Below, in pieces: positions 1-64,000 of a stretch of 64,000 nucleotides of DNA. The notes below the pieces were generated by a model. It was not told where the DNA came from, made no database searches, and saw nothing but the letters and a program-made list of their open reading frames with translations. Where the stretch lies: assembly GCA_026387915.1 (NCBI GenBank), contig JAPLKS010000017.1:186001-250000 (forward strand), in the 5' to 3' direction. This stretch comes from Gemmatimonadota bacterium. GTDB taxonomy: Bacteria; Gemmatimonadota; Gemmatimonadetes; Gemmatimonadales; Gemmatimonadaceae. The first letter of the stretch is position 1. Every line of letters starts with the position of its first letter. The translations under genes and the position numbers were made by a program.

Positions 1-2
1 CA

Positions 3-665
3 CCGACCCTGCCAGCGCAGGGCGAAGTCGCGGCCGACTCGCGCGCCCAGACCCGCGCCGCATCGACGGTACGCGGGAGCACGACCTCCGAAGCGGTAAG
101 CGCCTCGGCATTTGCTGAGCGTCTGTCGGCGATCGCGGCTGGTGCGCGAGAAGTACTGGCCGCCAAGGCTCCGGAACTGGCTCGCGATGCCTACGAAAGT
201 TCCGCCGAATACGCGGGCCGTCGCGCGCAGGCGCTCGCCGTTTATGAGCGTCGCGAAGATGAATTCTTTGCCAAGAACTCACGCACGTTCGTCGTGCAGA
301 TCACGGCGAAAGACCCCAAGTACGACCCCGATCGCGAAATTCTCGACATTGGCCTCGAAACCGTCGCGCTTCCGATTGCCCGTGACCTTGGGGCCGCGCA
401 GCTGGCAGTGGCGTGCTACACGCGCCCCGTGTTCTGGTGCAGCCCCGACGGCGGTATGACCTACGAGGCGATGGGCCTCTGGCATGTCGCCCGTGCCAAG
501 GCGCGCGAGCTTGATGTGTTGCGGGCGCCTATCACGGTTCAAGCGCGCTTTGTGGTGGGGCATCGCGATGATCAGCACGGTGCAGCGGTCACGTTGATTG
601 GTTTGGAACTCGTGGCCCGCGGACAGGTGCTGGCAAAATGGGATGTCGCATCGGAAACTCGGTAG
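3..665 (+). CDS. hypothetical protein, 5' end outside window
   Basis: The reading frame is open from the first bases of the window and ends at TAG 663-665, so the gene starts upstream and about 220 C-terminal residues are visible. The visible N-terminal part is rich in Ala, Arg and Glu and probably helical (around 100-290). The C-terminal part has alternating hydrophobic strands (VVQITAKDPKYDPD, VEARFVVGH-like stretches) and looks like a small folded domain. No signal peptide can be judged and no family motif is recognised. A perfect hairpin follows the stop, so it is probably the last gene of its transcript. The ATG at 294 is internal, because the same frame continues far upstream without a stop. 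Confidence 0.6.
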   Translation, partial: PTLPAQGEVAADSRAQTRAASTVRGSTTSEAVSASAFAERLSAIAAGAREVLAAKAPELARDAYESSAEYAGRRAQALAVYERREDEFFAKNSRTFVVQITAKDPKYDPDREILDIGLETVALPIARDLGAAQLAVACYTRPVFWCSPDGGMTYEAMGLWHVARAKARELDVLRAPITVQARFVVGHRDDQHGAAVTLIGLELVARGQVLAKWDVASETR

Positions 666-685
666 TCGAAATAGCGAATAATTCG

Positions 686-709
686 GAGGGGCGACGTAAG
701 TCGCCCCTC
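686..709 (+). terminator. hairpin terminator after the partial gene
   Basis: Perfect 10-bp stem GAGGGGCGAC / GTCGCCCCTC with a GTAA tetraloop, 20 bases after the TAG at 663-665. There is no U-tract after it, so it may be a weak or factor-assisted terminator, or an mRNA-stabilising hairpin. Confidence 0.5.
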
Positions 710-838
710 TGGTGTATCGGCAAGAGTTTTGGTGATTCCTGTTAGGAACCGTTTGTCGCGCACGTGATGGCCCGAAGTTGCATTCGCTCGTCGCGCTGAC
801 CGTCGGTCGGTGGCCAGAAACGCCCCCTAATTTTATTG

Positions 839-1816
839 ATGCCCAGTATGTCCGCCACACTTGTCGGGCTCGATGAGTTCCGCCGCGCCTCCGAAGGGCT
901 GCGGGGGATCGCACTGCGTACGCCGCTCGTTCCGTCCGACGCGCTCGGTTCGCGTTTTGGCGTGCCGGTGTATCTCAAACCGGAAATGTTGCAGCGCGCC
1001 GGTGCCTTCAAGTTCCGTGGTGCGTACTGGTTTGTGTCGCAACTCTCGGCGGCTGAACGCGCGCGCGGATTGGTGGCGCCCAGTTCCGGCAATCACGGAC
1101 AGGCGGTGGCACTCGCCGCGCAGTTGTACGGCGTGCCCGCGACCATCGTCATGCCGACCAATGCACCGGTTGCCAAAGTGGAGGGCGCCAAGCGGTTCGG
1201 TGCCCGCGTCGTGCTCGAAGGAACGACCACCGCTGAACGCATGGCCAAAGCCGTAGAGATTGCCGACGGCGAGGGGGCGACGCTGGTGCCACCCTACGAC
1301 CATCCGCGCATTATCGCAGGGCAGGGAACGGTTGGACTCGAAATCGCCGAGGACATGCCGGACGTTGGGATGGTGCTCGTGCCGGTGGGCGGCGGCGGAC
1401 TGTCGAGCGGCGTGGCCACGGCGGTCAAGTTGCTGGCTCCCAATGCGAGGCTCATCGGCGTGGAGCCCGCCGGCTCTCCGAAGTTGACGCGCGCGCGCGC
1501 GGCCGGAGAGCCAGTCGTCATTCCCGCCAATCCGGACGGGCTCGCCGATGGCTTGCTGGCGGTAAAGATTGGGGCGCTTCCCTTTGCGCACCATCGCGAA
1601 TATCTCGACGACGTGGTCACGGTTCCGGACTCCGCCCTCGCCGGGGCGATGCGCTTCCTACTCGACCGTCACAAACTCGTGGCCGAACCGAGTGGCGCCA
1701 TCACCGTGGCGGCGTTGCTCGAAGGCATTGTGACACCCGCCGCGCGGACGGTGTGTGTGCTCTCCGGCGGCAACATCGAATGGAACGGCCTGCAGCGGCT
1801 GCTTGGCAATGGCTAG
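839..1816 (+). CDS. PLP-dependent serine/threonine dehydratase (or serine racemase) family protein
   Basis: Fold-type II PLP enzyme of about 325 residues, the size of single-domain catabolic threonine dehydratases and serine racemases. It has no C-terminal ACT regulatory domain, so it is not a full biosynthetic IlvA. The Schiff-base lysine is K58 in GAFKFRGAY; SSGNHGQ follows, and the phosphate-binding loop is VPVGGGGLSSG. The likely reaction is deamination of L-Thr or L-Ser to the 2-oxo acid and ammonia; racemase activity cannot be excluded from sequence. An in-frame TTG lies just before the ATG at 839 and another ATG is at 848; none has a clear ribosome site. Its end overlaps the next gene by 8 bases, which suggests translational coupling. 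Confidence 0.85.
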   Translation: MPSMSATLVGLDEFRRASEGLRGIALRTPLVPSDALGSRFGVPVYLKPEMLQRAGAFKFRGAYWFVSQLSAAERARGLVAPSSGNHGQAVALAAQLYGVPATIVMPTNAPVAKVEGAKRFGARVVLEGTTTAERMAKAVEIADGEGATLVPPYDHPRIIAGQGTVGLEIAEDMPDVGMVLVPVGGGGLSSGVATAVKLLAPNARLIGVEPAGSPKLTRARAAGEPVVIPANPDGLADGLLAVKIGALPFAHHREYLDDVVTVPDSALAGAMRFLLDRHKLVAEPSGAITVAALLEGIVTPAARTVCVLSGGNIEWNGLQRLLGNG

Positions 1817-3281
1817 CGGAAAGCGCGTCCTCGTCGCGGACGACAACCTGTCTGAACTCGGCACCATGCGTGCCGTGTTGCAGGAAGCCGGCTTTGACGT
1901 TGTCGCGGTCGCCGCTCGCGTGGAACTCTACGAGGCGCTTGAGTCAACGCCGGTGGATGTTCTACTGCTCAGCATCTCGATGGCTGGTGCCAGTGATCTG
2001 CAGCTCCTCAAGGAGTTGAAAAGCGATCGTCGCTGGTCGGATACGCCGGTGATGATGGTGTCGGACCTGGCGACCGACGACGTGACGGAACTGACTTTTG
2101 GCCTGGGCGCCGCGGATTTCCTGCGCCGGCCGCTCGGGCCTCGTGAGCTGGTGGCTCGCGTGCAGGCACAGTTGCGGCTCCAGCGCATGCTGTCCATGTC
2201 GAAACACGCACTGGTGCGAGCGGAAGAAGAGATGGTGCGCGCGCGCGAGGACGCCGAGAGCCGCCGCAAAGTCGTGGACATTCTGCACGAAGTGACGGGC
2301 GACCTGACGAGCGATGAGATCTATCACATCCTCGCGCGTCGCGTCGCGCGCACGCTCAAGCTGTCGCGCTGTTCGGTGATCTTGGCCAAGCCCGGCGATA
2401 CCGTGGGTGTGGTCGCGACGGCGTTCGACAATCCGTCGTTGCGCAACTTTGAGATTCATCTCGACCGATACCCCGAAATCATGGCGGCGCTGGCGCACGG
2501 GACGCCCGTGTTGGTGGAGGACGTGCAGAGTAATCCGCTGTACGTCGATATCCGCCGTGAGTGGGCGAGTAACGGCACGCAGGTGCCGGTGCGCTCGGTT
2601 ATTGCATTGCCGTTTACGATCGGCACCGTACAGGCGGGCGTCTTCTTCCTGCGCCGCATGGTAGACGAGGAACCGCTGACGAAGGAAGACGTCGCCTTTG
2701 CGGATTCGGTGATCAAAGCCGCCGTCGCCGCGATTCACCGCGCACAGTTGATTGAAACAACCAAGGCCGACAATGCGCGGCTCGAGGTGTTAGCGCATAC
2801 CGATCCGCTCACCCAAGTGCTGAATCGTCGCGCGCTGACGGCGCGCTTGGCGGCGGAGCTCGAGCGTGCTCGGCGCTACGACTCGTCGGTCTCGTTACTC
2901 ATGGTGGACCTGGACCACTTCAAGCGTATCAACGACACGCTCGGTCATTTGGCGGGCGATGACATGTTGCGCGAGATCGCGGCGATGTTGCAGGAGTCCA
3001 TTCGCAGTGTGGACGTCGTGGCGCGCTACGGCGGCGAGGAATTCGTGGTGGTCCTCCCCGAGACCAATGCGGCCGGCGCGGTCGCGTTTGCCGAGCGCCT
3101 GCGCGAACGCATTGCGTCGATGATCTTCGCCGAGGCGTATGGTGGCGCTCGCGTGACGGTCAGCATCGGCGTGGCGGCATACACCGCGCCGGGCGTTCCG
3201 TCGATCGACGCGTTGTTTGGTCTTGCCGATGAAGCGTTGTACCGCGCGAAGGCCGATGGGCGGAACAAGGTGTGCCAATGA
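1809..3281 (+). CDS. receiver-like / GAF / GGDEF diguanylate cyclase
   Basis: About 490 residues. Residues 1-125 resemble a CheY-like receiver (VLVADDN at the start), but the phospho-acceptor position reads LLLSISMAG with Ser55 in place of Asp, and the usual Lys near the end is Arg (FLRRPL). Then come a short coiled coil (about 130-165), a GAF-like domain (about 165-315) and a GGDEF domain. The active-site motif is RYGGEEF, preceded by RSVD with the five-residue spacing of a product-inhibition I-site, so c-di-GMP synthesis with feedback inhibition is expected. The start is the ATG at 1809, overlapping the previous stop. The stop overlaps the next start (ATGA, 3278-3281). Cytoplasmic; no membrane segment. 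Confidence 0.88.
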   Translation: MASGKRVLVADDNLSELGTMRAVLQEAGFDVVAVAARVELYEALESTPVDVLLLSISMAGASDLQLLKELKSDRRWSDTPVMMVSDLATDDVTELTFGLGAADFLRRPLGPRELVARVQAQLRLQRMLSMSKHALVRAEEEMVRAREDAESRRKVVDILHEVTGDLTSDEIYHILARRVARTLKLSRCSVILAKPGDTVGVVATAFDNPSLRNFEIHLDRYPEIMAALAHGTPVLVEDVQSNPLYVDIRREWASNGTQVPVRSVIALPFTIGTVQAGVFFLRRMVDEEPLTKEDVAFADSVIKAAVAAIHRAQLIETTKADNARLEVLAHTDPLTQVLNRRALTARLAAELERARRYDSSVSLLMVDLDHFKRINDTLGHLAGDDMLREIAAMLQESIRSVDVVARYGGEEFVVVLPETNAAGAVAFAERLRERIASMIFAEAYGGARVTVSIGVAAYTAPGVPSIDALFGLADEALYRAKADGRNKVCQ

Positions 3282-4363
3282 GCACGCGGTGCCCGGCGTG
3301 CGGCACCTTGTATGGCGGCGAGGCGAAGTTCTGCACCAAAGATGGCACGCGGCTCATACCGTTTGGTCCACCGCCCGTGGCGCCGCCGACCGCCGCTCCA
3401 GGTGCTGATGCGCGTGTGACGGCGCCTCGCGCGCCAACACCGGAGATCGGCCAGCGGCCGGTGCTGACGCACGCGAATCTCGCGGGGCAGGTGCTCGAGG
3501 GTCGCTACCGCATTGTCAAGAAAATTGGCGAGGGCGGTATGTCGTATGTGTATCTCGCCCATGACGTGAGCACCAACGAACGCTACGCGATCAAAGTGCT
3601 GTCGCCCGCGCTCTCGACCGATGAAAATGCCATGGCGCGCCTGCGACGTGAGGCGGCGCTTGGGATTCGGTTGGCGCACCCCAACGTGTGCCACATCGTG
3701 CGAATGGGCGAGACCGAAGATCGGCTGGTGTATGTCGTGATGCCGTTCGTGGAAGGCGAGATCCTCGCCGACCGCAACAACCGGATCGGCTTGCTGCCGT
3801 TACCCATGGTGGTGACGTTCATCTCGCAGATTGCCAGCGGCCTGCAGGTGGCGCATGAGCTCAAGATCATTCATCGCGATCTCAAGCCAGAGAACATCAT
3901 GGTGTGTACGCGCGCTGACGGCACGGAGTACGCCGTGGTGATGGACTTCGGGCTCGCCAAGGAACGCAAAGCCGGGGGCGAACTCGAGAAACTCACGGCC
4001 ACTGGAATCATTCTTGGCACACCGGAGTTTATGAGTCCTGAGCAGCTGCGCGGCAAGCCACTCGACGCACGCACGGACATCTACTCGCTCGCGCTGATGA
4101 CGTACGAAATGCTCACGGGCAAGCTGCCCTTTGAGGGACGCACGCAACAGGAGATGATGATCGCGCGCTTGCGCAACGATCCGATTCCGCTCCGCGAGCG
4201 CCGTCCGGGCATGGATTTCCCCGACGCGGTGGAACGGGTGCTCCTTAAGGGTATGGCTCGGAATGCCGATGATCGGTACGCGCGGAGCGTGGAGTTTGCC
4301 GAGGCGCTCGAGGCTGCCGCCAACGGCGGGGTTGGCGTGCTCGATCGGCTGTTCGGCCGATGA
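3278..4363 (+). CDS. Ser/Thr protein kinase with N-terminal zinc ribbon
   Basis: A 361-residue soluble Hanks-type kinase. It opens with a double CxxC-type zinc ribbon (CPACG at residues 5-9, then FC near 20) and a Pro/Ala-rich linker. The kinase domain starts near residue 75: Gly-rich loop IGEGGMSYVY, ATP-binding K106 (YAIKVL), catalytic HRDLKPEN with D201, DFGLAK with D223, and an activation segment ending FMSPEQL. There is no transmembrane helix, unlike PknB-type receptor kinases, so it should act in the cytoplasm. The start is the ATG inside the ATGA overlap with the GGDEF gene. The same ATGA overlap links it to the next gene, so kinase, cyclase and peptidase are probably made together. 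Confidence 0.92.
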   Translation: MSTRCPACGTLYGGEAKFCTKDGTRLIPFGPPPVAPPTAAPGADARVTAPRAPTPEIGQRPVLTHANLAGQVLEGRYRIVKKIGEGGMSYVYLAHDVSTNERYAIKVLSPALSTDENAMARLRREAALGIRLAHPNVCHIVRMGETEDRLVYVVMPFVEGEILADRNNRIGLLPLPMVVTFISQIASGLQVAHELKIIHRDLKPENIMVCTRADGTEYAVVMDFGLAKERKAGGELEKLTATGIILGTPEFMSPEQLRGKPLDARTDIYSLALMTYEMLTGKLPFEGRTQQEMMIARLRNDPIPLRERRPGMDFPDAVERVLLKGMARNADDRYARSVEFAEALEAAANGGVGVLDRLFGR

Positions 4364-6021
4364 GACACATGATGACGCGGCCGCCAGCGGTGATACGCGC
4401 GCTTTTCGGTGCGCTCGTGATGGCGTGGAGTGCACCGGTGGCAGCACAGCAGCGGGCCTTCGACGTGCTCGACTACAACATCACGCTCGATTTACCCGAT
4501 GCGGGCAAGACCATTGACGGCGTGGCCGTGCTGTCCGTGCGGCGCGTGCTGCGGGCCGACACACTCGTGCTCGACTTGCTCGATCTCCGCGTGCGCACAG
4601 TGCGGGTCGGTGCGGCGTCGGTTGCTTTTGTGCAGACCGAAGGCCACGTACGCATTCCGCTGAGCGGCGCCGTCGGGGACACACTGCTCGTGACGGTCTC
4701 GTACAGCGGCGTGCCGGTCGACGGCTTGATCATTGGTACCGATAGTGCAGGACGCTGGATGGCCTTTGGCGACAACTGGCCGAATCGCGCGCGCCACTGG
4801 ATTCCGTCGGTCGATCATCCGTCGGACAAAGCGACGGTCACCTGGACGGTGCGCGCTCCGTCCGCGTTGCGCGTGGTGGCCAACGGACAGCTCCTCGAAG
4901 AAACGCCGCTGCCGCAGCCGCGCGATCCCGACGGGTCGTCGGGTCGATCGATGGCACGCACGCTCACGCGGTGGCGCGAAGCACAGCCGATTGCCACGTA
5001 CCTGATGGTGATCGCGGCGGCACCGCTGGCCCGCTACGATCTGGGCCCCACGGCATGCGGCCTCGCTGAGATCGGTGGTTGCGTGCCCCAAAGCGTGTAC
5101 GTGGCTCCGGAGCAACGCGCCATTCTGCCGGGTGAGTTTGCTCGCGCCGGCGATATTGTGACGTACTTCGGTCGGCTGGTGGGTCCGTTTGGCTACGAGA
5201 AACTCGCGCATCTCCAGAGTAGCACGCGGTTCGGCGGCATGGAGAACGCGAGTGCCATCTTCTATGCTGATGCCATCTTCCGCCGCCGCGGCGCCGACGT
5301 GGGACTCATTGCACACGAGACCGCGCATCAGTGGTTCGGCGACCTCGTGACGGAGCGCGAGTGGGCGCACGTCTGGCTCTCCGAAGGATTCGCCACGTAT
5401 TTCGCGGCGCTGTACCGCGGGCATGCGTTTGGTGACTCCGCGCGGGTCGGCGATATGCGCCGGACGCGTGCGGAGATCGTTGCCGCGCCCGAAGTGGTCG
5501 TCCGTCCAGTGATCGACACCGCGCAAACCGATCTCTTGGCGTTGCTCAACACCAACAGCTACCAAAAGGGCGGCTGGGTGCTGCACATGTTGCGCGGTAT
5601 CGTCGGCGACAGTGCCTTCTTTGGCGGCATTCGTGACTACGTCGCCGCGCACCGGCACGGCACGGCACTCACCGACGACCTCCGCCTCGCGGTCGAGCGC
5701 CGAGCAGGCGTGCCGCTGGCGTGGTTCTTTGATCAGTGGCTGCGGCGTCCCGGGTTCGCCGAACTCACGGCGAGTTGGCGGTACGATGCCGCCGCTCACC
5801 GCGTGGTACTCGACGTGCGTCAGAGCGAGCGGTTCGGCGCTGTCCGTGCGCCGTTGACGGTGGCGGTGACCGATGCCGCTGGGACCGTGCATCGCGTGAC
5901 CGTGCAGCTGCCTGCCGATCGCTCCACACAGTTCGTGCTCGACCTTCCGCTCTCGGCGCCGCCGAAGGCGCTGCTGCTCGATCCGGACGTATCGCTGCTC
6001 GCCACCATCCGCCTTCCATGA
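4360..6021 (+). CDS. M1 family aminopeptidase, exported
   Basis: A 553-residue zinc metallopeptidase of the M1 (gluzincin) family. Residues 1-29 form a signal peptide ending near VAAQQ, so it acts in the periplasm or outside. The exopeptidase motif is GGMEN (292-296). The zinc site is HETAH (319-323) followed by E342 in WLSEGFATYF, the expected HExxH-x18-E spacing. It is shorter than the classical 850-residue enzymes and lacks most of the C-terminal helical domain, as in many bacterial short M1 proteins. The start lies in an ATGA overlap with the kinase gene and the stop in an ATGA overlap with the esterase gene. Confidence 0.93.
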   Translation: MRHMMTRPPAVIRALFGALVMAWSAPVAAQQRAFDVLDYNITLDLPDAGKTIDGVAVLSVRRVLRADTLVLDLLDLRVRTVRVGAASVAFVQTEGHVRIPLSGAVGDTLLVTVSYSGVPVDGLIIGTDSAGRWMAFGDNWPNRARHWIPSVDHPSDKATVTWTVRAPSALRVVANGQLLEETPLPQPRDPDGSSGRSMARTLTRWREAQPIATYLMVIAAAPLARYDLGPTACGLAEIGGCVPQSVYVAPEQRAILPGEFARAGDIVTYFGRLVGPFGYEKLAHLQSSTRFGGMENASAIFYADAIFRRRGADVGLIAHETAHQWFGDLVTEREWAHVWLSEGFATYFAALYRGHAFGDSARVGDMRRTRAEIVAAPEVVVRPVIDTAQTDLLALLNTNSYQKGGWVLHMLRGIVGDSAFFGGIRDYVAAHRHGTALTDDLRLAVERRAGVPLAWFFDQWLRRPGFAELTASWRYDAAAHRVVLDVRQSERFGAVRAPLTVAVTDAAGTVHRVTVQLPADRSTQFVLDLPLSAPPKALLLDPDVSLLATIRLP

Positions 6022-6947
6022 GACGGTCACGGTCGTTCCGCGCGCTTCTGGCCTCGCTGCTCACGCGCTGGCTCGTGAAAAATCGTCTCAGCCTGACGAT
6101 CGACATCAACGTGTGGCGCGCGCGCCTGCAACAGCGTGCGGAATCGGTTCGCTCACTCCCCGTCGGCACGCGCGTCACCGACGTAGACGAACTTGGAGTG
6201 TGCGGGGAATGGATTGTACCGCCCAGTGCGATTTCAGGACGTGTGATCTACTACCTCCACGGCGGCGGCTTCATTGGTTGCTCGCCGTCCACGCACCGGG
6301 GAATGGTCGCGCGCATGGCGGCGGAGTCGCAGGCGAGTGCCTTTGTGCTCAAGTATCGCCTGGCGCCAGAGCATCCGTATCCGGCGGCCACCGACGATGC
6401 GCTCGCGGGATGGGGCTGGCTGCTCAACAGCGGCGTCGATCCGGCTTCAACAGTCATCGGCGGTGATTCCGCGGGGGGCAACCTCACGCTGTCGTTGCTA
6501 CTCGCACTGCGCGACGCCGGCGGGCCGCTGCCAGCGGGTGCCGTTGTGCTTTCGCCCTGGACTGATCTCACCAACTCCGTTCCCTCGCGCATCAGCAACA
6601 ATGTGGCGGATGACATGCTCAAGGCCGAATTCTGCGCGCCGGTGAGTGAGATGTATCGCGCGGGCGCTGACCCACGGGATCCGTTGGTCTCGCCGCTCTT
6701 CGGTGACTATGCTGGGATGCCACCGCTCCTCGTCCATGTGAGCGATACTGAAATTTTGCTCGACGATTCGCTGCAGGTGGTCGATAAGGCGCGGGCCGCC
6801 GGCGTGCACGTCGAACTCGCGGTGTGGTCGCGTTTGCCGCACGTGTGGCACATTACCGCGCCGTTTGTGCCGGAGGCACGAGAGGCGATTGCGCAGATTG
6901 GCGCGTTCGTCAAGCGCACGCTGACGGCCACTCCAGCCGGCGTATAG
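6018..6947 (+). CDS. alpha/beta hydrolase, hormone-sensitive-lipase family esterase
   Basis: About 309 residues. It shows the oxyanion-hole motif HGGG (YYLHGGGFIG), the nucleophile elbow GDSAGG, an acidic residue in VSDTEILLDDS and a His in LPHVWH. That is the full catalytic set of the HSL / esterase family IV. The substrate is probably a short-chain ester or carbamate. The frame is open far upstream (to 5736), but the ATG at 6018 sits in an ATGA overlap with the peptidase stop and is the natural start. The N-terminus has a hydrophobic helix (about 5-20), possibly a peripheral anchor. It is the last gene of the overlapped run; 163 bases without visible signals follow. Confidence 0.9.
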   Translation: MRRSRSFRALLASLLTRWLVKNRLSLTIDINVWRARLQQRAESVRSLPVGTRVTDVDELGVCGEWIVPPSAISGRVIYYLHGGGFIGCSPSTHRGMVARMAAESQASAFVLKYRLAPEHPYPAATDDALAGWGWLLNSGVDPASTVIGGDSAGGNLTLSLLLALRDAGGPLPAGAVVLSPWTDLTNSVPSRISNNVADDMLKAEFCAPVSEMYRAGADPRDPLVSPLFGDYAGMPPLLVHVSDTEILLDDSLQVVDKARAAGVHVELAVWSRLPHVWHITAPFVPEAREAIAQIGAFVKRTLTATPAGV

Positions 6948-7110
6948 GGACCAGAAATCGCTAGATGTCGGGACTGGGCGAGGCTGGAAATAGGCACCGG
7001 TTACTCCCGAAAACGGAGCCTAACCCTGATGTCTACCCTCCCGAGGCGGTAAATTCAAAGGGGTTCGCGCGTTCCGCCATAGCCCCTCGACCTACGATCC
7101 CGAACACCCT

Positions 7111-8262
7111 ATGCGCATGCTTGTGCTCGGCGCCGGACTCCAAGGGTCCGCGTGCGCCTTTGATCTCCTGCAGCAGCCGTCCGTCACCGAAGTACGCCTG
7201 GCTGATCGACCCGGTGCGCCGTGGCCCGAGTTCTTGGCGCCGTATGCCAACGATAAACGCCTCGTCCGTGTTGATCTCGACGCCAAAGACAGCGCCGCCG
7301 TTGCTGCCGCGATGCACGGCATGACCGCGGCGATGTGCGCGCTCCCGTACTACTTCAATCTCGACATGACCCGCGCGGCGATCGCCGCTGGTGTGCACTT
7401 CTCCGATCTGGGCGGCAACACGGAGATTGTGAACCAACAGAAGGCGCTCGCTGGTGAGGCCGCCGCGAAAGGCGTCAGCGTCATTCCGGATTGCGGGCTC
7501 GCACCTGGAATGGTGAACATCCTGGCACAGCTCGGCATTTCACGCTGCGATTCGGTGAGCAAGGTCAAAATCTTCGTCGGCGGCCTGCCGCAGGCGCCGG
7601 AAGGGCCGCTCAAGTACCAGATCGTGTATTCACTCGAAGGGGTGCTCGACTACTACACGACCCTCTCGTGGGTCGTGCGCGACGGCAAACAGATGCAGGT
7701 GAAGGCGCTGTCGGAGATCGAGCCCGTAAAGTTCGACGCCCCCGTGGGCGAGCTCGAAGCGTTCCATACCGCCGGCGGCCTCTCCACGATGGCCGCGCGC
7801 TACGAAGGCAAGATCCCGACGATGGAATACAAGACGCTGCGGTACCCGGGACACGCGCACATTATGGAAGCGGTGCGCGAGTTGGGGCTGCTTGAGCTTG
7901 AGCCAATCAATGTGAAGGGGCAGATGGTGTCCCCCCGTGATGTGGCGGTGGCGACGATGGGTCCGCGCCTCAAGAAGCCGCGCGGTAAGGATCTCGTGGC
8001 GCTACGCGTGGTGGTGGACGGCATCAAGAATGGAAAAGCCGTGTCGCACGAGTGGGAACTCGTCGATCGCTTTGACGAGTCCCGCCGCATTACTGCGATG
8101 GAGCGTACCACGGGCTTCTCGCTCGCCATCACGGGACTGATGCAAGCCGAAAAGGCCGCGGGCCCTGTGGGCGTGCACACGCCGGACGAATGTATGCCGG
8201 GCGAACGCTACATCGCCGAACTCGCCAAGCGCGGCATCATGATTCGCGAACGCACGGCGTAA
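7111..8262 (+). CDS. saccharopine dehydrogenase family oxidoreductase
   Basis: A 383-residue NAD(P)-dependent enzyme. The N-terminal Rossmann motif is VLGAGLQGSA (residues 4-13), the form seen in saccharopine dehydrogenase-like and lysine 6-dehydrogenase proteins. A central catalytic/dimerisation part holds DCGLAPGM and YKTLRYPGH, both typical of this family. The length fits lysine 6-dehydrogenase or carboxynorspermidine-synthase relatives rather than the larger fungal saccharopine reductase. The exact substrate cannot be read from the sequence. A strong bidirectional terminator separates it from the oppositely oriented dacB, and it appears to be transcribed alone from the 163-base gap upstream. 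Confidence 0.85.
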   Translation: MRMLVLGAGLQGSACAFDLLQQPSVTEVRLADRPGAPWPEFLAPYANDKRLVRVDLDAKDSAAVAAAMHGMTAAMCALPYYFNLDMTRAAIAAGVHFSDLGGNTEIVNQQKALAGEAAAKGVSVIPDCGLAPGMVNILAQLGISRCDSVSKVKIFVGGLPQAPEGPLKYQIVYSLEGVLDYYTTLSWVVRDGKQMQVKALSEIEPVKFDAPVGELEAFHTAGGLSTMAARYEGKIPTMEYKTLRYPGHAHIMEAVRELGLLELEPINVKGQMVSPRDVAVATMGPRLKKPRGKDLVALRVVVDGIKNGKAVSHEWELVDRFDESRRITAMERTTGFSLAITGLMQAEKAAGPVGVHTPDECMPGERYIAELAKRGIMIRERTA

Positions 8263-8306
8263 ACCGCGGCGGGGGCATCCGTCCCGACGGAAGGGTTCGG
8301 AAAGTG

Positions 8307-8337
8307 AAAAGGGCGTCGCTTACGCGACGCCCTTTTT
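8307..8337. terminator. bidirectional intrinsic terminator
   Basis: AAAAGGGCGTCGC, loop TTAC, GCGACGCCCTTTTT: a 9-bp GC stem flanked by A-tract and T-tract, so it works as an intrinsic terminator on both strands. It sits between the converging oxidoreductase gene (ends 8262) and dacB (ends 8361). Confidence 0.9.
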
Positions 8338-8360
8338 GATACGTACCGCAACTGGGTGGC

Positions 8361-9968
8361 TTATCGCGTGAAGCCCGCGAGCGTGGCGCCCATGGCATCC
8401 ATGGCGCTCTTGGCGCGCCAGCGATCAGCCCCGTTGTAAATGAACGAGAACACCAACTGCTCACCGTTGCGCGCCGTGACGTAGCCGCCGAGTGAGGCAA
8501 CGTCGTTCGTGGTGCCGGTCTTGGCGTGCAAGTTTCCCTTGGCGGGCGTGTACTTCATGCGCCGACGCAGCGTTTCCGTTTCGCCAGCCACCGGCAACGA
8601 GGCTTCAAACACCGGCCCCCAGGGCGCACGCTTGGCGTAGCCGAGCAGTTGCACCATCGCGCGCGGCGTAACGCGGTCGAGGGTAGAGAGGCCGCTGCCG
8701 TCGGCGGCGAACACGGTTTGCGGCGCAACACTCACCTTCTCGGTGAGAAAACGGTGCAAAAAGATATTGCCGTTCTCCGCTGAGCCGGCCCCGCCAGCGC
8801 TGCGCGCGACGTTGCGGAACAGCAGCTCGGCAAAGTGGTTGTTGCTCTCACCGTTCATTTGCGTGACGATTTTCTCCAACGGCGGCGACGGCAGTGACGC
8901 GACGCGTGCGGCGCCGGCGGGCGTGGGGCCCATGCGGACGGGGCCGTCGACGACGACGCCGACACCAGCCAGTGCGGCGCGCAGGGCGCCGCTCGCGAAC
9001 ATTTCCGGCGCTTCAAGCACGTATTGGAGGTCGCGCGCCGGGCTTTGTGCGCCGATCCAGCCCACCACGGCAAAGCGTCCAGATGAATCTTGGCGGATGT
9101 GAAGGCGACTGCCGCGGCTACCGCGCACGACCTCCACTGAATTCTCTACCGGAACACCAGTCACAGCCGGCAGAAACGAGATTTCTGCGCGTGCACCCTC
9201 TGGGCGCACGACGACGGTGATTTTGTTTTCATTGAACGACAGCGCCGATACGCGCGCCGCGTAGGAGGCACCGAGGTAGCGCTTCTTCCACCCGTCAGGA
9301 ACGTGGCGTTCTTCAAAGGCGGAGGCGTCTCCAATGATCCCACCGCTCACACGGCGCACGCCGGCGGCGGCAATCTGCCGCGCGAGCACGGTCATCGGCG
9401 GCTCTGCGCCGTCAACGGGTTTGCCGCCCAACGTTGGATCGCCAGCGCCTTTGAGCACGAGATCGCCGCGTAGCACACCGTCGGATCCAATCGCGCCCGA
9501 GCGCATGACTTCCGTCTCAAAACGCCCCGACGCGCCAAAGCGGTCCAGCGCCAGCGAGGAGGTAAAGAGCTTCATGGTGGAGGCCGGCAGCAGCATCGCA
9601 TCCGGATTACGTCCAAAGAGCGTGTCGCCCCCAGTGAGCGAGACGACGAGCACTCCCCAGTTGCCTCCGCGCATCACACGGTCGAGCATCGCGCCCAGAT
9701 CAAGCGCGAGTGCCGCACGGCCGGTCGGGGAGGTAAAGTGGATCTCCCCGGTGGCCGCTCCAGCAGCCACGGCAGCCGATGCGCCCGCAACGCGAACCGT
9801 GCGCCGTGCCTTGGGCACGGCGGCCTTCACACGTTTCTTCCCGACCGCACGGCTCCGCGGCAGCTCGGCGGCGACGGAGGCACGCATCGCAGCGTACGGC
9901 TGCACCGCCTGCGGGGCGGTGACGGGCAACAGCGCAGAGACGAGGAGAGAAAGAAGCACGAGCCTCAA
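8361..9968 (-). CDS. dacB: D-alanyl-D-alanine carboxypeptidase/endopeptidase (PBP4 type, peptidase S13)
   Basis: About 535 residues. The three active-site motifs of penicillin-binding S13 peptidases are present: SxxK as ASTMK, SxN as ESNNHF, and KTG as HAKTGTTND. An N-terminal hydrophobic export signal follows the start. It should trim or cleave peptidoglycan cross-links in the periplasm. The frame is open to 10073, but residues before 9968 lie over the previous gene. The probable start is TTG at 9968, overlapping the TGA of the acyltransferase gene, or GTG at 9959; either gives a signal peptide. Between the signal and the catalytic domain lies a basic Arg/Lys/Ala-rich stretch (about residues 30-60) unusual for the family. 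Confidence 0.92.
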   Translation of the reverse strand: MRLVLLSLLVSALLPVTAPQAVQPYAAMRASVAAELPRSRAVGKKRVKAAVPKARRTVRVAGASAAVAAGAATGEIHFTSPTGRAALALDLGAMLDRVMRGGNWGVLVVSLTGGDTLFGRNPDAMLLPASTMKLFTSSLALDRFGASGRFETEVMRSGAIGSDGVLRGDLVLKGAGDPTLGGKPVDGAEPPMTVLARQIAAAGVRRVSGGIIGDASAFEERHVPDGWKKRYLGASYAARVSALSFNENKITVVVRPEGARAEISFLPAVTGVPVENSVEVVRGSRGSRLHIRQDSSGRFAVVGWIGAQSPARDLQYVLEAPEMFASGALRAALAGVGVVVDGPVRMGPTPAGAARVASLPSPPLEKIVTQMNGESNNHFAELLFRNVARSAGGAGSAENGNIFLHRFLTEKVSVAPQTVFAADGSGLSTLDRVTPRAMVQLLGYAKRAPWGPVFEASLPVAGETETLRRRMKYTPAKGNLHAKTGTTNDVASLGGYVTARNGEQLVFSFIYNGADRWRAKSAMDAMGATLAGFTR

Positions 9969-11149
9969 ACTTTGAAGATGATATTTTTGCGCCAGAGCGC
10001 CCACAGAATGGCGTACCAGAACAGCACGAACGTGAGCGCAAAAGCCAACGACGCATTCTGCGGTTCGAGCCACGAATGGAACATGGTCTCATACACCACA
10101 GACTGCACCGACACGGTCTTTCCCTGATATTCGACCTTCCACAGGGAATAGATAAGCCGCGCCATCGCCCCAGAGCCCACAAAGGCGATGATCGGGTTCA
10201 CTCCATAGATGACGAACGGACGGGTCCACCACGTAACACGTTGAACGTCAATTATCCAAGAAATCGTCGCAATGGCCACACAGGCCATTCCGGCCGTGAA
10301 TAGCACGTACGAACTGGTCCAGAGGCTCTTGTTGATCGGAAACGACCAATGCCACATCAAACCGGCCACCACTGCGAGCGCGCCGGCGGCAAATAGGCCG
10401 TTGAGCCGCTCGGTCAGTGGGCGGTCGCTCCCAATCCAACGCCCAGTAAATACGCCCAGCATGGCTGTGCCGATGGCTGGGAGGGTGGAGAAGGGGCCCT
10501 CAGGGTCCCAGGTCTTGCTGGTCACCCAGAGGTGGCCGTCGAGCAGGAACCGGTCGAGCCAGGCCGCAAGCGTACGAGAGGGGGCATTGAGCAGATTGGC
10601 GCCAATCCCACCGTCTGCCCCAGGCACGGGGAGCAGGGTCATGGCAAACCAGTAGCCGTACAGCAGCGCCACCAACACCATCACCTGCTGTTTGAGCGTC
10701 CCCCGCATGGTGATCAATGCCGAAAGTGCGTACGCCACACCGATCCGCTGGAGCACCCCGGGGATCCGCAGGTGTACCCACCGATCGAGCTGGTAAAACG
10801 GAAAGGCGCCCAGCAGGAGCCCAAAAAGCACGATCATCGCGCCGCGGCGTACAATCTGGCGCTGGAGCGCCCCTTCATCGGCGCCCTGCGCTCGGCGGGA
10901 CGACAATGACAGATGCGTCGTGATGCCGGCAATAAAGAGAAAAAATGGGAAAATGAGATCGGTGGGGGTCCACCCGTTCCAGTCTGCGTGCTCGAGCGGC
11001 GGATAGATGGCGCCCCACGTGCCCGGATTGTTGACCAGCAACATGGACGCGACAGTCATGCCTCGAAAAACATCGAGCGCCACGAGCCGCTCGCGACGGG
11101 GTTCCAGGCTCACCGGGTTCTCGCTCGTCTGAAGGGGATGGTTGGACAT
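9965..11149 (-). CDS. integral membrane acyltransferase (HGSNAT/NagX-like, DUF5009)
   Basis: A 394-residue polytopic membrane protein with about ten hydrophobic segments. The N-terminal motif RLVALDVFRGMTVASMLLVN and the following WNGWTPTDLIFPFFLF are hallmarks of the heparan-alpha-glucosaminide N-acetyltransferase-like family (COG4299), which moves acetyl groups across the membrane onto sugars. The bacterial substrate is unknown; a cell-wall or amino-sugar role fits its overlap with dacB (TTGA at the junction). It lies downstream of ctaG on the same strand, with 57 bases between. Confidence 0.82.
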   Translation of the reverse strand: MSNHPLQTSENPVSLEPRRERLVALDVFRGMTVASMLLVNNPGTWGAIYPPLEHADWNGWTPTDLIFPFFLFIAGITTHLSLSSRRAQGADEGALQRQIVRRGAMIVLFGLLLGAFPFYQLDRWVHLRIPGVLQRIGVAYALSALITMRGTLKQQVMVLVALLYGYWFAMTLLPVPGADGGIGANLLNAPSRTLAAWLDRFLLDGHLWVTSKTWDPEGPFSTLPAIGTAMLGVFTGRWIGSDRPLTERLNGLFAAGALAVVAGLMWHWSFPINKSLWTSSYVLFTAGMACVAIATISWIIDVQRVTWWTRPFVIYGVNPIIAFVGSGAMARLIYSLWKVEYQGKTVSVQSVVYETMFHSWLEPQNASLAFALTFVLFWYAILWALWRKNIIFKV

Positions 11150-11206
11150 TCTACCGCACGCTCGCTGGGTTGGCCACCAACGCGTGGCCGCGCCGTGAGC
11201 GCTCCA

Positions 11207-12055
11207 TCAAGTCCGAACCTGCGCGCCTTTTTCGGAATCGGCGCCACTCGCCGACCACTTAAAGAACACGAACGACGCGACGCCAACAAAAAACAGACCG
11301 CCCGGAATCCACATAATCAGTCCGCCCAACTGCTGATCCGCCAGCGGCGTGAAGCCCCAAATGCGCGGGGCCGCGCTGTACGCCGGGTAGAGCGTGTGGT
11401 CGGCCATCGTGATGTACACGGCCACCACCGACATCGGAATGGTCATCAGAAAACTGTAGAGCATTTGCCCCGGAAACGAGAGGCGCGGCAGCTCCGGCAA
11501 CGGACTGAGCAGCGGCCACCACATAATGGTCGCCGAGATGAGCATCGTGAGGTGCTGCGCGATGTGCACGGGATGGTAGGTCATCGCCGTGTTGTACATC
11601 GGTGGCAGATGCCAGAACGCCATTGTCAAATTGAAAATGGCGAACGCGGCTCGCCCGCCGCTTACACGCGTCGCGATGGTGCGCACCCCCGGCAGGTCGA
11701 GCGCCGGCCGCAGCATCCAGCCCGGCGTCCCGTAGAGCAGGAGCGGAGGCACCATGAGAGCGAGAATCAGGTGCTGCACCATATGCGCACTGAACAGGTA
11801 ATAGTCGCTGAGGTCGTGGAGCGGACCATTCAGCGTCACAAACATCACCAGCAGCCCAAGCGTGAACGACGCACGGCGTCCCACCGACGGACCAGCGGTC
11901 TCGTCCGCGCTCGCGCCACCGCGGGCGTGCACGCGCAACCGCCACTCGTACAGCACCTGTAGCGCCGCCAGTCCGATGACGGTGCTCCAGTGCACGCTAA
12001 AGTCCTGCCAACTCAGGCGCGCGGCGGGGTGCAGCAGGAGGTACACGATTGGCAT
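11207..12055 (-). CDS. ctaG: cytochrome c oxidase assembly factor CtaG (caa3 type)
   Basis: A 282-residue membrane protein with about seven hydrophobic helices and the conserved signatures HMVQHLILALMVPPLL and HIAQHLTMLISA of the Bacillus-type Caa3_CtaG family. Members are needed to form active caa3 oxidase, probably in copper delivery to subunit I; this protein is unrelated to the Cox11-type CtaG. Its location right after ctaC-D-E-F supports the role. A terminator separates it from ctaF, so it may have its own promoter or depend on read-through. The start is the ATG at 12055. Confidence 0.88.
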   Translation of the reverse strand: MPIVYLLLHPAARLSWQDFSVHWSTVIGLAALQVLYEWRLRVHARGGASADETAGPSVGRRASFTLGLLVMFVTLNGPLHDLSDYYLFSAHMVQHLILALMVPPLLLYGTPGWMLRPALDLPGVRTIATRVSGGRAAFAIFNLTMAFWHLPPMYNTAMTYHPVHIAQHLTMLISATIMWWPLLSPLPELPRLSFPGQMLYSFLMTIPMSVVAVYITMADHTLYPAYSAAPRIWGFTPLADQQLGGLIMWIPGGLFFVGVASFVFFKWSASGADSEKGAQVRT

Positions 12056-12081
12056 GGGGTGAAATCTAGGCGAAAAACAAA

Positions 12082-12109
12082 CGGGCGCCGCCCCGAGAGG
12101 CGGCGCCCG
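12082..12109 (-). terminator. intrinsic terminator after ctaF
   Basis: An 11-bp perfect GC stem (CGGGCGCCGCC / GGCGGCGCCCG) with loop CCGAGA. On the minus strand it is followed by TTTGTTTTT, a good U-tract. It lies 24 bases past the ctaF stop and ends the structural oxidase transcript before ctaG. Confidence 0.88.
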
Positions 12110-12133
12110 CTGAAACCCTGCGTTGCCGTGGGG

Positions 12134-12445
12134 TTACAGGGAGAACTTTCCAAACAGGAACATCAGCGCCGTCAGCGTGCAAATGGCGATGATCAGCGGC
12201 CCGGTGAAGAGCGCCTTGAAGAGCTTGTGGTCGTAGCGCAGGTGCATGTAAAACAGCACGACGATCGCGAACTTCACCGCCGACATGATGAGCAGCGTCG
12301 GGACAAACAGCGGGGAGTCCTTGAACGGCGTGTAGTACACCCACACTTCCACCACCGTGATGAGCGTGAGGATGAGCGCCACCCACTTGTACTGCTTCCA
12401 CGTGGGATGCTCGTGCGCGTGGTCGGCGTGTTCGCGGTCGGTCAT
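12134..12445 (-). CDS. ctaF: cytochrome c oxidase subunit IV
   Basis: A 103-residue protein with three hydrophobic helices. The His-rich start (DHAHEHPTWKQY) and VLFYMHLRYD are typical of the small COX4 / CtaF-like subunit of caa3 and related oxidases, which stabilises the complex. The frame runs open to 13018 inside ctaE; the ATG at 12445 is chosen because it follows the ctaE stop by 11 bases and gives the normal subunit length. Confidence 0.88.
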   Translation of the reverse strand: MTDREHADHAHEHPTWKQYKWVALILTLITVVEVWVYYTPFKDSPLFVPTLLIMSAVKFAIVVLFYMHLRYDHKLFKALFTGPLIIAICTLTALMFLFGKFSL

Positions 12446-12456
12446 GCGCGGGTCCC

Positions 12457-13122
12457 CTACTTGATAAGGTAAACGAGCGTGAAGATCGCGATCCAGACGA
12501 CGTCCACGAAGTGCCAGTACAGCGCGCAGATGTCCACCAGCACGGTGTCTTTCTTCGTGAGGCCACGCGAATAGTCCATCGCGAACAACGTCAGGATCCA
12601 GAGCACGCCAACGGTGACGTGGGCGCCGTGGAAGCCGGTGAGCGTAAAGAACGACGAGCCAAACAAGTTCGTACGGATCGTGAGCCCCTCGTGCACGAAC
12701 GACGTGAACTCGTACGCCTGAAAACCGAGGAATGTCGCGCCGGCAATGGCCGTGGCCATCAGCCAGAACTTGGAGTTGCCGCGGATGTTGTTGGCATACG
12801 CCGGATTGTCCTTGTTCTCCACGGCTTCGAGCGCGAGCACCATGAAGAGTGAGGACATCAGGAGCACGAACGTCGAGGCCGAGGTGACCGGGATGTTCAG
12901 GATAGGTGCGAACAGCTGTCCCGACGGGCTCGTCCACGCCTCGTGCGGGAAGGGGCCGACCACGGAGCGCCCCTTGTAAATCAGGTACGTGGAAATGAGC
13001 GCAATGAACAGCATGCACTCCGAGCCGATAAACGCCCAGATCGCAATCTTCTTGTGATCGAGGCCGGTCGTCGTGTAGTGCACGTGTTCGTGCGCGGATT
13101 CTGCAGCGTGAGCGTTAGCCAC
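12457..13122 (-). CDS. ctaE: cytochrome c oxidase subunit III
   Basis: A 221-residue subunit III with five hydrophobic helices, the short form that lacks the first two helices of the mitochondrial protein. Signatures are IWAFIGSECMLFIALI near the N-terminus, FHGAHVTVGV and ALYWHFVDVVWI at the C-terminus. It is a structural, non-catalytic subunit of the A-family oxidase. The start is GTG at 13122, 16 bases past the ctaD stop. Confidence 0.95.
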   Translation of the reverse strand: MANAHAAESAHEHVHYTTTGLDHKKIAIWAFIGSECMLFIALISTYLIYKGRSVVGPFPHEAWTSPSGQLFAPILNIPVTSASTFVLLMSSLFMVLALEAVENKDNPAYANNIRGNSKFWLMATAIAGATFLGFQAYEFTSFVHEGLTIRTNLFGSSFFTLTGFHGAHVTVGVLWILTLFAMDYSRGLTKKDTVLVDICALYWHFVDVVWIAIFTLVYLIK

Positions 13123-13138
13123 TGGGTCTGGTCTCCGG

Positions 13139-15052
13139 TTACTCGAGCGGGCTGGTGAGCCAGGCGTAGAGCGACCCGATGAGCAGCGCGCCGCCGCCGA
13201 TCGTGGTCGTCATGGCCAGCGCGAACTTGTCGGCGTGCATGAACAGCAGGCCGGCGAACATAATGACGAGCCCCAGCGCGGTGAACAGCGGCTTCAGCGT
13301 GGAGAACGGCATGGGAATACCGAGCTCGGCCGCGGTCTTGCCGCCCGTCTCTTCGTGCATCGGCGAGGCGTGCGCCTCAGCGACGGTCGCGGCGTCGGGG
13401 GACGCATGCGAAATATCGGACGTCATCTCCGGGTGCTTCAAATCCCAGAGCGGATAGCGCGACGTGACCGTCGGAATCTGCGCAAAGTTGTAATCCGGCG
13501 GCGGCGACGGAATCGACCACTCAAGCGTACCGGCACCCCACGCGTCGTTCGGGGCTACGGCGCCACCCTTGCGGCTCTTCAGGAAGTTGATGACAAAGAC
13601 CAACGTGGCAATGATCAGCAGCACCGTGCCGATGGTCGACGCCATGTTGAACTTTTCCCAGCCCTGGCCGGCATCATACGAATAGATGCGGCGCGGCATG
13701 CCGAGCATGCCGCTGAAGTGCATCGGGAAGAACGTGAGGTTCATGCCGATGAAGTTCAGCCAGAAATGCCAGGTGCCCAGCGACTCGCTCATGTAGCGGC
13801 CGAACATCTTCGGGAAGTAGAAATAAATACCGGCGAAGATGCCCATGATCGATCCACCGAACAGCACATAGTGGAAGTGGGCGACGATGAAGTACGTGTC
13901 CGTCTGCTGCGTGTCGGCGGGCGCCGAGCTGTGCATGACGCCCGAGATGCCGCCGATAGTGAAGAGCGCCAACAGGCCGATCGCGAACTTCATCGGCGTG
14001 GTGAAGGTCACTTCGCCGGCCCACATCGTGGCGATCCAGTTGAAGATCTTCACGCCGGTGGGGATCGCGATGAGCATCGTCGCCATCGAGAAGATGGCGT
14101 CTGCCGTGGCGCCCATGCCGACCGCGAACATGTGGTGCGCCCACACGCCGAAGCCGAGGAAGCCAATCATGATGCCCGAATAGACCATCACGTGATAGCC
14201 GAACAACGGCTTCTTCGAGAAGGTCGGCAGAATCTCCGACACGAGGCCGAAGGCCGGCAGAATCAGAATGTAGACTTCGGGGTGTCCGAAGATCCAGAAC
14301 AGGTGCTGCCAGAGCAGTGGGTCGGCGCCGGCGGCAAGCGTGTAGAAGTTCGTCCCGAAGAAGCGATCGAACAGCAAGAACACGAGGGCGGCCGTGATCG
14401 GCGGGAACGCCAGCACGAGCAGGAACTGCACGATGAACGACATCCACGTGAACATCGGCATGCGCATGAGCGTCATGCCGGGCGCGCGCAGGTTGATGAT
14501 CGTCGTGATGAAGTTGAACGCCGCGGCGAGCGAGCTGATGCCGAGGATCTGCAGGCCCATCACCCAGAAGTCGATGTTCAGACCGCCGGAGTACTGGATG
14601 GTCGTGAGCGGCGCGTAGCCGAACCACCCACCGTTCGGCGCGAGCTCAAAGAAGATCGGCACCGTGATGAAAATGGCGCCGAGCAAATACACCCAGTAGC
14701 TGAACGCGTTGAGGCGCGGGAACGCGACATCGCGCGCGCCGATCTGCAAGGGAATCAAATAGTTGAAGAACGCGGCCGACAACGGCATGACGGCAAGAAA
14801 CACCATCGTGGTGCCGTGCATGGTGAACAGCTGGTTGTAGAGCTCAGCTGAAACCACGTGGCCGTTCGGCTGCGCGAGCTGCAGGCGGATGAGGAACGCC
14901 TCAAGCCCGCCGAACAAAAAGAAGAACAGAGCCGTGAAGAGATAGAGCGTGCCGATCCGCTTGTGATCGACCGTCGCAATCCAACTCCAGAGGCCCGACT
15001 CATAGGCGGCGTGTGGTGCGGCCGTCGTCTGGGTAGCGGCAGTATTTGCCAT
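13139..15052 (-). CDS. ctaD: cytochrome c oxidase subunit I (aa3/caa3)
   Basis: A 637-residue catalytic subunit. Copper-B and cross-linked Tyr region: GHPEVYILILPAFG; further CuB ligands in WAHHMFAVG; haem a3/a region in TYFIVAHFHYVLFGG. The Glu of the HPEVY motif marks a type A1 haem-copper oxidase (proton-pumping D and K channels). It has about 12-14 helices and a C-terminal extension with extra helices near 590-630, as in Bacillus CtaD. It reduces O2 to water using electrons from the CuA/cytochrome c of CtaC. The start is ATG 15052, 21 bases after the ctaC stop. Confidence 0.97.
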   Translation of the reverse strand: MANTAATQTTAAPHAAYESGLWSWIATVDHKRIGTLYLFTALFFFLFGGLEAFLIRLQLAQPNGHVVSAELYNQLFTMHGTTMVFLAVMPLSAAFFNYLIPLQIGARDVAFPRLNAFSYWVYLLGAIFITVPIFFELAPNGGWFGYAPLTTIQYSGGLNIDFWVMGLQILGISSLAAAFNFITTIINLRAPGMTLMRMPMFTWMSFIVQFLLVLAFPPITAALVFLLFDRFFGTNFYTLAAGADPLLWQHLFWIFGHPEVYILILPAFGLVSEILPTFSKKPLFGYHVMVYSGIMIGFLGFGVWAHHMFAVGMGATADAIFSMATMLIAIPTGVKIFNWIATMWAGEVTFTTPMKFAIGLLALFTIGGISGVMHSSAPADTQQTDTYFIVAHFHYVLFGGSIMGIFAGIYFYFPKMFGRYMSESLGTWHFWLNFIGMNLTFFPMHFSGMLGMPRRIYSYDAGQGWEKFNMASTIGTVLLIIATLVFVINFLKSRKGGAVAPNDAWGAGTLEWSIPSPPPDYNFAQIPTVTSRYPLWDLKHPEMTSDISHASPDAATVAEAHASPMHEETGGKTAAELGIPMPFSTLKPLFTALGLVIMFAGLLFMHADKFALAMTTTIGGGALLIGSLYAWLTSPLE

Positions 15053-15073
15053 GGGTAGGTATCTCCTCGGGCC

Positions 15074-16402
15074 TTACTTGAGCGACTTCAGATAGGCGAC
15101 GATATCGGCGATCTGCCGGTCGTCGAGCCCGCTGGCCAGCTTCTGCTTGATCATCGCGTTGTATTCACCGGCGCCCAGGGTCGGCATGACCGAACCGGGC
15201 TTCATGGCCGGCGCATTCTTAATCCAGCGCGCCAGCGTGGCCGGGTCGCTGCTGAACAGTCCGCCGCCCAGCGTGTGTCTCGCGCCAAAGTGCGTGAGGC
15301 TCGGTCCCTTGGCCTGGTCATCCTTGACCATCGCCATCTCACCCTTGATCACGTGGCAGGTGAGGCAGGGCGCCTTGCCCATGTTCGCCATGTTCGTCAG
15401 TAACTCACGACCGGCCACCGCGTTTCCGCTGGCGAGGAGCGCGTCATCGAACTTGATCGTGCGCTCGCCGGAGGGCATTGGCGTCGTGGGCACAACGTGC
15501 GCCGGCAGTTTGTCGAGCGGGAACGTGTAGCCCACGTCCGCTACGACAGGAGCGGTCGGCGCAGCCGCAGCGGCCGCAGCGGCCGCAGGCATCTTCATGC
15601 CAGCCATCGCAGCGCCCGCCACAACGGGGGCGCCAGCCGCGGGTGCCACGGCGGTGGGCACCGGCGCACCGGCGGCAATGCCCGCCTGATGCTTGGCCCA
15701 GCTCTCAAACTTGTCGTTCGACACCACAAACGTGCGGAAACGCATGTTCGCGTGCGAGGTGCCGCAGTACTCGACGCAGAAACCGTTGTAGGCATTCTCC
15801 GCGAGCGAACTGTCGGGCGTATACCACATCCAGTTGGTGCGGTTCGAAATCAGGTCGCGCTTGCCGCCGAGCTGCGGCGTCCAGAACGAGTGCAGAACGT
15901 CGCGCGTGTTGAGCTGAAAGCTCACCGTGCGGCCGGCCGGCAGGTACAGCTCGTTGGCGGTGACCACGCCGAGTTCCGGATAGCGGAACTCCCACCACCA
16001 CTGATGCCCGATGACCTCGACCTTCAAGGAGCCGTCCGGCGCCTTCGCCTGCGTCTTGTAGATCGCTTGCACCGTCGGCACGGCGATCAATACAAGAATG
16101 AGCGCCGGAATGACGGTCCAGGTGATCTCGAGCGCCGCATGGCCGTGAATCTGCTTGGCCGCGGGCCCACCGGGACGCTTGCGAAACTTGATGATCGTGA
16201 AAATCAGCAACGCCTCGACGAACACGAACACGCCCGTTCCGAAGAACATGAGGCGATCCCACAGCGCACCAATCGTTCGATTGTTGTCTGTGATGTGCGT
16301 GAACGTGGAGTTCGGGTACTGATCTCCACACGCGGCGAGCGCCAGCAAAGCAACCGCTACGAATAGAGCGGGTGCGTACCGGCGCGGACGGAAAAAGGAC
16401 AT
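15074..16402 (-). CDS. ctaC: cytochrome c oxidase subunit II fused to cytochrome c (caa3)
   Basis: 442 residues. The signal peptide ends in a lipobox (LALAAC, Cys25), so the subunit is probably lipid-anchored. Two helices follow, then the CuA cupredoxin domain: HQWWWEFRYP, DVLHSFWTP, and CVEYCGTSHANM with the two Cys, His and Met ligands. An Ala/Pro-rich linker (about residues 250-300) leads to a C-terminal c-type haem domain with CLTCH and a distal Met in MKPGSVMPTL. The fused haem defines the caa3 class. The SD-like AAAGGA lies 8 bases before ATG 16402. First gene of the oxidase operon. Confidence 0.96.
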   Translation of the reverse strand: MSFFRPRRYAPALFVAVALLALAACGDQYPNSTFTHITDNNRTIGALWDRLMFFGTGVFVFVEALLIFTIIKFRKRPGGPAAKQIHGHAALEITWTVIPALILVLIAVPTVQAIYKTQAKAPDGSLKVEVIGHQWWWEFRYPELGVVTANELYLPAGRTVSFQLNTRDVLHSFWTPQLGGKRDLISNRTNWMWYTPDSSLAENAYNGFCVEYCGTSHANMRFRTFVVSNDKFESWAKHQAGIAAGAPVPTAVAPAAGAPVVAGAAMAGMKMPAAAAAAAAAPTAPVVADVGYTFPLDKLPAHVVPTTPMPSGERTIKFDDALLASGNAVAGRELLTNMANMGKAPCLTCHVIKGEMAMVKDDQAKGPSLTHFGARHTLGGGLFSSDPATLARWIKNAPAMKPGSVMPTLGAGEYNAMIKQKLASGLDDRQIADIVAYLKSLK

Positions 16403-16607
16403 TAAGCGGATCCTTTTCTAATGAAGAAGAACGGTGAGTCTCGGCGAGAAGTCGCTCGCCTGGAGGTTACATAAGGACGGCGATGTAAGGTATTCTCTGA
16501 CAATGCGCCGAGCAACCCAAATGTCACCTGTGAAGGGGATAGTTTCGGCCGGTGAAATGGGGGTCTAAAGTGCCCCCTTTGGACTGCGTTGCTCGGGGAC
16601 CGTGTCC

Positions 16608-16663
16608 GCGCCGGTTCAGCGCCGGTTCAGCGCCGGTTCAGCGCCGGTTCAGCCGCCGGTTCA
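16608..16663. repeat. 11-bp tandem repeat (five copies)
   Basis: Four exact copies of GCGCCGGTTCA (16608-16651) followed by a 12-bp variant (16652-16663) with one extra C. On the minus strand each unit carries TGA, and the last copy supplies the stop codon of the following minus-strand gene. The rest of the 258-base gap (16403-16660) shows no ORF or clear promoter box. Confidence 0.95.
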
Positions 16664-17038
16664 GCCGCCTGAGCTCTCAATCTCCACGGCATGCTGCGCC
16701 TTGACCTTATTCGCCGCCAGCTCGAGCGCCGTCCGTAGCTGTGCCACGTGCTCCCGCATGACGCGCACCCGGGCCTGATCACCCCCGCCGCCCCGGCTCG
16801 AGGCCAGAATCATCCCGGCGATCTGATCCGCGATGAGTCCAAACTGCCCCTTGAGCTGCCCCTGGAGCGGAACCAGCACTCGCTTGATCTGCTGCGGAAT
16901 GATCCCCAACCCCTTGTTGGCCTTCACATCCACCGCCATCCGCTCCACCGTCCCATGAAGACTCGAGATCACCATCAGCGCTTCCTCGATTGTCTTCATC
17001 TTCTGCGTGCCGGCGCCATCCAGCTTTACCCCTGCCAT
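16661..17038 (-). CDS. small conserved-looking protein of unknown function
   Basis: 125 residues, not recognised. It is hydrophilic, Gln/Lys-rich and predicted mostly helical, with a four-residue Gly run (SSRGGGGDQ near 86-94) between two helical halves. There is no signal peptide, membrane helix or Cys. The ATG at 17038 is preceded by a good ribosome site (GGGAGG, 5 bases upstream), which supports a real gene. It is divergent from the glycosyltransferase gene and shares a 161-base intergenic region with it. Coil-like helices suggest a structural or adaptor role, but that is only a guess. Confidence 0.7.
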   Translation of the reverse strand: MAGVKLDGAGTQKMKTIEEALMVISSLHGTVERMAVDVKANKGLGIIPQQIKRVLVPLQGQLKGQFGLIADQIAGMILASSRGGGGDQARVRVMREHVAQLRTALELAANKVKAQHAVEIESSGG

Positions 17039-17199
17039 CACAACCTCCCAACCATCGTGGCCGAGCCTGCGCTCGGTCGAGTGCTTCGCGAATCACATTA
17101 CTGCCATATGGAAGCTACGGTGGGCCGCCGCCAGCAGGTAGCGAAAGCGAATCCGCTCCGAGTAACGTTCGTCATCCCCCAACTCCGCTGTTCCGCCGC

Positions 17200-18468
17200 G
17201 TGATCGATTCCGGCCCTCTGCTCGATCGTATCTTCCTACCCGACGCCGTGTTACGGGCGTCGGCCATAAATCTGGCGCGCACCGGTTTTCCCGAGTCCCT
17301 TCGCCCGACCGCTCGGCTCGGCGTCCTCGATATCACCGAGTTTTACGGCGACACAACGGGCGGCATTCGCACCTATTTGCGGGCCAAAGCGCGCTACGTG
17401 GAGGCCCGGCCGGAGCTCCGCCAAGTCCTCGTGCTCCCCGGGGCCCGCGACGCACTCTCTGGTAGCGACGGCGTGCGCTGCTACCGCCTGCGCGGGCCGC
17501 GCGTGCCGACACAGGCGCCGTATCGCTTCATGCTGGCCACGCGCACCAACCGCCGGATCATGCTCCACGAACGCCCCGACGTTATTGAAGTGGGGAGTCC
17601 GGGACTCGTGCCGTGGATCGCGCGCTTCGCGTCGCGCGGGCTCGACATTCCCGCCGTGGCGTTCTATCACAGCAACTTTCCGCGCCTCTTCTCGCCATTC
17701 CCCGAGAAAGCGGGCGGTGCGCGGCGCGCGCTGGGTGATCTCGCCTGGAAATACGCGCGCACCATCGACAAACATTTTGCGCACACCATTGCCTGCTCGG
17801 ATTTTGCCGCAGACGATCTGCGCCGCGCCGGCGTCGAGCGCGTGACGCGCATTCCGCTTGGGGTGGATCTCGCGCACTACACGCCGGAACGTCGCGCGCG
17901 GCGCGCGGAGTCGCGGCTCCAGTACGGATTAACCGACGGCCCGCTCGCGGGTTTTGTGGGTCGATTTGCGGCGGAGAAAGAGCTGGACGTGCTTCTCGAT
18001 GCGTGGCCGCAGGTGTACGCCCGCACACGCGCGCAGCTCGTGCTGATCGGGGACGGGCCCATGCGGTCACAACTCGAAAGCCGGCTTCGCGACGCCCCGT
18101 GGGCGCGGATTCTGCCCTACGAAACAGATCGTGATCGCCTCGCCGACCTTATCGCCGCGCTCGACATCTACGTGGGCCCCTGTTCCGTCGAAACGTTCGG
18201 CCTGTCAGCGCTCGAGGCACTGGCCAGCGGTACGCCGGTGCTTGCCGCGGACCGCGGCGGCATTGGGGAGCAGGTGATCGCGAGTGGTGCCGGTCGGTGC
18301 TTTGTGAGCGGCCAGGCCGCGTCGCTCGCGGAGGAGGCGGTGGCGCTTCTGGCCGCCGACCTCAGCGCGCTTGGCGCTCTGGGGCGTCAGTACGCCGAGC
18401 GCGACCATTCGTGGGATGCCGTGTTCGATCGCATCTTCGCGGTGTATGCCTCCGTGGTCCGGCGCTAA
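17200..18468 (+). CDS. glycosyltransferase family 4 protein
   Basis: About 422 residues with the two-Rossmann (GT-B) layout. The N-terminal acceptor domain carries TGGIRTYLRAKARY; the C-terminal nucleotide-sugar domain carries FVGRFAAEKELDVLLDAW, LVLIGDGP and the EX7E-like motif in VETFGLSALEALASGTPVLA. It is a retaining, cytoplasmic enzyme, probably making a glycolipid or polysaccharide; donor and acceptor are not readable. The frame is open to 16990, but upstream codons fall in the divergent intergenic region; GTG 17200 is the first start that fits the family N-terminus, without a clear SD. The next gene starts 3 bases after its stop. Confidence 0.88.
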   Translation: MIDSGPLLDRIFLPDAVLRASAINLARTGFPESLRPTARLGVLDITEFYGDTTGGIRTYLRAKARYVEARPELRQVLVLPGARDALSGSDGVRCYRLRGPRVPTQAPYRFMLATRTNRRIMLHERPDVIEVGSPGLVPWIARFASRGLDIPAVAFYHSNFPRLFSPFPEKAGGARRALGDLAWKYARTIDKHFAHTIACSDFAADDLRRAGVERVTRIPLGVDLAHYTPERRARRAESRLQYGLTDGPLAGFVGRFAAEKELDVLLDAWPQVYARTRAQLVLIGDGPMRSQLESRLRDAPWARILPYETDRDRLADLIAALDIYVGPCSVETFGLSALEALASGTPVLAADRGGIGEQVIASGAGRCFVSGQAASLAEEAVALLAADLSALGALGRQYAERDHSWDAVFDRIFAVYASVVRR

Positions 18469-18470
18469 TC

Positions 18471-19184
18471 GTGGCACTCCTCGTCACGATTCACGATGTC
18501 ACGCCGGCCCTGCAGCCCAGAGTGGAGACGCTCTGGAGTATGTGCGCCGCGCACGGCATTGTGCCGGGCCTGCTCGTGATTCCTGACTGGCACGGCGTGG
18601 CTCCCATCGAACAGGACCCATCGTTTTTGCAGTGGGTACGCGCACGCGCCGCTGACGGCGCCGAAATATTTCTGCACGGAGAACGCCACGACGAAGTGGG
18701 ACTGCCGCGCGGCTGGCAGGACGAGTGGCGCGCCGTGGGTCGCACCAACAAGGAGGGAGAGTTTTTGACCCTCGATCTCCCGCAGGCGCGGGCGCGTATA
18801 GACCGTGGTATTGCTCGACTCACGGCGCAGGGGCTGACACCTATTGGGTTTGTGCCACCCGCGTGGCTTGCGCGGCCCGACACCCATGTGGCCGCGCGGA
18901 ACGCGGGGTTGGCTGTGAGTGAAGATGATGCCACGATTTATCTGCATTCCTCCGGCACGACGCGTCGCTCGCCCGTATTGCGATGGAGCGCACGAGGTGC
19001 CTTCCGGAGTTGGGGCTCGAACGTGCAGGCGCAGCTACGCTGGACGCTCCAACGTCGCGTGCCCGTGATGCGCATCGCGCTGCACCCTGGTGATTTGGCG
19101 AGTGCTGCAGTGGAACGTTCGATTCACCGTGCCCTCAGCGCGTGGGTGGCCGAGCGTGCGCCGAGCCGGTATGGTGATCTCTAG
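18471..19184 (+). CDS. polysaccharide deacetylase-like protein (DUF2334 type)
   Basis: About 237 residues. The N-terminal strand ends in TIHDVTPAL, with the Asp expected for the metal site of carbohydrate esterase family 4-like folds; EIFLHGERHDE holds the His pair; VMRIALHPGD is the late motif. It lacks a signal peptide and is shorter than typical NodB proteins. Gene position, 3 bases after the glycosyltransferase, suggests that both act on the same glycan. The start is GTG 18471; the frame extends upstream only through the previous gene. Confidence 0.8.
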   Translation: MALLVTIHDVTPALQPRVETLWSMCAAHGIVPGLLVIPDWHGVAPIEQDPSFLQWVRARAADGAEIFLHGERHDEVGLPRGWQDEWRAVGRTNKEGEFLTLDLPQARARIDRGIARLTAQGLTPIGFVPPAWLARPDTHVAARNAGLAVSEDDATIYLHSSGTTRRSPVLRWSARGAFRSWGSNVQAQLRWTLQRRVPVMRIALHPGDLASAAVERSIHRALSAWVAERAPSRYGDL

Positions 19185-19228
19185 CAGTGGTTCGGTGAGG
19201 TGCCGTCGCGTGGTGCGCGTTCTCGCGC

Positions 19229-19234
19229 TACAAT
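19229..19234 (+). promoter_or_regulatory. possible -10 element for the glycosylasparaginase gene
   Basis: TACAAT is a near-consensus -10 box 31 bases before the GTG at 19265. A -35 box is not clear (GTGGTG at about the right distance), so this is a tentative promoter. Confidence 0.3.
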
Positions 19235-19264
19235 AGCGGGAAGACCTTTTCATCTGGAGCGTTC

Positions 19265-20425
19265 GTGAAGCCGACCCGTCGCGAGTTTTTGGAGAAGTCT
19301 GCCACGCTGGCCGCCTTGGGATTTCTTCCGCGCGAGATCAGCGCCGAGGAGTGGGACGTGGAGCGCGCGCGGTCCCGTGCACAGACGCCGGCCTCGTTTC
19401 GTGGTCGCCCAGTGGTCATCAGTTCAACGAACGGATATCACACCGACCGTCCGGCGGGCATCAAGATTGCTTACGACAAAATCGCCGCCGGCGCCGACAC
19501 ACTCGACGCGATTATCGCAGGCGTGAACACGCAGGAACTCGATCCCGAGGATCAGTCAGTCGGGCTCGGTGGATTGCCTAACGCGGATGGTGTGGTGCAG
19601 CTCGATGCCAGCTGCATGCACGGTCCCACCAAGCGCGCCGGTTCGGTGGCGGCGATTGAAGGGATTGCCACGCCGTCGCTCGTGGCGAAGGCGGTGATGG
19701 AATACACCGAGCATATCATGCTCGTGGGGCAGGACGCCAAGCGGTTCGCGCTCGCGATGGGGTTTCAAGAGCAGAATTTACTGACGGAGAAGTCGAAGCA
19801 GGATTGGCTCAAGTGGAAGGCCGCGGGCCGCAAGGACGGATGGACCAACGAAGACAAGCGTCAGGCGTGGCTCAAGTGGAACGCCGCGCACGCGCCCAAG
19901 GGCGCAGCGGGTAAACCGCAGGGCGCTGGCGATGGCGAACTCAACTGGACGCATGGCACCATCAACATGGACGCGGTGAACGCGACCGGTGACATCAGTT
20001 CGGTGACGACCACCAGCGGTATTTCGTGGAAGGTGCCTGGCCGTATTGGCGATTCGCCGATCATCGGGGCGGGGCAGTACTGCGATAATACCGTCGGCGC
20101 GGCCGGTTCCACGGGGCGCGGCGAATCGAACATCATGGTGTGCGGTGGGTTCCTGGCGGTGGAGTTCATGCGGCAGGGGATGGATCCGCAGACGGCGCTC
20201 ATCAAAGTGATGGAGCGCGTGATCGCGATGACCGAGAAGCGACTGCTCGACGATCGCGGGCGTCCGTACTTTGATCTGAGTTTCTACGCACTCTCAAAGG
20301 ACGGTCGCTACGCCGGCGGCAATGCCTACGAGGGCGGCACCTTTGCCGTGTGCGACGAGAAGGGGCCGCGAGTGGAAAAGGGTGTGTACCTCTTCAAGGA
20401 ATCGGAGCGGCCGAAAGCACGGTGA
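19265..20425 (+). CDS. N4-(beta-N-acetylglucosaminyl)-L-asparaginase (glycosylasparaginase), Tat-exported
   Basis: A 386-residue Ntn-hydrolase precursor. The N-terminus has a twin-arginine signal (TRREFLEKSATLAALGF). Self-cleavage should occur before T232 in WTHGTINMDAV, giving alpha and beta chains; downstream TTTSGISWKVPGRIGDSPI matches the beta chain of the family, which hydrolyses the GlcNAc-Asn bond. An insert of about 50 residues (178-228) with two DWLKW/AWLKW repeats precedes the cleavage site and is absent from the human and Flavobacterium enzymes as I know them. The start is GTG 19265, with GGAG 8 bases upstream. The stop overlaps the next start (GTGA). Confidence 0.9.
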   Translation: MKPTRREFLEKSATLAALGFLPREISAEEWDVERARSRAQTPASFRGRPVVISSTNGYHTDRPAGIKIAYDKIAAGADTLDAIIAGVNTQELDPEDQSVGLGGLPNADGVVQLDASCMHGPTKRAGSVAAIEGIATPSLVAKAVMEYTEHIMLVGQDAKRFALAMGFQEQNLLTEKSKQDWLKWKAAGRKDGWTNEDKRQAWLKWNAAHAPKGAAGKPQGAGDGELNWTHGTINMDAVNATGDISSVTTTSGISWKVPGRIGDSPIIGAGQYCDNTVGAAGSTGRGESNIMVCGGFLAVEFMRQGMDPQTALIKVMERVIAMTEKRLLDDRGRPYFDLSFYALSKDGRYAGGNAYEGGTFAVCDEKGPRVEKGVYLFKESERPKAR

Positions 20426-21468
20426 GTATCAAGGACGAAACGGAATTCCTGACGCTCCAACGCCGCGTGCGGAACGCGGCGCTGTTGTTGTTGTTCGCGT
20501 TCGTCGTTGGCGTGGTGGGGTACCATTTGATTGGCGGCCCGGAGCACGATTGGCTCGATGCCGTCTTTATGGCCGCGATCATCCTCACCACGACGGGGCT
20601 GCGCGAAGTCATTCCGGTGGAGTCGCACGTCGCTGAAATTTTTACGACCGCCTACATCTTATTTGGCGCTACGGCGGCGGTGTACACGCTGTCCACGATC
20701 ACGGCCTTCATTGTTGAAGGCGATTTGACGCGCGGGTTTCGGAGACGTCGCATGCAGAAGCAGATTGACGCCCTTGCTGGGCATTATGTGGTGTGCGGTG
20801 CCGGGCAGACCGGTACCGCCGTCCTGCGCGAACTCCGCAGCACCGGACAGCGCTGCGTGGTGATCGAGCACAATCACGCCCATCTGCAGACGCTAGAAGC
20901 CGACATGCCCGACGTGTTGCAGCTCCACGGCGACTGCGCAGACGACGAGACGCTCGCGAAAGCCGGTGTGTCGCGCGCGGCGGGGATTGTGGTGTGCACC
21001 GACGACGACAAAAATGTGCTTGTGACGACGGTGCTGGCGCGGCAACTCAACGCCAAGTTGCGCATTGTGGCGCGCGCCACGTCGGAGCGGGTGGGCGCGC
21101 GGTTGCGTCAGGCGGGCGCCGACGCCGTGGTGTCGCCGGCGCAGATTGGCGGCATGCGCTTGGCGAGCGAGTTACTGCGGCCGACCGTCGTCGGCTTCCT
21201 CGATCAGATGTTGCGCGATACCAACCGGAATCTTCGCATCGAGGAAGTGCTCGTGCCGAACGGCAGCCCGGTTGCCGGCGTTTCGTTGGAGTCGCTCCGA
21301 TTGCACGAAGGAGGCACCGGCCTGTTGCTCCTCGCGACGCGCGATCCGTCGGGCACCTATCAGTTCAATCCGTCGGCTGATGTGATTGTGTCGCCGGGCA
21401 CTCGGCTCATCGCCATGGGTGACCCGCCGTCGGTGCAAGCGCTGCGCGAGCGCGTGCGCGCCTCCTAG
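20422..21468 (+). CDS. TrkA-N (RCK) potassium channel-like protein with atypical filter
   Basis: 348 residues: two transmembrane helices with a pore loop between (about 18-105), then an RCK/TrkA-N Rossmann domain (VVCGAGQTGTAVLREL) and a TrkA-C-like domain. The layout is that of Kch/MthK-type channels. The pore sequence is TTTGLREVIP (residues 56-65) where K+ channels have TVGYGD, so the selectivity filter is not canonical. The start is GTG 20422 in a GTGA overlap with the glycosylasparaginase gene. Its TAG shares the palindrome CTAG with the stop of the converging gene. Confidence 0.85.
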   Translation: MSIKDETEFLTLQRRVRNAALLLLFAFVVGVVGYHLIGGPEHDWLDAVFMAAIILTTTGLREVIPVESHVAEIFTTAYILFGATAAVYTLSTITAFIVEGDLTRGFRRRRMQKQIDALAGHYVVCGAGQTGTAVLRELRSTGQRCVVIEHNHAHLQTLEADMPDVLQLHGDCADDETLAKAGVSRAAGIVVCTDDDKNVLVTTVLARQLNAKLRIVARATSERVGARLRQAGADAVVSPAQIGGMRLASELLRPTVVGFLDQMLRDTNRNLRIEEVLVPNGSPVAGVSLESLRLHEGGTGLLLLATRDPSGTYQFNPSADVIVSPGTRLIAMGDPPSVQALRERVRAS

Positions 21469-23240
21469 GGGGCGCCGGGGCTTTTGCAGTAGGTGCGGAG
21501 CGCGACATCCACCGCCGCACGCATCGCGTCATAGCTCTCTCGTAACTGTGCGCCACTGGCCGCGGCGTTGATGCCGCGTTCGAGTGCGACGCGTCCGTCG
21601 CCGAGTGCGTCGTCGGCGCGCCGCGCTTCGGGGCAGGTACGGTTGCGTCCGGCCGCGATCAGTTCACCGCGCGAGAGTTGCAAGCTCGCGGCCGTGCGCA
21701 TGGCACGCGAGTCATCGCCGCTCTCAAGCGAGTCGGCGAGTGCGAGAAAAGGCACCGACGCGCGCACCAACGTCAGTGACGTGTCGGCCGCGGAGCGTAG
21801 CAGCTTGGTGCCGCGGCTGAGGGCGTAACTGCGCAGAGCTGCGGACGCGGCAGCACCCTCCCGCGGTGCGCGAGCCAGTGCGTCGAACGCGCTGTCGGGC
21901 TGTAGTTCGTCGAGCCACAAGTCAGCGACTTGTAAGTACATCGGCAAGAGCGTCGGATCGCGCCGCAGCGCGGCTTCGGCAGCGGCGATGGCCTCACGCC
22001 GATGCCCCGAGGCGCGCGCTTCGCGCATTTGCAATACGTAGAGCTCGGGCGACTCCGGAAAGCGCGCGAGGCCACGCGCGAGCGCTGTGCCGGCTTCGCC
22101 GGTAATGAGTTGCAAATATTGCAGATACAGTCGCGCATCGCCGGGATGAAGACGAATGGCGCCGGTGCTCGAGGCGAGCGCGCCGAGTGTGTCGCCACTC
22201 AGGCGCAGGGCTTCGATGTGGCGGACGGTGTAGGTGGAGTCGTGCGCGAAGGCCGTGTCGGCTGCCGTCAGCGAATCGCCGAGTCGCGCCGCATCTTGCC
22301 ACCGCGCAAGCGCGATCAGCGTGCGAAAGGTGAGTCGCGGAAAGGACAACGTCGTGGCGTGGTGCTTTGTGAGCGCGCGGCTCTGCGTGAGGGCGGCTTC
22401 GTACTCGCGCAGGCGCAACATCGCATCGATGGCGCGTAGCCCGATGTCCACGCTGTCGGGGGCAATGCGAATGGCCCGTTGCCACGCGGCAATCGCCTCG
22501 GTGTTCTTGGAGAGCGTCATCAGCGCTTCGGCGCGTTCGACGGCTGCGAGCACGCTCAGGCTGTCCACCGCGAGCACCGCCTCGGCTACGCGCCGTAACG
22601 AATCGGCGGGCGTCGGTTGGTACGTCAGCGAGACGAGCAGGCAGGTACGACTCAGCGCGCCGGGATATGCGCGAATCGCTTCGGCCGCTGCTGCCGCCGC
22701 CGCGACGAAGTTTCCTTCGCGTCGGGCGTTCTCGCAGCGGCGAATCGGAGCCATCTCGGCCCGCGCGGCCAGTACGGATTTCGTGAGTGCTTGCGCCGCC
22801 GCGTCCACGCGTGCGGCGCGCACCACGGGGAGTGGTTCGCGGAGTCGCCAGTCGCGCGCGAGCACAATGGACGCGCGCACCACGAACTCGTCTTTCTCTT
22901 TGCTGACCTCGGCAACCAAGATCTCATCGGTGCGCAGTTCGCGCGCGAGCACGCGAATCTCGAGGGTGTGCAACGGCATGTCTTCGTCGTACCCAGACCG
23001 CTTGAGCGCGTAGTACAGTGCGTCGCCGTCAATCACGTCAAGGGTGCGCTTCGACGCAGACCGCTCCATTTGCGATCGCACCGCCGTGCTGATTTTTCGA
23101 GCGGCATCGATGGTGGCGTTGTCGCTTCCCAGAAACGGGGCAACAAAAAACGACTGCCGGATGAACTCTTGCGCCTGCACCGTGGGCGCTGCTCCGAACA
23201 ACAACAACATCGAGAGCACCCGCCACGGTCGCCGGATCAT
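21465..23240 (-). CDS. secreted TPR-repeat protein with TolB-like N-terminal domain
   Basis: 591 residues. The signal peptide ends near TVQAQ. Residues 25-165 resemble the alpha/beta 'TolB-like/FlgO-like' domain often found before TPRs (SFFVAPFLGSDN, then VDVIDGDALYYAL, then LRTDEILVAEV). The remainder, 165-585, is a solenoid of Ala-rich helical pairs of TPR type. It probably acts as a periplasmic or surface binding scaffold. The ATG is in an ATGA overlap with the stop of the upstream receptor kinase, so it is likely a partner of that kinase. Confidence 0.8.
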   Translation of the reverse strand: MIRRPWRVLSMLLLFGAAPTVQAQEFIRQSFFVAPFLGSDNATIDAARKISTAVRSQMERSASKRTLDVIDGDALYYALKRSGYDEDMPLHTLEIRVLARELRTDEILVAEVSKEKDEFVVRASIVLARDWRLREPLPVVRAARVDAAAQALTKSVLAARAEMAPIRRCENARREGNFVAAAAAAAEAIRAYPGALSRTCLLVSLTYQPTPADSLRRVAEAVLAVDSLSVLAAVERAEALMTLSKNTEAIAAWQRAIRIAPDSVDIGLRAIDAMLRLREYEAALTQSRALTKHHATTLSFPRLTFRTLIALARWQDAARLGDSLTAADTAFAHDSTYTVRHIEALRLSGDTLGALASSTGAIRLHPGDARLYLQYLQLITGEAGTALARGLARFPESPELYVLQMREARASGHRREAIAAAEAALRRDPTLLPMYLQVADLWLDELQPDSAFDALARAPREGAAASAALRSYALSRGTKLLRSAADTSLTLVRASVPFLALADSLESGDDSRAMRTAASLQLSRGELIAAGRNRTCPEARRADDALGDGRVALERGINAAASGAQLRESYDAMRAAVDVALRTYCKSPGAP

Positions 23241-25141
23241 GGTTTCTTGGCGGTCGGTGCCGGCGTCGGTGTGCCGGGTGCCACCGGCGGTGCAGTCGCG
23301 GCGGGCGATGCGTCGGAAATTCGCGGCGAATGGTCGATGGCGCGTAACTCACCAAACACCGATGCCAGCAGGCGCTCAATCCGCTCAAGCGGTTGCGCAA
23401 CCGGCACGGCAGGCATCGTCGCCGACGTTTGCCGATTCACCGAGGCGAGGTCGCGCAAAATCACCACGAAGCTCACCGAATCCTTTCCCGCCGGTCGCAC
23501 ACCCACCGACGCGAACAGTTCGGCGTGTAGCATTTCCCCCACCCGTTCCGCCGTGCGCGACTGTGCGAGCGCCCAGGTGACGGAATCGGCCGGGACAAGC
23601 GAATACGGCCGAACGCGCGCAAAAAACTTTCGGAGTGTGTCGACCACCGCGTGTTGTGCGACGGCCCAGTCCGGGTGTTTGGCGTCGCTCATGAGTTCAG
23701 TAATCACGAGTCGCCGGCGCGTCGGCGCGCCACCGGAACGTCCGCGATCGTTCGCGCGGGCGGCGCCCACGTTCGGCAAATGCGTGGCGGTGTCGGTGCC
23801 GCTCGTGGTGCCGCCCCGCTGCGCCCAAAAACTCACCGACTCAGCGGGGATGATCGCCCGCTGACTGCGAATGACCCGCATCGGATCGGCCTCGGTCACC
23901 TGGCGCGCGCTCCGCTGGAGCGAGTCGAGACGTCTCGACTCGCGCTCGTTATAGAGCGAGTCCACCATGCGTGCGATTTCCGCCGCGGTCAGCGCGGGCT
24001 GTGGCGCTGGCGCGGCGGCGAGACGACCGGTGCGCTTCTCGATCTGCGCGGCAATCGCAAACGAATCCTCGCGCGTAATCAGGGCGCGTCCGGCACCCGG
24101 TGCCACCGGCGCCACTTCGATGGGCTTCGGCGCATCGGCGGCGGCGGGCGCTTTCGTGGCGTCCGGCGTCATCGTCGCGTTTGAGCGCCAAGCGTACAGC
24201 GCGCCTGTCAGTATCACGAGCGCAGCGGCGGTCATCGCCACAACGCGCGAGTTCCCGCTCGGAGCGATCGCCGGCGGAAAATCGCCGGACGAAAGCACAA
24301 TCGCTTCGAGTTCCGCCAGCAATAGGGTGGCACTTTGTGGTCGCGCTTCGGGTGCCTTGGCGAGGCAGCGCTTGATGAGCGAGAGCAGCGCCGGCGGCAC
24401 ATCCTGCCGCTTGGACTCAATCGGCGCCGGCTCCTGCGTGAGTTGCGCGGCCATCGTGGCCTGCGGCGATGCGCCAGCGAATGGCGCCACGCCGGTGAGC
24501 AACTCGTAGGCGAGGAGTCCAACGGCGTACAGGTCTACTCGGTGGTCCGCTGCGGGATCGCCAGCCAACTGCTCCGGCGCCATGTAGGCGGGCGTGCCAA
24601 TGGCCATGCCGCTCGTCGTCACGCCGGCAGCGGGGAGCGACGCTTTGATAGCCTTGGCCACGCCAAAGTCGGTCACCACCGCGTGCACGCCGCTCCGCAA
24701 CACATTCCCGGGCTTGATGTCGCGGTGAATCACCCCGCGCGCATGCGCGTAGGCGAGCGCGTCCACCACATCGTGCAGAATGCCCGCGACTTCGCGCGGC
24801 GTGAACGCCGCCCCGTGCTCAATGGCGTGCTTGAGCGACTCGCCCTCAATGAAGGGCATGGTGTAAAACAACAACTCGCCGTGTTCGCCGGCGCTGTACA
24901 GCGGCACAATGTGCGGATGCTGCAACTGCGCCGCCATCTGGATCTCGCGACGAAATCGCTCGCGATTCACCCCGGCCGCGAGTTCAGGCGGGAGCACCTT
25001 GATGACGACTTTGCGATTGAGCGACCGCTCCGTGGCCAGAAAGACGCGACTCATCCCGCCGCCCAAGAGCTCGCGCTCGAGCACGTACGCGCCTTCTACA
25101 GCGGCGCGGAGATTTGAGTCGAAATCGAAGTGGTCGGCCAT
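23237..25141 (-). CDS. transmembrane Ser/Thr protein kinase with extracytoplasmic domain
   Basis: 634 residues. Kinase domain 18-285: Gly loop LLGGGMSRVF, K48 in VVIKVL, HRDIKPGN with D141, TDFGVAK with D158, YMAPEQL. One transmembrane helix follows at about 300-318. The periplasmic part has an Ala/Pro linker, a charged helix (about 385-420) and a domain from about 470 (VITELMSD, FARVRPYSLVPADSVTWAL, FVVILRDL) that looks TolB/FlgO-like. This is the PknB-type receptor layout, without PASTA repeats. It is translationally coupled (ATGA) to the downstream TPR protein. Confidence 0.9.
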   Translation of the reverse strand: MADHFDFDSNLRAAVEGAYVLERELLGGGMSRVFLATERSLNRKVVIKVLPPELAAGVNRERFRREIQMAAQLQHPHIVPLYSAGEHGELLFYTMPFIEGESLKHAIEHGAAFTPREVAGILHDVVDALAYAHARGVIHRDIKPGNVLRSGVHAVVTDFGVAKAIKASLPAAGVTTSGMAIGTPAYMAPEQLAGDPAADHRVDLYAVGLLAYELLTGVAPFAGASPQATMAAQLTQEPAPIESKRQDVPPALLSLIKRCLAKAPEARPQSATLLLAELEAIVLSSGDFPPAIAPSGNSRVVAMTAAALVILTGALYAWRSNATMTPDATKAPAAADAPKPIEVAPVAPGAGRALITREDSFAIAAQIEKRTGRLAAAPAPQPALTAAEIARMVDSLYNERESRRLDSLQRSARQVTEADPMRVIRSQRAIIPAESVSFWAQRGGTTSGTDTATHLPNVGAARANDRGRSGGAPTRRRLVITELMSDAKHPDWAVAQHAVVDTLRKFFARVRPYSLVPADSVTWALAQSRTAERVGEMLHAELFASVGVRPAGKDSVSFVVILRDLASVNRQTSATMPAVPVAQPLERIERLLASVFGELRAIDHSPRISDASPAATAPPVAPGTPTPAPTAKKP

Positions 25142-25161
25142 CGTGGGAGAGAGAGTTCTGG

Positions 25162-26526
25162 TCAGGTGGCGCGAAAGGCCTGCGCTGCCTGCGTCACTCG
25201 CTCGGCCGCCTGTGTAAGATGACTCGCGGCAGCGGCAATCTGTTCAGTGCTGGCGCTCTGCTCCTCGCTGGCGGCGGCCACATCCTGCATGGCATTGGCA
25301 AAGGCCTGCGTGCCGGCGGTCAACGTGTCCAGTCGTTGGGTGACGTCGTTGGCGCGCGCACTGCCGGCGCCGGCCGTTTCGGCCATCGTTGTTGTCCACG
25401 CCTCGGCTTCGGCCACGGCGGCCTCCACCTGCGTGAACGAGGTGCGGCCATGCTCGGTTGCCGCCTGCACGGAATCCACCGCCGTGGTGGTTCTGGTGGT
25501 GATCGCGCGTGCCGCCTGCATATGGCCTAACACTTCCTTCACCAGCACATCGGTCTGCGACGCAGCCTCCGACGCGGAGGCCGCCAGCCGGCGGACCTCC
25601 GTGGCGACCACCGCAAAGCCCTCGCCGTGCTCCCCGGCCCGCGCGGCTTCCATCGCGGCGTTGAGCGCGAGGAGCTTCGACTGGCGGGCGATCTTCTGCA
25701 CGAGGGTGACAAACTCCCGAATCTGCTCCGTGGCCCTCGCAAGCGCCTCGGTGGCCTGCGCCCCGTCGCGCACATCCACGGCGAGCTCTTCGAGGCGCTG
25801 GGCGCTCTCGTCGAGGCGCGCGTGGTTTTCACTGGCGAGGAGCCGTAGGCGTTGGTTTCGGGAAATGCCTTCTTGGGCGCCTGTCGTCACCGCTGAGGCC
25901 AGCGAGGTGAGACGGGTGGCGTCCCCACTCAGTTGGTGCACGGCGGCCGCCATAGAGCTCGCTTGGTCGCTCAGCGTGGCCGCGGTGCCCGCAATCCCAG
26001 AGGCGGCCTGCGCCACGTGCTCCGTACCGCTCGTGATCTCCTCAGACAGGCGATTGGTCTCGTCTGCGGACTCGCGCAGCAGGCCGGACAGCTCTCGGAG
26101 CTCCGCGGTCATCTGGCCCAGCGCCCGGGCAAGGCGCCCCATTTGCCCCCCGGCGTGCACCAGTTCCGGCTGTTTGGTGAGATCGCCAGCCGCCACGGCC
26201 TCGGCCGCATCTGCCAGTTTGCCGAGCTCGCGCCCGACCATGGGGGAGATCAGGAACCGGAAAATCAGGGCGCCCGACTGCACCACCAGGGCCGCGGCGA
26301 GGCCCAGCAGGAGCCACGCCTCCGAGCCGTGGAGGAGATGGGCGAGCGCATCGCGGCCGAACCAGACGATTCCCAGGAACACCACCGCCGAGCCCGTCCC
26401 CAGCCAAGTGGCCAGCCGGTCGATGATATGCGTGCCGTGGCCGCCGGCGTCCGGACGAGATTCCGGGGGGCCGAAGTTTGTTACAGCCGACGGTGACGCT
26501 AAATTGAGGTTTCTCGTCTCGCTCAT
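25162..26526 (-). CDS. methyl-accepting chemotaxis-like protein without a sensor domain
   Basis: About 454 residues. Two transmembrane helices (about 41-57 and 70-93) are joined by only about 12 residues, so there is no periplasmic ligand-binding domain. A HAMP-like segment follows (about 93-145) and then a long coiled-coil signalling domain whose hairpin tip is SKLLALNAAMEAARAGEHGEGFAVVA, the conserved CheA/CheW contact region. It may sense membrane state or energy, or take input from another protein. ATG 26526 is the start that avoids overlap with leuS; ATG 26550 (SD-like GGGATGG upstream) is possible and would overlap leuS on the opposite strand. Confidence 0.88.
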   Translation of the reverse strand: MSETRNLNLASPSAVTNFGPPESRPDAGGHGTHIIDRLATWLGTGSAVVFLGIVWFGRDALAHLLHGSEAWLLLGLAAALVVQSGALIFRFLISPMVGRELGKLADAAEAVAAGDLTKQPELVHAGGQMGRLARALGQMTAELRELSGLLRESADETNRLSEEITSGTEHVAQAASGIAGTAATLSDQASSMAAAVHQLSGDATRLTSLASAVTTGAQEGISRNQRLRLLASENHARLDESAQRLEELAVDVRDGAQATEALARATEQIREFVTLVQKIARQSKLLALNAAMEAARAGEHGEGFAVVATEVRRLAASASEAASQTDVLVKEVLGHMQAARAITTRTTTAVDSVQAATEHGRTSFTQVEAAVAEAEAWTTTMAETAGAGSARANDVTQRLDTLTAGTQAFANAMQDVAAASEEQSASTEQIAAAASHLTQAAERVTQAAQAFRAT

Positions 26527-26539
26527 TCCGGCACCCGAC

Positions 26540-29050
26540 ATGACCGACATCGTTTCCATCCCGGCCGAGCCCACCGGCGAACCGGCGGGCTATGTGCCCG
26601 CCGCCGTCGAGCTAAAGTGGCGTGACCGCTGGGCCACGCGCCGCGCCAACGTTGCCGCCATCGGCGACGCGCGCCGGCCTTATTACGCGCTGATGATGTT
26701 CCCGTACCCCTCCGCGGAGGGACTGCACGTCGGGAATTTGTTCGCGTTCACTGGGAATGATATCTTCGCGCGCTTCCAGCGGCTACAAGGGTACGACGTG
26801 TTTGAGCCGATCGGCTTTGATGCGTTCGGTATCCACTCGGAAAACTACGCGCTCAAGGTGGGGTCGCACCCCATGGAGCTCATTCCGAAGAACATCGCGA
26901 ACTTCACGAGCCAGCTCACCCGTGCCGGCCTCATGGTGGACTGGACGCGCACCGTCGACACCACCCAGCCAGACTACTACAAGTGGACCCAGTGGGTCTT
27001 TCTGCAGCTGCACAAGCGCGGACTGGCGTACAAGAAAAAGGCGGCCGTCAACTGGTGCCCCGGCTGCAAAACCGTGCTCGCGAACGAGCAGGTCGAAGGC
27101 GGCACCTGCGAACGGTGCGGCTCGGCCGTAGAGCAGCGTTTTCTCGAGCAGTGGTTCTTTCGCATTACGGACTACGCCGAACGGCTGCTCAACAACCTCG
27201 ACGGGCTCGACTGGTCGAACACCACCAAGATGGCGCAGCGCGGCTGGATCGGCCGCTCCGACGGCGCCGAGCTACGCTTTCGCGTGCTCAACGCTCCCGA
27301 GGATGCGGGCAGCGCTGCCGTGCACGTGACGGCGGAGTTCTCAACGGGCGTGCACGAAATCCGCGTCTTCACGACGCGTCCCGACACGATTTTTGGCGCC
27401 ACGTACTTGGTGCTCGCACCCGAGCATCCGATGCTCGAGGACATCACCACGAGTGACCAGCGCGCCGCGATGGCGGCCTATCGCGACCGCGCGTCGCGTC
27501 AGGATGTGGTGGCGCGCAAGACCAACAAAGAAAAGACCGGCGTCTTCACCGGCGCGTACGCGACGAATCCGGCCACGGGTGCGATGATTCCCGTGTGGAC
27601 CGCCGACTACGTCCTCATGGATTACGGCACAGGCGCGATCATGGCCGTCCCAGGGCACGATGAACGCGACTTTGAGTTTGCCACCAAGTTCGCGCTGCCG
27701 ATTGTGCGCGTGGTGGCGGGCCCCGATCACACGGCGCACACGCCGCTCGACGAGGCGTACACCGAAGACGATGACGCTGCACGTCTCTGCAACAGCGGCG
27801 AGTTCGACGGGTTCCCCGTGGACGAAGCCAAACAGCAAGTAACGGCGTGGCTCGAGTCGCGTCACGCCGGCAAGGGCGTCGTCAACTTCCGTCTGCACGA
27901 CTGGTGCATCTCGCGTCAACGGTACTGGGGCCCGCCAATCCCGATCATTTACTGCGATGCGTGCGGTACGGTGCCAGTGCCGGAGAAGGATCTGCCCGTG
28001 ATCCTTCCCAACATCGCGGATTATCGTCCCGACGACTCTGGTGTCTCGCCGCTCGCGCGCCACGAAGAGTGGTACCGCGTGCCGTGCCCCACGTGCGGCA
28101 AGCTAGCGCGCCGCGAAACCGACGTGAGCGACACCTTCCTCGACAGCGGCTGGTACTTTCTGCGCTATCCGAGCGTCGGACTCGACACCGTCGCATTCGA
28201 CCAAACCATCACGCGGAAGTGGCTGCCCGTCAACTCGTATATCGGCGGCAACGAACACGCGGTGTTGCACCTGCTGTATTCGCGCTTCCTCACGATGGTG
28301 CTTCACGACGAAGGACATCTCGCGTTCGAGGAACCCTTTACCAAGTTCCGCGCCCACGGACTGATCATTCGCGACGGTGCCAAGATGTCGAAGTCCAAGG
28401 GCAACGTCGTCAATCCCGATGACTACATCGACGGCTGGGGCGCGGACACCTTCCGCACCTACCTGATGTTTCTCGGCCCCTTCGAGGAAGGCGGCGATTT
28501 TCGCGATGCGGGCATTAGTGGCGTGAAGCGCTTCCTTGATCGTCTCTGGACCTCCGTGCACGCCGCGCGCACCGAGGGCGAGCCGGATCGCGACGTGCTG
28601 CAAAAACTGCATCAGACCATCAAGAAGGTGGGCGAGGATGTGCCGCGCCTCAGCTACAACACGGCCATCGCCGCGATGATGGAGTACATGAACGTCCTGC
28701 GGCGCAGTGAACGCGTGCCACACCGCGGCGAAGTGGAGCCGCTGGTGCAGCTCGTGTCACCGTTCGCGCCGCACATCGCCGAAGAACTGTGGGAGGTACT
28801 CGGTCACGATGTCAGCGTGTTCGACTCGGGGTGGCCGTCGTTCGACGCCGCGCTCGCCGGTGGCGAGACGATGACGATTGCGGTGCAGATTGGCGGCAAG
28901 ACGCGCGGCAGCGTTGTGCTCCCCAAGGACGCGACGCAAGAAGCGGTGCTCGCCGCCGTCCATGCCGATCCGTCCATCGTGAAGTTCATCACCGGCACGC
29001 CAAAGAAGGTGATCTACGTGCCGGGGCGTCTCCTCAGCCTGGTGCTCTAA
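26540..29050 (+). CDS. leuS: leucyl-tRNA synthetase
   Basis: 836 residues. It charges tRNA-Leu. The class I signatures are present: the HIGH-type motif as PYPSAEGLHVGN, and KMSKSKGNV in the catalytic core. A zinc-type cluster (CPGCKTVLANEQ, then CERCG) lies near residue 170. The editing (CP1) domain includes TTRPDTIFGATY and the conserved GTGAIMAVPGHDERD. The reading frame is open for 1.3 kb upstream on the opposite strand of the MCP gene; ATG 26540 gives the family N-terminus. It lacks a visible SD and its promoter must lie within the 13-base gap or the divergent MCP gene. Confidence 0.97.
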   Translation: MTDIVSIPAEPTGEPAGYVPAAVELKWRDRWATRRANVAAIGDARRPYYALMMFPYPSAEGLHVGNLFAFTGNDIFARFQRLQGYDVFEPIGFDAFGIHSENYALKVGSHPMELIPKNIANFTSQLTRAGLMVDWTRTVDTTQPDYYKWTQWVFLQLHKRGLAYKKKAAVNWCPGCKTVLANEQVEGGTCERCGSAVEQRFLEQWFFRITDYAERLLNNLDGLDWSNTTKMAQRGWIGRSDGAELRFRVLNAPEDAGSAAVHVTAEFSTGVHEIRVFTTRPDTIFGATYLVLAPEHPMLEDITTSDQRAAMAAYRDRASRQDVVARKTNKEKTGVFTGAYATNPATGAMIPVWTADYVLMDYGTGAIMAVPGHDERDFEFATKFALPIVRVVAGPDHTAHTPLDEAYTEDDDAARLCNSGEFDGFPVDEAKQQVTAWLESRHAGKGVVNFRLHDWCISRQRYWGPPIPIIYCDACGTVPVPEKDLPVILPNIADYRPDDSGVSPLARHEEWYRVPCPTCGKLARRETDVSDTFLDSGWYFLRYPSVGLDTVAFDQTITRKWLPVNSYIGGNEHAVLHLLYSRFLTMVLHDEGHLAFEEPFTKFRAHGLIIRDGAKMSKSKGNVVNPDDYIDGWGADTFRTYLMFLGPFEEGGDFRDAGISGVKRFLDRLWTSVHAARTEGEPDRDVLQKLHQTIKKVGEDVPRLSYNTAIAAMMEYMNVLRRSERVPHRGEVEPLVQLVSPFAPHIAEELWEVLGHDVSVFDSGWPSFDAALAGGETMTIAVQIGGKTRGSVVLPKDATQEAVLAAVHADPSIVKFITGTPKKVIYVPGRLLSLVL

Positions 29051-29079
29051 CGGCGCAACACGTGCCGCGGCGAGCGCAG

Positions 29080-30165
29080 CTAGCGGCGCCGCATCGTGTA
29101 AAATCCCGCGGGCGTCGAGCTCGGGTCCGTGGGATCCATACACATGTCGCACACGCGGTTGAAGGCTCGCACGGCCAGCAGACGAACGTGCGGCGTGCGG
29201 TGCGTGGGGAGCACAGGCTCCTCACGCATTAAGTCGGTGCTCAAATATTTCTTGTTCGAGTCAGAAAACACGGTGACGACGACCGCGTCCGTGCCCAGTT
29301 CGTCTCGGATACTCATGGCTGCAAGAAAATTCGCGCCGCTCGAGATGCCGACGCCGAGTCCGAGCTGTGCGGCGAGTTGCTGCGCCATGAGAATCGAGTC
29401 GCCGTCATCAACGGCTACCACACGGTCGAGTTCCGCAAGATGCACGATTGGCGGAATGAACTCGTCGCTGATCCCCTGAATACGGTGCTTGCCGACTTTG
29501 TGGCCGGTGGAGAGCGTCGGTGAGTTCGCCGGCTCTACCGGATGCAGACGGACGGCCGGATGCATTGCCCGAAGCGCACGTCCGGTTCCCATAATCGTGC
29601 CGCCGGTACCGACCCCCGCCACGAACGCCGACGGGGCGAGCCCCATCGCGCGGAGTTGGGCGAGAATTTCGGGGCCCGTGCTGAGGACGTGCGCTTCAGA
29701 GTTGAGTTCGTTGGCAAACTGCCGAGGTAAGAACGCACCGGGTGTGCGCGCCGCAAGTTCCTCGGCGAGTCGAATGGAGCCAAGGAAGCCACCTTCCGCC
29801 TTCGACACGAGCCGCACTTCAGCGCCGAACGAACGAATGAGCATTTTGCGCTCCTCACTCATCCAGTCCGGCATGTAGATGACCACGGGATGGCCGAGCG
29901 CGCGCCCCACGGCAGCAAACGAAATTCCCGTGTTGCCACTCGTCGCCTCAATAATCAACGCGCCCGGTATCAAAGCGCCGGAATCGTAGCCGCACCGGAG
30001 AATGTGCAGCGCCATCCGGTCTTTGATCGAGCCGGTGAGATTGAGATTCTCAGCTTTTGCATAGAGCCGCGCCGGGGCTCCGTCGTCGACCTGATAGTCG
30101 ATCGCGAGCAGAGGCGTGTTGCCTATAAGCACGCGTAATCCGCGCGCGCGCTCGGCGGCGGTCAT
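29080..30165 (-). CDS. cysteine synthase-family PLP enzyme with C-terminal CxxC tail
   Basis: About 361 residues. Fold-type II PLP enzyme of the OAS sulfhydrylase/cystathionine beta-synthase family: Schiff-base K48 in [10 protein letters not shown], substrate loop TSGNTGIS, phosphate loop [12 protein letters not shown]. The expected chemistry is beta-replacement to give cysteine or a related amino acid. After the catalytic domain (ends about 310) an extension of about 45 residues carries CDMC and a Pro/Ser-rich end, which is not part of CysK/CysM. ATG 30165 has no SD; GTG 30192 upstream in frame is an alternative start. It converges on leuS with 29 bases between stops. Confidence 0.85.
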
Positions 30166-30183
30166 AGGCGACACAGGGGGGAT

Positions 30184-30220
30184 GGTTAGCACGCTCGGAG
30201 AATCGCCGAGTGCGCTAACC
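30184..30220 (-). other. long hairpin in the leader of the cysteine synthase-like gene
   Basis: GGTTAGC / GCTAACC outer stem and CTCGG / CCGAG inner stem, joined by a three-base step with one A-C mismatch, around a 7-base loop. It lies about 19 bases before ATG 30165 and has no U-tract, so it is either an mRNA leader structure or a weak end for the upstream iron-exporter transcript. Confidence 0.5.
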
Positions 30221-30295
30221 GGCGCCAGCAGGAAGCACCCGACAACGGAGCGGGGTAAACGCCGACGAGAAGCCCGTGGGAGGCGCGCCCCTGAC

Positions 30296-31411
30296 TCACG
30301 CGAACACCCGCGCGATCCACTCGCCCACGTAATAGCCGACAACGGCGACCCCGAGTCCGACGACGAACATGTCGATGCCAGACCGGAAAATGCCACGCCC
30401 CGTAAAGACACTGCGGGCGGCGCCCACCAAGAAATGGCTTCCCATGGCTAGCGCGAAGCTGAGCCAAATGGCCGCCGCCCCCTGCAGCACAAAAAACGGG
30501 AAAACCGGAATCAAGGCGCCAATTGCGGTTGCGAGACCCGTAATCCACGCCTCGCGCCACGGCGACGTCTCGTGCCCGCCAATCTTGAGCTCTTCCTGGA
30601 CCTGCTCGGCGAGCATGCGCTCCGGATCGGCCATCACCTCAGTGGCGAGGGCATAGGCCTGATCCTTGTGCATCCCCTTCATCTCATAGATGAGGGCGAG
30701 TTCGTCGCGCTCCACCTCAGGCATCAGCGCGATTTCGTCGCGCTCCATCGCGATTTCGTTAGCGTAGACTTCCTGTTCACTCTTGGCTGCGAGATAGCCG
30801 CTCGAGCCCATGGAGAGCGAATCGGCGATGAGTCCCGCCACGCCCGCCACGATCACCGCGTGGTGCTGTGCCGCCACCGTGGCGCCGATGACGCCGGCGA
30901 CGAGTCCAAAGTTTGCCGTGAGGCCGTCGTTAAAGCCGTACACCACGTTGCGCAGCAGTCCGCCGCTCTCCGCCTGATGCCACGGTTCGCCGTTGCGCCC
31001 TACGAGCGTGCCGATTTCCGTGGCGTGCTCCTTCGATTCGCGGGCCAGCAAGAGCGCTGCACCGCTGCCGGGTGCGCCGGCCGGCGTTGCGCGATGCAAC
31101 TGCAGATAGCCTTTGACCTCGCGCCCTTCTTCGGCCAGCAGGTAGGGCAACAGAAACTTTGGACCAAACCAGCGGCCGAGTTGGGCGAGGAGCCGCGTGC
31201 GACCGGTGGGGCGGAAGCGTCCCGGATCTCCTCCGTTGGCGCGAATGAGATCGTTCCAAATCACCACGTGGCGGTCTTCCACCTCGGCGAGGCGCACGAA
31301 GACATCGCGGCGGACTGCATCGGGCTCGAGTTCAGCGAGTACGCGGTAGAGAAACGCGGCGTCCGCTTCGTCCTGCCAATGGTGCTGAAAGGTGTGCAGA
31401 TCGACAGTCAC
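30296..31411 (-). CDS. mbfA: MbfA-type iron exporter: ferritin-like domain plus VIT1/CCC1 transporter
   Basis: 371 residues. The N-terminal 140 residues form a ferritin/rubrerythrin-like bundle with Glu/His ligand patterns ([25 protein letters not shown]). The C-terminal half is a VIT1/CCC1 transporter: [35 protein letters not shown], a cytosolic Glu-rich metal-binding hairpin (MPEVERDEL), and further helices to the end. This fusion is the architecture of MbfA in rhizobia, which exports iron from the cytoplasm. The start is GTG 31411. It is divergent from the PDZ gene, with a 167-base shared region in which I see no clear Fur or Irr box. Confidence 0.88.
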
Positions 31412-31578
31412 GGGGCGTAAGGCGGAGGGGAGTGGCCGGCGGCAACGCTGCGCACCGGATCTCCCTCAATATGGCACAACGGAGCAGGCGCTCCCAACCG
31501 TGCGCGCCGCCCGCCGTGGCAACCCCTTGGGCCGAGGGCGTGACTCATCCAGTGAACCAGCACCCAGAGGGGATTCCC

Positions 31579-32685
31579 ATGCGCCTGCTTTTCACCGCCG
31601 CCCTGCTATGCCTTGCCGCCTCCGCGGCGCGTGCTCAAACGCGAACGGCCGCACCAAATGTTCAAGTGTTTAAGATGCTGTCGAACGCGGAGGCGACCGA
31701 TCGTCCCGTGCTTGGCGTGGCCACCACCGGCGGCGATCGTCGTGACACCCTCGGTCTGTTGATCGCCGACGTGACGCGCAATGGCCCCGCGGAGAAGGCC
31801 GGACTCGAAGCGGGAGACCGCTTGGTCACAATCAATGGAGTCTCGCTCAAAGCCTCGCGCGACGATGCGGGCGAGCCCGAGACGGCCAATGTGCTCAGCA
31901 ACAGGCTCCGCCGAGAAATCGGCAAGCACAAAGCGGGTGACGACGTCACGCTCGATGTGTGGTCGGGCGGCAAAATAAAATCCGTGAAGGCCAAGCTTGT
32001 TGCCGCGTCTGCGTTAAGCGAGGCCATCGTGAATGGCGTCGACGAACACGGCGCCATTGGCATTACCATCGGCGGGTCGGGAAGTAAGCGCGATACCACC
32101 GGCGTGTTTATTTCCGAAGTGCACGATGGGGGGCCGGCCGACAAATCGGGCATCGTTGAAGGTGAACGCATTGCGAGCATCAATGGCGTGGATGTGCGCG
32201 TGCCGCGAGAAGACGCCGGCGATGCCGGCGCCTCGTCTATGCGTGTGCAGCGGCTACAGCGCGAGCTGAGCAAGGTGAAGCCCGGGCAGACGGTGGAACT
32301 CGTCCTCGCCGCTGGCGGTAAGTCACGCACCGTCAAAGTGACGACCGTCAAGCCAAGCGACATCAACGGCTTCGAACACGGCGAGGCCGGCCGCATGCTG
32401 TTCATGCCGACGCCTCCGACGCCTCCGACGCCTCCGATGCCTCCGATTCACCCTGAGCTGCCGTTGCAGGAACTCTCGACGATTCGGGCGCGCCTCGGCC
32501 GCGATGCGGCGGAACTGCCAGCACTCCGCGAAAAGTTCCGAGCGCAGGCACTGGAACTGCCAGCGCTCCGCGAAAAGCTCCGAGCGCAGGCACTGGAACT
32601 ACCGGCGCTCCGCGAACATATGCAACGGTTGCGTGAGCTCGTGCCGGCCACCCGCGTCCGCATGACAAAACGCGTGATGATGTGA
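31579..32685 (+). CDS. exported protein with two PDZ domains and repetitive tail
   Basis: About 368 residues. Signal peptide MRLLFTAALLCLAASAARAQ. Two PDZ-like domains at about 45-150 and 155-265; each has the form GVFISEVHDGGPADKSGI / LIADVTRNGPAEKAGL with GDRLVTINGV, and a DDAGE/EDAGD insertion at the same place, so they are tandem duplicates. A proline repeat (PTPPTPPTPPMPP) and three copies of a 14-residue helical unit (ELPALREKFRAQAL) follow. No protease domain is attached, so it is a binding scaffold in the periplasm. The start is ATG 31579, with AGAGGGGA as ribosome site. The frame extends to 31432, but that part lacks a signal. Confidence 0.85.
   Translation: MRLLFTAALLCLAASAARAQTRTAAPNVQVFKMLSNAEATDRPVLGVATTGGDRRDTLGLLIADVTRNGPAEKAGLEAGDRLVTINGVSLKASRDDAGEPETANVLSNRLRREIGKHKAGDDVTLDVWSGGKIKSVKAKLVAASALSEAIVNGVDEHGAIGITIGGSGSKRDTTGVFISEVHDGGPADKSGIVEGERIASINGVDVRVPREDAGDAGASSMRVQRLQRELSKVKPGQTVELVLAAGGKSRTVKVTTVKPSDINGFEHGEAGRMLFMPTPPTPPTPPMPPIHPELPLQELSTIRARLGRDAAELPALREKFRAQALELPALREKLRAQALELPALREHMQRLRELVPATRVRMTKRVMM
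32407..32448 (+). repeat. 9-bp coding repeat (CCGACGCCT)
   Basis: Four to five copies of CCGACGCCT with T-for-C changes in the last units. They encode the Pro-Thr-Pro stretch between the PDZ domains and the helical repeats. Confidence 0.9.
32511..32618 (+). repeat. 42-bp coding tandem repeat
   Basis: Units at 32511-32552, 32553-32594 and a partial one from 32595. They differ by only a few bases and encode the 14-residue unit ELPALREKFRAQAL, so the duplication is recent. Confidence 0.93.
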
Positions 32686-32695
32686 CGGCCGTGCG

Positions 32696-32740
32696 CACGT
32701 CGAGGGTCGGTGCCGGTTCTACACGGCGACCCTCGACGTG
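32696..32740. terminator. 14-bp inverted repeat between converging genes
   Basis: CACGTCGAGGGTCG (32696-32709) and its exact complement CGACCCTCGACGTG (32727-32740), with a 17-base loop. It lies between the PDZ gene and kup, which converge. There is no U-tract on either side, so a Rho-independent role is likely but not certain. Confidence 0.65.
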
Positions 32741-32751
32741 CCCTGCGCCGA

Positions 32752-34761
32752 TCAGAATTCGATCTGCGTGCCCAGTTCCACGACGCGGTTAGGAGGCAGC
32801 TGGAAGAACTCCGCGGCCGATCGCGCGTTCTTGGACATGATCGCGAAGAGTCGCTTGCGCCAGATGCTCATCGAAAGCCCGCCCGTCTTCCAGGGCCGCG
32901 GTAACGGAAGCAACAGTTCGCGTCCGAGATAGTAGCTCGTCTCGAGCGGTCGTGCGCGTATACCGTCCTTCTTGAGCAACGCCATGATGTGCGGGGCGTC
33001 GGGATATTCCATGAACCCGTAGCGCGCGACCACACGCACGAACCCGTGCGTGAGCGGTTCGTACGACACGCGGTGATCATCATCCACTTCCGGCACATCA
33101 GCGGTTTGAATCGAGAGCAACACAACCTGCTCGTGCAGCACTTTGTTGTGCTTGAGATGGTGCAACAGCACCACCGGCGCACCGTCGGGCTCCGATGTCA
33201 TGAACACGGCGGTGCCGGGAACGCGTGGAATCTTGCCGCGCCCTACGCTCTCGAGAAACGCGCCGAGCGGCATCGTGATTTCTTTGAGACGCTCACGGAG
33301 AATTTCTTTTCCGCGCTTCCAGGTAGTCATCATCGTGAACAACACGATGGCGACCACCAGCGGGACCCAGCCACCATTGGCCACCTTGATGACGTTCGCT
33401 CCGAAGAACGCGAGGTCAATCGTGAGGAAGACCGCGCCGAGCAGGAGCACCTTCCAGCGCGGCCAGTTCCAGCGGCCAGCCGCCACCACGAGAAAGAGGA
33501 TGGTTGTAATGGCCATCGTGCCGGTCACGGCAATGCCATACGCGGCGCCGAGCGCGCTCGACGTTTTGAAACCGAGCACCACGAACAGGCAGCTCACCAT
33601 CAGCGCGTGATTGATTTCCGGAATGTAGATCTGCCCCGCCTCACGCGCGGACGTGTGAATGATCGTCACGCGTGGGCTGTAGCCGAGCTGTACGCACTGC
33701 TGGGTCAACGAGAACGCGCCGGAGATCAGGGCCTGACTGGCGATGATCGCCGCCATCGTGGCGATCACAATGAGCGGGTAGAGCAATGCGCGCGGGGCGA
33801 GCAAGTAAAACGGGTTGGCCACGGCGGTGGGATCGCGCAACACGAGCGCGCCCTGGCCGAGGTAGTTGAGCAAGAGACAGGGAAACACGAACCAGAACCA
33901 GGCCAAGCGAATCGGACGCTTGCCGAAATGCCCCATGTCGGCGTACAGCGCTTCCGCGCCAGTCACCGCCAGCACGACCGCGCCAAGTAACACGAATGCG
34001 ACGGTTCGTTCTTCAATGAAAAAGGCCACCGCATACCACGGATTGAGCGCGCCAATAATAGCCGGATTGCGCAGTATTTCGTGCAGGCCCAGCGCCGCGA
34101 TGAGCGTAAACCAGATGAGCATCAGCGGCCCGAACATCGCGCCGACTTTCGCCGTGCCGACCCGCTGCATCAAGAACAGTCCCACAAGCACAGCCATCGT
34201 CACGGGAATCACGAACACGCTAAACCGCGTCGATACCACCTCAAGTCCTTCCATGGCGCCGAGCACAGAAATCGCGGGCGTGATGACGCCGTCGCCGTAG
34301 AGGAGCGCGGAGCCAAACAACCCGAGTGCAATCAAGACGAACCGGCGTTTGCGATGGGTGGTGTCCTTGCCGATGATCAGGGCGAGGATTGCCAGAATGC
34401 CACCTTCGCCACGGTTGTCGGCGCGCATCACGTAGACGATGTACTTCACGCTCACCACGAGCATCAGCGACCAAACGATGAGCGACAGCACGCCGTACAC
34501 GTGCGCGGGCGTTGGCGTGATGCCGTACTCCGGCTTGAAGCACTCGCGGAACGCGTAGAGCGGGCTGGTGCCGATATCGCCGTACACCACCCCGAGCGCC
34601 GTCAGCGCGAGCACCGCCAGTCGCTTACCGGTGGGGTGCGCCTCGACATGCGCGTGCGTATTGGGGGCCGTTGCGGCGGGGTACGTCCCCGACAATGTCG
34701 GGTCGTGAGAGGGAGACACGGTAAAGAGACCGGCGTACGAGTAGGCCAACGGATCGCGCAA
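32752..34761 (-). CDS. kup: Kup-family potassium uptake protein
   Basis: 669 residues. The KUP signature GVVYGDIGTSPLYAFRECF begins near residue 57 and about 12 transmembrane helices follow, then a C-terminal cytoplasmic domain of about 150 residues. It is a K+/H+ symporter in the inner membrane. The first 45 residues are a polar extension; the TTG at 34761 starts the open frame, but GTG at 34719 is an equally plausible start and gives a more usual N-terminus. I looked for a c-di-AMP (ydaO) riboswitch in the 130 bases upstream and saw none. Confidence 0.94.
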   Translation of the reverse strand: MRDPLAYSYAGLFTVSPSHDPTLSGTYPAATAPNTHAHVEAHPTGKRLAVLALTALGVVYGDIGTSPLYAFRECFKPEYGITPTPAHVYGVLSLIVWSLMLVVSVKYIVYVMRADNRGEGGILAILALIIGKDTTHRKRRFVLIALGLFGSALLYGDGVITPAISVLGAMEGLEVVSTRFSVFVIPVTMAVLVGLFLMQRVGTAKVGAMFGPLMLIWFTLIAALGLHEILRNPAIIGALNPWYAVAFFIEERTVAFVLLGAVVLAVTGAEALYADMGHFGKRPIRLAWFWFVFPCLLLNYLGQGALVLRDPTAVANPFYLLAPRALLYPLIVIATMAAIIASQALISGAFSLTQQCVQLGYSPRVTIIHTSAREAGQIYIPEINHALMVSCLFVVLGFKTSSALGAAYGIAVTGTMAITTILFLVVAAGRWNWPRWKVLLLGAVFLTIDLAFFGANVIKVANGGWVPLVVAIVLFTMMTTWKRGKEILRERLKEITMPLGAFLESVGRGKIPRVPGTAVFMTSEPDGAPVVLLHHLKHNKVLHEQVVLLSIQTADVPEVDDDHRVSYEPLTHGFVRVVARYGFMEYPDAPHIMALLKKDGIRARPLETSYYLGRELLLPLPRPWKTGGLSMSIWRKRLFAIMSKNARSAAEFFQLPPNRVVELGTQIEF

Positions 34762-34892
34762 AACCCGCGACCCGTTGGAAGAATCTAGTGGGTGTCACAG
34801 GCGCGTCCAGCGAACGCCGCGTTCTCCACCCAGGGCATTCTGTCACACCGTACCGGACGAACGGCAAAGAACCTCGCCGGTGCTTGCCCCGC

Positions 34893-35501
34893 CTACGGGG
34901 TTTCCGCCAAGTCGCTCAACTCCCGGGTGGCCCGCTGCAGAATATCGGCCACCTGCTTGGCCAACTGCGCCGTCGCCGGCCGTCGCCACAACAGGCGTGC
35001 ATATTCGCGGCCGAGCGCGCCCATCGCCTCGTGCGCTGGCCGCACATCGTCACCAAAGATGGTGTTCGACAGTTCGGCCAACCGATGCAATACCTCGTCC
35101 ACCGTCGAGCGATTCTCATCGAGGTACGCCCGACCCTGATCCGTGATGGCATACACCCGCTTGCCACCCTCCTCGGCGGATGCGACCGCATGGCCCATCT
35201 CCTCAAGCAGCGTGAGCGTGGGGTAGACAGTGCCCGGGCTCGGGGCATAGCGCCCGCCTGAGCGCTCCTCGAGTTCCTTGATGATGTCGTAGCCGTGGCG
35301 GGGCTTTTCCGAGAGGAGTTGCAGTATGACCAGCTTGAGGTCGCCCTGCTCAAACATCCGCCCGCCCGAACGCGTTCTCGCGCGAAAGCTCCCCAGCCCC
35401 CAGGAGAAGGCGCCGCCAGGAGAAGACCACCAGTCACCGCCACGTCCGGCCCATTGCCGGTCGCGAGGGCCACATGTGCCGTGATCGTGGTGTTTCCACA
35501 T
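34893..35501 (-). CDS. PadR-family transcriptional regulator
   Basis: About 202 residues. The first 45 are rich in His, Gly, Trp and Arg; then comes the PadR winged helix: FEQGDLKLVILQLLSEKPRHGYDIIKELEERSGG, SPGTVYPTLTLLEEMG and RVYAITDQGR. The C-terminal half is helical and probably dimerises. It likely represses itself: a 16-bp palindrome overlaps its promoter. An AGGAGG ribosome site lies 4 bases before ATG 35501; the ATG at 35504 is too close to it. It is divergent from the TonB-like gene. Confidence 0.9.
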   Translation of the reverse strand: MWKHHDHGTCGPRDRQWAGRGGDWWSSPGGAFSWGLGSFRARTRSGGRMFEQGDLKLVILQLLSEKPRHGYDIIKELEERSGGRYAPSPGTVYPTLTLLEEMGHAVASAEEGGKRVYAITDQGRAYLDENRSTVDEVLHRLAELSNTIFGDDVRPAHEAMGALGREYARLLWRRPATAQLAKQVADILQRATRELSDLAETP

Positions 35502-35571
35502 CATTCCTCCTGTGCCGAGTGGTCCGACTTGCCCAGCAAGAGCTGGGGAAAGCTAACTTCGTTATATCTTC

Positions 35572-35599
35572 AATATATCGCGTCCGATATATCGGACAA
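35572..35599 (-). promoter_or_regulatory. putative promoter of the padR gene
   Basis: On the minus strand TTGTCC, 16 bases, TATATT: a fair sigma70-type promoter about 70 bases upstream of ATG 35501. The GATATAT palindrome covers the -35 and spacer. Confidence 0.45.
35582..35597. promoter_or_regulatory. 16-bp palindromic operator, probably PadR site
   Basis: GTCCGATATATCGGAC is a perfect palindrome. A related half repeat ATATATCG lies 4 bases away at 35573-35580 (inverted against CGATATAT). An AT-rich dyad between a padR gene and a divergent gene is the usual place for PadR binding; binding itself is inferred. Confidence 0.6.
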
Positions 35600-35701
35600 T
35601 CCCCCCCCTTGGTGACGAATCGACCCCCGCCTATGGTAATCCTTTAGGCGGAGCAGGCTGTCCTATTGGATGAGCCCTGAGCTCCGCACCGAGACCCCCC
35701 G

Positions 35702-36391
35702 ATGCAACTGCTGTTCGACGAACGCTTCAAAACCCCACGCCCCCTCCTCGGGGCGGTGATCAGCGCGGCCACGCACGTCGCGCTCATTGCGATCGTGGCG
35801 ATCGGTGGGCGTCGCTACGCCAGCGACATTGCCGATGTCATGCAACAGACGGTGCGTTTTCTCGTGCCGGCCGACCGCATTTCGCGCCCCGTGGAAACCC
35901 AGCTGAAATACGCGGGTTCTCCAGGCAACGACGCAAAGTCTGGCCTGCGACCGCCCGAGCACATCACGCGGACCACGTCTTCGACCGCCTTCGCGCAGCC
36001 CCAAGCGGCGAGCCAAGGCGACGACGCAAGGACAAGCTTGGCTGTCGCCGAGCCCACCGCGGAAGAAAATGCGTACAGTGTGCTCGACGTGGATTCTGCG
36101 GCTGTGCGCGACCCCGCGAGTGCGGCGCCGTCGTATCCGGAAACCTTGATGGCGCAGAACGTGGAAGGGTCAGCGACCATGCGTTTTGTGGTGGACACCA
36201 CAGGCTACGTGGATATGGCCACCGTAAAGGAAATTCGCACGACGCACCCGCTCTTTGCCAAGGCAGTGCGCGACGTGATGCCCCGCATGCGATTCCGCCC
36301 GGCGCTCGCCGGCAACCGCGCCGTACGCCAGCTCGCAGAACAGGAGTTCAAGTTCCTCCTGCAGCGTGCAGTCGCGAAGAAGCCCCAGTAG
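35702..36391 (+). CDS. TonB-like energy transducer
   Basis: 229 residues. One transmembrane anchor near 17-37 (PLLGAVISAATHVALIAIVAIGG), a Ser/Ala/Pro-rich periplasmic linker (about 75-135) and a TonB C-terminal domain at about 140-220 with YPETLMAQNVEGSATMRFVVDTTGYV and MRFRPAL. It lacks the long Pro-Glu/Pro-Lys linker of classical TonB, so it may be a dedicated or non-energising homologue. No ExbB/ExbD is nearby. It is divergent from padR, so PadR may regulate it as well. Confidence 0.82.
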   Translation: MQLLFDERFKTPRPLLGAVISAATHVALIAIVAIGGRRYASDIADVMQQTVRFLVPADRISRPVETQLKYAGSPGNDAKSGLRPPEHITRTTSSTAFAQPQAASQGDDARTSLAVAEPTAEENAYSVLDVDSAAVRDPASAAPSYPETLMAQNVEGSATMRFVVDTTGYVDMATVKEIRTTHPLFAKAVRDVMPRMRFRPALAGNRAVRQLAEQEFKFLLQRAVAKKPQ

Positions 36392-36411
36392 CACGAGGGT
36401 ATGCGAGATAG

Positions 36412-36445
36412 AAAGAGGCGGCGTGCATTGCACGCCGCCTCTTTT
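36412..36445. terminator. bidirectional intrinsic terminator
   Basis: AAAGAGGCGGCGTGCA / TGCACGCCGCCTCTTT: a 15-16-bp near-perfect stem with A- and T-tracts at the ends, between the converging TonB-like and permease genes. Confidence 0.92.
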
Positions 36446-36471
36446 CGTACCGTCTATCGTACGGTGGCGAC

Positions 36472-37692
36472 TTACTCGTAGCGCAGCGCGACGATCGGAT
36501 CGAGTCCGGCGGCCCGACGTGCGGGGTATACGCCGAACACCACGCCGACGAACGCCGAGAAACCGAACGCGATGGCAATGGAGGACGCGCCCACTTCAGT
36601 GCTCCACCCCATAATGCGGGTGAAGATCGTGGCACCGCCCGCGCCAACGCCGATACCGATCATGCCGCCCAAGAGGCAGAGCACGACGGCCTCAATCAGG
36701 AACTGGAACAGAATATTGAGCTTGGTGGCGCCGAGTGCCTTGCGAATGCCAATCTCACGCGTGCGCTCGGTGACCGAGACGAGCATGATGTTCATAATGC
36801 CGATGCCGCCCACGAGCAGCGACACGGCGGCAATCCCGGCGAGGAGCAAGCTGAACACCTGCGTGGTTTCGCCGAGCGTGTTCAAGAAGTCCGACTGGTT
36901 GCGGATCTGAAAGTCGTCATCTCGACCAGGGCGTAGTTTGTGTTCGCGCCGCAGGATCTTCTGGATGTCGGCCATCGTTTCTGGGATGTCTTCTTCCGTC
37001 GGCGCGAGCACGCTGATGGCGCGCACGCGATTCGATCCCAAGACGCGGAACCGAGCCGTGGTAATCGGAATGAGAATTTGGTCGTCGGGGTTTTGGAACG
37101 CCGAGGCCTGTCCCTTGCTCTTGAAGACGCCGACCACGGTGAACTGAATGCCGCGCACACGGATCGTTTCGCCAACGATCCCTACGGCAGACTGCACCCC
37201 GAGATTTTCGACGACGGTCGGGCCGACCACCGCCACGCGCTGGCGCGTCTGGTCTTCGGCGTTCGTGAAGAACCGTCCTTCTTGCATCTCGTACTTCCGG
37301 ACCGCTGGATAGTTGGCGGTCGTGCCGACGATCTGCGTATTCGTGTTTTTGTTGAGGTACTGCACCTGCAGACTGCCCGACATTTCCGGCTGCACCGCCG
37401 CGATGTGCGTGCCACGATCGGCGAGCGCCTGCGCGTCGTCGATGATTAAGCGGGCACCGCCGCCACCAGTCCGCACGCCACCCATCTGCGACTGCCCGGG
37501 ATTGACGGTGAGCAACGTGGTGCCAAGGGCCGCAATGCGGTCGTTGACCTGTTTTTGCGCGCCCTTACCGAGCGCCACCACCGCGATCACCGCCGCCACG
37601 CCGATCACGATGCCGAGCATCGTGAGTAGCGAGCGCAGCTTGTTCGCGCGGAGGGCGCCCAGTGCGACGCGAACGGTTTCGCCAATCAGCAT
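36472..37692 (-). CDS. MacB/LolC-type ABC transporter permease without ATPase domain
   Basis: 406 residues. The N-terminal helix and periplasmic domain (MLIGETVRVALGALRANKLRSLLTMLGIVIGVAAV) match the MacB_PCD family; three C-terminal helices form an FtsX domain (about 275-395) with SVTERTREIGIRKALGA. There is no Walker A, Walker B or ABC signature, so the nucleotide-binding subunit must be a separate protein, and none is encoded in this window. It follows the MacA-like adaptor by 3 bases, and a TolC gene is in the same operon. Mechanotransmission-type export to the outside is the expected role. Confidence 0.93.
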   Translation of the reverse strand: MLIGETVRVALGALRANKLRSLLTMLGIVIGVAAVIAVVALGKGAQKQVNDRIAALGTTLLTVNPGQSQMGGVRTGGGGARLIIDDAQALADRGTHIAAVQPEMSGSLQVQYLNKNTNTQIVGTTANYPAVRKYEMQEGRFFTNAEDQTRQRVAVVGPTVVENLGVQSAVGIVGETIRVRGIQFTVVGVFKSKGQASAFQNPDDQILIPITTARFRVLGSNRVRAISVLAPTEEDIPETMADIQKILRREHKLRPGRDDDFQIRNQSDFLNTLGETTQVFSLLLAGIAAVSLLVGGIGIMNIMLVSVTERTREIGIRKALGATKLNILFQFLIEAVVLCLLGGMIGIGVGAGGATIFTRIMGWSTEVGASSIAIAFGFSAFVGVVFGVYPARRAAGLDPIVALRYE

Positions 37693-37695
37693 TGG

Positions 37696-39606
37696 CTAGT
37701 TCCCTCGTCCGCCGCCACGACCACCACCGCCACCACCGGCCGGGCTGCCACCGAGCGGACTGCCCGTCATGGACTTCATGCGGTCATTCTGCTCCTGACG
37801 CTTGGCCTGTAGTGCCGCGGCGCTGAGCATCGCGACCTTGTCGCCTTCGGCAAGACCGTCAATCACTTCGGTGTAGTCGTAGTTGGCGACGCCAAGGCGC
37901 AGCACCTTCGGCTCCCACGTCGTGCCCTTCTGTACGAACACGAGGCCGGACCGGCTACGGCTTCTCCCGCCGCTGCCACCGCCACCGCCCATGCCACCCA
38001 TTCCACTCTGGCCATTGCCGCCGCCGCTGTTGTCGCGGCGATTCGGGAATGCCGTCGGTCGGCCGGTGCCGCCGGCCGCACCGGCAGTGGCGCCTGCGCC
38101 ACCGCGGCTGTTGTTGCCGCCACCCATCGCGCTCATCCCGCCGCGTCCGCCACCCATCTGGCCGCCACCCATCTGGCCGCCACCCATCTGGCCGCCACCC
38201 ATCTGGCCGCCACCCTGTCCGCCGCCATTCCGGAAGCGGCAGGCGCGCACGACGTTGGCATCCATACCGAGCGACTTGTACACCTCTTCGCTCTGCTTGC
38301 GCAGCGCGTCACGATCTGCGTTCGGATCACGCATCTGCTCGCGGATCGCATCGAGCTTCTTCTGCGTGTCCGGCTTCTTCGCCATCGCGTCGTCAACCTT
38401 TTTGCAGTCGGCGTCGCTCACCTGCGGCATGTTGAAGCCACCGCGCCCGCCCTGTCCGCCCATGCCACGGCGATCACCCTGATCACCCTGAAGAGGGAAG
38501 GCCAGTTCGCCGCGCGACTGCTGCGTCTTGGTGGCGGCACCCGCCGGCGCGCCGGTCGGTGCCGACGTGCTGTTGCTGTTGCCACCGCGACCGCCCTGGC
38601 CACCCTGGCCGCCACGACCACCGAATCCGCCACCCATCGCGTTGCGCAACTGCGCCTGCACGCTGTCGGGGTTCAAGCCGAGCAGCGTCGCGGCCTGGCG
38701 CGCTTCACGTGTGGAACGAATGGCGTCGTTCGGCACCGCGATGGCGCCGAGACGTTCGTCGGTAAGCACCTGCACTTCGCCGTTCATGCCGGGCTTGAGC
38801 AACCCTTCGCTGTTGTCGAGCGAAATGAGCACTGGAAACATCGTCACGTTCTGCTGTACGGTCGCCTGCGGCTCGATCTTCTCCACCACGCCGCGGAACG
38901 GGCGGTCCGGGAAGGCGTCCACGGTGACCTGCGCTGGCTGGCCGGGCTTCACGGCACCAATGTCCGTTTCGTTCACGAGTGCGCGCGAGCGCACCTTGGT
39001 GAGGTCGGCCATCGTCGCAATGACGCTGCCGCCGCTCACCGACTGTCCGCCGGCCTGAATGACCTGTCCCACCGACACCGGCTTCGTGATGATCGTGCCT
39101 TCGATGGATGCCACGACGCGCGCATCCTTGAGCTTCTGCGCGGCGAGGTCGAGGCTCGACTGACTCCGAACGAGCGTCGCCTGCGCGTTCGCAAAACCCG
39201 TTTGCGCCGACTCGAGGTCGGGGCGCGTGATGATGCGATCCTTGAACAGCGTTTCCTGACGCTTGAGCTGCGCCGAGGCGACGTCGAAGTTCGACTTCGA
39301 CGCGGCCAAGTCGGCGGTCGACTGGCGGAAGGAGGTCGTGAGGTCGGTCGTATCGATCTGCACGATGAGATCGCCAGGCTTCACGTAGCTGCCGATTTCG
39401 ATCGGCATCTTCATGACCTGGCCCGAGGCGGTCTTGGACTTCACCTCGATCACGTTGATCGGTTCGATGATGCCCGTGGCCTCAGCGGTCACGATGATGT
39501 CGCGACGCTGAATGGTGGCGGTGGGAATCGTGACGACTTTGGTATCGGTCTTGGCGCACGCCGCGGCGACGCTGACGAGGGCGAGCAGCAAAATCTTGCG
39601 GGTCAC
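37696..39606 (-). CDS. MacA-like periplasmic adaptor lipoprotein with large Gly/Met-rich insert
   Basis: About 636 residues, against 370-400 for MacA. Lipobox AAAC gives Cys17. Residues 20-310 hold the membrane-proximal, lipoyl, hairpin and beta-barrel domains (SKTASGQVMKMPIEIGSYVKPGD, LVQIDT, VTVDAFPDRPFRG). From about 330 to 560 lies an insert: a Gly/Arg/Gln-rich part, a small helical island with two Cys (DADCKK to VRACRFR), the GGGQM repeat and more Gly/Met runs; then LVFVQKGTTWEPKVLRLG resumes the conserved fold. The start is GTG 39606 with GGAG 7 bases upstream; ATG 39642 is possible. Confidence 0.9.
   Translation of the reverse strand: MTRKILLLALVSVAAACAKTDTKVVTIPTATIQRRDIIVTAEATGIIEPINVIEVKSKTASGQVMKMPIEIGSYVKPGDLIVQIDTTDLTTSFRQSTADLAASKSNFDVASAQLKRQETLFKDRIITRPDLESAQTGFANAQATLVRSQSSLDLAAQKLKDARVVASIEGTIITKPVSVGQVIQAGGQSVSGGSVIATMADLTKVRSRALVNETDIGAVKPGQPAQVTVDAFPDRPFRGVVEKIEPQATVQQNVTMFPVLISLDNSEGLLKPGMNGEVQVLTDERLGAIAVPNDAIRSTREARQAATLLGLNPDSVQAQLRNAMGGGFGGRGGQGGQGGRGGNSNSTSAPTGAPAGAATKTQQSRGELAFPLQGDQGDRRGMGGQGGRGGFNMPQVSDADCKKVDDAMAKKPDTQKKLDAIREQMRDPNADRDALRKQSEEVYKSLGMDANVVRACRFRNGGGQGGGQMGGGQMGGGQMGGGQMGGGRGGMSAMGGGNNSRGGAGATAGAAGGTGRPTAFPNRRDNSGGGNGQSGMGGMGGGGGSGGRSRSRSGLVFVQKGTTWEPKVLRLGVANYDYTEVIDGLAEGDKVAMLSAAALQAKRQEQNDRMKSMTGSPLGGSPAGGGGGGRGGGRGN
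38151..38216 (-). repeat. 15-bp coding tandem repeat in the adaptor gene
   Basis: Four exact copies of CACCCATCTGGCCGC (plus strand) and a partial fifth. On the minus strand they encode GGGQM units. Exact identity at third positions points to recent expansion. Confidence 0.95.
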
Positions 39607-39655
39607 TGCGAACTCCGGATGGAGGCGATGGGTCGGGTGCATGTTGGTCACGGCC

Positions 39656-40972
39656 TTACTTGAGGTCGCGGCCAATGAGCGCTTCGATCTGCGCCTTGGC
39701 GCTGCGCGCGTTGAGGCGCGCCGTGATGAGACTGAGGCGGGCGTTGTCGAGCTGAGACTGCACCGTCAGCACATCAAGCGCCTGCTTGGTGCCGAGGTTG
39801 TACTGCTGCTGCACGACGCGAAGGTTTTCCTCGGACGCAGAGATCTGCAGCTTGTTGAGTTCGATCGATTGCACGGCTGTCCGATAGCTGTTCAGCTGCG
39901 TGGTGAGATTCTGCACGGCGGCGAGGCGCGCGTCCCGCAGGTTCGCCAGCGCGTTTTCTTCGCTGATCTTGGCGTTGGCGAGCGTCGCTTCGCGGTTGTA
40001 GCCGTTGAAGACGTTGTACGACACCGAGAAGCCAAGCGCGGTGCTCTTGCTGCTCAGCCCGTCGCCGAAATCGAACCCCTTGGAACCTTCGGGCGTCCAG
40101 CTGTACGAGCCGGTCATGGCGATCTGCGGCATGTACGGCGCCGTGGCGGCCTTGTGCGTGGCGCCGGCGGCGGTGAGCGTCGCTTGCGACTGCCGGATGG
40201 CCGGGCCATCGGCGGCAATGCGCGTCAGTTCGTCTTCGCCCACGTTGATCACCCCGACGTCCGACGTATCGGCGATCACCGCGGTGACGAGCGTGGCGGA
40301 CCCCACGAGGCGGGTGAGCGCGGCGTTGGCGTTGCCCAGCCCGTTCTGCGCATTCAAGATGGCGAGCTTTGCCTGCCCGACGGCCACCGCCGCGGAGAGC
40401 GAGTCGGAGCGCGTTGCCGTACCGGCCATCATTTTGGTGCTGGCCACCACGAGTTGCTGCTGCGCCTGCTCCAGCTGACGGTGCGCGGCCGCGTCTTGTT
40501 CACGCGCGGCCAGCACGGCGAAGTACTGCGTTTTGACGTTCAACGCCGTCTGATAACGCTGAAGCGTTTCGTTCGCCTCGTTGGCGGAGCGATTCGACTC
40601 AGCGGCCCGCAGGTTGTAATAGCGCTGCCCGCCATCCCACACGGTGAGGCTGGAGCTGAGGCCGCGCGAATACGACCATGGGGTGCCACTGAACCCGAGC
40701 GGGACGCCGTTGATCAACTGCGTCCCGCCGCGCTGGTTGGCGGTTGCCGACAGCGCCAACGATGGCAGATACCCCAGCGTCGTCTGCTTGATAGAAACGT
40801 CGCTCGTGCGAACGCTGTTGCGCGCGAGCACGACGCTCGGCGCATTCTGCTGCGCGTCGTGCACGGCTTCGTCGAGCGAGATGGCGCGCGCGGTGCCGCC
40901 CTGCGCTACGCCCATGGACGGCGCTGCGGCAATGGCGACGCATGTTGCGACGCAAAGAAACCCAACCCTCAT
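39656..40972 (-). CDS. TolC-family outer membrane channel
   Basis: 438 residues. Signal peptide ending near GVAQGG. The rest is the duplicated TolC repeat: long Ala/Gln/Asn-rich coiled-coil helices (ETLQRYQTALNVKTQYFAVLAAREQ; REATLANAKISEENALANLRDARLA) with strand pairs between. It forms a trimeric outer-membrane duct for the MacA-like adaptor and permease encoded downstream. The gene's ATG is in an ATGA overlap with the Spy-like gene. Confidence 0.92.
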   Translation of the reverse strand: MRVGFLCVATCVAIAAAPSMGVAQGGTARAISLDEAVHDAQQNAPSVVLARNSVRTSDVSIKQTTLGYLPSLALSATANQRGGTQLINGVPLGFSGTPWSYSRGLSSSLTVWDGGQRYYNLRAAESNRSANEANETLQRYQTALNVKTQYFAVLAAREQDAAAHRQLEQAQQQLVVASTKMMAGTATRSDSLSAAVAVGQAKLAILNAQNGLGNANAALTRLVGSATLVTAVIADTSDVGVINVGEDELTRIAADGPAIRQSQATLTAAGATHKAATAPYMPQIAMTGSYSWTPEGSKGFDFGDGLSSKSTALGFSVSYNVFNGYNREATLANAKISEENALANLRDARLAAVQNLTTQLNSYRTAVQSIELNKLQISASEENLRVVQQQYNLGTKQALDVLTVQSQLDNARLSLITARLNARSAKAQIEALIGRDLK

Positions 40973-41337
40973 TTCTTCTCCTGGCGCTGCGCCTGTTGGC
41001 GCTCGCGCTGCATTTGGTCGTAGATGACCTGCTGTTCTGGCGTCAGCAGCTTCGCAATACGCTGACGCGAGTCGGCGCTCGCCGAGTCGAGCGCCGGACG
41101 GACCGGCGCGAGAATGGAATCCTGCTTGCGGTTGCGTTCGTCATAAATGCGCGCCGCCGAGTCCCGTTGGGCCGGCGTCAACTTGAGGCGATCGAACGTC
41201 CGCTGGCGCATCGCCGACTGATCCCACCAGCGCGGCATGGCGCGCACGACGAGTCGGTCCACCGAGATGCCGATGGCCGCGCCACCAAGTGCGGCGCCGA
41301 GGTACACCACCAGCGCGAGTCCTTTAGATCTGGTCAT
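40969..41337 (-). CDS. membrane-anchored Spy/CpxP-like periplasmic protein
   Basis: 122 residues. An N-terminal helix (about 7-25) anchors or exports it. The remainder is helical and carries two LTxxQ-type motifs (LKLTPAQRDS and LLTPEQQVIYDQ), the mark of the Spy/CpxP/CnrX family of periplasmic stress or metal sensors. Its place right after sigma and anti-sigma genes suggests that it senses the signal and controls the anti-sigma factor, as CnrX does in metal resistance; this is inference. ATG 41337; the frame continues upstream only over the anti-sigma gene. Confidence 0.8.
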   Translation of the reverse strand: MTRSKGLALVVYLGAALGGAAIGISVDRLVVRAMPRWWDQSAMRQRTFDRLKLTPAQRDSAARIYDERNRKQDSILAPVRPALDSASADSRQRIAKLLTPEQQVIYDQMQRERQQAQRQEKK

Positions 41338-41350
41338 GAGGCGCGGGCGC

Positions 41351-41725
41351 TCAATGGCCGGTAAGGATGCGGACGTTGGACTGCTGTTCGGACAGGCGTT
41401 CACGCGCGGCGAGTGTCGGCGCGTCGATCGTCGCCGGGTCGATGACGGTTTCGTATTCGGCGCGCGCCATCTGGGTCTGCGTGCGCAGTAAGAGCGTCCC
41501 CGCCACGATCACGGCAATGCCGGCGGCCATCAGTCCAGCGCGCAACCACGTGCCCGATACCGCCCACCACGAGTCCCCGTCTGCCAACGACAGGCGATCC
41601 ATGATGCGGCGTTCGAGAAAACTCCAATAGGCCGCATCAGCTGGCGGCGCATAGATCGCGCGCAGCTCCTGCGTCAGGGGGTCGTCGTCCCGGATGAGTT
41701 CGAGTCCGTTGAAATCGTTGTTCAT
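41351..41725 (-). CDS. putative anti-sigma factor, single-pass membrane protein
   Basis: 124 residues with one transmembrane helix at about 62-81. The cytoplasmic N-terminal part (acidic, helical, FLERRIMDRLSL) could bind the sigma factor, and a short periplasmic tail follows. The zinc anti-sigma motif (HxxxCxxC) is absent; the protein has no Cys at all. The assignment rests on position: its ATG overlaps the stop of the ECF sigma gene (ATGA at 41722-41725) and it has the size and topology of anti-sigma factors. Confidence 0.72.
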   Translation of the reverse strand: MNNDFNGLELIRDDDPLTQELRAIYAPPADAAYWSFLERRIMDRLSLADGDSWWAVSGTWLRAGLMAAGIAVIVAGTLLLRTQTQMARAEYETVIDPATIDAPTLAARERLSEQQSNVRILTGH

Positions 41726-42324
41726 AGATCACTCCTGACAGATCCCAGCACGGCGCGAAGGTGCGACCGTGCATAGTGCAGGTCCGACCGAGCCGTGCCT
41801 TCCGGAATACTGAGCATCTTGCCGATCTCGGCATGTCGGAATCCTTCCACATCGTGCAACACAATCACTGAACGCTGTCGCACCGGCAGTGTGGCCAGCG
41901 CGTCCTGCAGTCGTCGTCGCAACTCGCTTCCCTCAGCGGGATCGCGAAATGGCGAGGCCAACGTTTCCGGTAGTTCATCAGCGTCGCGTACCTTGCGACG
42001 CCGCGTAATGTCGAGTGCCGCATTCGCGACGATCCGGTGCAGCCATGCGCCGAACGCCTGATCCGGCAAGAACCGATGCAGGGCGCGGTACGCGTGCAGG
42101 AACGCTTCCTGTACGGCGTCTTCCGCATCCTCGTGATTGACGACGATGGCTCGCGCGACCGCGTACGCCCGCCGCTCGTGCGTGCGCACCAGCTGCGAGA
42201 ATGCTTCGCGCTCTCCGCGCTGCGCGGACAGCACCAGCGCCCGTTCGTCCGTGCCGCGCTCAGCCACGAACCGCGCCGTTGCCGCCGCGTGACGGCCCGC
42301 TTGGGGACTCGTCACGGCGGTCAT
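41722..42324 (-). CDS. ECF-type RNA polymerase sigma factor
   Basis: 200 residues. Region 2 at about 35-95 (LVRTHERRAYAVARAIV, HEDAEDAVQEAFLHAYRAL) and region 4 at about 140-195 (LATLPVRQRSVIVLHDVEGFRHAEIGKMLSIPEGTARS) with the helix-turn-helix, and no regions 1 or 3: a group IV sigma factor. It is first in the operon with an anti-sigma factor, a Spy-like sensor, TolC, an adaptor and a permease, so it presumably switches this exporter on under envelope or metal stress and regulates itself. Confidence 0.93.
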   Translation of the reverse strand: MTAVTSPQAGRHAAATARFVAERGTDERALVLSAQRGEREAFSQLVRTHERRAYAVARAIVVNHEDAEDAVQEAFLHAYRALHRFLPDQAFGAWLHRIVANAALDITRRRKVRDADELPETLASPFRDPAEGSELRRRLQDALATLPVRQRSVIVLHDVEGFRHAEIGKMLSIPEGTARSDLHYARSHLRAVLGSVRSDL

Positions 42325-42350
42325 ACCAATGCCTCAACAATCACACTCCA

Positions 42351-42382
42351 AATTACGCGGTCTCTGTACGGAGCGTTGGACA
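42351..42382 (-). promoter_or_regulatory. candidate ECF-type autoregulated promoter
   Basis: On the minus strand TGTCCAACG, 16 bases, CGTAATT, with the -10-like element 27 bases before ATG 42324. An AAC-containing -35 and a CGTA -10 are the usual form of ECF promoters. I have not found a second copy that would prove the motif. Confidence 0.35.
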
Positions 42383-42401
42383 GGCCGCGCGATGCGTAGC
42401 A

Positions 42402-43001
42402 TCACTTGGTGCCGCCGTCCAACCCGAGCTGCTGGGCGCAGGCGCGCATGGCGGTAATCACGAACGCGATGTGCGCGTCCAGTTCCTGTCCAAGCTCGGA
42501 CGCACCCTGTATCACGTCCTCTCGGCTGACCCCCCGGGCGAACGCCTTGTCCTTCATCTTCTTCTTGACACTCGAGGACTCCAAGTCGTTCACGCTCCGC
42601 GAGGGCCGGACCAGCGCGCAGGCCGTAATCAGGCCACACAGCTCGTCCACCGCGAACAACGTCTTGGCCATCGGAGTGACGCGTGGGACCCCGGTGTAGT
42701 CCGCGTGGCCGAGGATGGCCTCGAGCATATCCTCGGGGTACCCTAGGCGCCGGAGCTCGCGGACCCCTTCGGCCGGATGCTCTGCGTTGCTTTCACGTGT
42801 CGCGTTCGGGTAGCGCTCGTAGTCGAAATCATGCAGGAGACCGGCCAGCCCCCAGCGCTCGACGTCCTCCCCGAAATGGCCGGCATAGGCCCGCATCGCG
42901 GCCTCGACCGACAACATGTGCTTACGCAACGAATCACTGGGCGTCCACGACTCCATCAGAGCGAGTGCGTCGGCGCGGGAATGCAGAGAATGGTCGGTCA
43001 T
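42402..43001 (-). CDS. HD-domain hydrolase-like protein
   Basis: About 199 residues. The HD motif lies in LAGLLHDFDYERYPN (His-Asp), with upstream MLSVEAAMRAYAGHFGED (His ligand region) and AILGHADYTG as a later His. These are the metal ligands of the HD superfamily of phosphohydrolases. It has no partner domain and the substrate is not known; relatives are annotated as HDIG or hydrolase proteins. The start is ATG 43001, rather than 43010. A hairpin terminator precedes it, so it has its own transcript. Confidence 0.82.
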   Translation of the reverse strand: MTDHSLHSRADALALMESWTPSDSLRKHMLSVEAAMRAYAGHFGEDVERWGLAGLLHDFDYERYPNATRESNAEHPAEGVRELRRLGYPEDMLEAILGHADYTGVPRVTPMAKTLFAVDELCGLITACALVRPSRSVNDLESSSVKKKMKDKAFARGVSREDVIQGASELGQELDAHIAFVITAMRACAQQLGLDGGTK

Positions 43002-43015
43002 AGGACTCAAAATAG

Positions 43016-43039
43016 CGGGGCCGCCACTCGGCGGCCCCG
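43016..43039 (-). terminator. intrinsic terminator after the Spy-like gene
   Basis: CGGGGCCGCC / GGCGGCCCCG, a perfect 10-bp stem with a 4-base loop, followed on the minus strand by CTATTTTG. It lies 11 bases past the stop at 43050. Confidence 0.8.
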
Positions 43040-43049
43040 TCGTGACATA

Positions 43050-43649
43050 TCAGAGCGCGCCGCCCGGTGGCGGTCCGCCCTTCGGCATGATCTTCGCCAG
43101 ATCCTCGTCCTGATCCTTGAGGAAGTCGAGCGCCTTCTTCTTCTGTCCTTCGTCCTTGAACAACGCGAGCGTGTCGTCCACGTCCTGCTTCCGGCGATCC
43201 GCGATCTGCGTGATGATGTAGTGCATCACCCGCATCTGCTGCATCGCCTTTTCCATCTCGCGATCTGTGGGGCCGCCAATCTGCGGTTCCGAGCCCGGTG
43301 CCACCCGCGCAATGTTGCCGGTCGGCGCATGAAAGTCGCGCCGGATCGAATCGTACTCGGTGAGCAACGTTTTGTTGCGCTCCTTGATCTTTTCCTCGAG
43401 CGCCTTGAACTGCGTCACCTGCGAGTCGGAGAGCGACAGTTTGCGGCGTTTGTCGCCCATAAGCCAGGCCGGATTCAGCTCCTCGATTTCGCGCGTACTC
43501 GGCGCACGCATCATGGGGCCGCTTTTACTTTCACGGCGCGAACCGGTCGTGGCCTCGCTGCGCGTACTGGGGCGTTGCGCAAATGTCGCCGAGGGCAGTA
43601 ATGCCCCGACGAGCACCAGTGGGAGAATGCGAATCAAACGATGAGTCAT
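43050..43649 (-). CDS. exported Spy-like helical protein
   Basis: 199 residues. Signal peptide ending ATFAQ. A basic Ser/Arg/Thr-rich stretch (25-50) precedes a helical domain with LSLSDSQVTQFKALEEKIKERNKTLL, which resembles the LTxxQ core of Spy/CpxP proteins, and a Pro/Gly-rich end. Likely a periplasmic chaperone or stress sensor. It is transcribed alone: a terminator follows and a 90-base gap precedes it. The second such protein in this window lies in the sigma operon. Confidence 0.72.
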   Translation of the reverse strand: MTHRLIRILPLVLVGALLPSATFAQRPSTRSEATTGSRRESKSGPMMRAPSTREIEELNPAWLMGDKRRKLSLSDSQVTQFKALEEKIKERNKTLLTEYDSIRRDFHAPTGNIARVAPGSEPQIGGPTDREMEKAMQQMRVMHYIITQIADRRKQDVDDTLALFKDEGQKKKALDFLKDQDEDLAKIMPKGGPPPGGAL

Positions 43650-43739
43650 AGGGAAAGTCCCTCAGCAATGGGTGCGGAATCGCATCCGTAGGAGAACGGA
43701 AATCTATCATGCTCCGTCGCGCCGTGTGGTCGCTCCGTG

Positions 43740-45338
43740 CTAGTGCCCGTCCACCTGCGCGGCGATGCGCCCCCGCCCGGTTTTCCAGAGAAGCATCAGC
43801 GGAATAACCGCCAACAGTGCCATGCCGGAGAGCAGGTAAATGCGGGAAAATGCCAGCACGCTGGCCTGCACCGACACCGTGCGATCCAGCACCATCAGGG
43901 CCTGCTGCTTGGCCGACACGGGGTTCATCCCCTTGGCCACCAACCCGTGGAAAATGGCATCCACCCGGGCCAGTGCATCGGGCGCCGTGGTGGTGAGGTG
44001 TTCGGTGAGGATCGCCTTCTTTTCCTTGCTGAACCGACTCAACATCGTGGCCATCACCGCAATGCCCATCGATCCGCCGAGCTGACGCATCAGGTTGAAC
44101 AGCGACGTGCCCTGCGCGAGCTGGCGCGGGGGCAAGTCAGCCAACGCGATGCTGTTGAGCGGAATGAACAGGAATCCGAGGCCTACACCCCGCAGGACGA
44201 GCGGCCAAAAAAAATCCTCCTTTCCGCTTTCGAGTGTCAGGCCGCCGAGTTGCCACATGCACACCATAAAGATCACCGCACCAAAGGCGATCAACGGCCG
44301 CCCGTCAGGAATCGTCCGGAGCCGTTTTCCGAGGATCGCCATCGTCATCGCCGACGCAATCGCGCCAGGGAGAATGACCATGCCGGTTTGGTTGGCCGTG
44401 AAGTTGTGGAGCGATTGCAAGAACACCGGCAACACAAACACGCTCCCGAACAGCGCAAAGCCGAGCAGGGCGCCCATCACGACGCCGGCGGATAACTGCC
44501 GGCTCCGAAGAATGTGAAAATCGATGACGGGTTCGTCGGTTGTCAGCTCGTGAAACACCAGCCAAACGAACGACACCGCCGAGGTGATGGCGAGCCCCGT
44601 AACAAATGGCGAATCAAACCAGTCATAGCGCTCGCCGCGCTCCAGCATCCACTGGAGCGATCCCACGGCCACGGTCATCAACGCAATGCCGAGCCAGTCC
44701 ACCTTGTTGCTACGCTCTTGGTGAATGGAGTCGCGCACGTAGGTCCAGGTGAGCACGGCGGCAATCAGGCCGAGCGGCAGATTGATGTAGAAAATCCACG
44801 GCCAGTTCCAGTTGTCGACGATGTAGCCGCCCAGCGTGGGGCCAAGGGTCGGTCCGACCATCACGCCCACGCCAAACATCGCTTGCCCAATGCCCACTTC
44901 GTGCGGCGGAAATGCTTCCCACAGCGTGGACTGCGCGGTGGAGAGCAGCGCACCGCCGCCAATACCCTGAATGACACGCCAAAAGACGAGCGACGCCAGA
45001 CTCCCCGCGGCACCGCAGAACATCGACGCAATGATGAACAGAAAGATGGAGCCCGTGAGATACCGTCGGCGGCCATAGTACGCGCTCAGCCACGGCGACA
45101 TCGGAATCACAATCACGTTCGCGATGATGTAGCCGACACTCACCCACGAGATTTCGTCGAGGGTGGCGCCGAGATTCCCCATCATGTGGGGAATCGCAAC
45201 GTTCACGATCGACGTATCAATGAGTTCGAGCATCGCGGCCATCGTCACCGCGATCGCGATCAAATATTTATAGCGATAGCGATCCGCGTCTGCCGCCGGA
45301 GCGGCGGACGCGGTCAACACGCCTGCGGTCGTCCCCAT
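43740..45338 (-). CDS. emrB: DHA2-family drug/proton antiporter (EmrB type)
   Basis: 532 residues with 14 predicted membrane helices. Motifs of the DHA2 family: LIDTSIVNVAIPHMMGNL in helix 1, SWVSVGYIIANVIVIP, GYYGRRR-type loop as AYYGRRRYL, and FWRVIQGIGGGALLS. It drives proton-coupled export of hydrophobic drugs across the inner membrane, with the EmrA-like adaptor and the TolC protein of the same operon carrying them outside. It starts 7 bases after the adaptor stop. Confidence 0.94.
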   Translation of the reverse strand: MGTTAGVLTASAAPAADADRYRYKYLIAIAVTMAAMLELIDTSIVNVAIPHMMGNLGATLDEISWVSVGYIIANVIVIPMSPWLSAYYGRRRYLTGSIFLFIIASMFCGAAGSLASLVFWRVIQGIGGGALLSTAQSTLWEAFPPHEVGIGQAMFGVGVMVGPTLGPTLGGYIVDNWNWPWIFYINLPLGLIAAVLTWTYVRDSIHQERSNKVDWLGIALMTVAVGSLQWMLERGERYDWFDSPFVTGLAITSAVSFVWLVFHELTTDEPVIDFHILRSRQLSAGVVMGALLGFALFGSVFVLPVFLQSLHNFTANQTGMVILPGAIASAMTMAILGKRLRTIPDGRPLIAFGAVIFMVCMWQLGGLTLESGKEDFFWPLVLRGVGLGFLFIPLNSIALADLPPRQLAQGTSLFNLMRQLGGSMGIAVMATMLSRFSKEKKAILTEHLTTTAPDALARVDAIFHGLVAKGMNPVSAKQQALMVLDRTVSVQASVLAFSRIYLLSGMALLAVIPLMLLWKTGRGRIAAQVDGH

Positions 45339-45345
45339 CAGCGGT

Positions 45346-46422
45346 TCACTTAGTGCTGACGTGCACGGTCACACTCATGCCCGGGCGCAGTGGCCGCGTG
45401 GCGCCGCAGCCCGTGGTCACCTTGATGCGCACCGGAACCCGCTGGACGACCTTCGTGAAATTGCCCGTCGAATTATCTGGCGGCAGCAGCGCAAAGCGCG
45501 CCCCCGTGGCGGCGCTCATGCTCTCCACCGTGCCAACGGCGTCGCAGCCGGGGTACGCGTCGACCTCGACGGTGACCGACTGTCCGAGCTTCATGTTGGC
45601 CAACTGCGTTTCCTTGAAGTTGGCGACAATCAGCCCGCTCGTATCGGACACCAGCGTGAGCAATGGCTGGCCGGCCTGCACCAACTGACCCACTTCCACC
45701 TGCTTCCGACTCACGGAACCCGCGAGCGGTGCCGTGACGTGGGTATAGCCGAGCTGCAGCAGCGCGTTGGCACGCGTCGCGCGTGCGCCGGCGAGCCGCG
45801 CAAGCGCGAACTTGGCACCGGCCTGCGCGCCCGCGAACTGCGCGGTGGCGGTTGCCGACTGGCGTTCGGCCGCGGCCAGCGCTGCGTTCGCCTGATCGGC
45901 GGAGGCCTGCGCCGCATCGAGCTGTTGACGCGACACGATCTGTTTGGCCACGAGTTCCTTCACTCGAGCGAGATCGGCTGTGGCCTTGGCCACCGCCGCA
46001 CGCGCCGACTGAATCTGCGCATCAATCACCAAACGCTGACTCGACGCGCTTTGCACCGCCGCCTCGGCTTGCCCAGCGGAGCCAGCGCTGCCAGCCGCTG
46101 CCTCAGCGGCGGCCAGCTCGGCGTCCGACTGCTGCACGCGCATGAGGTATTCAGCGGTATCGATTTGCACGAGCGGATCACCAATCGCCACGCGCTGATT
46201 TTCAACAGCACGCACCGCCGTCACAAAGCCGCCGACTTTGGCAATGACGGGAATGATCGTGCCATCAAACTGCGCGTTCTCGGTGCTCTCGTGCGCTTGA
46301 TTGTAGAGCACGGTCTTGCCGCCCCACACGAGGCCAATGGCGGCAATGACGAGCAACACGGGCAGCGCCTTGTTGCGCGGGCGGGCGGCCGTGTCGGCCG
46401 TGGAAGTATTGGGAGAAGCCAT
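45346..46422 (-). CDS. emrA: HlyD-family membrane fusion adaptor (EmrA type)
   Basis: About 358 residues. An N-terminal membrane anchor (KALPVLLVIAAIGLVWGG, about 17-35), lipoyl half-motifs (GGFVTAVRAVENQRVAIGDPLVQID and YTHVTAPLAGSVSRKQVEVGQLV) and an Ala/Gln-rich coiled-coil hairpin between them (about 85-205). It links the EmrB pump with TolC. The frame is open to 46575, but ATG 46422 follows the tolC stop by 34 bases and gives the normal anchor. Confidence 0.92.
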   Translation of the reverse strand: MASPNTSTADTAARPRNKALPVLLVIAAIGLVWGGKTVLYNQAHESTENAQFDGTIIPVIAKVGGFVTAVRAVENQRVAIGDPLVQIDTAEYLMRVQQSDAELAAAEAAAGSAGSAGQAEAAVQSASSQRLVIDAQIQSARAAVAKATADLARVKELVAKQIVSRQQLDAAQASADQANAALAAAERQSATATAQFAGAQAGAKFALARLAGARATRANALLQLGYTHVTAPLAGSVSRKQVEVGQLVQAGQPLLTLVSDTSGLIVANFKETQLANMKLGQSVTVEVDAYPGCDAVGTVESMSAATGARFALLPPDNSTGNFTKVVQRVPVRIKVTTGCGATRPLRPGMSVTVHVSTK

Positions 46423-46456
46423 ACGGGGCGTCGTCTCAGAAAGGGAAAAAAGTTGA

Positions 46457-47836
46457 TCAGGGAAGGTCGGTGACGTTGCCTTGCGCGCGATGCAGCGACA
46501 CGCGCGCGGCCAGCACACCGGCGCGGGCATCCACCACCTGCGTGCGCGCGGCGTTGAGCCCGAGCGACGCGGCAATCACGTCGGCGTTACCAGAGACACC
46601 GGCCCGAAAACGATCGCGGGCCTGCGCCAGCTCCTGCTCGGCCAATCCAAAGCGTTCGTCGGCGGCGGCCAGCTGTTCGCCGGCGGCGCCGAGGTCGAGC
46701 AATGCGGCACTGACATCGGCCGCGGCCTGCTGCGTGATCTCGCGGCGACGGGCATCGAGCTCGCGGATGGAGGCGCGTTGTTCGTCCATCCGTCCGTCAC
46801 GCTTGAAGCCATCGAACACCGGCACGGAAATCTGCAGCCCCCACGCGTAGGTGCCCAGCAGATGGTTGGGAGATCCGCCGGTGGGGCCGTGGTCGGCAAA
46901 GGCGGAGAGCGACGGCAGGTTTTCGGCGCGCACGGCGTCGAGTTGACGTTCGGCTGCCGTGATCTGTTCGCCAATAGTCTTAAGGTCGGCGCGGGTGCGC
47001 GTGGCGCGATCGAGCGCCTCCGCGATGCTCGGTAGCTCGCCGTTGGCGGGGGAGGCGCGGAGCGAATCGCCCAACGCCACGACGGTGCCGAGGGGAAGGT
47101 TCAGGGCGCGCACCAGATCGAGGCGCGCACGGTCCCGTTCGATGCGAGCGGCGATGAGTTGACTGTGGGCAGCCGAGAGTTGCGAGCGGGCGCGGGTGAC
47201 ATCGAGTGCAATGCCCATCCCCGCCGCGAGTTGGTCGCGCGCAATGCTGAGCAGTTCAGCGGCGAGCGTGGAGTCGGCAATGCGGGCAAGCCACTGTGCG
47301 TCGGCGCGCAACGCGCGCACATACGAAGCCGCCGCCAGGGAAGCCGCCTGCTGCGCGGCGCCGTTGGCTTCTGTGCCAATGGCGCTCGCACTCGCGCGCG
47401 ACGCGCGCATGCGAGCAAAGGCCCCGGGGTCGAAGACGCTTTGACGGAGCGTACCGCGCACGTCCCAAATTTTTACTGGGCCCAAAACTTGGCCGTTCGG
47501 ATTGAACAGCGACTTGCCGCTGACCGGATCTGCGAACGAAATGCCAAAACTCGCGCTGTTGAACGTGTGCTCACTCTCGCCCACGGCCGCCATAATCGAG
47601 GGAAGGAACTCGGCACGGCGTTGGCGAAGGCGCGCATCGGCCTGGTCCATACGGGACCGGGCGATTTCGGTGCCCGCGCTTCGTTCGGCGGCGAGTCGCG
47701 CGGCGCCGCCGAGGGTGAGCGTGACAGTTGGCTGTTGGGCGGCAACGGACTCGGGCGCGCTCATCAGCGCGCCGGTCAGCGCGGCGAGGAGCGTGGCCGC
47801 GAGCGTGTGTCGCACACGGGAACGTAGGAGGATCAC
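46457..47836 (-). CDS. TolC-family outer membrane efflux protein
   Basis: 459 residues. Signal peptide ending near SVAAQQ, then the duplicated TolC coiled-coil/barrel layout (PYVRALRAD-type helices, QLAAGMGIALDVTRARSQLSAAH and RFRAGVSGNADVIAASLGLNAART are the matching repeats). Outer-membrane duct for the EmrAB-like pump. The start is GTG 47836 in a GTGA overlap with the TetR stop, so regulator and channel are coupled. Confidence 0.92.
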   Translation of the reverse strand: MILLRSRVRHTLAATLLAALTGALMSAPESVAAQQPTVTLTLGGAARLAAERSAGTEIARSRMDQADARLRQRRAEFLPSIMAAVGESEHTFNSASFGISFADPVSGKSLFNPNGQVLGPVKIWDVRGTLRQSVFDPGAFARMRASRASASAIGTEANGAAQQAASLAAASYVRALRADAQWLARIADSTLAAELLSIARDQLAAGMGIALDVTRARSQLSAAHSQLIAARIERDRARLDLVRALNLPLGTVVALGDSLRASPANGELPSIAEALDRATRTRADLKTIGEQITAAERQLDAVRAENLPSLSAFADHGPTGGSPNHLLGTYAWGLQISVPVFDGFKRDGRMDEQRASIRELDARRREITQQAAADVSAALLDLGAAGEQLAAADERFGLAEQELAQARDRFRAGVSGNADVIAASLGLNAARTQVVDARAGVLAARVSLHRAQGNVTDLP

Positions 47837-48498
47837 GGGAGTACCGGAGCGGCGACGCCCGCTGGGGCGTCGGGACGAAGAGCGTGAAGCACAAAATCGA
47901 CGATGCCGTCGATGGTGTGCTGGGGAGCGCGGGCGGAGGCTTTTGCTGCGGGAGAACTCATCCAGATGACATGCATCAGCAGGACGGCCTTGATGAGCGA
48001 GACCGAGGCCGCAGGGTCGAGCTGCCGGATCTCGCCGCTGGCTACTCCGCGACGGAGGACATCGCCCAGCACGCGGTTGGAGAGCGCGACGACTTCGTCG
48101 AAATAGAACTGCTCGAGATCCGGAAACTTGTGCAGTTCAAAGAGCACGAGGCGGAGCCAACTGGCGGCTTCGGGACGGTCGAAATAGTGCCAGTGCACGC
48201 GCAGGTAGCGTTCGATCTGCTCAATCGCCGTGCCGCCGGTGAGTTGATGCTCCACTTGGGCAATGCGCGGCACGAGCACTTGGCGAATGACCTCGCGAAA
48301 GAGGTCTTCTTTGCTGGGGAAGTAGAGGTAGATGGTGCCTTTTGAAACGCCGGCGCGTGTGGCGATCTCCTCGAGCTTGGCGGCGGCAATGCCATGTTCC
48401 CCGAACACGGCGATTGCCGCTTCGAGAATCTGGCGAGGCCGCTCCTCGGGGAGCCGCCTCCACTTGGGGTCATGTGTCAGTGGAGTGGAGCTGCTCAT
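47833..48498 (-). CDS. TetR-family repressor of the efflux operon
   Basis: 221 residues. TetR DNA-binding domain at about 22-70: ILEAAIAVFGEHGIAAAKLEEIATRAGVSKGTIYLYFPSKEDLF. The C-terminal 150 residues are the helical ligand-binding/dimer domain (HYFDRPEAASWLRLVLFE). As first gene of the tolC-emrA-emrB operon, with palindromic sites over its own promoter, it should repress the operon and be released by a pump substrate. Confidence 0.93.
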   Translation of the reverse strand: MSSSTPLTHDPKWRRLPEERPRQILEAAIAVFGEHGIAAAKLEEIATRAGVSKGTIYLYFPSKEDLFREVIRQVLVPRIAQVEHQLTGGTAIEQIERYLRVHWHYFDRPEAASWLRLVLFELHKFPDLEQFYFDEVVALSNRVLGDVLRRGVASGEIRQLDPAASVSLIKAVLLMHVIWMSSPAAKASARAPQHTIDGIVDFVLHALRPDAPAGVAAPVLP

Positions 48499-48506
48499 TC
48501 TATATA

Positions 48507-48520
48507 ACTGACCGGTAAGT
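48507..48520. promoter_or_regulatory. TetR-type operator, downstream copy
   Basis: ACTGACCGGTAAGT, a palindrome around ACCGGT with one mismatched pair, in the leader just before the TetR start codon. It matches the second site at 48571-48584 in its outer ACTG/AGT arms. Confidence 0.55.
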
Positions 48521-48565
48521 CATTTACTGAGTAGTAGAAAAGACGGGTTTCCCCGCCGATCAAGT

Positions 48566-48594
48566 AAATAACTGTGCGGTCAGTAAGCTGTCAA
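48566..48594 (-). promoter_or_regulatory. sigma70-type promoter of the TetR-efflux operon
   Basis: Minus strand TTGACA, 17-base spacer, TTATTT. The consensus -35 and correct spacing make this the clearest promoter in the window. It lies about 68 bases before ATG 48498 and drives tetR-tolC-emrA-emrB. Confidence 0.7.
48571..48584. promoter_or_regulatory. TetR-type operator in the promoter spacer
   Basis: ACTGTGCGGTCAGT, with palindromic arms ACTG/CAGT and a central CG, lies inside the -35/-10 spacer, an ideal place for repression. Confidence 0.55.
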
Positions 48595-48599
48595 GCGCC

Positions 48600-49979
48600 T
48601 TATCGTGCCAGCGGGAGTACCAGTGTGAACTCGCTGCCGACGCCGGGCTCAGACTCCACCTGTACGCGCGACCCCATGAGTTCGGCGGCGCGCTGGGCGA
48701 TGGGGAGGCCGATGCCACTCCCCGGGTGCATTTCGGGAGCGAGTCGCTCGAACAGGCCGAAGATGCGCGCGTGGTAGTCGCGTAGGATGCCGATGCCTTC
48801 GTCGCGGACGTAGAGCGTGGCGAGCCCTTCGCTCGCGCGTGCTCCGACGTACACCGCCGGCGCCGTTCCAGGTTTGGAGAAGGAGAGGGCGTTGTCGATG
48901 AGTTGCACGAGCGCCCATTCCAGCAATCGCCGGTCGCCGACAATATGTGGCAGGGATAGGTCCACGTGCACGACGCCATTCGCCGTTTTGAGGCGCGGAG
49001 CGAATTCTCGCAAGACGCGCTGCACGACGTCGTCGAGGGCAAGGCGGTCGTGTGCGGGCTCGTATCCGACGAGTTGTGCATACGTGCGCAGGTCGGAGAC
49101 GATGCGGCTCATGCGTGAGGCGCCCTCGCTGAGCTGCGCCATAGCGGGCGCACGCTCCGCCTGTTGCAAGCTAGCCTGACGGGCAATAGAAAGCGCGGCG
49201 TCTTGAATGGCGCGGAGCGGATCTTGGAGTCGTCCCGAAGCCGCAAAGAGCAGTTGCTCGAGTTGCCGGTTGGCGACATCGAGCTCCAACGCGCGTTCGG
49301 CAAGGAGGCGTTCCGACTCGTCGCGCTGGAGCGCCGAGCGGACGGACCGTCGCCACGCGAGAAAGAAGAGCGCGAGGGCGAGCGTGAAGCCACCGGCCAT
49401 CGATGTTTCGGCTGCGATTTCGGTGAGTTCAGCGCGTCCTTCGCGGGTGGCGAGCAGGCGCCGTTCTTCGGCGACGAGTTCGTTGAGTTCGTCTCGGATC
49501 TTGCGAGCGTTCTCGTCGTTCGGCAGCAGTTCCTGCGGCGCCTCGTGATCCGTCGCGACATTCCGGATCGACACCGCCATCAGATCGAGGCGCTGACCGG
49601 CGGCGGCTCGCAGATGCCGCAGGTGCTCGCGGGTGCTCGCGGGGGCGTCGTTGGTTGACTCTTTGAGTTCTTCAAACAGATCGTCGACGTGATCGCGTGA
49701 CGACCGGTACTGCCGGACGAAGCTGCTGTCGCGCACCAGCAAAAAGCCTCGGCGTGCCGATCCGGCTTTGGTCAGTTCACCGTCTACGCTTGCGAGCACG
49801 GCGAGAATCTGACTGGACTGCGTGACGAGCGCGGCGTCATTGCGCAAGTTGCGAATGGACGCGAACGCCACCGCGCCGGCGATGGCGAGAAAGGCGAGGC
49901 CCGAGAAAAAAAATCGCCAGGCGGTGCCGGGGAAATCTGATGCCGGGGAGAGAGACCGGCGGGCAGGGAGGCGCGTCAC
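48600..49979 (-). CDS. CHASE3-domain sensor kinase-like protein lacking the phospho-acceptor His
   Basis: 459 residues. Transmembrane helix about 22-42, a CHASE3-like periplasmic bundle (about 45-190; ASVDGELTKAGSARRGFLL is typical), second helix about 192-210, a dimerisation helix, then a HATPase domain with N-box LIDNALSF, G1 DEGIGI and G2 GSGIGLPIA. In the H-box, where related kinases read SHDLQEPLR, this protein reads SGRLQDPLR: Gly249 replaces His. ATP binding looks intact, but autophosphorylation at the usual site cannot occur. No response regulator is adjacent. GTG 49979 start, 39 bases after ccoS. Confidence 0.85.
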   Translation of the reverse strand: MTRLPARRSLSPASDFPGTAWRFFFSGLAFLAIAGAVAFASIRNLRNDAALVTQSSQILAVLASVDGELTKAGSARRGFLLVRDSSFVRQYRSSRDHVDDLFEELKESTNDAPASTREHLRHLRAAAGQRLDLMAVSIRNVATDHEAPQELLPNDENARKIRDELNELVAEERRLLATREGRAELTEIAAETSMAGGFTLALALFFLAWRRSVRSALQRDESERLLAERALELDVANRQLEQLLFAASGRLQDPLRAIQDAALSIARQASLQQAERAPAMAQLSEGASRMSRIVSDLRTYAQLVGYEPAHDRLALDDVVQRVLREFAPRLKTANGVVHVDLSLPHIVGDRRLLEWALVQLIDNALSFSKPGTAPAVYVGARASEGLATLYVRDEGIGILRDYHARIFGLFERLAPEMHPGSGIGLPIAQRAAELMGSRVQVESEPGVGSEFTLVLPLAR

Positions 49980-50018
49980 GAAGGAAACATACGCCGGTTG
50001 CGGTGTTAGTGCCGCCCG

Positions 50019-50216
50019 CTAGGCCGCGGACGACGGGTCTGTGGAGTGCGTTGCCGCATCCGCGGGGCGACGCTCCGGCTTGTCGTCGAGCAGCGGGCGG
50101 AGCGCCGGCGTCTGTAGGTCGTCGAACTGCCCGTCGCGTGCGCTCCACACCCAGGCCACGACAAAACCGATGACGAGCAACAGCGCGAGCGGGACCAACA
50201 CATACAAGACGCTCAC
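50019..50216 (-). CDS. ccoS: cbb3 oxidase assembly protein CcoS
   Basis: 65 residues. One transmembrane helix at the N-terminus (VLYVLVPLALLLVIGFVVAWVWS) followed by the family motif GQFDDLQTPALRPL(L)D; a charged tail follows. CcoS is needed for cofactor insertion into the cbb3 catalytic subunit. The start is GTG 50216 in a GTGA overlap with ccoI, with GGAG 8 bases upstream. Confidence 0.9.
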   Translation of the reverse strand: MSVLYVLVPLALLLVIGFVVAWVWSARDGQFDDLQTPALRPLLDDKPERRPADAATHSTDPSSAA

Positions 50217-52648
50217 GTGGTAGCTCCGGTGAAGGTGCGGCCGCGCCAAGCCGCGATAACAACACTCAGGGAACTGACCGGCATCACGATGGCCGCAATG
50301 AGCGGATCCATGACCCCCGTGAGGGCGAGAGCGGCTCCGACCAGATTATAGAATAACGAGAAACCGATGCCGAGGCGGATCAGCGTGACGGTGCGTCGCG
50401 CGCCGGTTTGTAGTTCGAGGAACGGTACGAGCCCAGCGCGCGTGAGGAAAACATCGGCAGCGGCAAGGCAGGCCTCGGCGCCGCCGCGCACCCCCACGCC
50501 GACGGAGGCCGCAGCAATGGCGGCGGCATCGTTGACCCCGTCGCCCACCATGACGACCGTTCCCGAGCGCGCTGCGTCTTCGATGGTCGCGCGTTTGTCT
50601 TCGGGTGACGCGCCGCCTCGGCATTCGTGTTGCGGAATCCCGAGGGCACGTGCGGTGGCGGCGACGACGCGCGGATCGTCGCCGCTGAGAATGCCGATGC
50701 GCCAGCCGGCGGCGCGCAGCGTGTCGAGGGCCTCTTTGGTGCCGTCGCGCAGGGGGTCGCCGAACCCGGCGCGCGCGACCACCACGCCATCGACGGCCAC
50801 AAGCACGGGGGTGAGCGCGTCGTCGAGCGCGGCGAACTGTTCAGCAGAGCCGGCGGCGCGCTCGAGGACGAACGAAGGTTTGCCGATCACCACGCGGCGC
50901 GCATTGACGACGCCGTCGAGCCCACCACCAATAGTTTCGCGCACATCACTCGCGATCTGCGTGGGATCGCCCCACGCGCGGAGGAATGCAGATGCCACGG
51001 GGTGACGGGAGTGTTGTTCCACCGCGAGCACCGCCGCGCGAAGATCGTCGGGGCCGTCCCACTGCACGAGCTGCATGCGGCCTTCAGTGAGCGTGCCGGT
51101 TTTATCGAGGATGAGGCGCGACGGCTTGGCGAGCAGCTCAAGTGCGTCGCCACCCTTCACGAGAATGCCTTGTTGCGCGGCGCGCCCTATTGCCACGGTG
51201 ATGGCCAACGGCGTTGCAAGGGCGAGCGCGCACGGGCAGGTCACCACGAGCATCGCAATCGCATTGTCGATAGCGCTGGAGGTGTCTTTGCGCACCCAAA
51301 TCAGAAAGGTGAGTGTCGCGAGCGCGATGACGGCGGCAATGAATCCGCCGGCCATGCGGTCGGCGAGTCGCACCACGGGGGCGCGGCGGCGGGCGCTGTC
51401 TTCCACGTCTTTGAGAATGCGGCCGAGTCGGCTCTGCTCGCCGGCACTGGTGACGCGCACGCGGAGCGGTGCACTCAGGTTGATGGTGCCCGCGTACACC
51501 TCGGCGCCTTCGGCGACTGCCACCGGTCGCGATTCGCCAGAGAGGAGCGAGAGATCCATCGACGATCGACCGGTCAGCACTACGCCGTCGGCGGCGAGGG
51601 TGTCGCCCGCGCGCACATCAAGTGTGACACCGGGGAGCACCGCTTGCGTGGGGACTTCGCGAATCTGCTCGCCGTCTACCACGCGCGCCGTGGATGGCGC
51701 GAGCGAAAAGAGAAGTTCGGCGGAGTCGGCGGCGGCGCGCTGCGCTCGTTGCTGAAGAAAGCGTCCGACGAGTAGCAGAAAGATGAGCGTGGCCACACCA
51801 TCGAAGTAGATGGGGCCGGCATCGCGAATTGTATTCCACGATCCGCGCAAATATCCCACGCCAATAGCGAGTGCGATGGGCACGTCCATATGCAACGCGC
51901 GTTGCCGGAGCGCGCCCCACGCGCTTACAAAGAACACCCGTCCAGGCCAGAGCACGGCAGGCGTGGTCAACAGAAAACTCCACCAGCGGAAATAGCGGTG
52001 GAACACGGGGTCCATGCCGCCGAACCAGCCCGCGTAGATCGCAATCGCGATCATCATCACATTGGCCGCGATGGCGCCGGCCACGCCGATGCGCGTCAGC
52101 GACGCACGGTCTTCGCGCTTGCGCAGTTCGTCGGCCTTGCCGCCGCGGTACGGATGCGGCGGATAGCCAAGGCGGTCGAGAAAGCCGGCGATCTGTGAGA
52201 GCGGCGTCTTGGTGGCATCCCACACGATGTGGGCGAGGGCGCGCCCCACATCGAGCTCGGCGCGCGCCACGCCAGGAATGGCGAGCGGCATCTTCTCGAC
52301 GAGCCACACACAACTCGCACAGTGCACGCGCTCGAGGTAGAGATCGGTTTCGACGAGACCGTCGGTACGCGGCGTCACGTACAGCTCACGGAATGCGTCG
52401 TGGTCAAACTCTTCGAACGAACGTCCGCTCACCGCGACAGGCCCTTCGCGGCGTTCTACAAACGAGTAGTAATCCTCGAGGCCGTGCTCGTGAATGAGCG
52501 ACCAGGCGGTGCTACATCCAGCGCAACAGTACTGCCGCAGCGCGCTGGGTTCGAGGAATCCGGTAGGGACCGGAAGACCGCAGTGTGCGCACGCGATGAG
52601 TTCCGTGGCCTCCGTGGTCGGTTGTTCCGCGCGAACGCTACTGACCAT
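50213..52648 (-). CDS. ccoI: copper-exporting P1B ATPase CcoI/FixI
   Basis: About 811 residues. The N-terminal cysteine cluster (CAHCGLPVP, YCCAGC) is typical of FixI/CcoI; a heavy-metal-associated domain with HCASCVW follows. The ATPase core has CPC (TCPCALALATP), DKTGT, HP in QHSRHPVAS and GDGVND, and about eight membrane helices. It moves Cu+ to the periplasm for insertion into cbb3. The start is ATG 52648, overlapping the stop of the SafE-like gene by 11 bases; the frame upstream (to 52726) lies within that gene. Confidence 0.95.
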   Translation of the reverse strand: MVSSVRAEQPTTEATELIACAHCGLPVPTGFLEPSALRQYCCAGCSTAWSLIHEHGLEDYYSFVERREGPVAVSGRSFEEFDHDAFRELYVTPRTDGLVETDLYLERVHCASCVWLVEKMPLAIPGVARAELDVGRALAHIVWDATKTPLSQIAGFLDRLGYPPHPYRGGKADELRKREDRASLTRIGVAGAIAANVMMIAIAIYAGWFGGMDPVFHRYFRWWSFLLTTPAVLWPGRVFFVSAWGALRQRALHMDVPIALAIGVGYLRGSWNTIRDAGPIYFDGVATLIFLLLVGRFLQQRAQRAAADSAELLFSLAPSTARVVDGEQIREVPTQAVLPGVTLDVRAGDTLAADGVVLTGRSSMDLSLLSGESRPVAVAEGAEVYAGTINLSAPLRVRVTSAGEQSRLGRILKDVEDSARRRAPVVRLADRMAGGFIAAVIALATLTFLIWVRKDTSSAIDNAIAMLVVTCPCALALATPLAITVAIGRAAQQGILVKGGDALELLAKPSRLILDKTGTLTEGRMQLVQWDGPDDLRAAVLAVEQHSRHPVASAFLRAWGDPTQIASDVRETIGGGLDGVVNARRVVIGKPSFVLERAAGSAEQFAALDDALTPVLVAVDGVVVARAGFGDPLRDGTKEALDTLRAAGWRIGILSGDDPRVVAATARALGIPQHECRGGASPEDKRATIEDAARSGTVVMVGDGVNDAAAIAAASVGVGVRGGAEACLAAADVFLTRAGLVPFLELQTGARRTVTLIRLGIGFSLFYNLVGAALALTGVMDPLIAAIVMPVSSLSVVIAAWRGRTFTGATT

Positions 52649-53339
52649 GCGTGGGGGCTTCGTGTTGGTGGGCGTGCATGGCCGGAGGGCCGAACTTGCC
52701 GACAACAGTGAGCAAGCCGAATACAACCATCGCCGCGGCGGTGACGGCAGGCAAGCGCTTCCGCAGCGGCCCGAGCAGCGATTGCGCGCCGAGTCCGAGC
52801 GCGGCCATCGCCGGGACAGTGCCGAGCCAGAACGCGGCCATCACGATCGCCCCGCTCGTGGCGGTGCCCGCGGCGGCGGCGGTGGCGACAAATGCATAGA
52901 GCCATCCGCACGGAAGGAGTGGTGTCAGCACGCCAAGTGTGAGGCCCCGTACGAGCGGGTCGCGCGCACTGACGCTCTTGAGCGCACGGGCGAGTGCCGC
53001 CCGCATGAAGGGCGGCACTCCGAGCGTCGGCATCCGCACTCCCGCGGCGACAAGCGCGGTGGAGGCGCCCCAGATGATCATGAGCGAACCGGCCACAATG
53101 GCGGCGGGACGCGCGATGCCGGTGATTTCTCCAGCGCGATCGAACCCTGCGCCGGCCGCTCCAGCAATGGCGCCGAGTGCCGCGTAGGCGGCGAGCCGTC
53201 CCGCATTATAGCCGAACGTGGCGCGAGCACTGGTCGGGCCGGTGCCAGCGACGAAGCAGGCCAGTCCGCCGCACATGCCCGCGCAGTGAGCACTGCCGAG
53301 CAACGCTGCGACAAAAACGGATGCGACGAGCGCGATCAC
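52638..53339 (-). CDS. SafE/TauE-like membrane protein of the cco operon
   Basis: 233 residues with about six helices. The N-terminal SAHCAGMCGGLACF carries a His and two Cys in a membrane helix, as in the COG2836 proteins found in cco/fix operons. PLLPCGWLYAFV is a second conserved Cys motif. The His-rich C-terminus (HAHQHE) may bind copper. A role in copper or haem handling for the cbb3 oxidase is inferred from position. ATG in an ATGA overlap with ccoH. Confidence 0.85.
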   Translation of the reverse strand: MIALVASVFVAALLGSAHCAGMCGGLACFVAGTGPTSARATFGYNAGRLAAYAALGAIAGAAGAGFDRAGEITGIARPAAIVAGSLMIIWGASTALVAAGVRMPTLGVPPFMRAALARALKSVSARDPLVRGLTLGVLTPLLPCGWLYAFVATAAAAGTATSGAIVMAAFWLGTVPAMAALGLGAQSLLGPLRKRLPAVTAAAMVVFGLLTVVGKFGPPAMHAHQHEAPTHGQ

Positions 53340-53839
53340 CGCGCTGGCGCGGCCGGTGTCGCGGCGGCCGAGACTTCGGCCCGCAGGTCAATGGCAAACC
53401 GATCGCGGCCCCGCACCACTTCGATCTGGAACTCCCAGAGCCCTGGACGGTCGAGCGCGAGCACCGCGCCGTATCGCCCGGCTCCGCGTTCCGGAAGCGC
53501 CGATTCCACGTGTCGTGCGCCGACGACGTTGTTGATCGCCGCGACCGTGACATGCGCACCCGTGATCGGCGCACCAGCGGAGTCGCTCAGCATGATGCCG
53601 ACGTCCGAGGCGTGATCGGCGAGCGAGCCCGCCGTGAGCGTGATCTTCCAGCCGAGTCGCGCGCTCGCGTCGCGCTGCGCGACCACGGAGTCGTACGCGA
53701 CGCCCTTGTTGTAGTAGTCCGGCTCGATGGCCATCGACGCGTCGTGCGTGGCGGTCCAGTACATCCAGCCCTGACTCACCGCGGTGGCCAGCAACATTCC
53801 GCCGACGAGCCACGGCCAATACCATCCTTTCTTCATCAT
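53336..53839 (-). CDS. ccoH: FixH/CcoH-family oxidase assembly protein
   Basis: 167 residues. One N-terminal transmembrane helix (WYWPWLVGGMLLATAVSQGWMYW), then the FixH signature DYYNKGVAYDSVVAQRDAS and a periplasmic immunoglobulin-like fold ending LWEFQIEVVRGRDRF. FixH proteins help cbb3 maturation with CcoI. It starts at ATG 53839 or 53836, overlapping the ccoG stop. Confidence 0.9.
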   Translation of the reverse strand: MMKKGWYWPWLVGGMLLATAVSQGWMYWTATHDASMAIEPDYYNKGVAYDSVVAQRDASARLGWKITLTAGSLADHASDVGIMLSDSAGAPITGAHVTVAAINNVVGARHVESALPERGAGRYGAVLALDRPGLWEFQIEVVRGRDRFAIDLRAEVSAAATPAAPAR

Positions 53840-55254
53840 TTATGCTCTCGGGATTCGCGCTCGTGTTCGTCCGGTCCGCGGAGACGCCAAGGAATCAGTT
53901 GCGAGAATCCGGCATCATCCGTCACGCGCAAGGTGATGCGGTGCGTACCGTCGTGGAACGCCGACTCGGGCATGATGATGAACATGCTCGTGGCGGCGTT
54001 CTTGCCGTTGGTGAGCGTCAGCGGCAGTTCCGGTGCGATGAGTTTCGCGCCGTCGGCATCGAGCAACTCAACGGCGTAGCGACGCACCCCGTTTGAACGA
54101 TTCGCGATTTTCACGCGGACTTGATTCACCACGGAGCCGTCGGGTTCACGGGAGAAGGGCTGTCCGATGGCGCCGAGGATCGTGACGTCCGCTTTGGCCT
54201 TGGTCTTGAGCGCGTAAATAAATCCGCCAAAGAACAGCGCAAAGGCCAACGGGTAGAGCACGGTGCGCGGGCGAATGAAATGCCGGACGTGGCCCTCGAG
54301 TGCTTCCTTGGACGTGTACCGGACGAGTCCTTCGGGCTTGCCGACTTTGCGCATCACCGTGTCGCAGGCGTCGGCGCACTGGGTGCAGTGAATGCACTCC
54401 ATCTGCAGTCCATCGCGAATGTCGATGCCGGTGGGGCAGGTGTTCACGCAGGCGTTACAGTCCACACAGTCGCCGACGGACGCACCCGCGATGGGCAGTC
54501 CTTTCTTGGGCGCGCGGCGCGGCTCACCTCGAGCAGGATCGTACGCGATAATCAGCGATTGTTTGTCGAGCAGCACGGCCTGCCAGCGCCCGTAGGGACA
54601 GGCAACGAGACAGGTTTGCTCGCGGAACCAGGTGAAGTCGAGAAAGACCATCAGCGTCACCACGGCCATCACCACGAACGGCACCGGCTCTTCGTATGGC
54701 GACGAGAGCATCCAGTGCTGCAACGCGTCGGTGCCCACGAAGTAGGCGAGGAAGGTGTTGCCGAGGATCGCGGCGAGCACGGCGTAGATGGCGTACTTGG
54801 CGAGGCGACGCGGATGGAAGTGTTGCCGCTGCTTGTCCATCTGCCGAGAGCCGCCCCACCCGCCCTCGAGCCAGCGCTCAATGGGACGGAAGAGAAACTC
54901 CATGTACACGGTCTGCGGGCAGGCCCATCCGCACCAGACGCGCCCGTAGAGCGCGGTGAGCAGGAAAATGCCGATGAGCAGGCTGATGCCGAGGAGCATC
55001 AGGAGCAGGGTGTCGGTCGGCAGAAAGGTGGTGCCGAACAACGTGAACTCGCGCCGCGGGAGGTCGAGCAGCATCAACGGTTTGCCGTTGAGCCGAAAGT
55101 GCGGAATCGCGAGGAAGAGCACCATCAGCCCAAAAGCCACCGAGCGACGTCTTTGCCAGAGCTTGCCCTTGGAGAGTTTGGGCCGGATCCACCGTCTGGA
55201 TCCGTCAGCGTTCAGCGTGGCGAGGACGCGCTCGGTGGGGGCTGGTGCGGTCAC
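53836..55254 (-). CDS. ccoG: cytochrome c oxidase accessory protein CcoG (FixG)
   Basis: 472 residues. Five or so membrane helices with the CGWACPQTVYMEFLF motif, then two 4Fe-4S clusters (CVDCNACVNTCP and CIHCTQCADAC) and a C-terminal periplasmic immunoglobulin-like domain. It is thought to reduce copper during cbb3 assembly. The start is GTG 55254 in a GTGA overlap with ccoP. Confidence 0.95.
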   Translation of the reverse strand: MTAPAPTERVLATLNADGSRRWIRPKLSKGKLWQRRRSVAFGLMVLFLAIPHFRLNGKPLMLLDLPRREFTLFGTTFLPTDTLLLMLLGISLLIGIFLLTALYGRVWCGWACPQTVYMEFLFRPIERWLEGGWGGSRQMDKQRQHFHPRRLAKYAIYAVLAAILGNTFLAYFVGTDALQHWMLSSPYEEPVPFVVMAVVTLMVFLDFTWFREQTCLVACPYGRWQAVLLDKQSLIIAYDPARGEPRRAPKKGLPIAGASVGDCVDCNACVNTCPTGIDIRDGLQMECIHCTQCADACDTVMRKVGKPEGLVRYTSKEALEGHVRHFIRPRTVLYPLAFALFFGGFIYALKTKAKADVTILGAIGQPFSREPDGSVVNQVRVKIANRSNGVRRYAVELLDADGAKLIAPELPLTLTNGKNAATSMFIIMPESAFHDGTHRITLRVTDDAGFSQLIPWRLRGPDEHERESREHK

Positions 55255-55877
55255 GGCTTCTTTGTTGGGTCAGCGCTGGGTGTGGGCGTGGCGGCGGCGG
55301 GAGCGGCCGGAGCCGACGTGGCGAGCACACCGTCCGGCGCCTTGGGATTGGCCGGGTTGGTGCCATGCAACGATACCACATATGCCGAGAGGGAATTGAT
55401 TTGCTCGGGTTTCAGGAGCTTTCCCCACTGTGGCATGCCTTTGGCCAACACGCCCTGATCGATCGTGGTGTGAATTTCCACGGGCGAGCTGCCGTGCACC
55501 CAGAAATCGTCGGTCAGGTTGGGGCCGATGAGCCCGCCGCCGTCGGCGCGATGGCAGCTGACGCAGTTCGTGCTGAACAGCGCTTTTCCCTTTTCGACTT
55601 CCGCTTTGTCCGCCACGATGGCGGCCATTTGCTCCGGCGTCACGTTCACGCCGCCCTGATTGGGATGCGCCGCCGCGAAGGCGGCCATTTCCCGGTCATA
55701 CACTTCTGCTTTTTTGGCGCCAGCACCGATGTCGCCCGGCGCGAAATAGTACACCGGCACGAGGATGACGGTCACGAGGAACAGGAGGAGCCACCAGCGC
55801 GGCATCGGATTGTCGAACTCCTGAATGCCGTCGTACTCGTGGTCCATGATGGGGCGATCTTCACCAGCTTTCGTCAT
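55251..55877 (-). CDS. ccoP: cbb3 oxidase subunit III (CcoP), single-haem form
   Basis: 208 residues. The N-terminal part has the CcoP start (HEYDGIQEFDNPMPRWW) and one membrane helix. There is one c-type haem motif, CVSCH, with Met in MPQWG, then an Ala/Pro-rich tail. Classical CcoP carries two haem c domains in about 290-300 residues, so the second is missing here. It passes electrons toward CcoO. ATG 55877; it follows ccoQ by 9 bases. Confidence 0.93.
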   Translation of the reverse strand: MTKAGEDRPIMDHEYDGIQEFDNPMPRWWLLLFLVTVILVPVYYFAPGDIGAGAKKAEVYDREMAAFAAAHPNQGGVNVTPEQMAAIVADKAEVEKGKALFSTNCVSCHRADGGGLIGPNLTDDFWVHGSSPVEIHTTIDQGVLAKGMPQWGKLLKPEQINSLSAYVVSLHGTNPANPKAPDGVLATSAPAAPAAATPTPSADPTKKP

Positions 55878-55886
55878 TGGGTAGCC

Positions 55887-56078
55887 TCAGGGCTCGCGAG
55901 GAGTCTGGGGGTTCAAGTCGTCGAGTGGCATCCTGCCGGCGCGCTCATAGAGAGCGGAGCGCGACGGCAGGAGCAGATTGATCGCCACGGCGACGAAGGC
56001 GAGAAAGAACAGGATCAACGCCACGATCGCGTAGCCGGAGAGTCCGGACGCGCCCACGACGTCTGCGAGACTGCGCAC
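55887..56078 (-). CDS. ccoQ: cbb3 oxidase small subunit CcoQ-like
   Basis: 63 residues with one transmembrane helix (YAIVALILFFLAFVAVAINLLL) and the Pro-rich tail LDDLNPQTPREP, the usual form of CcoQ. It stabilises the CcoN-O-P complex. It starts 2 bases after the ccoNO stop, which strongly ties it to the operon. Confidence 0.88.
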   Translation of the reverse strand: MRSLADVVGASGLSGYAIVALILFFLAFVAVAINLLLPSRSALYERAGRMPLDDLNPQTPREP

Positions 56079-56080
56079 GA

Positions 56081-58279
56081 TCAGTTGCCCCCGGCCTTCG
56101 CCGGGATCGGCGCCACTGCGACGCCGGCGGGTTTCTTGATATCCGTGCCAAGACGCTGGAGATAGGCGACGAGCGCGGTGATTTCCTTGTCCTGCAATCC
56201 GGCCGGTCCACCGTTCTTTTGGATGTCGGTCGCGACCACGGTCGCCTGATCACGCGCCATCTGCTCGGCCTTGTTCACGGCCTCGCCATAGGGCACGCCA
56301 AGCATCGCCATCGCGTCAACACGTTTCTGAATACCGCCGAAGTCGAGGCTGTTCTTGAGCAGGCTCGGATACGCCGGCATGATCGACTTGGGCGAGAGCG
56401 AGCGCGGATCTTCCATGTGCCGCACGTGCCAGAGGGCGGGATACTTGCCGCCTTCGCGCGCGAGGTCCGGACCGATGCGGCGCGAGCCCCACAGGAACGG
56501 ATGATCGTACACCGACTCGCCGGGCTTGGAGTAATCGCCGTAGCGCTCGGTTTCGTACCGGAACGGACGGATCATTTGCGAGTGGCAGTTGAAGCAGCCC
56601 TCGCGGATGTAGAGATCGCGGCCGGCGAGTTCCAGCGGTGTGTAGGGCTTGACGTTCGCGATCGTCGGGACGTTCGACTTGATGAGGAACGTCGGGATGA
56701 TTTCGAACAGCGACGCCACCAGTACGCAGACCACCACCATCACCGTGAAGAGGAGCGGTGCGGCCTCCCACTTGCGGTGCCACCCCATGCCAATGAGCCG
56801 AGCGAACGCTCCGCCAGCGGCCGGCGCATGGTGCGGTGCCGGCTGGGCGCTGAGCGGTGCTGCGGTGACCACTTGCACTTCGTAGGCCGCGGGACGCCGG
56901 CGCCACGTCATGAGGATGTTGTACGCGAAGATCAACGCACCGATGATAAACAACGTGCCACCCGCGACGCGCACCCAGTACATGGGCATCAAGCGCATCG
57001 TGGTTTCGATGAAGTCGGGGAACTGCAGACGCCCCGTCTCGTCAAAGGCACGCCACATCAGCCCCTGCGTAATGCCGGCGCTGTAGATCGAAGCCACATA
57101 CAGCAGAATGCCGAAGGTCGACACCCAGAAATGGGTCTCCGCCAGTTTCTTGCTGTAGAGCTGCGTCTGGAAGAGGCGCGGCGCGAGCCAGTAGATCATG
57201 CCGAACGTCAGGAACCCGTTCCAGCCAAGCGCACCGGTGTGCACGTGGGCAATAATCCAGTCGGTGTAGTGCGCGAGCGCGTTGACCGACTTGATAGAGA
57301 GCATCGGGCCTTCGAACGTGCTCATGCCGTAGGCCGTCACTGCGAGCACGAAGAACTTGAGTACCGGTTCCTCGACCACCTTGTGCCAGGCGCCACGCAG
57401 CGTGAGCAGGCCGTTGATCATGCCACCCCAACTCGGGGCAATCAGCATCACCGAGAAGACCATGCCGAGCGTGCTCGCCCAGTCGGGGAGCGCGGTGTAG
57501 TGCAGGTGGTGCGGGCCGGCCCAGATGTACAAGAAGACCAGCGACCAGAAGTGCAGAATCGAGAGTTTATAGCTGAAGACCGGTCGTTCTGCGGCCTTCG
57601 GCATGAAGTAGTACATCAGACCGAGGAACGGCGTCGTGAGGAAGAACGCGACGGCGTTGTGGCCGTACCACCACTGCATGAAAGCGTCCTGCACACCCGC
57701 GTATATCGAGTAGCTCTTTAACGGCCCGACCGGAATGGACAGGTTGTTGAAGATGTGCAGTACGGCCACGGTGATGATCGACGCAATGAAGAACCAGATC
57801 GCCACGTAGATGTGGCGTTCGCGGCGCTTGGCCAGCGTCATGAAGTAGTTGATGGCGAAGGCCACCCACACCACGGCGATGGCGATGTCAATCGGCCACT
57901 CGAGTTCGGCGTACTCCTTGGCTTGGGTAAAGCCCAAGGGGAGCGTAATCGCCGCCGCGACGATGATCGCCTGCCAGCCCCAGAAGTGGAACTTGCTGAG
58001 GCCGTCGCTCCACATGCGCGTCTTGAGAAGACGCTGCGTGGAGTAGTAGGCTCCGCAGAACCAGGCGTTACCCGCGAATGCGAAAATCACCGCATTCGTG
58101 TGCAACGGTCTCAACCGCCCGAAGGTCAGGATCGGGCCAAGATTGAAGGCCGGGTTTGCCAGCTGCAGGGCAACGATGAGGCCGACAAGGAACCCGACGA
58201 GACCAAAGATGATGGTCGCGAACAGGAACTTTCGTACGATATCGTCGTCGTACGAGAAGGAATCGAGACGCGCGTTCAT
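56081..58279 (-). CDS. ccoN: cbb3 oxidase subunits I and II fused (CcoN-CcoO)
   Basis: About 732 residues. Residues 1-485 are CcoN: 12 helices, RPLHTNAVIFAF (low-spin haem), QWWYGHNAVAFFLTTPFLG and LHYTALPD, IIAHVHTGALGWNG with active-site His. From about 520 a CcoO domain follows: a membrane helix (APLLFTVMVVVCVLVASLFEIIP), then CFNCHSQMIRPFRYETERYGDYS and GPDLAREGG, the mono-haem c subunit. The fusion gives the proton-pumping high-affinity oxidase core in one chain, as seen in Bacteroidota and Gemmatimonadota. ATG 58279 is preferred to GTG 58339. Confidence 0.95.
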   Translation of the reverse strand: MNARLDSFSYDDDIVRKFLFATIIFGLVGFLVGLIVALQLANPAFNLGPILTFGRLRPLHTNAVIFAFAGNAWFCGAYYSTQRLLKTRMWSDGLSKFHFWGWQAIIVAAAITLPLGFTQAKEYAELEWPIDIAIAVVWVAFAINYFMTLAKRRERHIYVAIWFFIASIITVAVLHIFNNLSIPVGPLKSYSIYAGVQDAFMQWWYGHNAVAFFLTTPFLGLMYYFMPKAAERPVFSYKLSILHFWSLVFLYIWAGPHHLHYTALPDWASTLGMVFSVMLIAPSWGGMINGLLTLRGAWHKVVEEPVLKFFVLAVTAYGMSTFEGPMLSIKSVNALAHYTDWIIAHVHTGALGWNGFLTFGMIYWLAPRLFQTQLYSKKLAETHFWVSTFGILLYVASIYSAGITQGLMWRAFDETGRLQFPDFIETTMRLMPMYWVRVAGGTLFIIGALIFAYNILMTWRRRPAAYEVQVVTAAPLSAQPAPHHAPAAGGAFARLIGMGWHRKWEAAPLLFTVMVVVCVLVASLFEIIPTFLIKSNVPTIANVKPYTPLELAGRDLYIREGCFNCHSQMIRPFRYETERYGDYSKPGESVYDHPFLWGSRRIGPDLAREGGKYPALWHVRHMEDPRSLSPKSIMPAYPSLLKNSLDFGGIQKRVDAMAMLGVPYGEAVNKAEQMARDQATVVATDIQKNGGPAGLQDKEITALVAYLQRLGTDIKKPAGVAVAPIPAKAGGN

Positions 58280-58363
58280 ATGGTGGGGAATCTCCGCGGA
58301 AGGACAGCCCATAAGAAAGGACAGATACCGGTTATCCACAATCCTCAGTTATTGAATCGACTG

Positions 58364-60271
58364 TCAGGGAATCTCTGACGCCGGTCCAGTTCCTGCTCGG
58401 AGAGCGTTGAGGATGACCGCGATGTCGATGGCCTCCTGCAAGAGCGCTCCGACGGTCGGCGGGATGTACCCCAGCGCGGCCGCGACCATCGCCGCGCCGC
58501 TCAGCAGGAGTCCCGCGAAGATGCTTTGCCGCGCGATATGTGTGGCGCGCCGGCCGATCGCGATGGCGTCGGCCACGCGTGTGACGTCGTCCGCGAGTAG
58601 CACGATGTCGGCGGCTTCTGCTGTGATGCCGCCACCGTGCGCCGCGAGGGCAATGCCAACTGTGGCGGCGCTGAGCGCGGGGGCGTCGTTGGTGCCGTCG
58701 CCGGTCATCAACACTTTGTGCCCGGCGGCGAGCAACTCCTTCACCACGGCCACTTTTTGGTCAGGGAGCATGTCGCCGCGTGCTTCGGTAATGCCGAGGG
58801 TACGGGCGATCTCTGCGACGTTCTTTTCGTGGTCGCCGGAGAGCAACACGGTTCGGTTCACGCCAAACGTTTTGAGCCGCGCGAAAAAGGCGGGGAGCCC
58901 TTCGCGCGCGTGGTCGGCGTAGCGAAGTTCGCCCGCTGCCGCACCATCGATCGCGACATACGCGCGGAGACCAGCGCCCTCTTCGTGCAGCGCCGCCAAT
59001 CCGGACGCGGCGGAGGGTTGGGTGGCAGCCACGTAGCGCAGCGAACCCACCGATACTTTGCGCCCATCAACGGTGCCGGAAATTCCGCGGCCGGGCGTCT
59101 CTACAGAGTCACGCGCCTCAGGCACCCGCAACCCGCGCGCCTGCGCCGCCAACACCGTGGTGCGCGCCAAGAGATGCCCACTCGCATGCTCCACACCGGC
59201 GGTCAGTGAGAGCAGGGTGGCCTCGTCAAAGCCGTCGGCAGGGCGGACCTCGGAGAGCTCTGGGTAGCCGATGGTCAGCGTGCCGGTTTTGTCGAAGACC
59301 GCCGCATCCACCGAGCCGATTTGCTCCAGCGCGCTCCCCGTGCGCACAATGATCTGGTGCCGTGCCGCGCGGTTGATACCACTGATGATCGCGACCGGCG
59401 TGGCGAGAATCAGCGGGCACGGCGTGGCCACCACGAGGACGGCGAGCACGCGCAACGCATCGCCGGAGAGGAACCAGGCAAGCGCGCACGCGATGATGGT
59501 GATCGGCGTGAACCAAATGGCGTAGCGGTCGGCGAGGCGCTGGATGGGCGATTTTTCTGCCTGGGCGCTCCGCACGAGTTCCACAATGCGCGCGTACAGA
59601 CTGTCGCGTGCGGGAGCCGTGGCGCGCAGACGAAATGCCGATTCCTGATTGACCGAGCCGGAGCGCACCACGGAACCGGCGGTCACAAATTCCGGCGACG
59701 GTTCGCCGGTGAGGCGCGCGACGTCGATGTGCGACGCGCCGTCGGCAATGATGCCGTCGCACGCGACCATTTCGCCGGGACGCACGAGGAGCAGATCGCC
59801 AGGGACGATGGCGTCCGCTTCAATGTCTTCGGTGGTCTCTCCGCGCACGCGATGCGCCACACGCGGCGCGGCGCGTTCCAACTCACGCACCGCATCGGAG
59901 GCGCGGCCTTCGGCGTAGGCGTCGAGCAACTCGCCACCCGTTTGCATGAGGACAATGACGAGGCCGGCAATCGGCTGGCGCAGCACCACCGCCGTGACGA
60001 TCGCAAGCATCGCCACGACATCGGCCGCAAAGTGACCACCGAACAAGCCGCGCAGCGTTTTCCACGTGACGGGCGCCCCCGTGAGCACGAGCGCTACCAG
60101 CCAGACGCGGTCCGCGAGCGTGGCGTCAAAGATCCGAACGATGGCTCCCACCACGAGGGAGGCGAGTACCGCCAATGGCAACCGCGCGGCAGGTGACGAC
60201 ACGATCGCAAAAAAAATCGCCCCCCGACCACTGGCCGAGGGGCGATCTGGTTCCTGCAATGGAGCGGTCAC
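58364..60271 (-). CDS. P1B-type metal ATPase with TPC motif, no metal-binding domain
   Basis: Up to 635 residues. It has DKTGT (D327), TGE and GDGTND motifs of a P-type ATPase. The membrane metal site is ATPCPL (Thr283-Pro-Cys285), the TPC type rather than CPC. There is no N-terminal CxxC metal-binding domain. The conserved His-Pro of the nucleotide domain appears as ASGHLLA, so Pro is replaced by Leu. Metal not certain; position before ccoNO hints at copper or iron for the oxidase. Start: GTG 60271 (SD-like AGG upstream) puts a terminator-like hairpin in the coding region; GTG 60202 starts just beyond it. Confidence 0.85.
   Translation of the reverse strand: MTAPLQEPDRPSASGRGAIFFAIVSSPAARLPLAVLASLVVGAIVRIFDATLADRVWLVALVLTGAPVTWKTLRGLFGGHFAADVVAMLAIVTAVVLRQPIAGLVIVLMQTGGELLDAYAEGRASDAVRELERAAPRVAHRVRGETTEDIEADAIVPGDLLLVRPGEMVACDGIIADGASHIDVARLTGEPSPEFVTAGSVVRSGSVNQESAFRLRATAPARDSLYARIVELVRSAQAEKSPIQRLADRYAIWFTPITIIACALAWFLSGDALRVLAVLVVATPCPLILATPVAIISGINRAARHQIIVRTGSALEQIGSVDAAVFDKTGTLTIGYPELSEVRPADGFDEATLLSLTAGVEHASGHLLARTTVLAAQARGLRVPEARDSVETPGRGISGTVDGRKVSVGSLRYVAATQPSAASGLAALHEEGAGLRAYVAIDGAAAGELRYADHAREGLPAFFARLKTFGVNRTVLLSGDHEKNVAEIARTLGITEARGDMLPDQKVAVVKELLAAGHKVLMTGDGTNDAPALSAATVGIALAAHGGGITAEAADIVLLADDVTRVADAIAIGRRATHIARQSIFAGLLLSGAAMVAAALGYIPPTVGALLQEAIDIAVILNALRAGTGPASEIP
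60209..60248 (-). terminator. terminator-like hairpin at the 5' end of the P-type ATPase gene
   Basis: On the minus strand ATCGCCCC, a partly paired inner part, GGGGCGAT, then eight T's. This is a textbook intrinsic terminator for the upstream 54-residue gene (stop at 60276), yet it lies inside the open frame of the ATPase. Confidence 0.8.
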
Positions 60272-60275
60272 GACG

Positions 60276-60440
60276 CTACCTGACAGCGCTTGCCGTGGGC
60301 TTGGGCGCCCCGGCTTCCTTGGCGTACTGCGCGTTGGTCAAAAGCACGATGCCGTACAGCACGATGCCAATCGCAACGGCGCCAACAATGAGGCCCGTAA
60401 AGGCCGCGTTACGATCGGAGGGATGGTGGTTGCCGGACAT
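60276..60440 (-). CDS. small single-helix membrane protein
   Basis: 54 residues: a polar start (SGNHHPSDRN), one transmembrane helix (about 15-35, FTGLIVGAVAIGIVLYGIVLL) and a short polar end. GAGG lies 9 bases before ATG 60440. It is followed by the terminator at 60209-60248. The function is unknown; position before the ATPase and cbb3 genes could make it a small subunit or assembly peptide of that system. Confidence 0.65.
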   Translation of the reverse strand: MSGNHHPSDRNAAFTGLIVGAVAIGIVLYGIVLLTNAQYAKEAGAPKPTASAVR

Positions 60441-60499
60441 GGGAAAATCCTCGAGAAAGAAGCGAAGGCGACGCGTGGTTGGGCGCGTGGTGGGGCGCG

Positions 60500-60955
60500 T
60501 TAGGCGACGCGTACCGTCGTCATGGAATCGTTCTGTTTGATCTTCTTCATCACATCGAGGCCGCTGGTGATCTGACCGAACACCGTATGCACGCCATTGA
60601 GGTGCCGCGTGTTGTCTTCGCTCAACACCATAAAGAACTGGCTTCCGCCCGTGTCCTTGCCGGCGTGCGCCATCGAGAGCGCGCCCACCGTATGCGTGCG
60701 CGGATTCCCCTTGGTTTCGCACTTGATGGTCCAGCCTGGGCTGCCGGTGCCCGGCGGGCCCTTGGGGTCCTTGCCGGTATTCGGGCAGCCACCCTGCACT
60801 ACGAACTCAGGGATGACGCGATGGAACTTGAGTCCGTCGTAGAAGCCCGCGTTGGCGAGTTTCTCAAAATTGGCGGCCGCGATCGGGGCGTCCGTCTCGT
60901 AGAGTTCGGCCACGATGGTGCCGATGTTGGTTTCGAACGTCGCAGTCTTGGTCAT
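60500..60955 (-). CDS. peptidyl-prolyl cis-trans isomerase, cyclophilin type
   Basis: 151 residues, cytoplasmic. Cyclophilin motifs: [39 protein letters not shown] and [11 protein letters not shown]. It speeds prolyl isomerisation during folding. Length and motifs match the small bacterial PpiB class. It is in the same direction as the small membrane protein gene, with 59 bases between; no strong signal in the gap. Confidence 0.95.
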
Positions 60956-61017
60956 ATGACAGGAATTCTAGTGCGTGGAACGCCTCGGCGCACGATGCGA
61001 CGGGCGGTGCCGCCCAC

Positions 61018-61524
61018 TCAGGGCGACTTGGTGGGCTTGGGGCCCGAACTGATACCGAATTTATAGAAGCGTGGCACCTTGCAGCCACCCTTTTCGGCCG
61101 GCGTAAAGGTCCATTTCGCTGCCGCCTTCTGCGCCTGCGTTGCAAACCACGGATGCGATGCCTTGAGCACGATGAACGTGGACATATTGGGCTTTCCAAG
61201 GGTGTCCACTAGGACCTCCCACGTGAGCTCCATGTAGTTCCCTTTGCCAAACACGCCACGCGGATACGGCGGCTTGAAGACCGGCGGATCCATCTTCACG
61301 GGTGAGGGCACGCGCTCAACCTCGAGTCGCGGATTCTTTACCGCCTCGGCGACGGTGAGGTAGCACAGGTCGCTTCCCGTCGGCACGACGGCTGCGGGAG
61401 GCGCTGCAGGCGCGGGCTCGGGTGTTGGGGGCGACGGCGCGCATGCCGCGGCCGCGAGCAGTGCTGCGATTGCCGCGAAGAGGCCTACCGTCCGCGACGC
61501 GCGGGGTGCAAATCGCACGGTCAT
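61018..61524 (-). CDS. lipoprotein with TonB-C-like domain
   Basis: 168 residues. Signal peptide ending in a lipobox (AAAACAP). A Pro/Ala linker follows (about 30-48), then a domain with YMELTWEVLVDTLGKPNMSTFIVLKASHPWFA and AAKWTFTPAEKGG that resembles the C-terminal domain of TonB (strand-helix-strand). It is probably outer-membrane or periplasmic and not an energiser, because it lacks a transmembrane anchor. ATG 61524, 20 bases after the nth stop. A short GC palindrome lies just past its stop, without U-tract. Confidence 0.75.
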   Translation of the reverse strand: MTVRFAPRASRTVGLFAAIAALLAAAACAPSPPTPEPAPAAPPAAVVPTGSDLCYLTVAEAVKNPRLEVERVPSPVKMDPPVFKPPYPRGVFGKGNYMELTWEVLVDTLGKPNMSTFIVLKASHPWFATQAQKAAAKWTFTPAEKGGCKVPRFYKFGISSGPKPTKSP

Positions 61525-61544
61525 TGGTCGGTGATGCCGCGCAC

Positions 61545-62231
61545 TCACACGTCCGCAGACGGGCAGATGTCGCGGAGCGAGCACGACTCGCAGCGGGGCT
61601 TGCGGGCGTCGCAGGTGCGGCGGCCGTGCCAGATGAGTAAGTGCGAAAACTTCGTCCACGAATCTTTAGGGAACAAGGGAAGCAGCGCCTTCTCCACTTT
61701 TACTGGATCGGTTTCGTCGGTGAATCCAAAGCGCGCGGCGAGCCGTGCCACGTGCGTGTCCACAACGATCCCTTCGTTGATGCCGAAGGCATTGCCGAGA
61801 ATAACGTTTGCGGTCTTGCGCCCCACACCGGGCAGCTTGATGAGTTCCGCCATCGTGCGCGGAACCTCGCCACCGTGATCGTCCACCAGCGCCTGCGCCA
61901 TGCCCACAAGGCTCTTGGCTTTGTTCCGGTAGAAGCCCGTACTGCGAATGACCTCTTCAAGCTCTTCCATCTCGGCGTCGGCGAGCGCCGCCGCGGTCGG
62001 ATATCGCTTGAACAGCTCGGGGGTGACCATGTTGACGCGCTTATCCGTGCATTGCGCGCTCAGGATGGTGGCCTCGAGCAGTTGCAGCGGCGTGGCGAAG
62101 TCGAGTTCGCAGTGCGCGTCGGGGTACTCCACGAGCAATCGCCGTTCGATTTCTGCCGCGTGCGAGAACAGCGCGGCGGCGCCCATCGGGCGGCCTTTGC
62201 TTCGCGCCGACGCTTTGCGATGTGGTGACAT
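61545..62231 (-). CDS. nth: endonuclease III (base-excision DNA glycosylase/AP lyase)
   Basis: 228 residues. Helix-hairpin-helix LPGVGRKTANVIL; catalytic Lys in ILSAQCTDKRVN and Asp in VDTHVARLAARF; 4Fe-4S cluster CDARKPRCESCSLRDIC with C-x6-C-x2-C-x5-C spacing. It removes oxidised pyrimidines. The N-terminal 20 residues are basic and not conserved. It starts 8 bases after the polX stop, so both repair genes are one unit. Confidence 0.96.
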   Translation of the reverse strand: MSPHRKASARSKGRPMGAAALFSHAAEIERRLLVEYPDAHCELDFATPLQLLEATILSAQCTDKRVNMVTPELFKRYPTAAALADAEMEELEEVIRSTGFYRNKAKSLVGMAQALVDDHGGEVPRTMAELIKLPGVGRKTANVILGNAFGINEGIVVDTHVARLAARFGFTDETDPVKVEKALLPLFPKDSWTKFSHLLIWHGRRTCDARKPRCESCSLRDICPSADV

Positions 62232-62239
62232 GCGTCGCC

Positions 62240-63877
62240 TTAGTGCGCGGCCACCGCGCGAGCGCGGCGGGTGCGAGAAAAATCGAGCACGGCGTCGGCG
62301 TCACCGGCGTTGAGAATGTCGCGGGCGGTCAGCCATCCCTTGCGGGCGATGTCCACGCCGAGTGCGGCGTGGTCGAGGCCTTGGCGCGAGTGTGCGTCGG
62401 GGCCGATTTCAATGCGCACGCCATGGCGGCGTGCGTCGCGGCAGAGGCGCCAGTCGAGGTCGAGACGATGCGGGTCGGCGTTGAGCTCCACGGCCACACC
62501 GTCGGCACCGGCTTTGGCGAGTACCGCCTGCATGTCGATGGGGTACGCCTCGCGTGTGAGCAAGAGTCGGCCCGTGGGATGCCCGAGGATGGTCACGCGG
62601 GGATCGTCGAGCGCTTTGAGCACGCGTTCGGTCATCTGCTCTTCGTTCATCCCGAATCGCGAATGCACCGACGCAATGACGTAATCAAATCCGTCGGTCA
62701 CATCGGTGGGGTAGTCCACATCGCCCGAGGGAAGAATGTCCGCTTCGATCCCTTTCAATACGCGCATGCCGTCGAGGCGTGCGTTGAGTTCGTCAATTTC
62801 CGCGTGCTGGCGATCAATAGACTCGCGCGTGAGGCCGCCCGTGTAAAACGCCGACTGCGAGTGGTCGCTGATGCCGATGTATGACCAGCCGCGGCGCTTG
62901 GCGTCGTCGGCGAGTTCGGCGATCGTCGTGCCGCCATCGGAGTATTGCGAATGGCAATGCAGCACGCCGCGCAGGTCGGCGAGCGTAACGAGCGTGGGCA
63001 GCGTGCGTGACGCCGCCGCATTGGTTTCGCCGAGTCCCTCGCGCATTTCGGGCGGAACATAGGCGAGGCCAATGGTGGTGTAGAGCGCTGGCTCATCGGC
63101 GAGTGGTACGGTGCTGCCGAGCGCATCCGTGAGCACGTCGCCGAGGCGGAACCCCATTGCCGCGGCGTGGGTGACGACCGAGGCCACGTGCGCTTCGTTG
63201 CCCGTGGCGCGCCAGAGTGCCACTACGAATTCACGAGCCGGAACGCAGTGGAGGTTGAGCCGCGTGCCGTCGTTGAACCGGATGGTGACGCGTGGTGTGC
63301 CGTTGCCAAGCGATGACCGCACGGCGTCGCCACGGGCGAACTGCGCGGCCGCGGCACTCGGATCGCCGACGCACTCGGCGACGATGTCGAGGTCGCGCAC
63401 GACTTCGCAGCGCCGTCGGACGGCGCCGGCCACGGCCGCGCGTTCCACTGCGGGAAGGGCGCGCACCATCGCCAACAGGCGTTCGGCTTCGGCGCTGGCG
63501 TGGGGGAGCAGAAACGCGGTGCCGGTCTCGCGTAATCCGCTGATGCCGCGAAGAATCTGCTCGGCCATCGCGCTGCCAAACCGTGGGAGCCTCGCGAGGC
63601 GGCCGTCGCGGGCGGCCGCTTCGAGTCCTTGTAAGGAGTCGATGCCGAGCCCTTCGTGCAGCCGACGGATGCGCGACGGGCCGAGCCCTGGAATCCGTAG
63701 CATCTCAAAGAGCCCTTCGGGCGTGGACTCACGCAGTCGGTCGAGCAGGGTGCACTCGCCGTCGCGTTCCAGTTCGGCAACGGCTTGGCTGACGTCGGGG
63801 GTGTGCGTGTCAACGCCCTGCAGTTCGAGCAGGGCGTGGAGCTCGGCCACGAGGTGGGAAGCGTGCGGCAGTGGCAC
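62240..63877 (-). CDS. polX: family X DNA polymerase/3'-5' exonuclease PolX
   Basis: 545 residues. N-terminal helix-hairpin-helix modules (IPGLGPSRIRRLHEGLGI, LPRFGSAMAEQIL), a nucleotidyltransferase palm with GAVRRRCEVVRDLDIV (the two metal-binding Asp as DLD), and a C-terminal PHP domain (LHCHSQYSDGGTT, ISDHSQS, EADILPSGDVDY, EIGPDAHS) that gives exonuclease/phosphoesterase activity. It fills short gaps in repair, in line with the following nth gene. The start is GTG 63877. Confidence 0.94.
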   Translation of the reverse strand: MPLPHASHLVAELHALLELQGVDTHTPDVSQAVAELERDGECTLLDRLRESTPEGLFEMLRIPGLGPSRIRRLHEGLGIDSLQGLEAAARDGRLARLPRFGSAMAEQILRGISGLRETGTAFLLPHASAEAERLLAMVRALPAVERAAVAGAVRRRCEVVRDLDIVAECVGDPSAAAAQFARGDAVRSSLGNGTPRVTIRFNDGTRLNLHCVPAREFVVALWRATGNEAHVASVVTHAAAMGFRLGDVLTDALGSTVPLADEPALYTTIGLAYVPPEMREGLGETNAAASRTLPTLVTLADLRGVLHCHSQYSDGGTTIAELADDAKRRGWSYIGISDHSQSAFYTGGLTRESIDRQHAEIDELNARLDGMRVLKGIEADILPSGDVDYPTDVTDGFDYVIASVHSRFGMNEEQMTERVLKALDDPRVTILGHPTGRLLLTREAYPIDMQAVLAKAGADGVAVELNADPHRLDLDWRLCRDARRHGVRIEIGPDAHSRQGLDHAALGVDIARKGWLTARDILNAGDADAVLDFSRTRRARAVAAH

Positions 63878-63892
63878 GCGTCAGGGCGCGAT

Positions 63893-63999
63893 CAGTCTTC
63901 GATGCCCGCGAACGCGGCGAGGCGATCGATGAGGGAGTGCAGCTGCTTCTCCGTGAGGTCGATTTCCTGCGCAGCGCCCTCGACATCGAGAAGGCCAGC
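63893..63999 (-). CDS. C-terminal fragment of an unknown protein
   Basis: Reading in from the end of the window on the minus strand, 35 residues in frame end at TGA 63895-63893: an acidic, helical tail (AQEIDLTEKQLHSLIDRLAAF). The frame leads to the polX start 15 bases on, so it probably belongs to the same operon. Too short to name. Confidence 0.5.
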
Positions 64000-64000
64000 G

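Follow-up and report, generated by a model that had tools for sequence, protein, structure and literature searches.

MacAB-TolC exporters belong to the type VII ABC exporters, and in MacB the permease is connected to the ATPase by two coupling helices, a major one and a minor C-terminal one (PMC5985334). Another way of energising a transporter is represented by the multitask ATPases MsmX and MsmK, where a single ATPase from another locus powers several transporters that have none of their own. These serve CUT1 sugar importers, and according to a 2020 paper exchangeability had been reported only there (PMC7658222). In the open-access literature, no report of a shared ATPase for MacB-type exporters was found, such sharing being known for sugar importers, and a search for orphan MacB permeases, the MacB of Gemmatimonadota and shared exporter ATPases gave nothing direct.

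Organization of the operon

In the window, the stretch of 64,000 nucleotides that was analysed, six genes overlap or abut on the minus strand between 42324 and 36472 (Table 1). The original prediction described a row of a sigma factor, a one-helix protein, an LTXXQ protein, TolC, a MacA-like lipoprotein and a permease, and this row is confirmed by all six reading frames and, for most members, by Pfam matches above the cut-offs (Sigma70_r2, Sigma70_r4_2, OEP, HlyD_D23/HlyD_3, MacB_PCD and FtsX). As in MacAB-TolC, the adaptor and TolC are both encoded within the operon. The LTXXQ gene probably starts at ATG 41337 rather than GTG 41403, and macA probably at GTG 39606 or ATG 39642 rather than TTG 39675. 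Just upstream of the operon, past an HD-domain gene (42402-43010), a second LTXXQ-like protein is encoded (43050-43649); both genes are retained next to the operon in several relatives.

Table 1. Features of the operon and their positions in the window
Feature	Position	Strand	Basis
ECF sigma factor, 200 aa	41722..42324	-	Pfam Sigma70_r2 and Sigma70_r4_2
Anti-sigma candidate, 124 aa, one TM helix	41351..41725	-	Position, conserved N-terminal segment, predicted TM
Membrane-anchored LTXXQ (Spy/CpxP-like) protein, 122 aa, candidate sensor	40969..41337	-	TM and profile match
TolC-family outer membrane channel, 438 aa	39656..40972	-	Pfam OEP, 187 bits
MacA-like periplasmic adaptor lipoprotein, 636 aa	37696..39606	-	HlyD_D23, HlyD_3, RND_mfp
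MacB_PCD/FtsX permease without ATPase domain, 406 aa	36472..37692	-	MacB_PCD 172 bits, FtsX 71 bits
ECF-type promoter candidate, CCAACG-N16-CGTA	42354..42379	-	Aligned in operon copies
Adaptor insert, four-helix mini-domain, two conserved Cys	38218..38424	-	Alignment and AF2
Permease major coupling helix region, residues 306-326, SVTERTREIGIRKALGATKLN	36715..36777	-	Conservation

The claim that no ATPase is present in the permease or beside it was borne out. Re-reading of the permease gave no Walker A or LSGG motif, nor were these found in the four neighbouring genes scanned, and there is no ABC ATPase among the operon-neighbouring genes listed or scanned.

Loss of the ATPase gene

In the sister families (f2 and f3), an ATPase gene lies between tolC and macA in 10/10 loci (L072-L078, L080, L081, L083). 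Their order is sigma, anti-sigma, LTXXQ, TolC, ATPase, MacA and permease, with parts of the sigma module undetected in some loci. In the window's own family (f1), the ATPase is missing from the operon in all 39 loci that could be inspected from TolC to the permease. An ATPase gene missed or mis-assembled in or beside the operon might be suspected, the genome being split in 23 contigs, and an ATPase beyond a mis-assembled junction had been named as one observation that would overturn the original prediction. This is extremely unlikely and the operon is not an assembly artefact, because 38 further loci of the family show TolC, MacA and permease in the same ATPase-less order. One of them belongs to a genome in one contig, 99% complete, in which the sole close ATPase lies at a distance of 0.9 Mb (G126).

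The ATPase-less state is unusual among MacB-like permeases: across bacterial genomes, an ATPase lies within 5 kb in 66 of 80 loci, leaving 14 without. Two Poribacteria loci (L149, L215), where MacA and a MacB-like permease likewise lack an ATPase within 5 kb, may represent an independent case.

In the permease tree, the ATPase-less forms (window type, solitary and RND-operon type) cluster beside the ATPase-bearing set with a support of 92/85. This topology fits one loss of the ATPase followed by a spread of ATPase-less permeases. The basal members (L070, L236, L238-L240) consist of TolC, MacA and permease, with neither an ATPase nor a detected sigma module. After the loss, further permease copies are found either solitary or inside RND operons. 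The solitary copy of the window's genome (G000:C22:332845; L040 10822-12042) is 56% identical to the window permease, and no adaptor, TolC or ATPase was found near it. The RND operons with an embedded permease belong to three genomes (G009, G014 and G011, respectively) and have the order sigma, anti-sigma, LTXXQ-like, ATPase-less permease, TolC, MFP and RND (L044 388-8739, L046, L079).

Conservation of the permease and its coupling helix

The permease aligns over its full length with the membrane half of the MacB structures 5gko and 5lil, beginning after their ATPase domain. As in MacB, the MacB_PCD and FtsX domains, both scoring above cut-off, are combined in one chain; four hydrophobic segments are present and the major and minor coupling regions align with those of MacB. 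Its dN/dS amounts to 0.02-0.13 between related genomes, and to 0.024 for the solitary copy compared with its counterpart in G007. Judged by these ratios, the permease is not decaying and is under strong constraint. The family-wide absence of the ATPase gene from the operon could suggest a relic, which lost its function along with the ATPase. Such a fate is very improbable, being contradicted by the low dN/dS, by open frames in almost all copies, by the family-wide retention and by further duplication.

Conservation is high in the part that would meet an ATPase. The mean pairwise identity of the major coupling helix, TERTREIG(I/V)RKALGAT, is 0.90 in the ATPase-less clade versus 0.55 in the periplasmic domain, and equals that of the ATPase-bearing relatives (0.896), although packing, and not docking alone, may keep such a helix conserved. 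The permease thus appears to be still built for an ATPase.

An ATP-free permease was also considered, which would serve the sigma/anti-sigma/LTXXQ module in signalling or as a scaffold, in the manner of FtsX/BceB-type permeases. The three RND operons are suggestive in this respect, as the permease gene there follows an LTXXQ-like gene and is followed by a complete TolC-MFP-RND set, which should work without it, and the solitary permeases are maintained under strong selection. BceB does signal, but it does so together with an active BceA ATPase (PMC5985334). However, an ATP-free role does not predict that the helix facing the nucleotide-binding domain is conserved as in ATPase-bearing relatives, and four basal members (L236, L238-L240) keep TolC, MacA and permease without a detected sigma module. 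We consider this role unlikely. Its more specific form, a sensing or force-bearing subunit of the ECF sigma module that works without ATP hydrolysis and was recruited into RND-pump operons of the same genus, would be slightly less likely still. An ATP-free role, if true, would be more surprising than energisation in trans.

A candidate partner ATPase

The ATPases of the genome were surveyed with Pfam ABC_tran. Those of the MacB/LolD type are FtsE-like (C12), LolD-like (C9) and YbbA-like (C2) proteins, one encoded at C17:290034 and one in a cluster on contig C4. This C4 cluster (G000:C4:41428-50041) comprises TolC, MacA, the ATPase and six permeases. The latter are of two alternating types, suggesting three heterodimers on one motor (L041 5426-14078).

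The C4 ATPase and the ATPase lost from the operon form one well-supported group in the tree. Lost-type and cluster-type ATPases are about 70% identical overall (0.68 in one comparison). In the docking segment, from the Q-loop onward, which in ABC transporters generally should be the part facing the coupling helix, their identity rises to 0.94, versus 0.71 to the next ATPase group. Over their whole length, the permeases of the C4 cluster share only about 36-39% identity with the window permease, yet two of them carry TERTREIGVRKALGAT, the window's coupling helix except for the I/V position. Elsewhere, MacB and group E have RMA(V/I)GAR, and FtsX differs more.

One full-length match of at least 68% to the lost ATPase is found in 115 of 128 family genomes and two matches in 0/128. 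A relocated copy of the lost ATPase was rejected on this count, as a second match of at least 68% is absent from every family genome sampled; this reading is also countered by the grouping of the remaining ATPase with those of the sister-family clusters. Among genomes with the window-type permease, 77/82 have the cluster-type ATPase and the other five are 79-89% complete, but this ATPase is nearly universal in the family and its co-occurrence with the permease alone says little. The cluster ATPase is missing from G006, G012 and G017, whose permease clusters run into a contig edge. In the five genomes with permease and cluster-type ATPase on one contig, the two are 0.7-1.95 Mb apart.

The other ATPases of the genome were weighed as drivers of the permease. 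LolD-, FtsE- and YbbA-type proteins are available, and the C17 ATPase adjoins an adaptor gene and has no permease of its own. However, a C17-type ATPase of >70% identity is missing in six genomes that are all 97-100% complete and all have the operon (G001, G003, G004, G014, G015, G016), and this patchy presence led to its rejection. The LolD-, FtsE- and YbbA-types are set aside solely by their own permeases, whose coupling regions are unlike that of the window. A drive by any of these ATPases is, in our judgement, improbable.

The C17 region (G000:C17:288836-290732; L002 4837-6733) encodes an HlyD-like adaptor and a MacB-type ATPase with no adjacent permease, the mirror image of the finding in the window. 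In several related genomes, a permease-like gene or a second ATPase adjoins the C17-type ATPase.

A further operon was found on a MAG contig labelled Candidatus Eisenbacteria (L142), with the order ATPase, TolC, MacA and permease. Its permease falls inside the ATPase-less set, which then has a support of 88/82, and its ATPase groups with the cluster ATPases of the window's family (96/86), although the AU test did not reject a placement with the operon type (p 0.365). The L142 ATPase is probably of the cluster type. A window-type permease thus seems able to work with an ATPase of the cluster kind, in another phylum where both appear reunited in one operon.

Sigma module and adaptor

The ECF sigma factor has SigE, SigW and CnrH among its PDB matches. 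The one-helix protein gave no Pfam or family match in domain searches. Its conserved N-terminal segment, RDDxLTxxLRxIYAxPxDxAYW, is followed by one predicted TM helix (about 60-83), and on the basis of position, segment and helix it is inferred to be the anti-sigma factor. The LTXXQ protein has an N-terminal TM at 6-27 and scores below the Pfam LTXXQ cut-off (18.9 versus 24.3 bits). A profile of 14 orthologues matches the Spy and CpxP structures with E-values of about 1e-3 to 1e-2. The AF2 model is all-helical, and the Foldseek search ranks Spy first at a non-significant E of 0.63; the structural match to CnrX/NccX was not significant either.

Upstream of the sigma gene, candidate -35 (YCAACG) and -10 (CGT) elements are aligned in all 18 family operon copies examined, and a similar motif precedes the sigma gene in 6/10 sister-family operons. 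In the window, the CCAACG-N16-CGTA-type site is the sole one of its kind. The motif alone is unspecific genome-wide, with nine sites versus six for a reversed control pattern, and was dropped as a guide to the rest of the regulon. We read the conserved promoter-like motif before the sigma gene as autoregulation, and it argues against a transcript that starts only after this gene, which the original prediction had left possible. The sigma/anti-sigma/LTXXQ control turned out not to be specific to the ATPase-less form: most ATPase-bearing sister-family operons have such control too.

The lipobox Cys17 of the adaptor is invariant in 18 orthologues. The membrane-proximal region contains an insert of ~65 aa between Gly-rich stretches, which consists of four helices with two Cys and has no Pfam match. 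The AF2 model of the insert has a pLDDT of about 83-90, and the flanking Gly-rich linkers are of low confidence. The Cys pair is present in adaptors of the ECF-type operons of the window's family and absent from sister-family adaptors and from L070. As L070 is ATPase-less and yet has no Cys pair, the ATPase-less state does not require the insert.

Proposed mechanism

Energisation of the permease in trans by the shared C4-cluster ATPase is the best explanation of these data, with a probability of roughly 70%. The original prediction had offered a shared ATPase encoded elsewhere or a different energy source. The former is favoured because a single specific candidate exists, which is conserved throughout the family and whose docking surface matches. 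The latter is unsupported, as few regions of the permease are conserved as well as the coupling helices, which would serve no purpose if no ATPase were bound.

The exporter would be an ECF-sigma-controlled tripartite system of the MacA-MacB-TolC type that lost its own ATPase gene in the ancestor of the family. An envelope signal might reach the LTXXQ protein and the one-helix anti-sigma and free the sigma factor, which would transcribe the entire operon from its own promoter. The permease presumably still forms a MacB-type dimer, driven in trans by physical pairing with the one close paralogue of the lost ATPase that is left, that of the C4 cluster. Besides the permeases encoded alongside it, this ATPase would serve the window operon and probably the solitary C22 permease. 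The points resting on sequence are the gene content, the loss of the ATPase gene, the conservation of the coupling surface, the one close paralogue per genome and the promoter-like motif.

If this reading is true, the motor of a MacB-type tripartite exporter would be common to several other permeases, a concrete partner ATPase would be named for the permease, and ATPase-less MacB-like permeases (14/80 sampled loci) need not be broken or ATP-independent. The family represents a natural experiment with one ATPase loss, plus the apparent reunion in another phylum.

Comparison with known systems

A close relative is the ATPase-bearing operon of the sister families, which has mostly the same order of sigma, anti-sigma, LTXXQ, TolC, MacA and permease. 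It differs by a LolD/MacB-type ATPase between tolC and macA and by an adaptor without the two-Cys insert.

ADOP permeases are usually not encoded beside an ATPase. The window permease resembles them (TIGR03434) in its MacB_PCD/FtsX architecture, but ADOP is a duplicated permease of ~800 aa, whereas the one in the window is unduplicated and reaches 125.3 bits versus a cut-off of 622.3. An ADOP-type duplicated permease is present in the same genome (L134 4040-6706; G000:C17:282039-284705; TIGR03434, 856 bits).

The regulatory arrangement may work like CnrYXH/NccX in Cupriavidus metal sensing, a likeness of layout. An ECF sigma, a short one-helix anti-sigma, in the window a candidate, and a membrane-anchored helical periplasmic protein precede a tripartite exporter in both. 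However, the gene order differs, the exporter is of the ABC type and not RND, and the fold match to CnrX/NccX is not significant.

With MacAB-TolC (PMC5985334), the operon shares TolC, a MacA-type adaptor, a 4-TM MacB_PCD permease and the major and minor coupling helices. It differs in having no fused or adjacent ATPase, which apparently comes from a distant locus, and in its ECF sigma control. As one ATPase stands for six cluster permeases plus the ATPase-less loci, we infer that the C4 protein may be a multitask ATPase, extending to an exporter the sharing of a motor that until now was described for sugar importers (PMC7658222). As far as the sequences tell, the parts are ordinary; their arrangement is unusual and family-wide.
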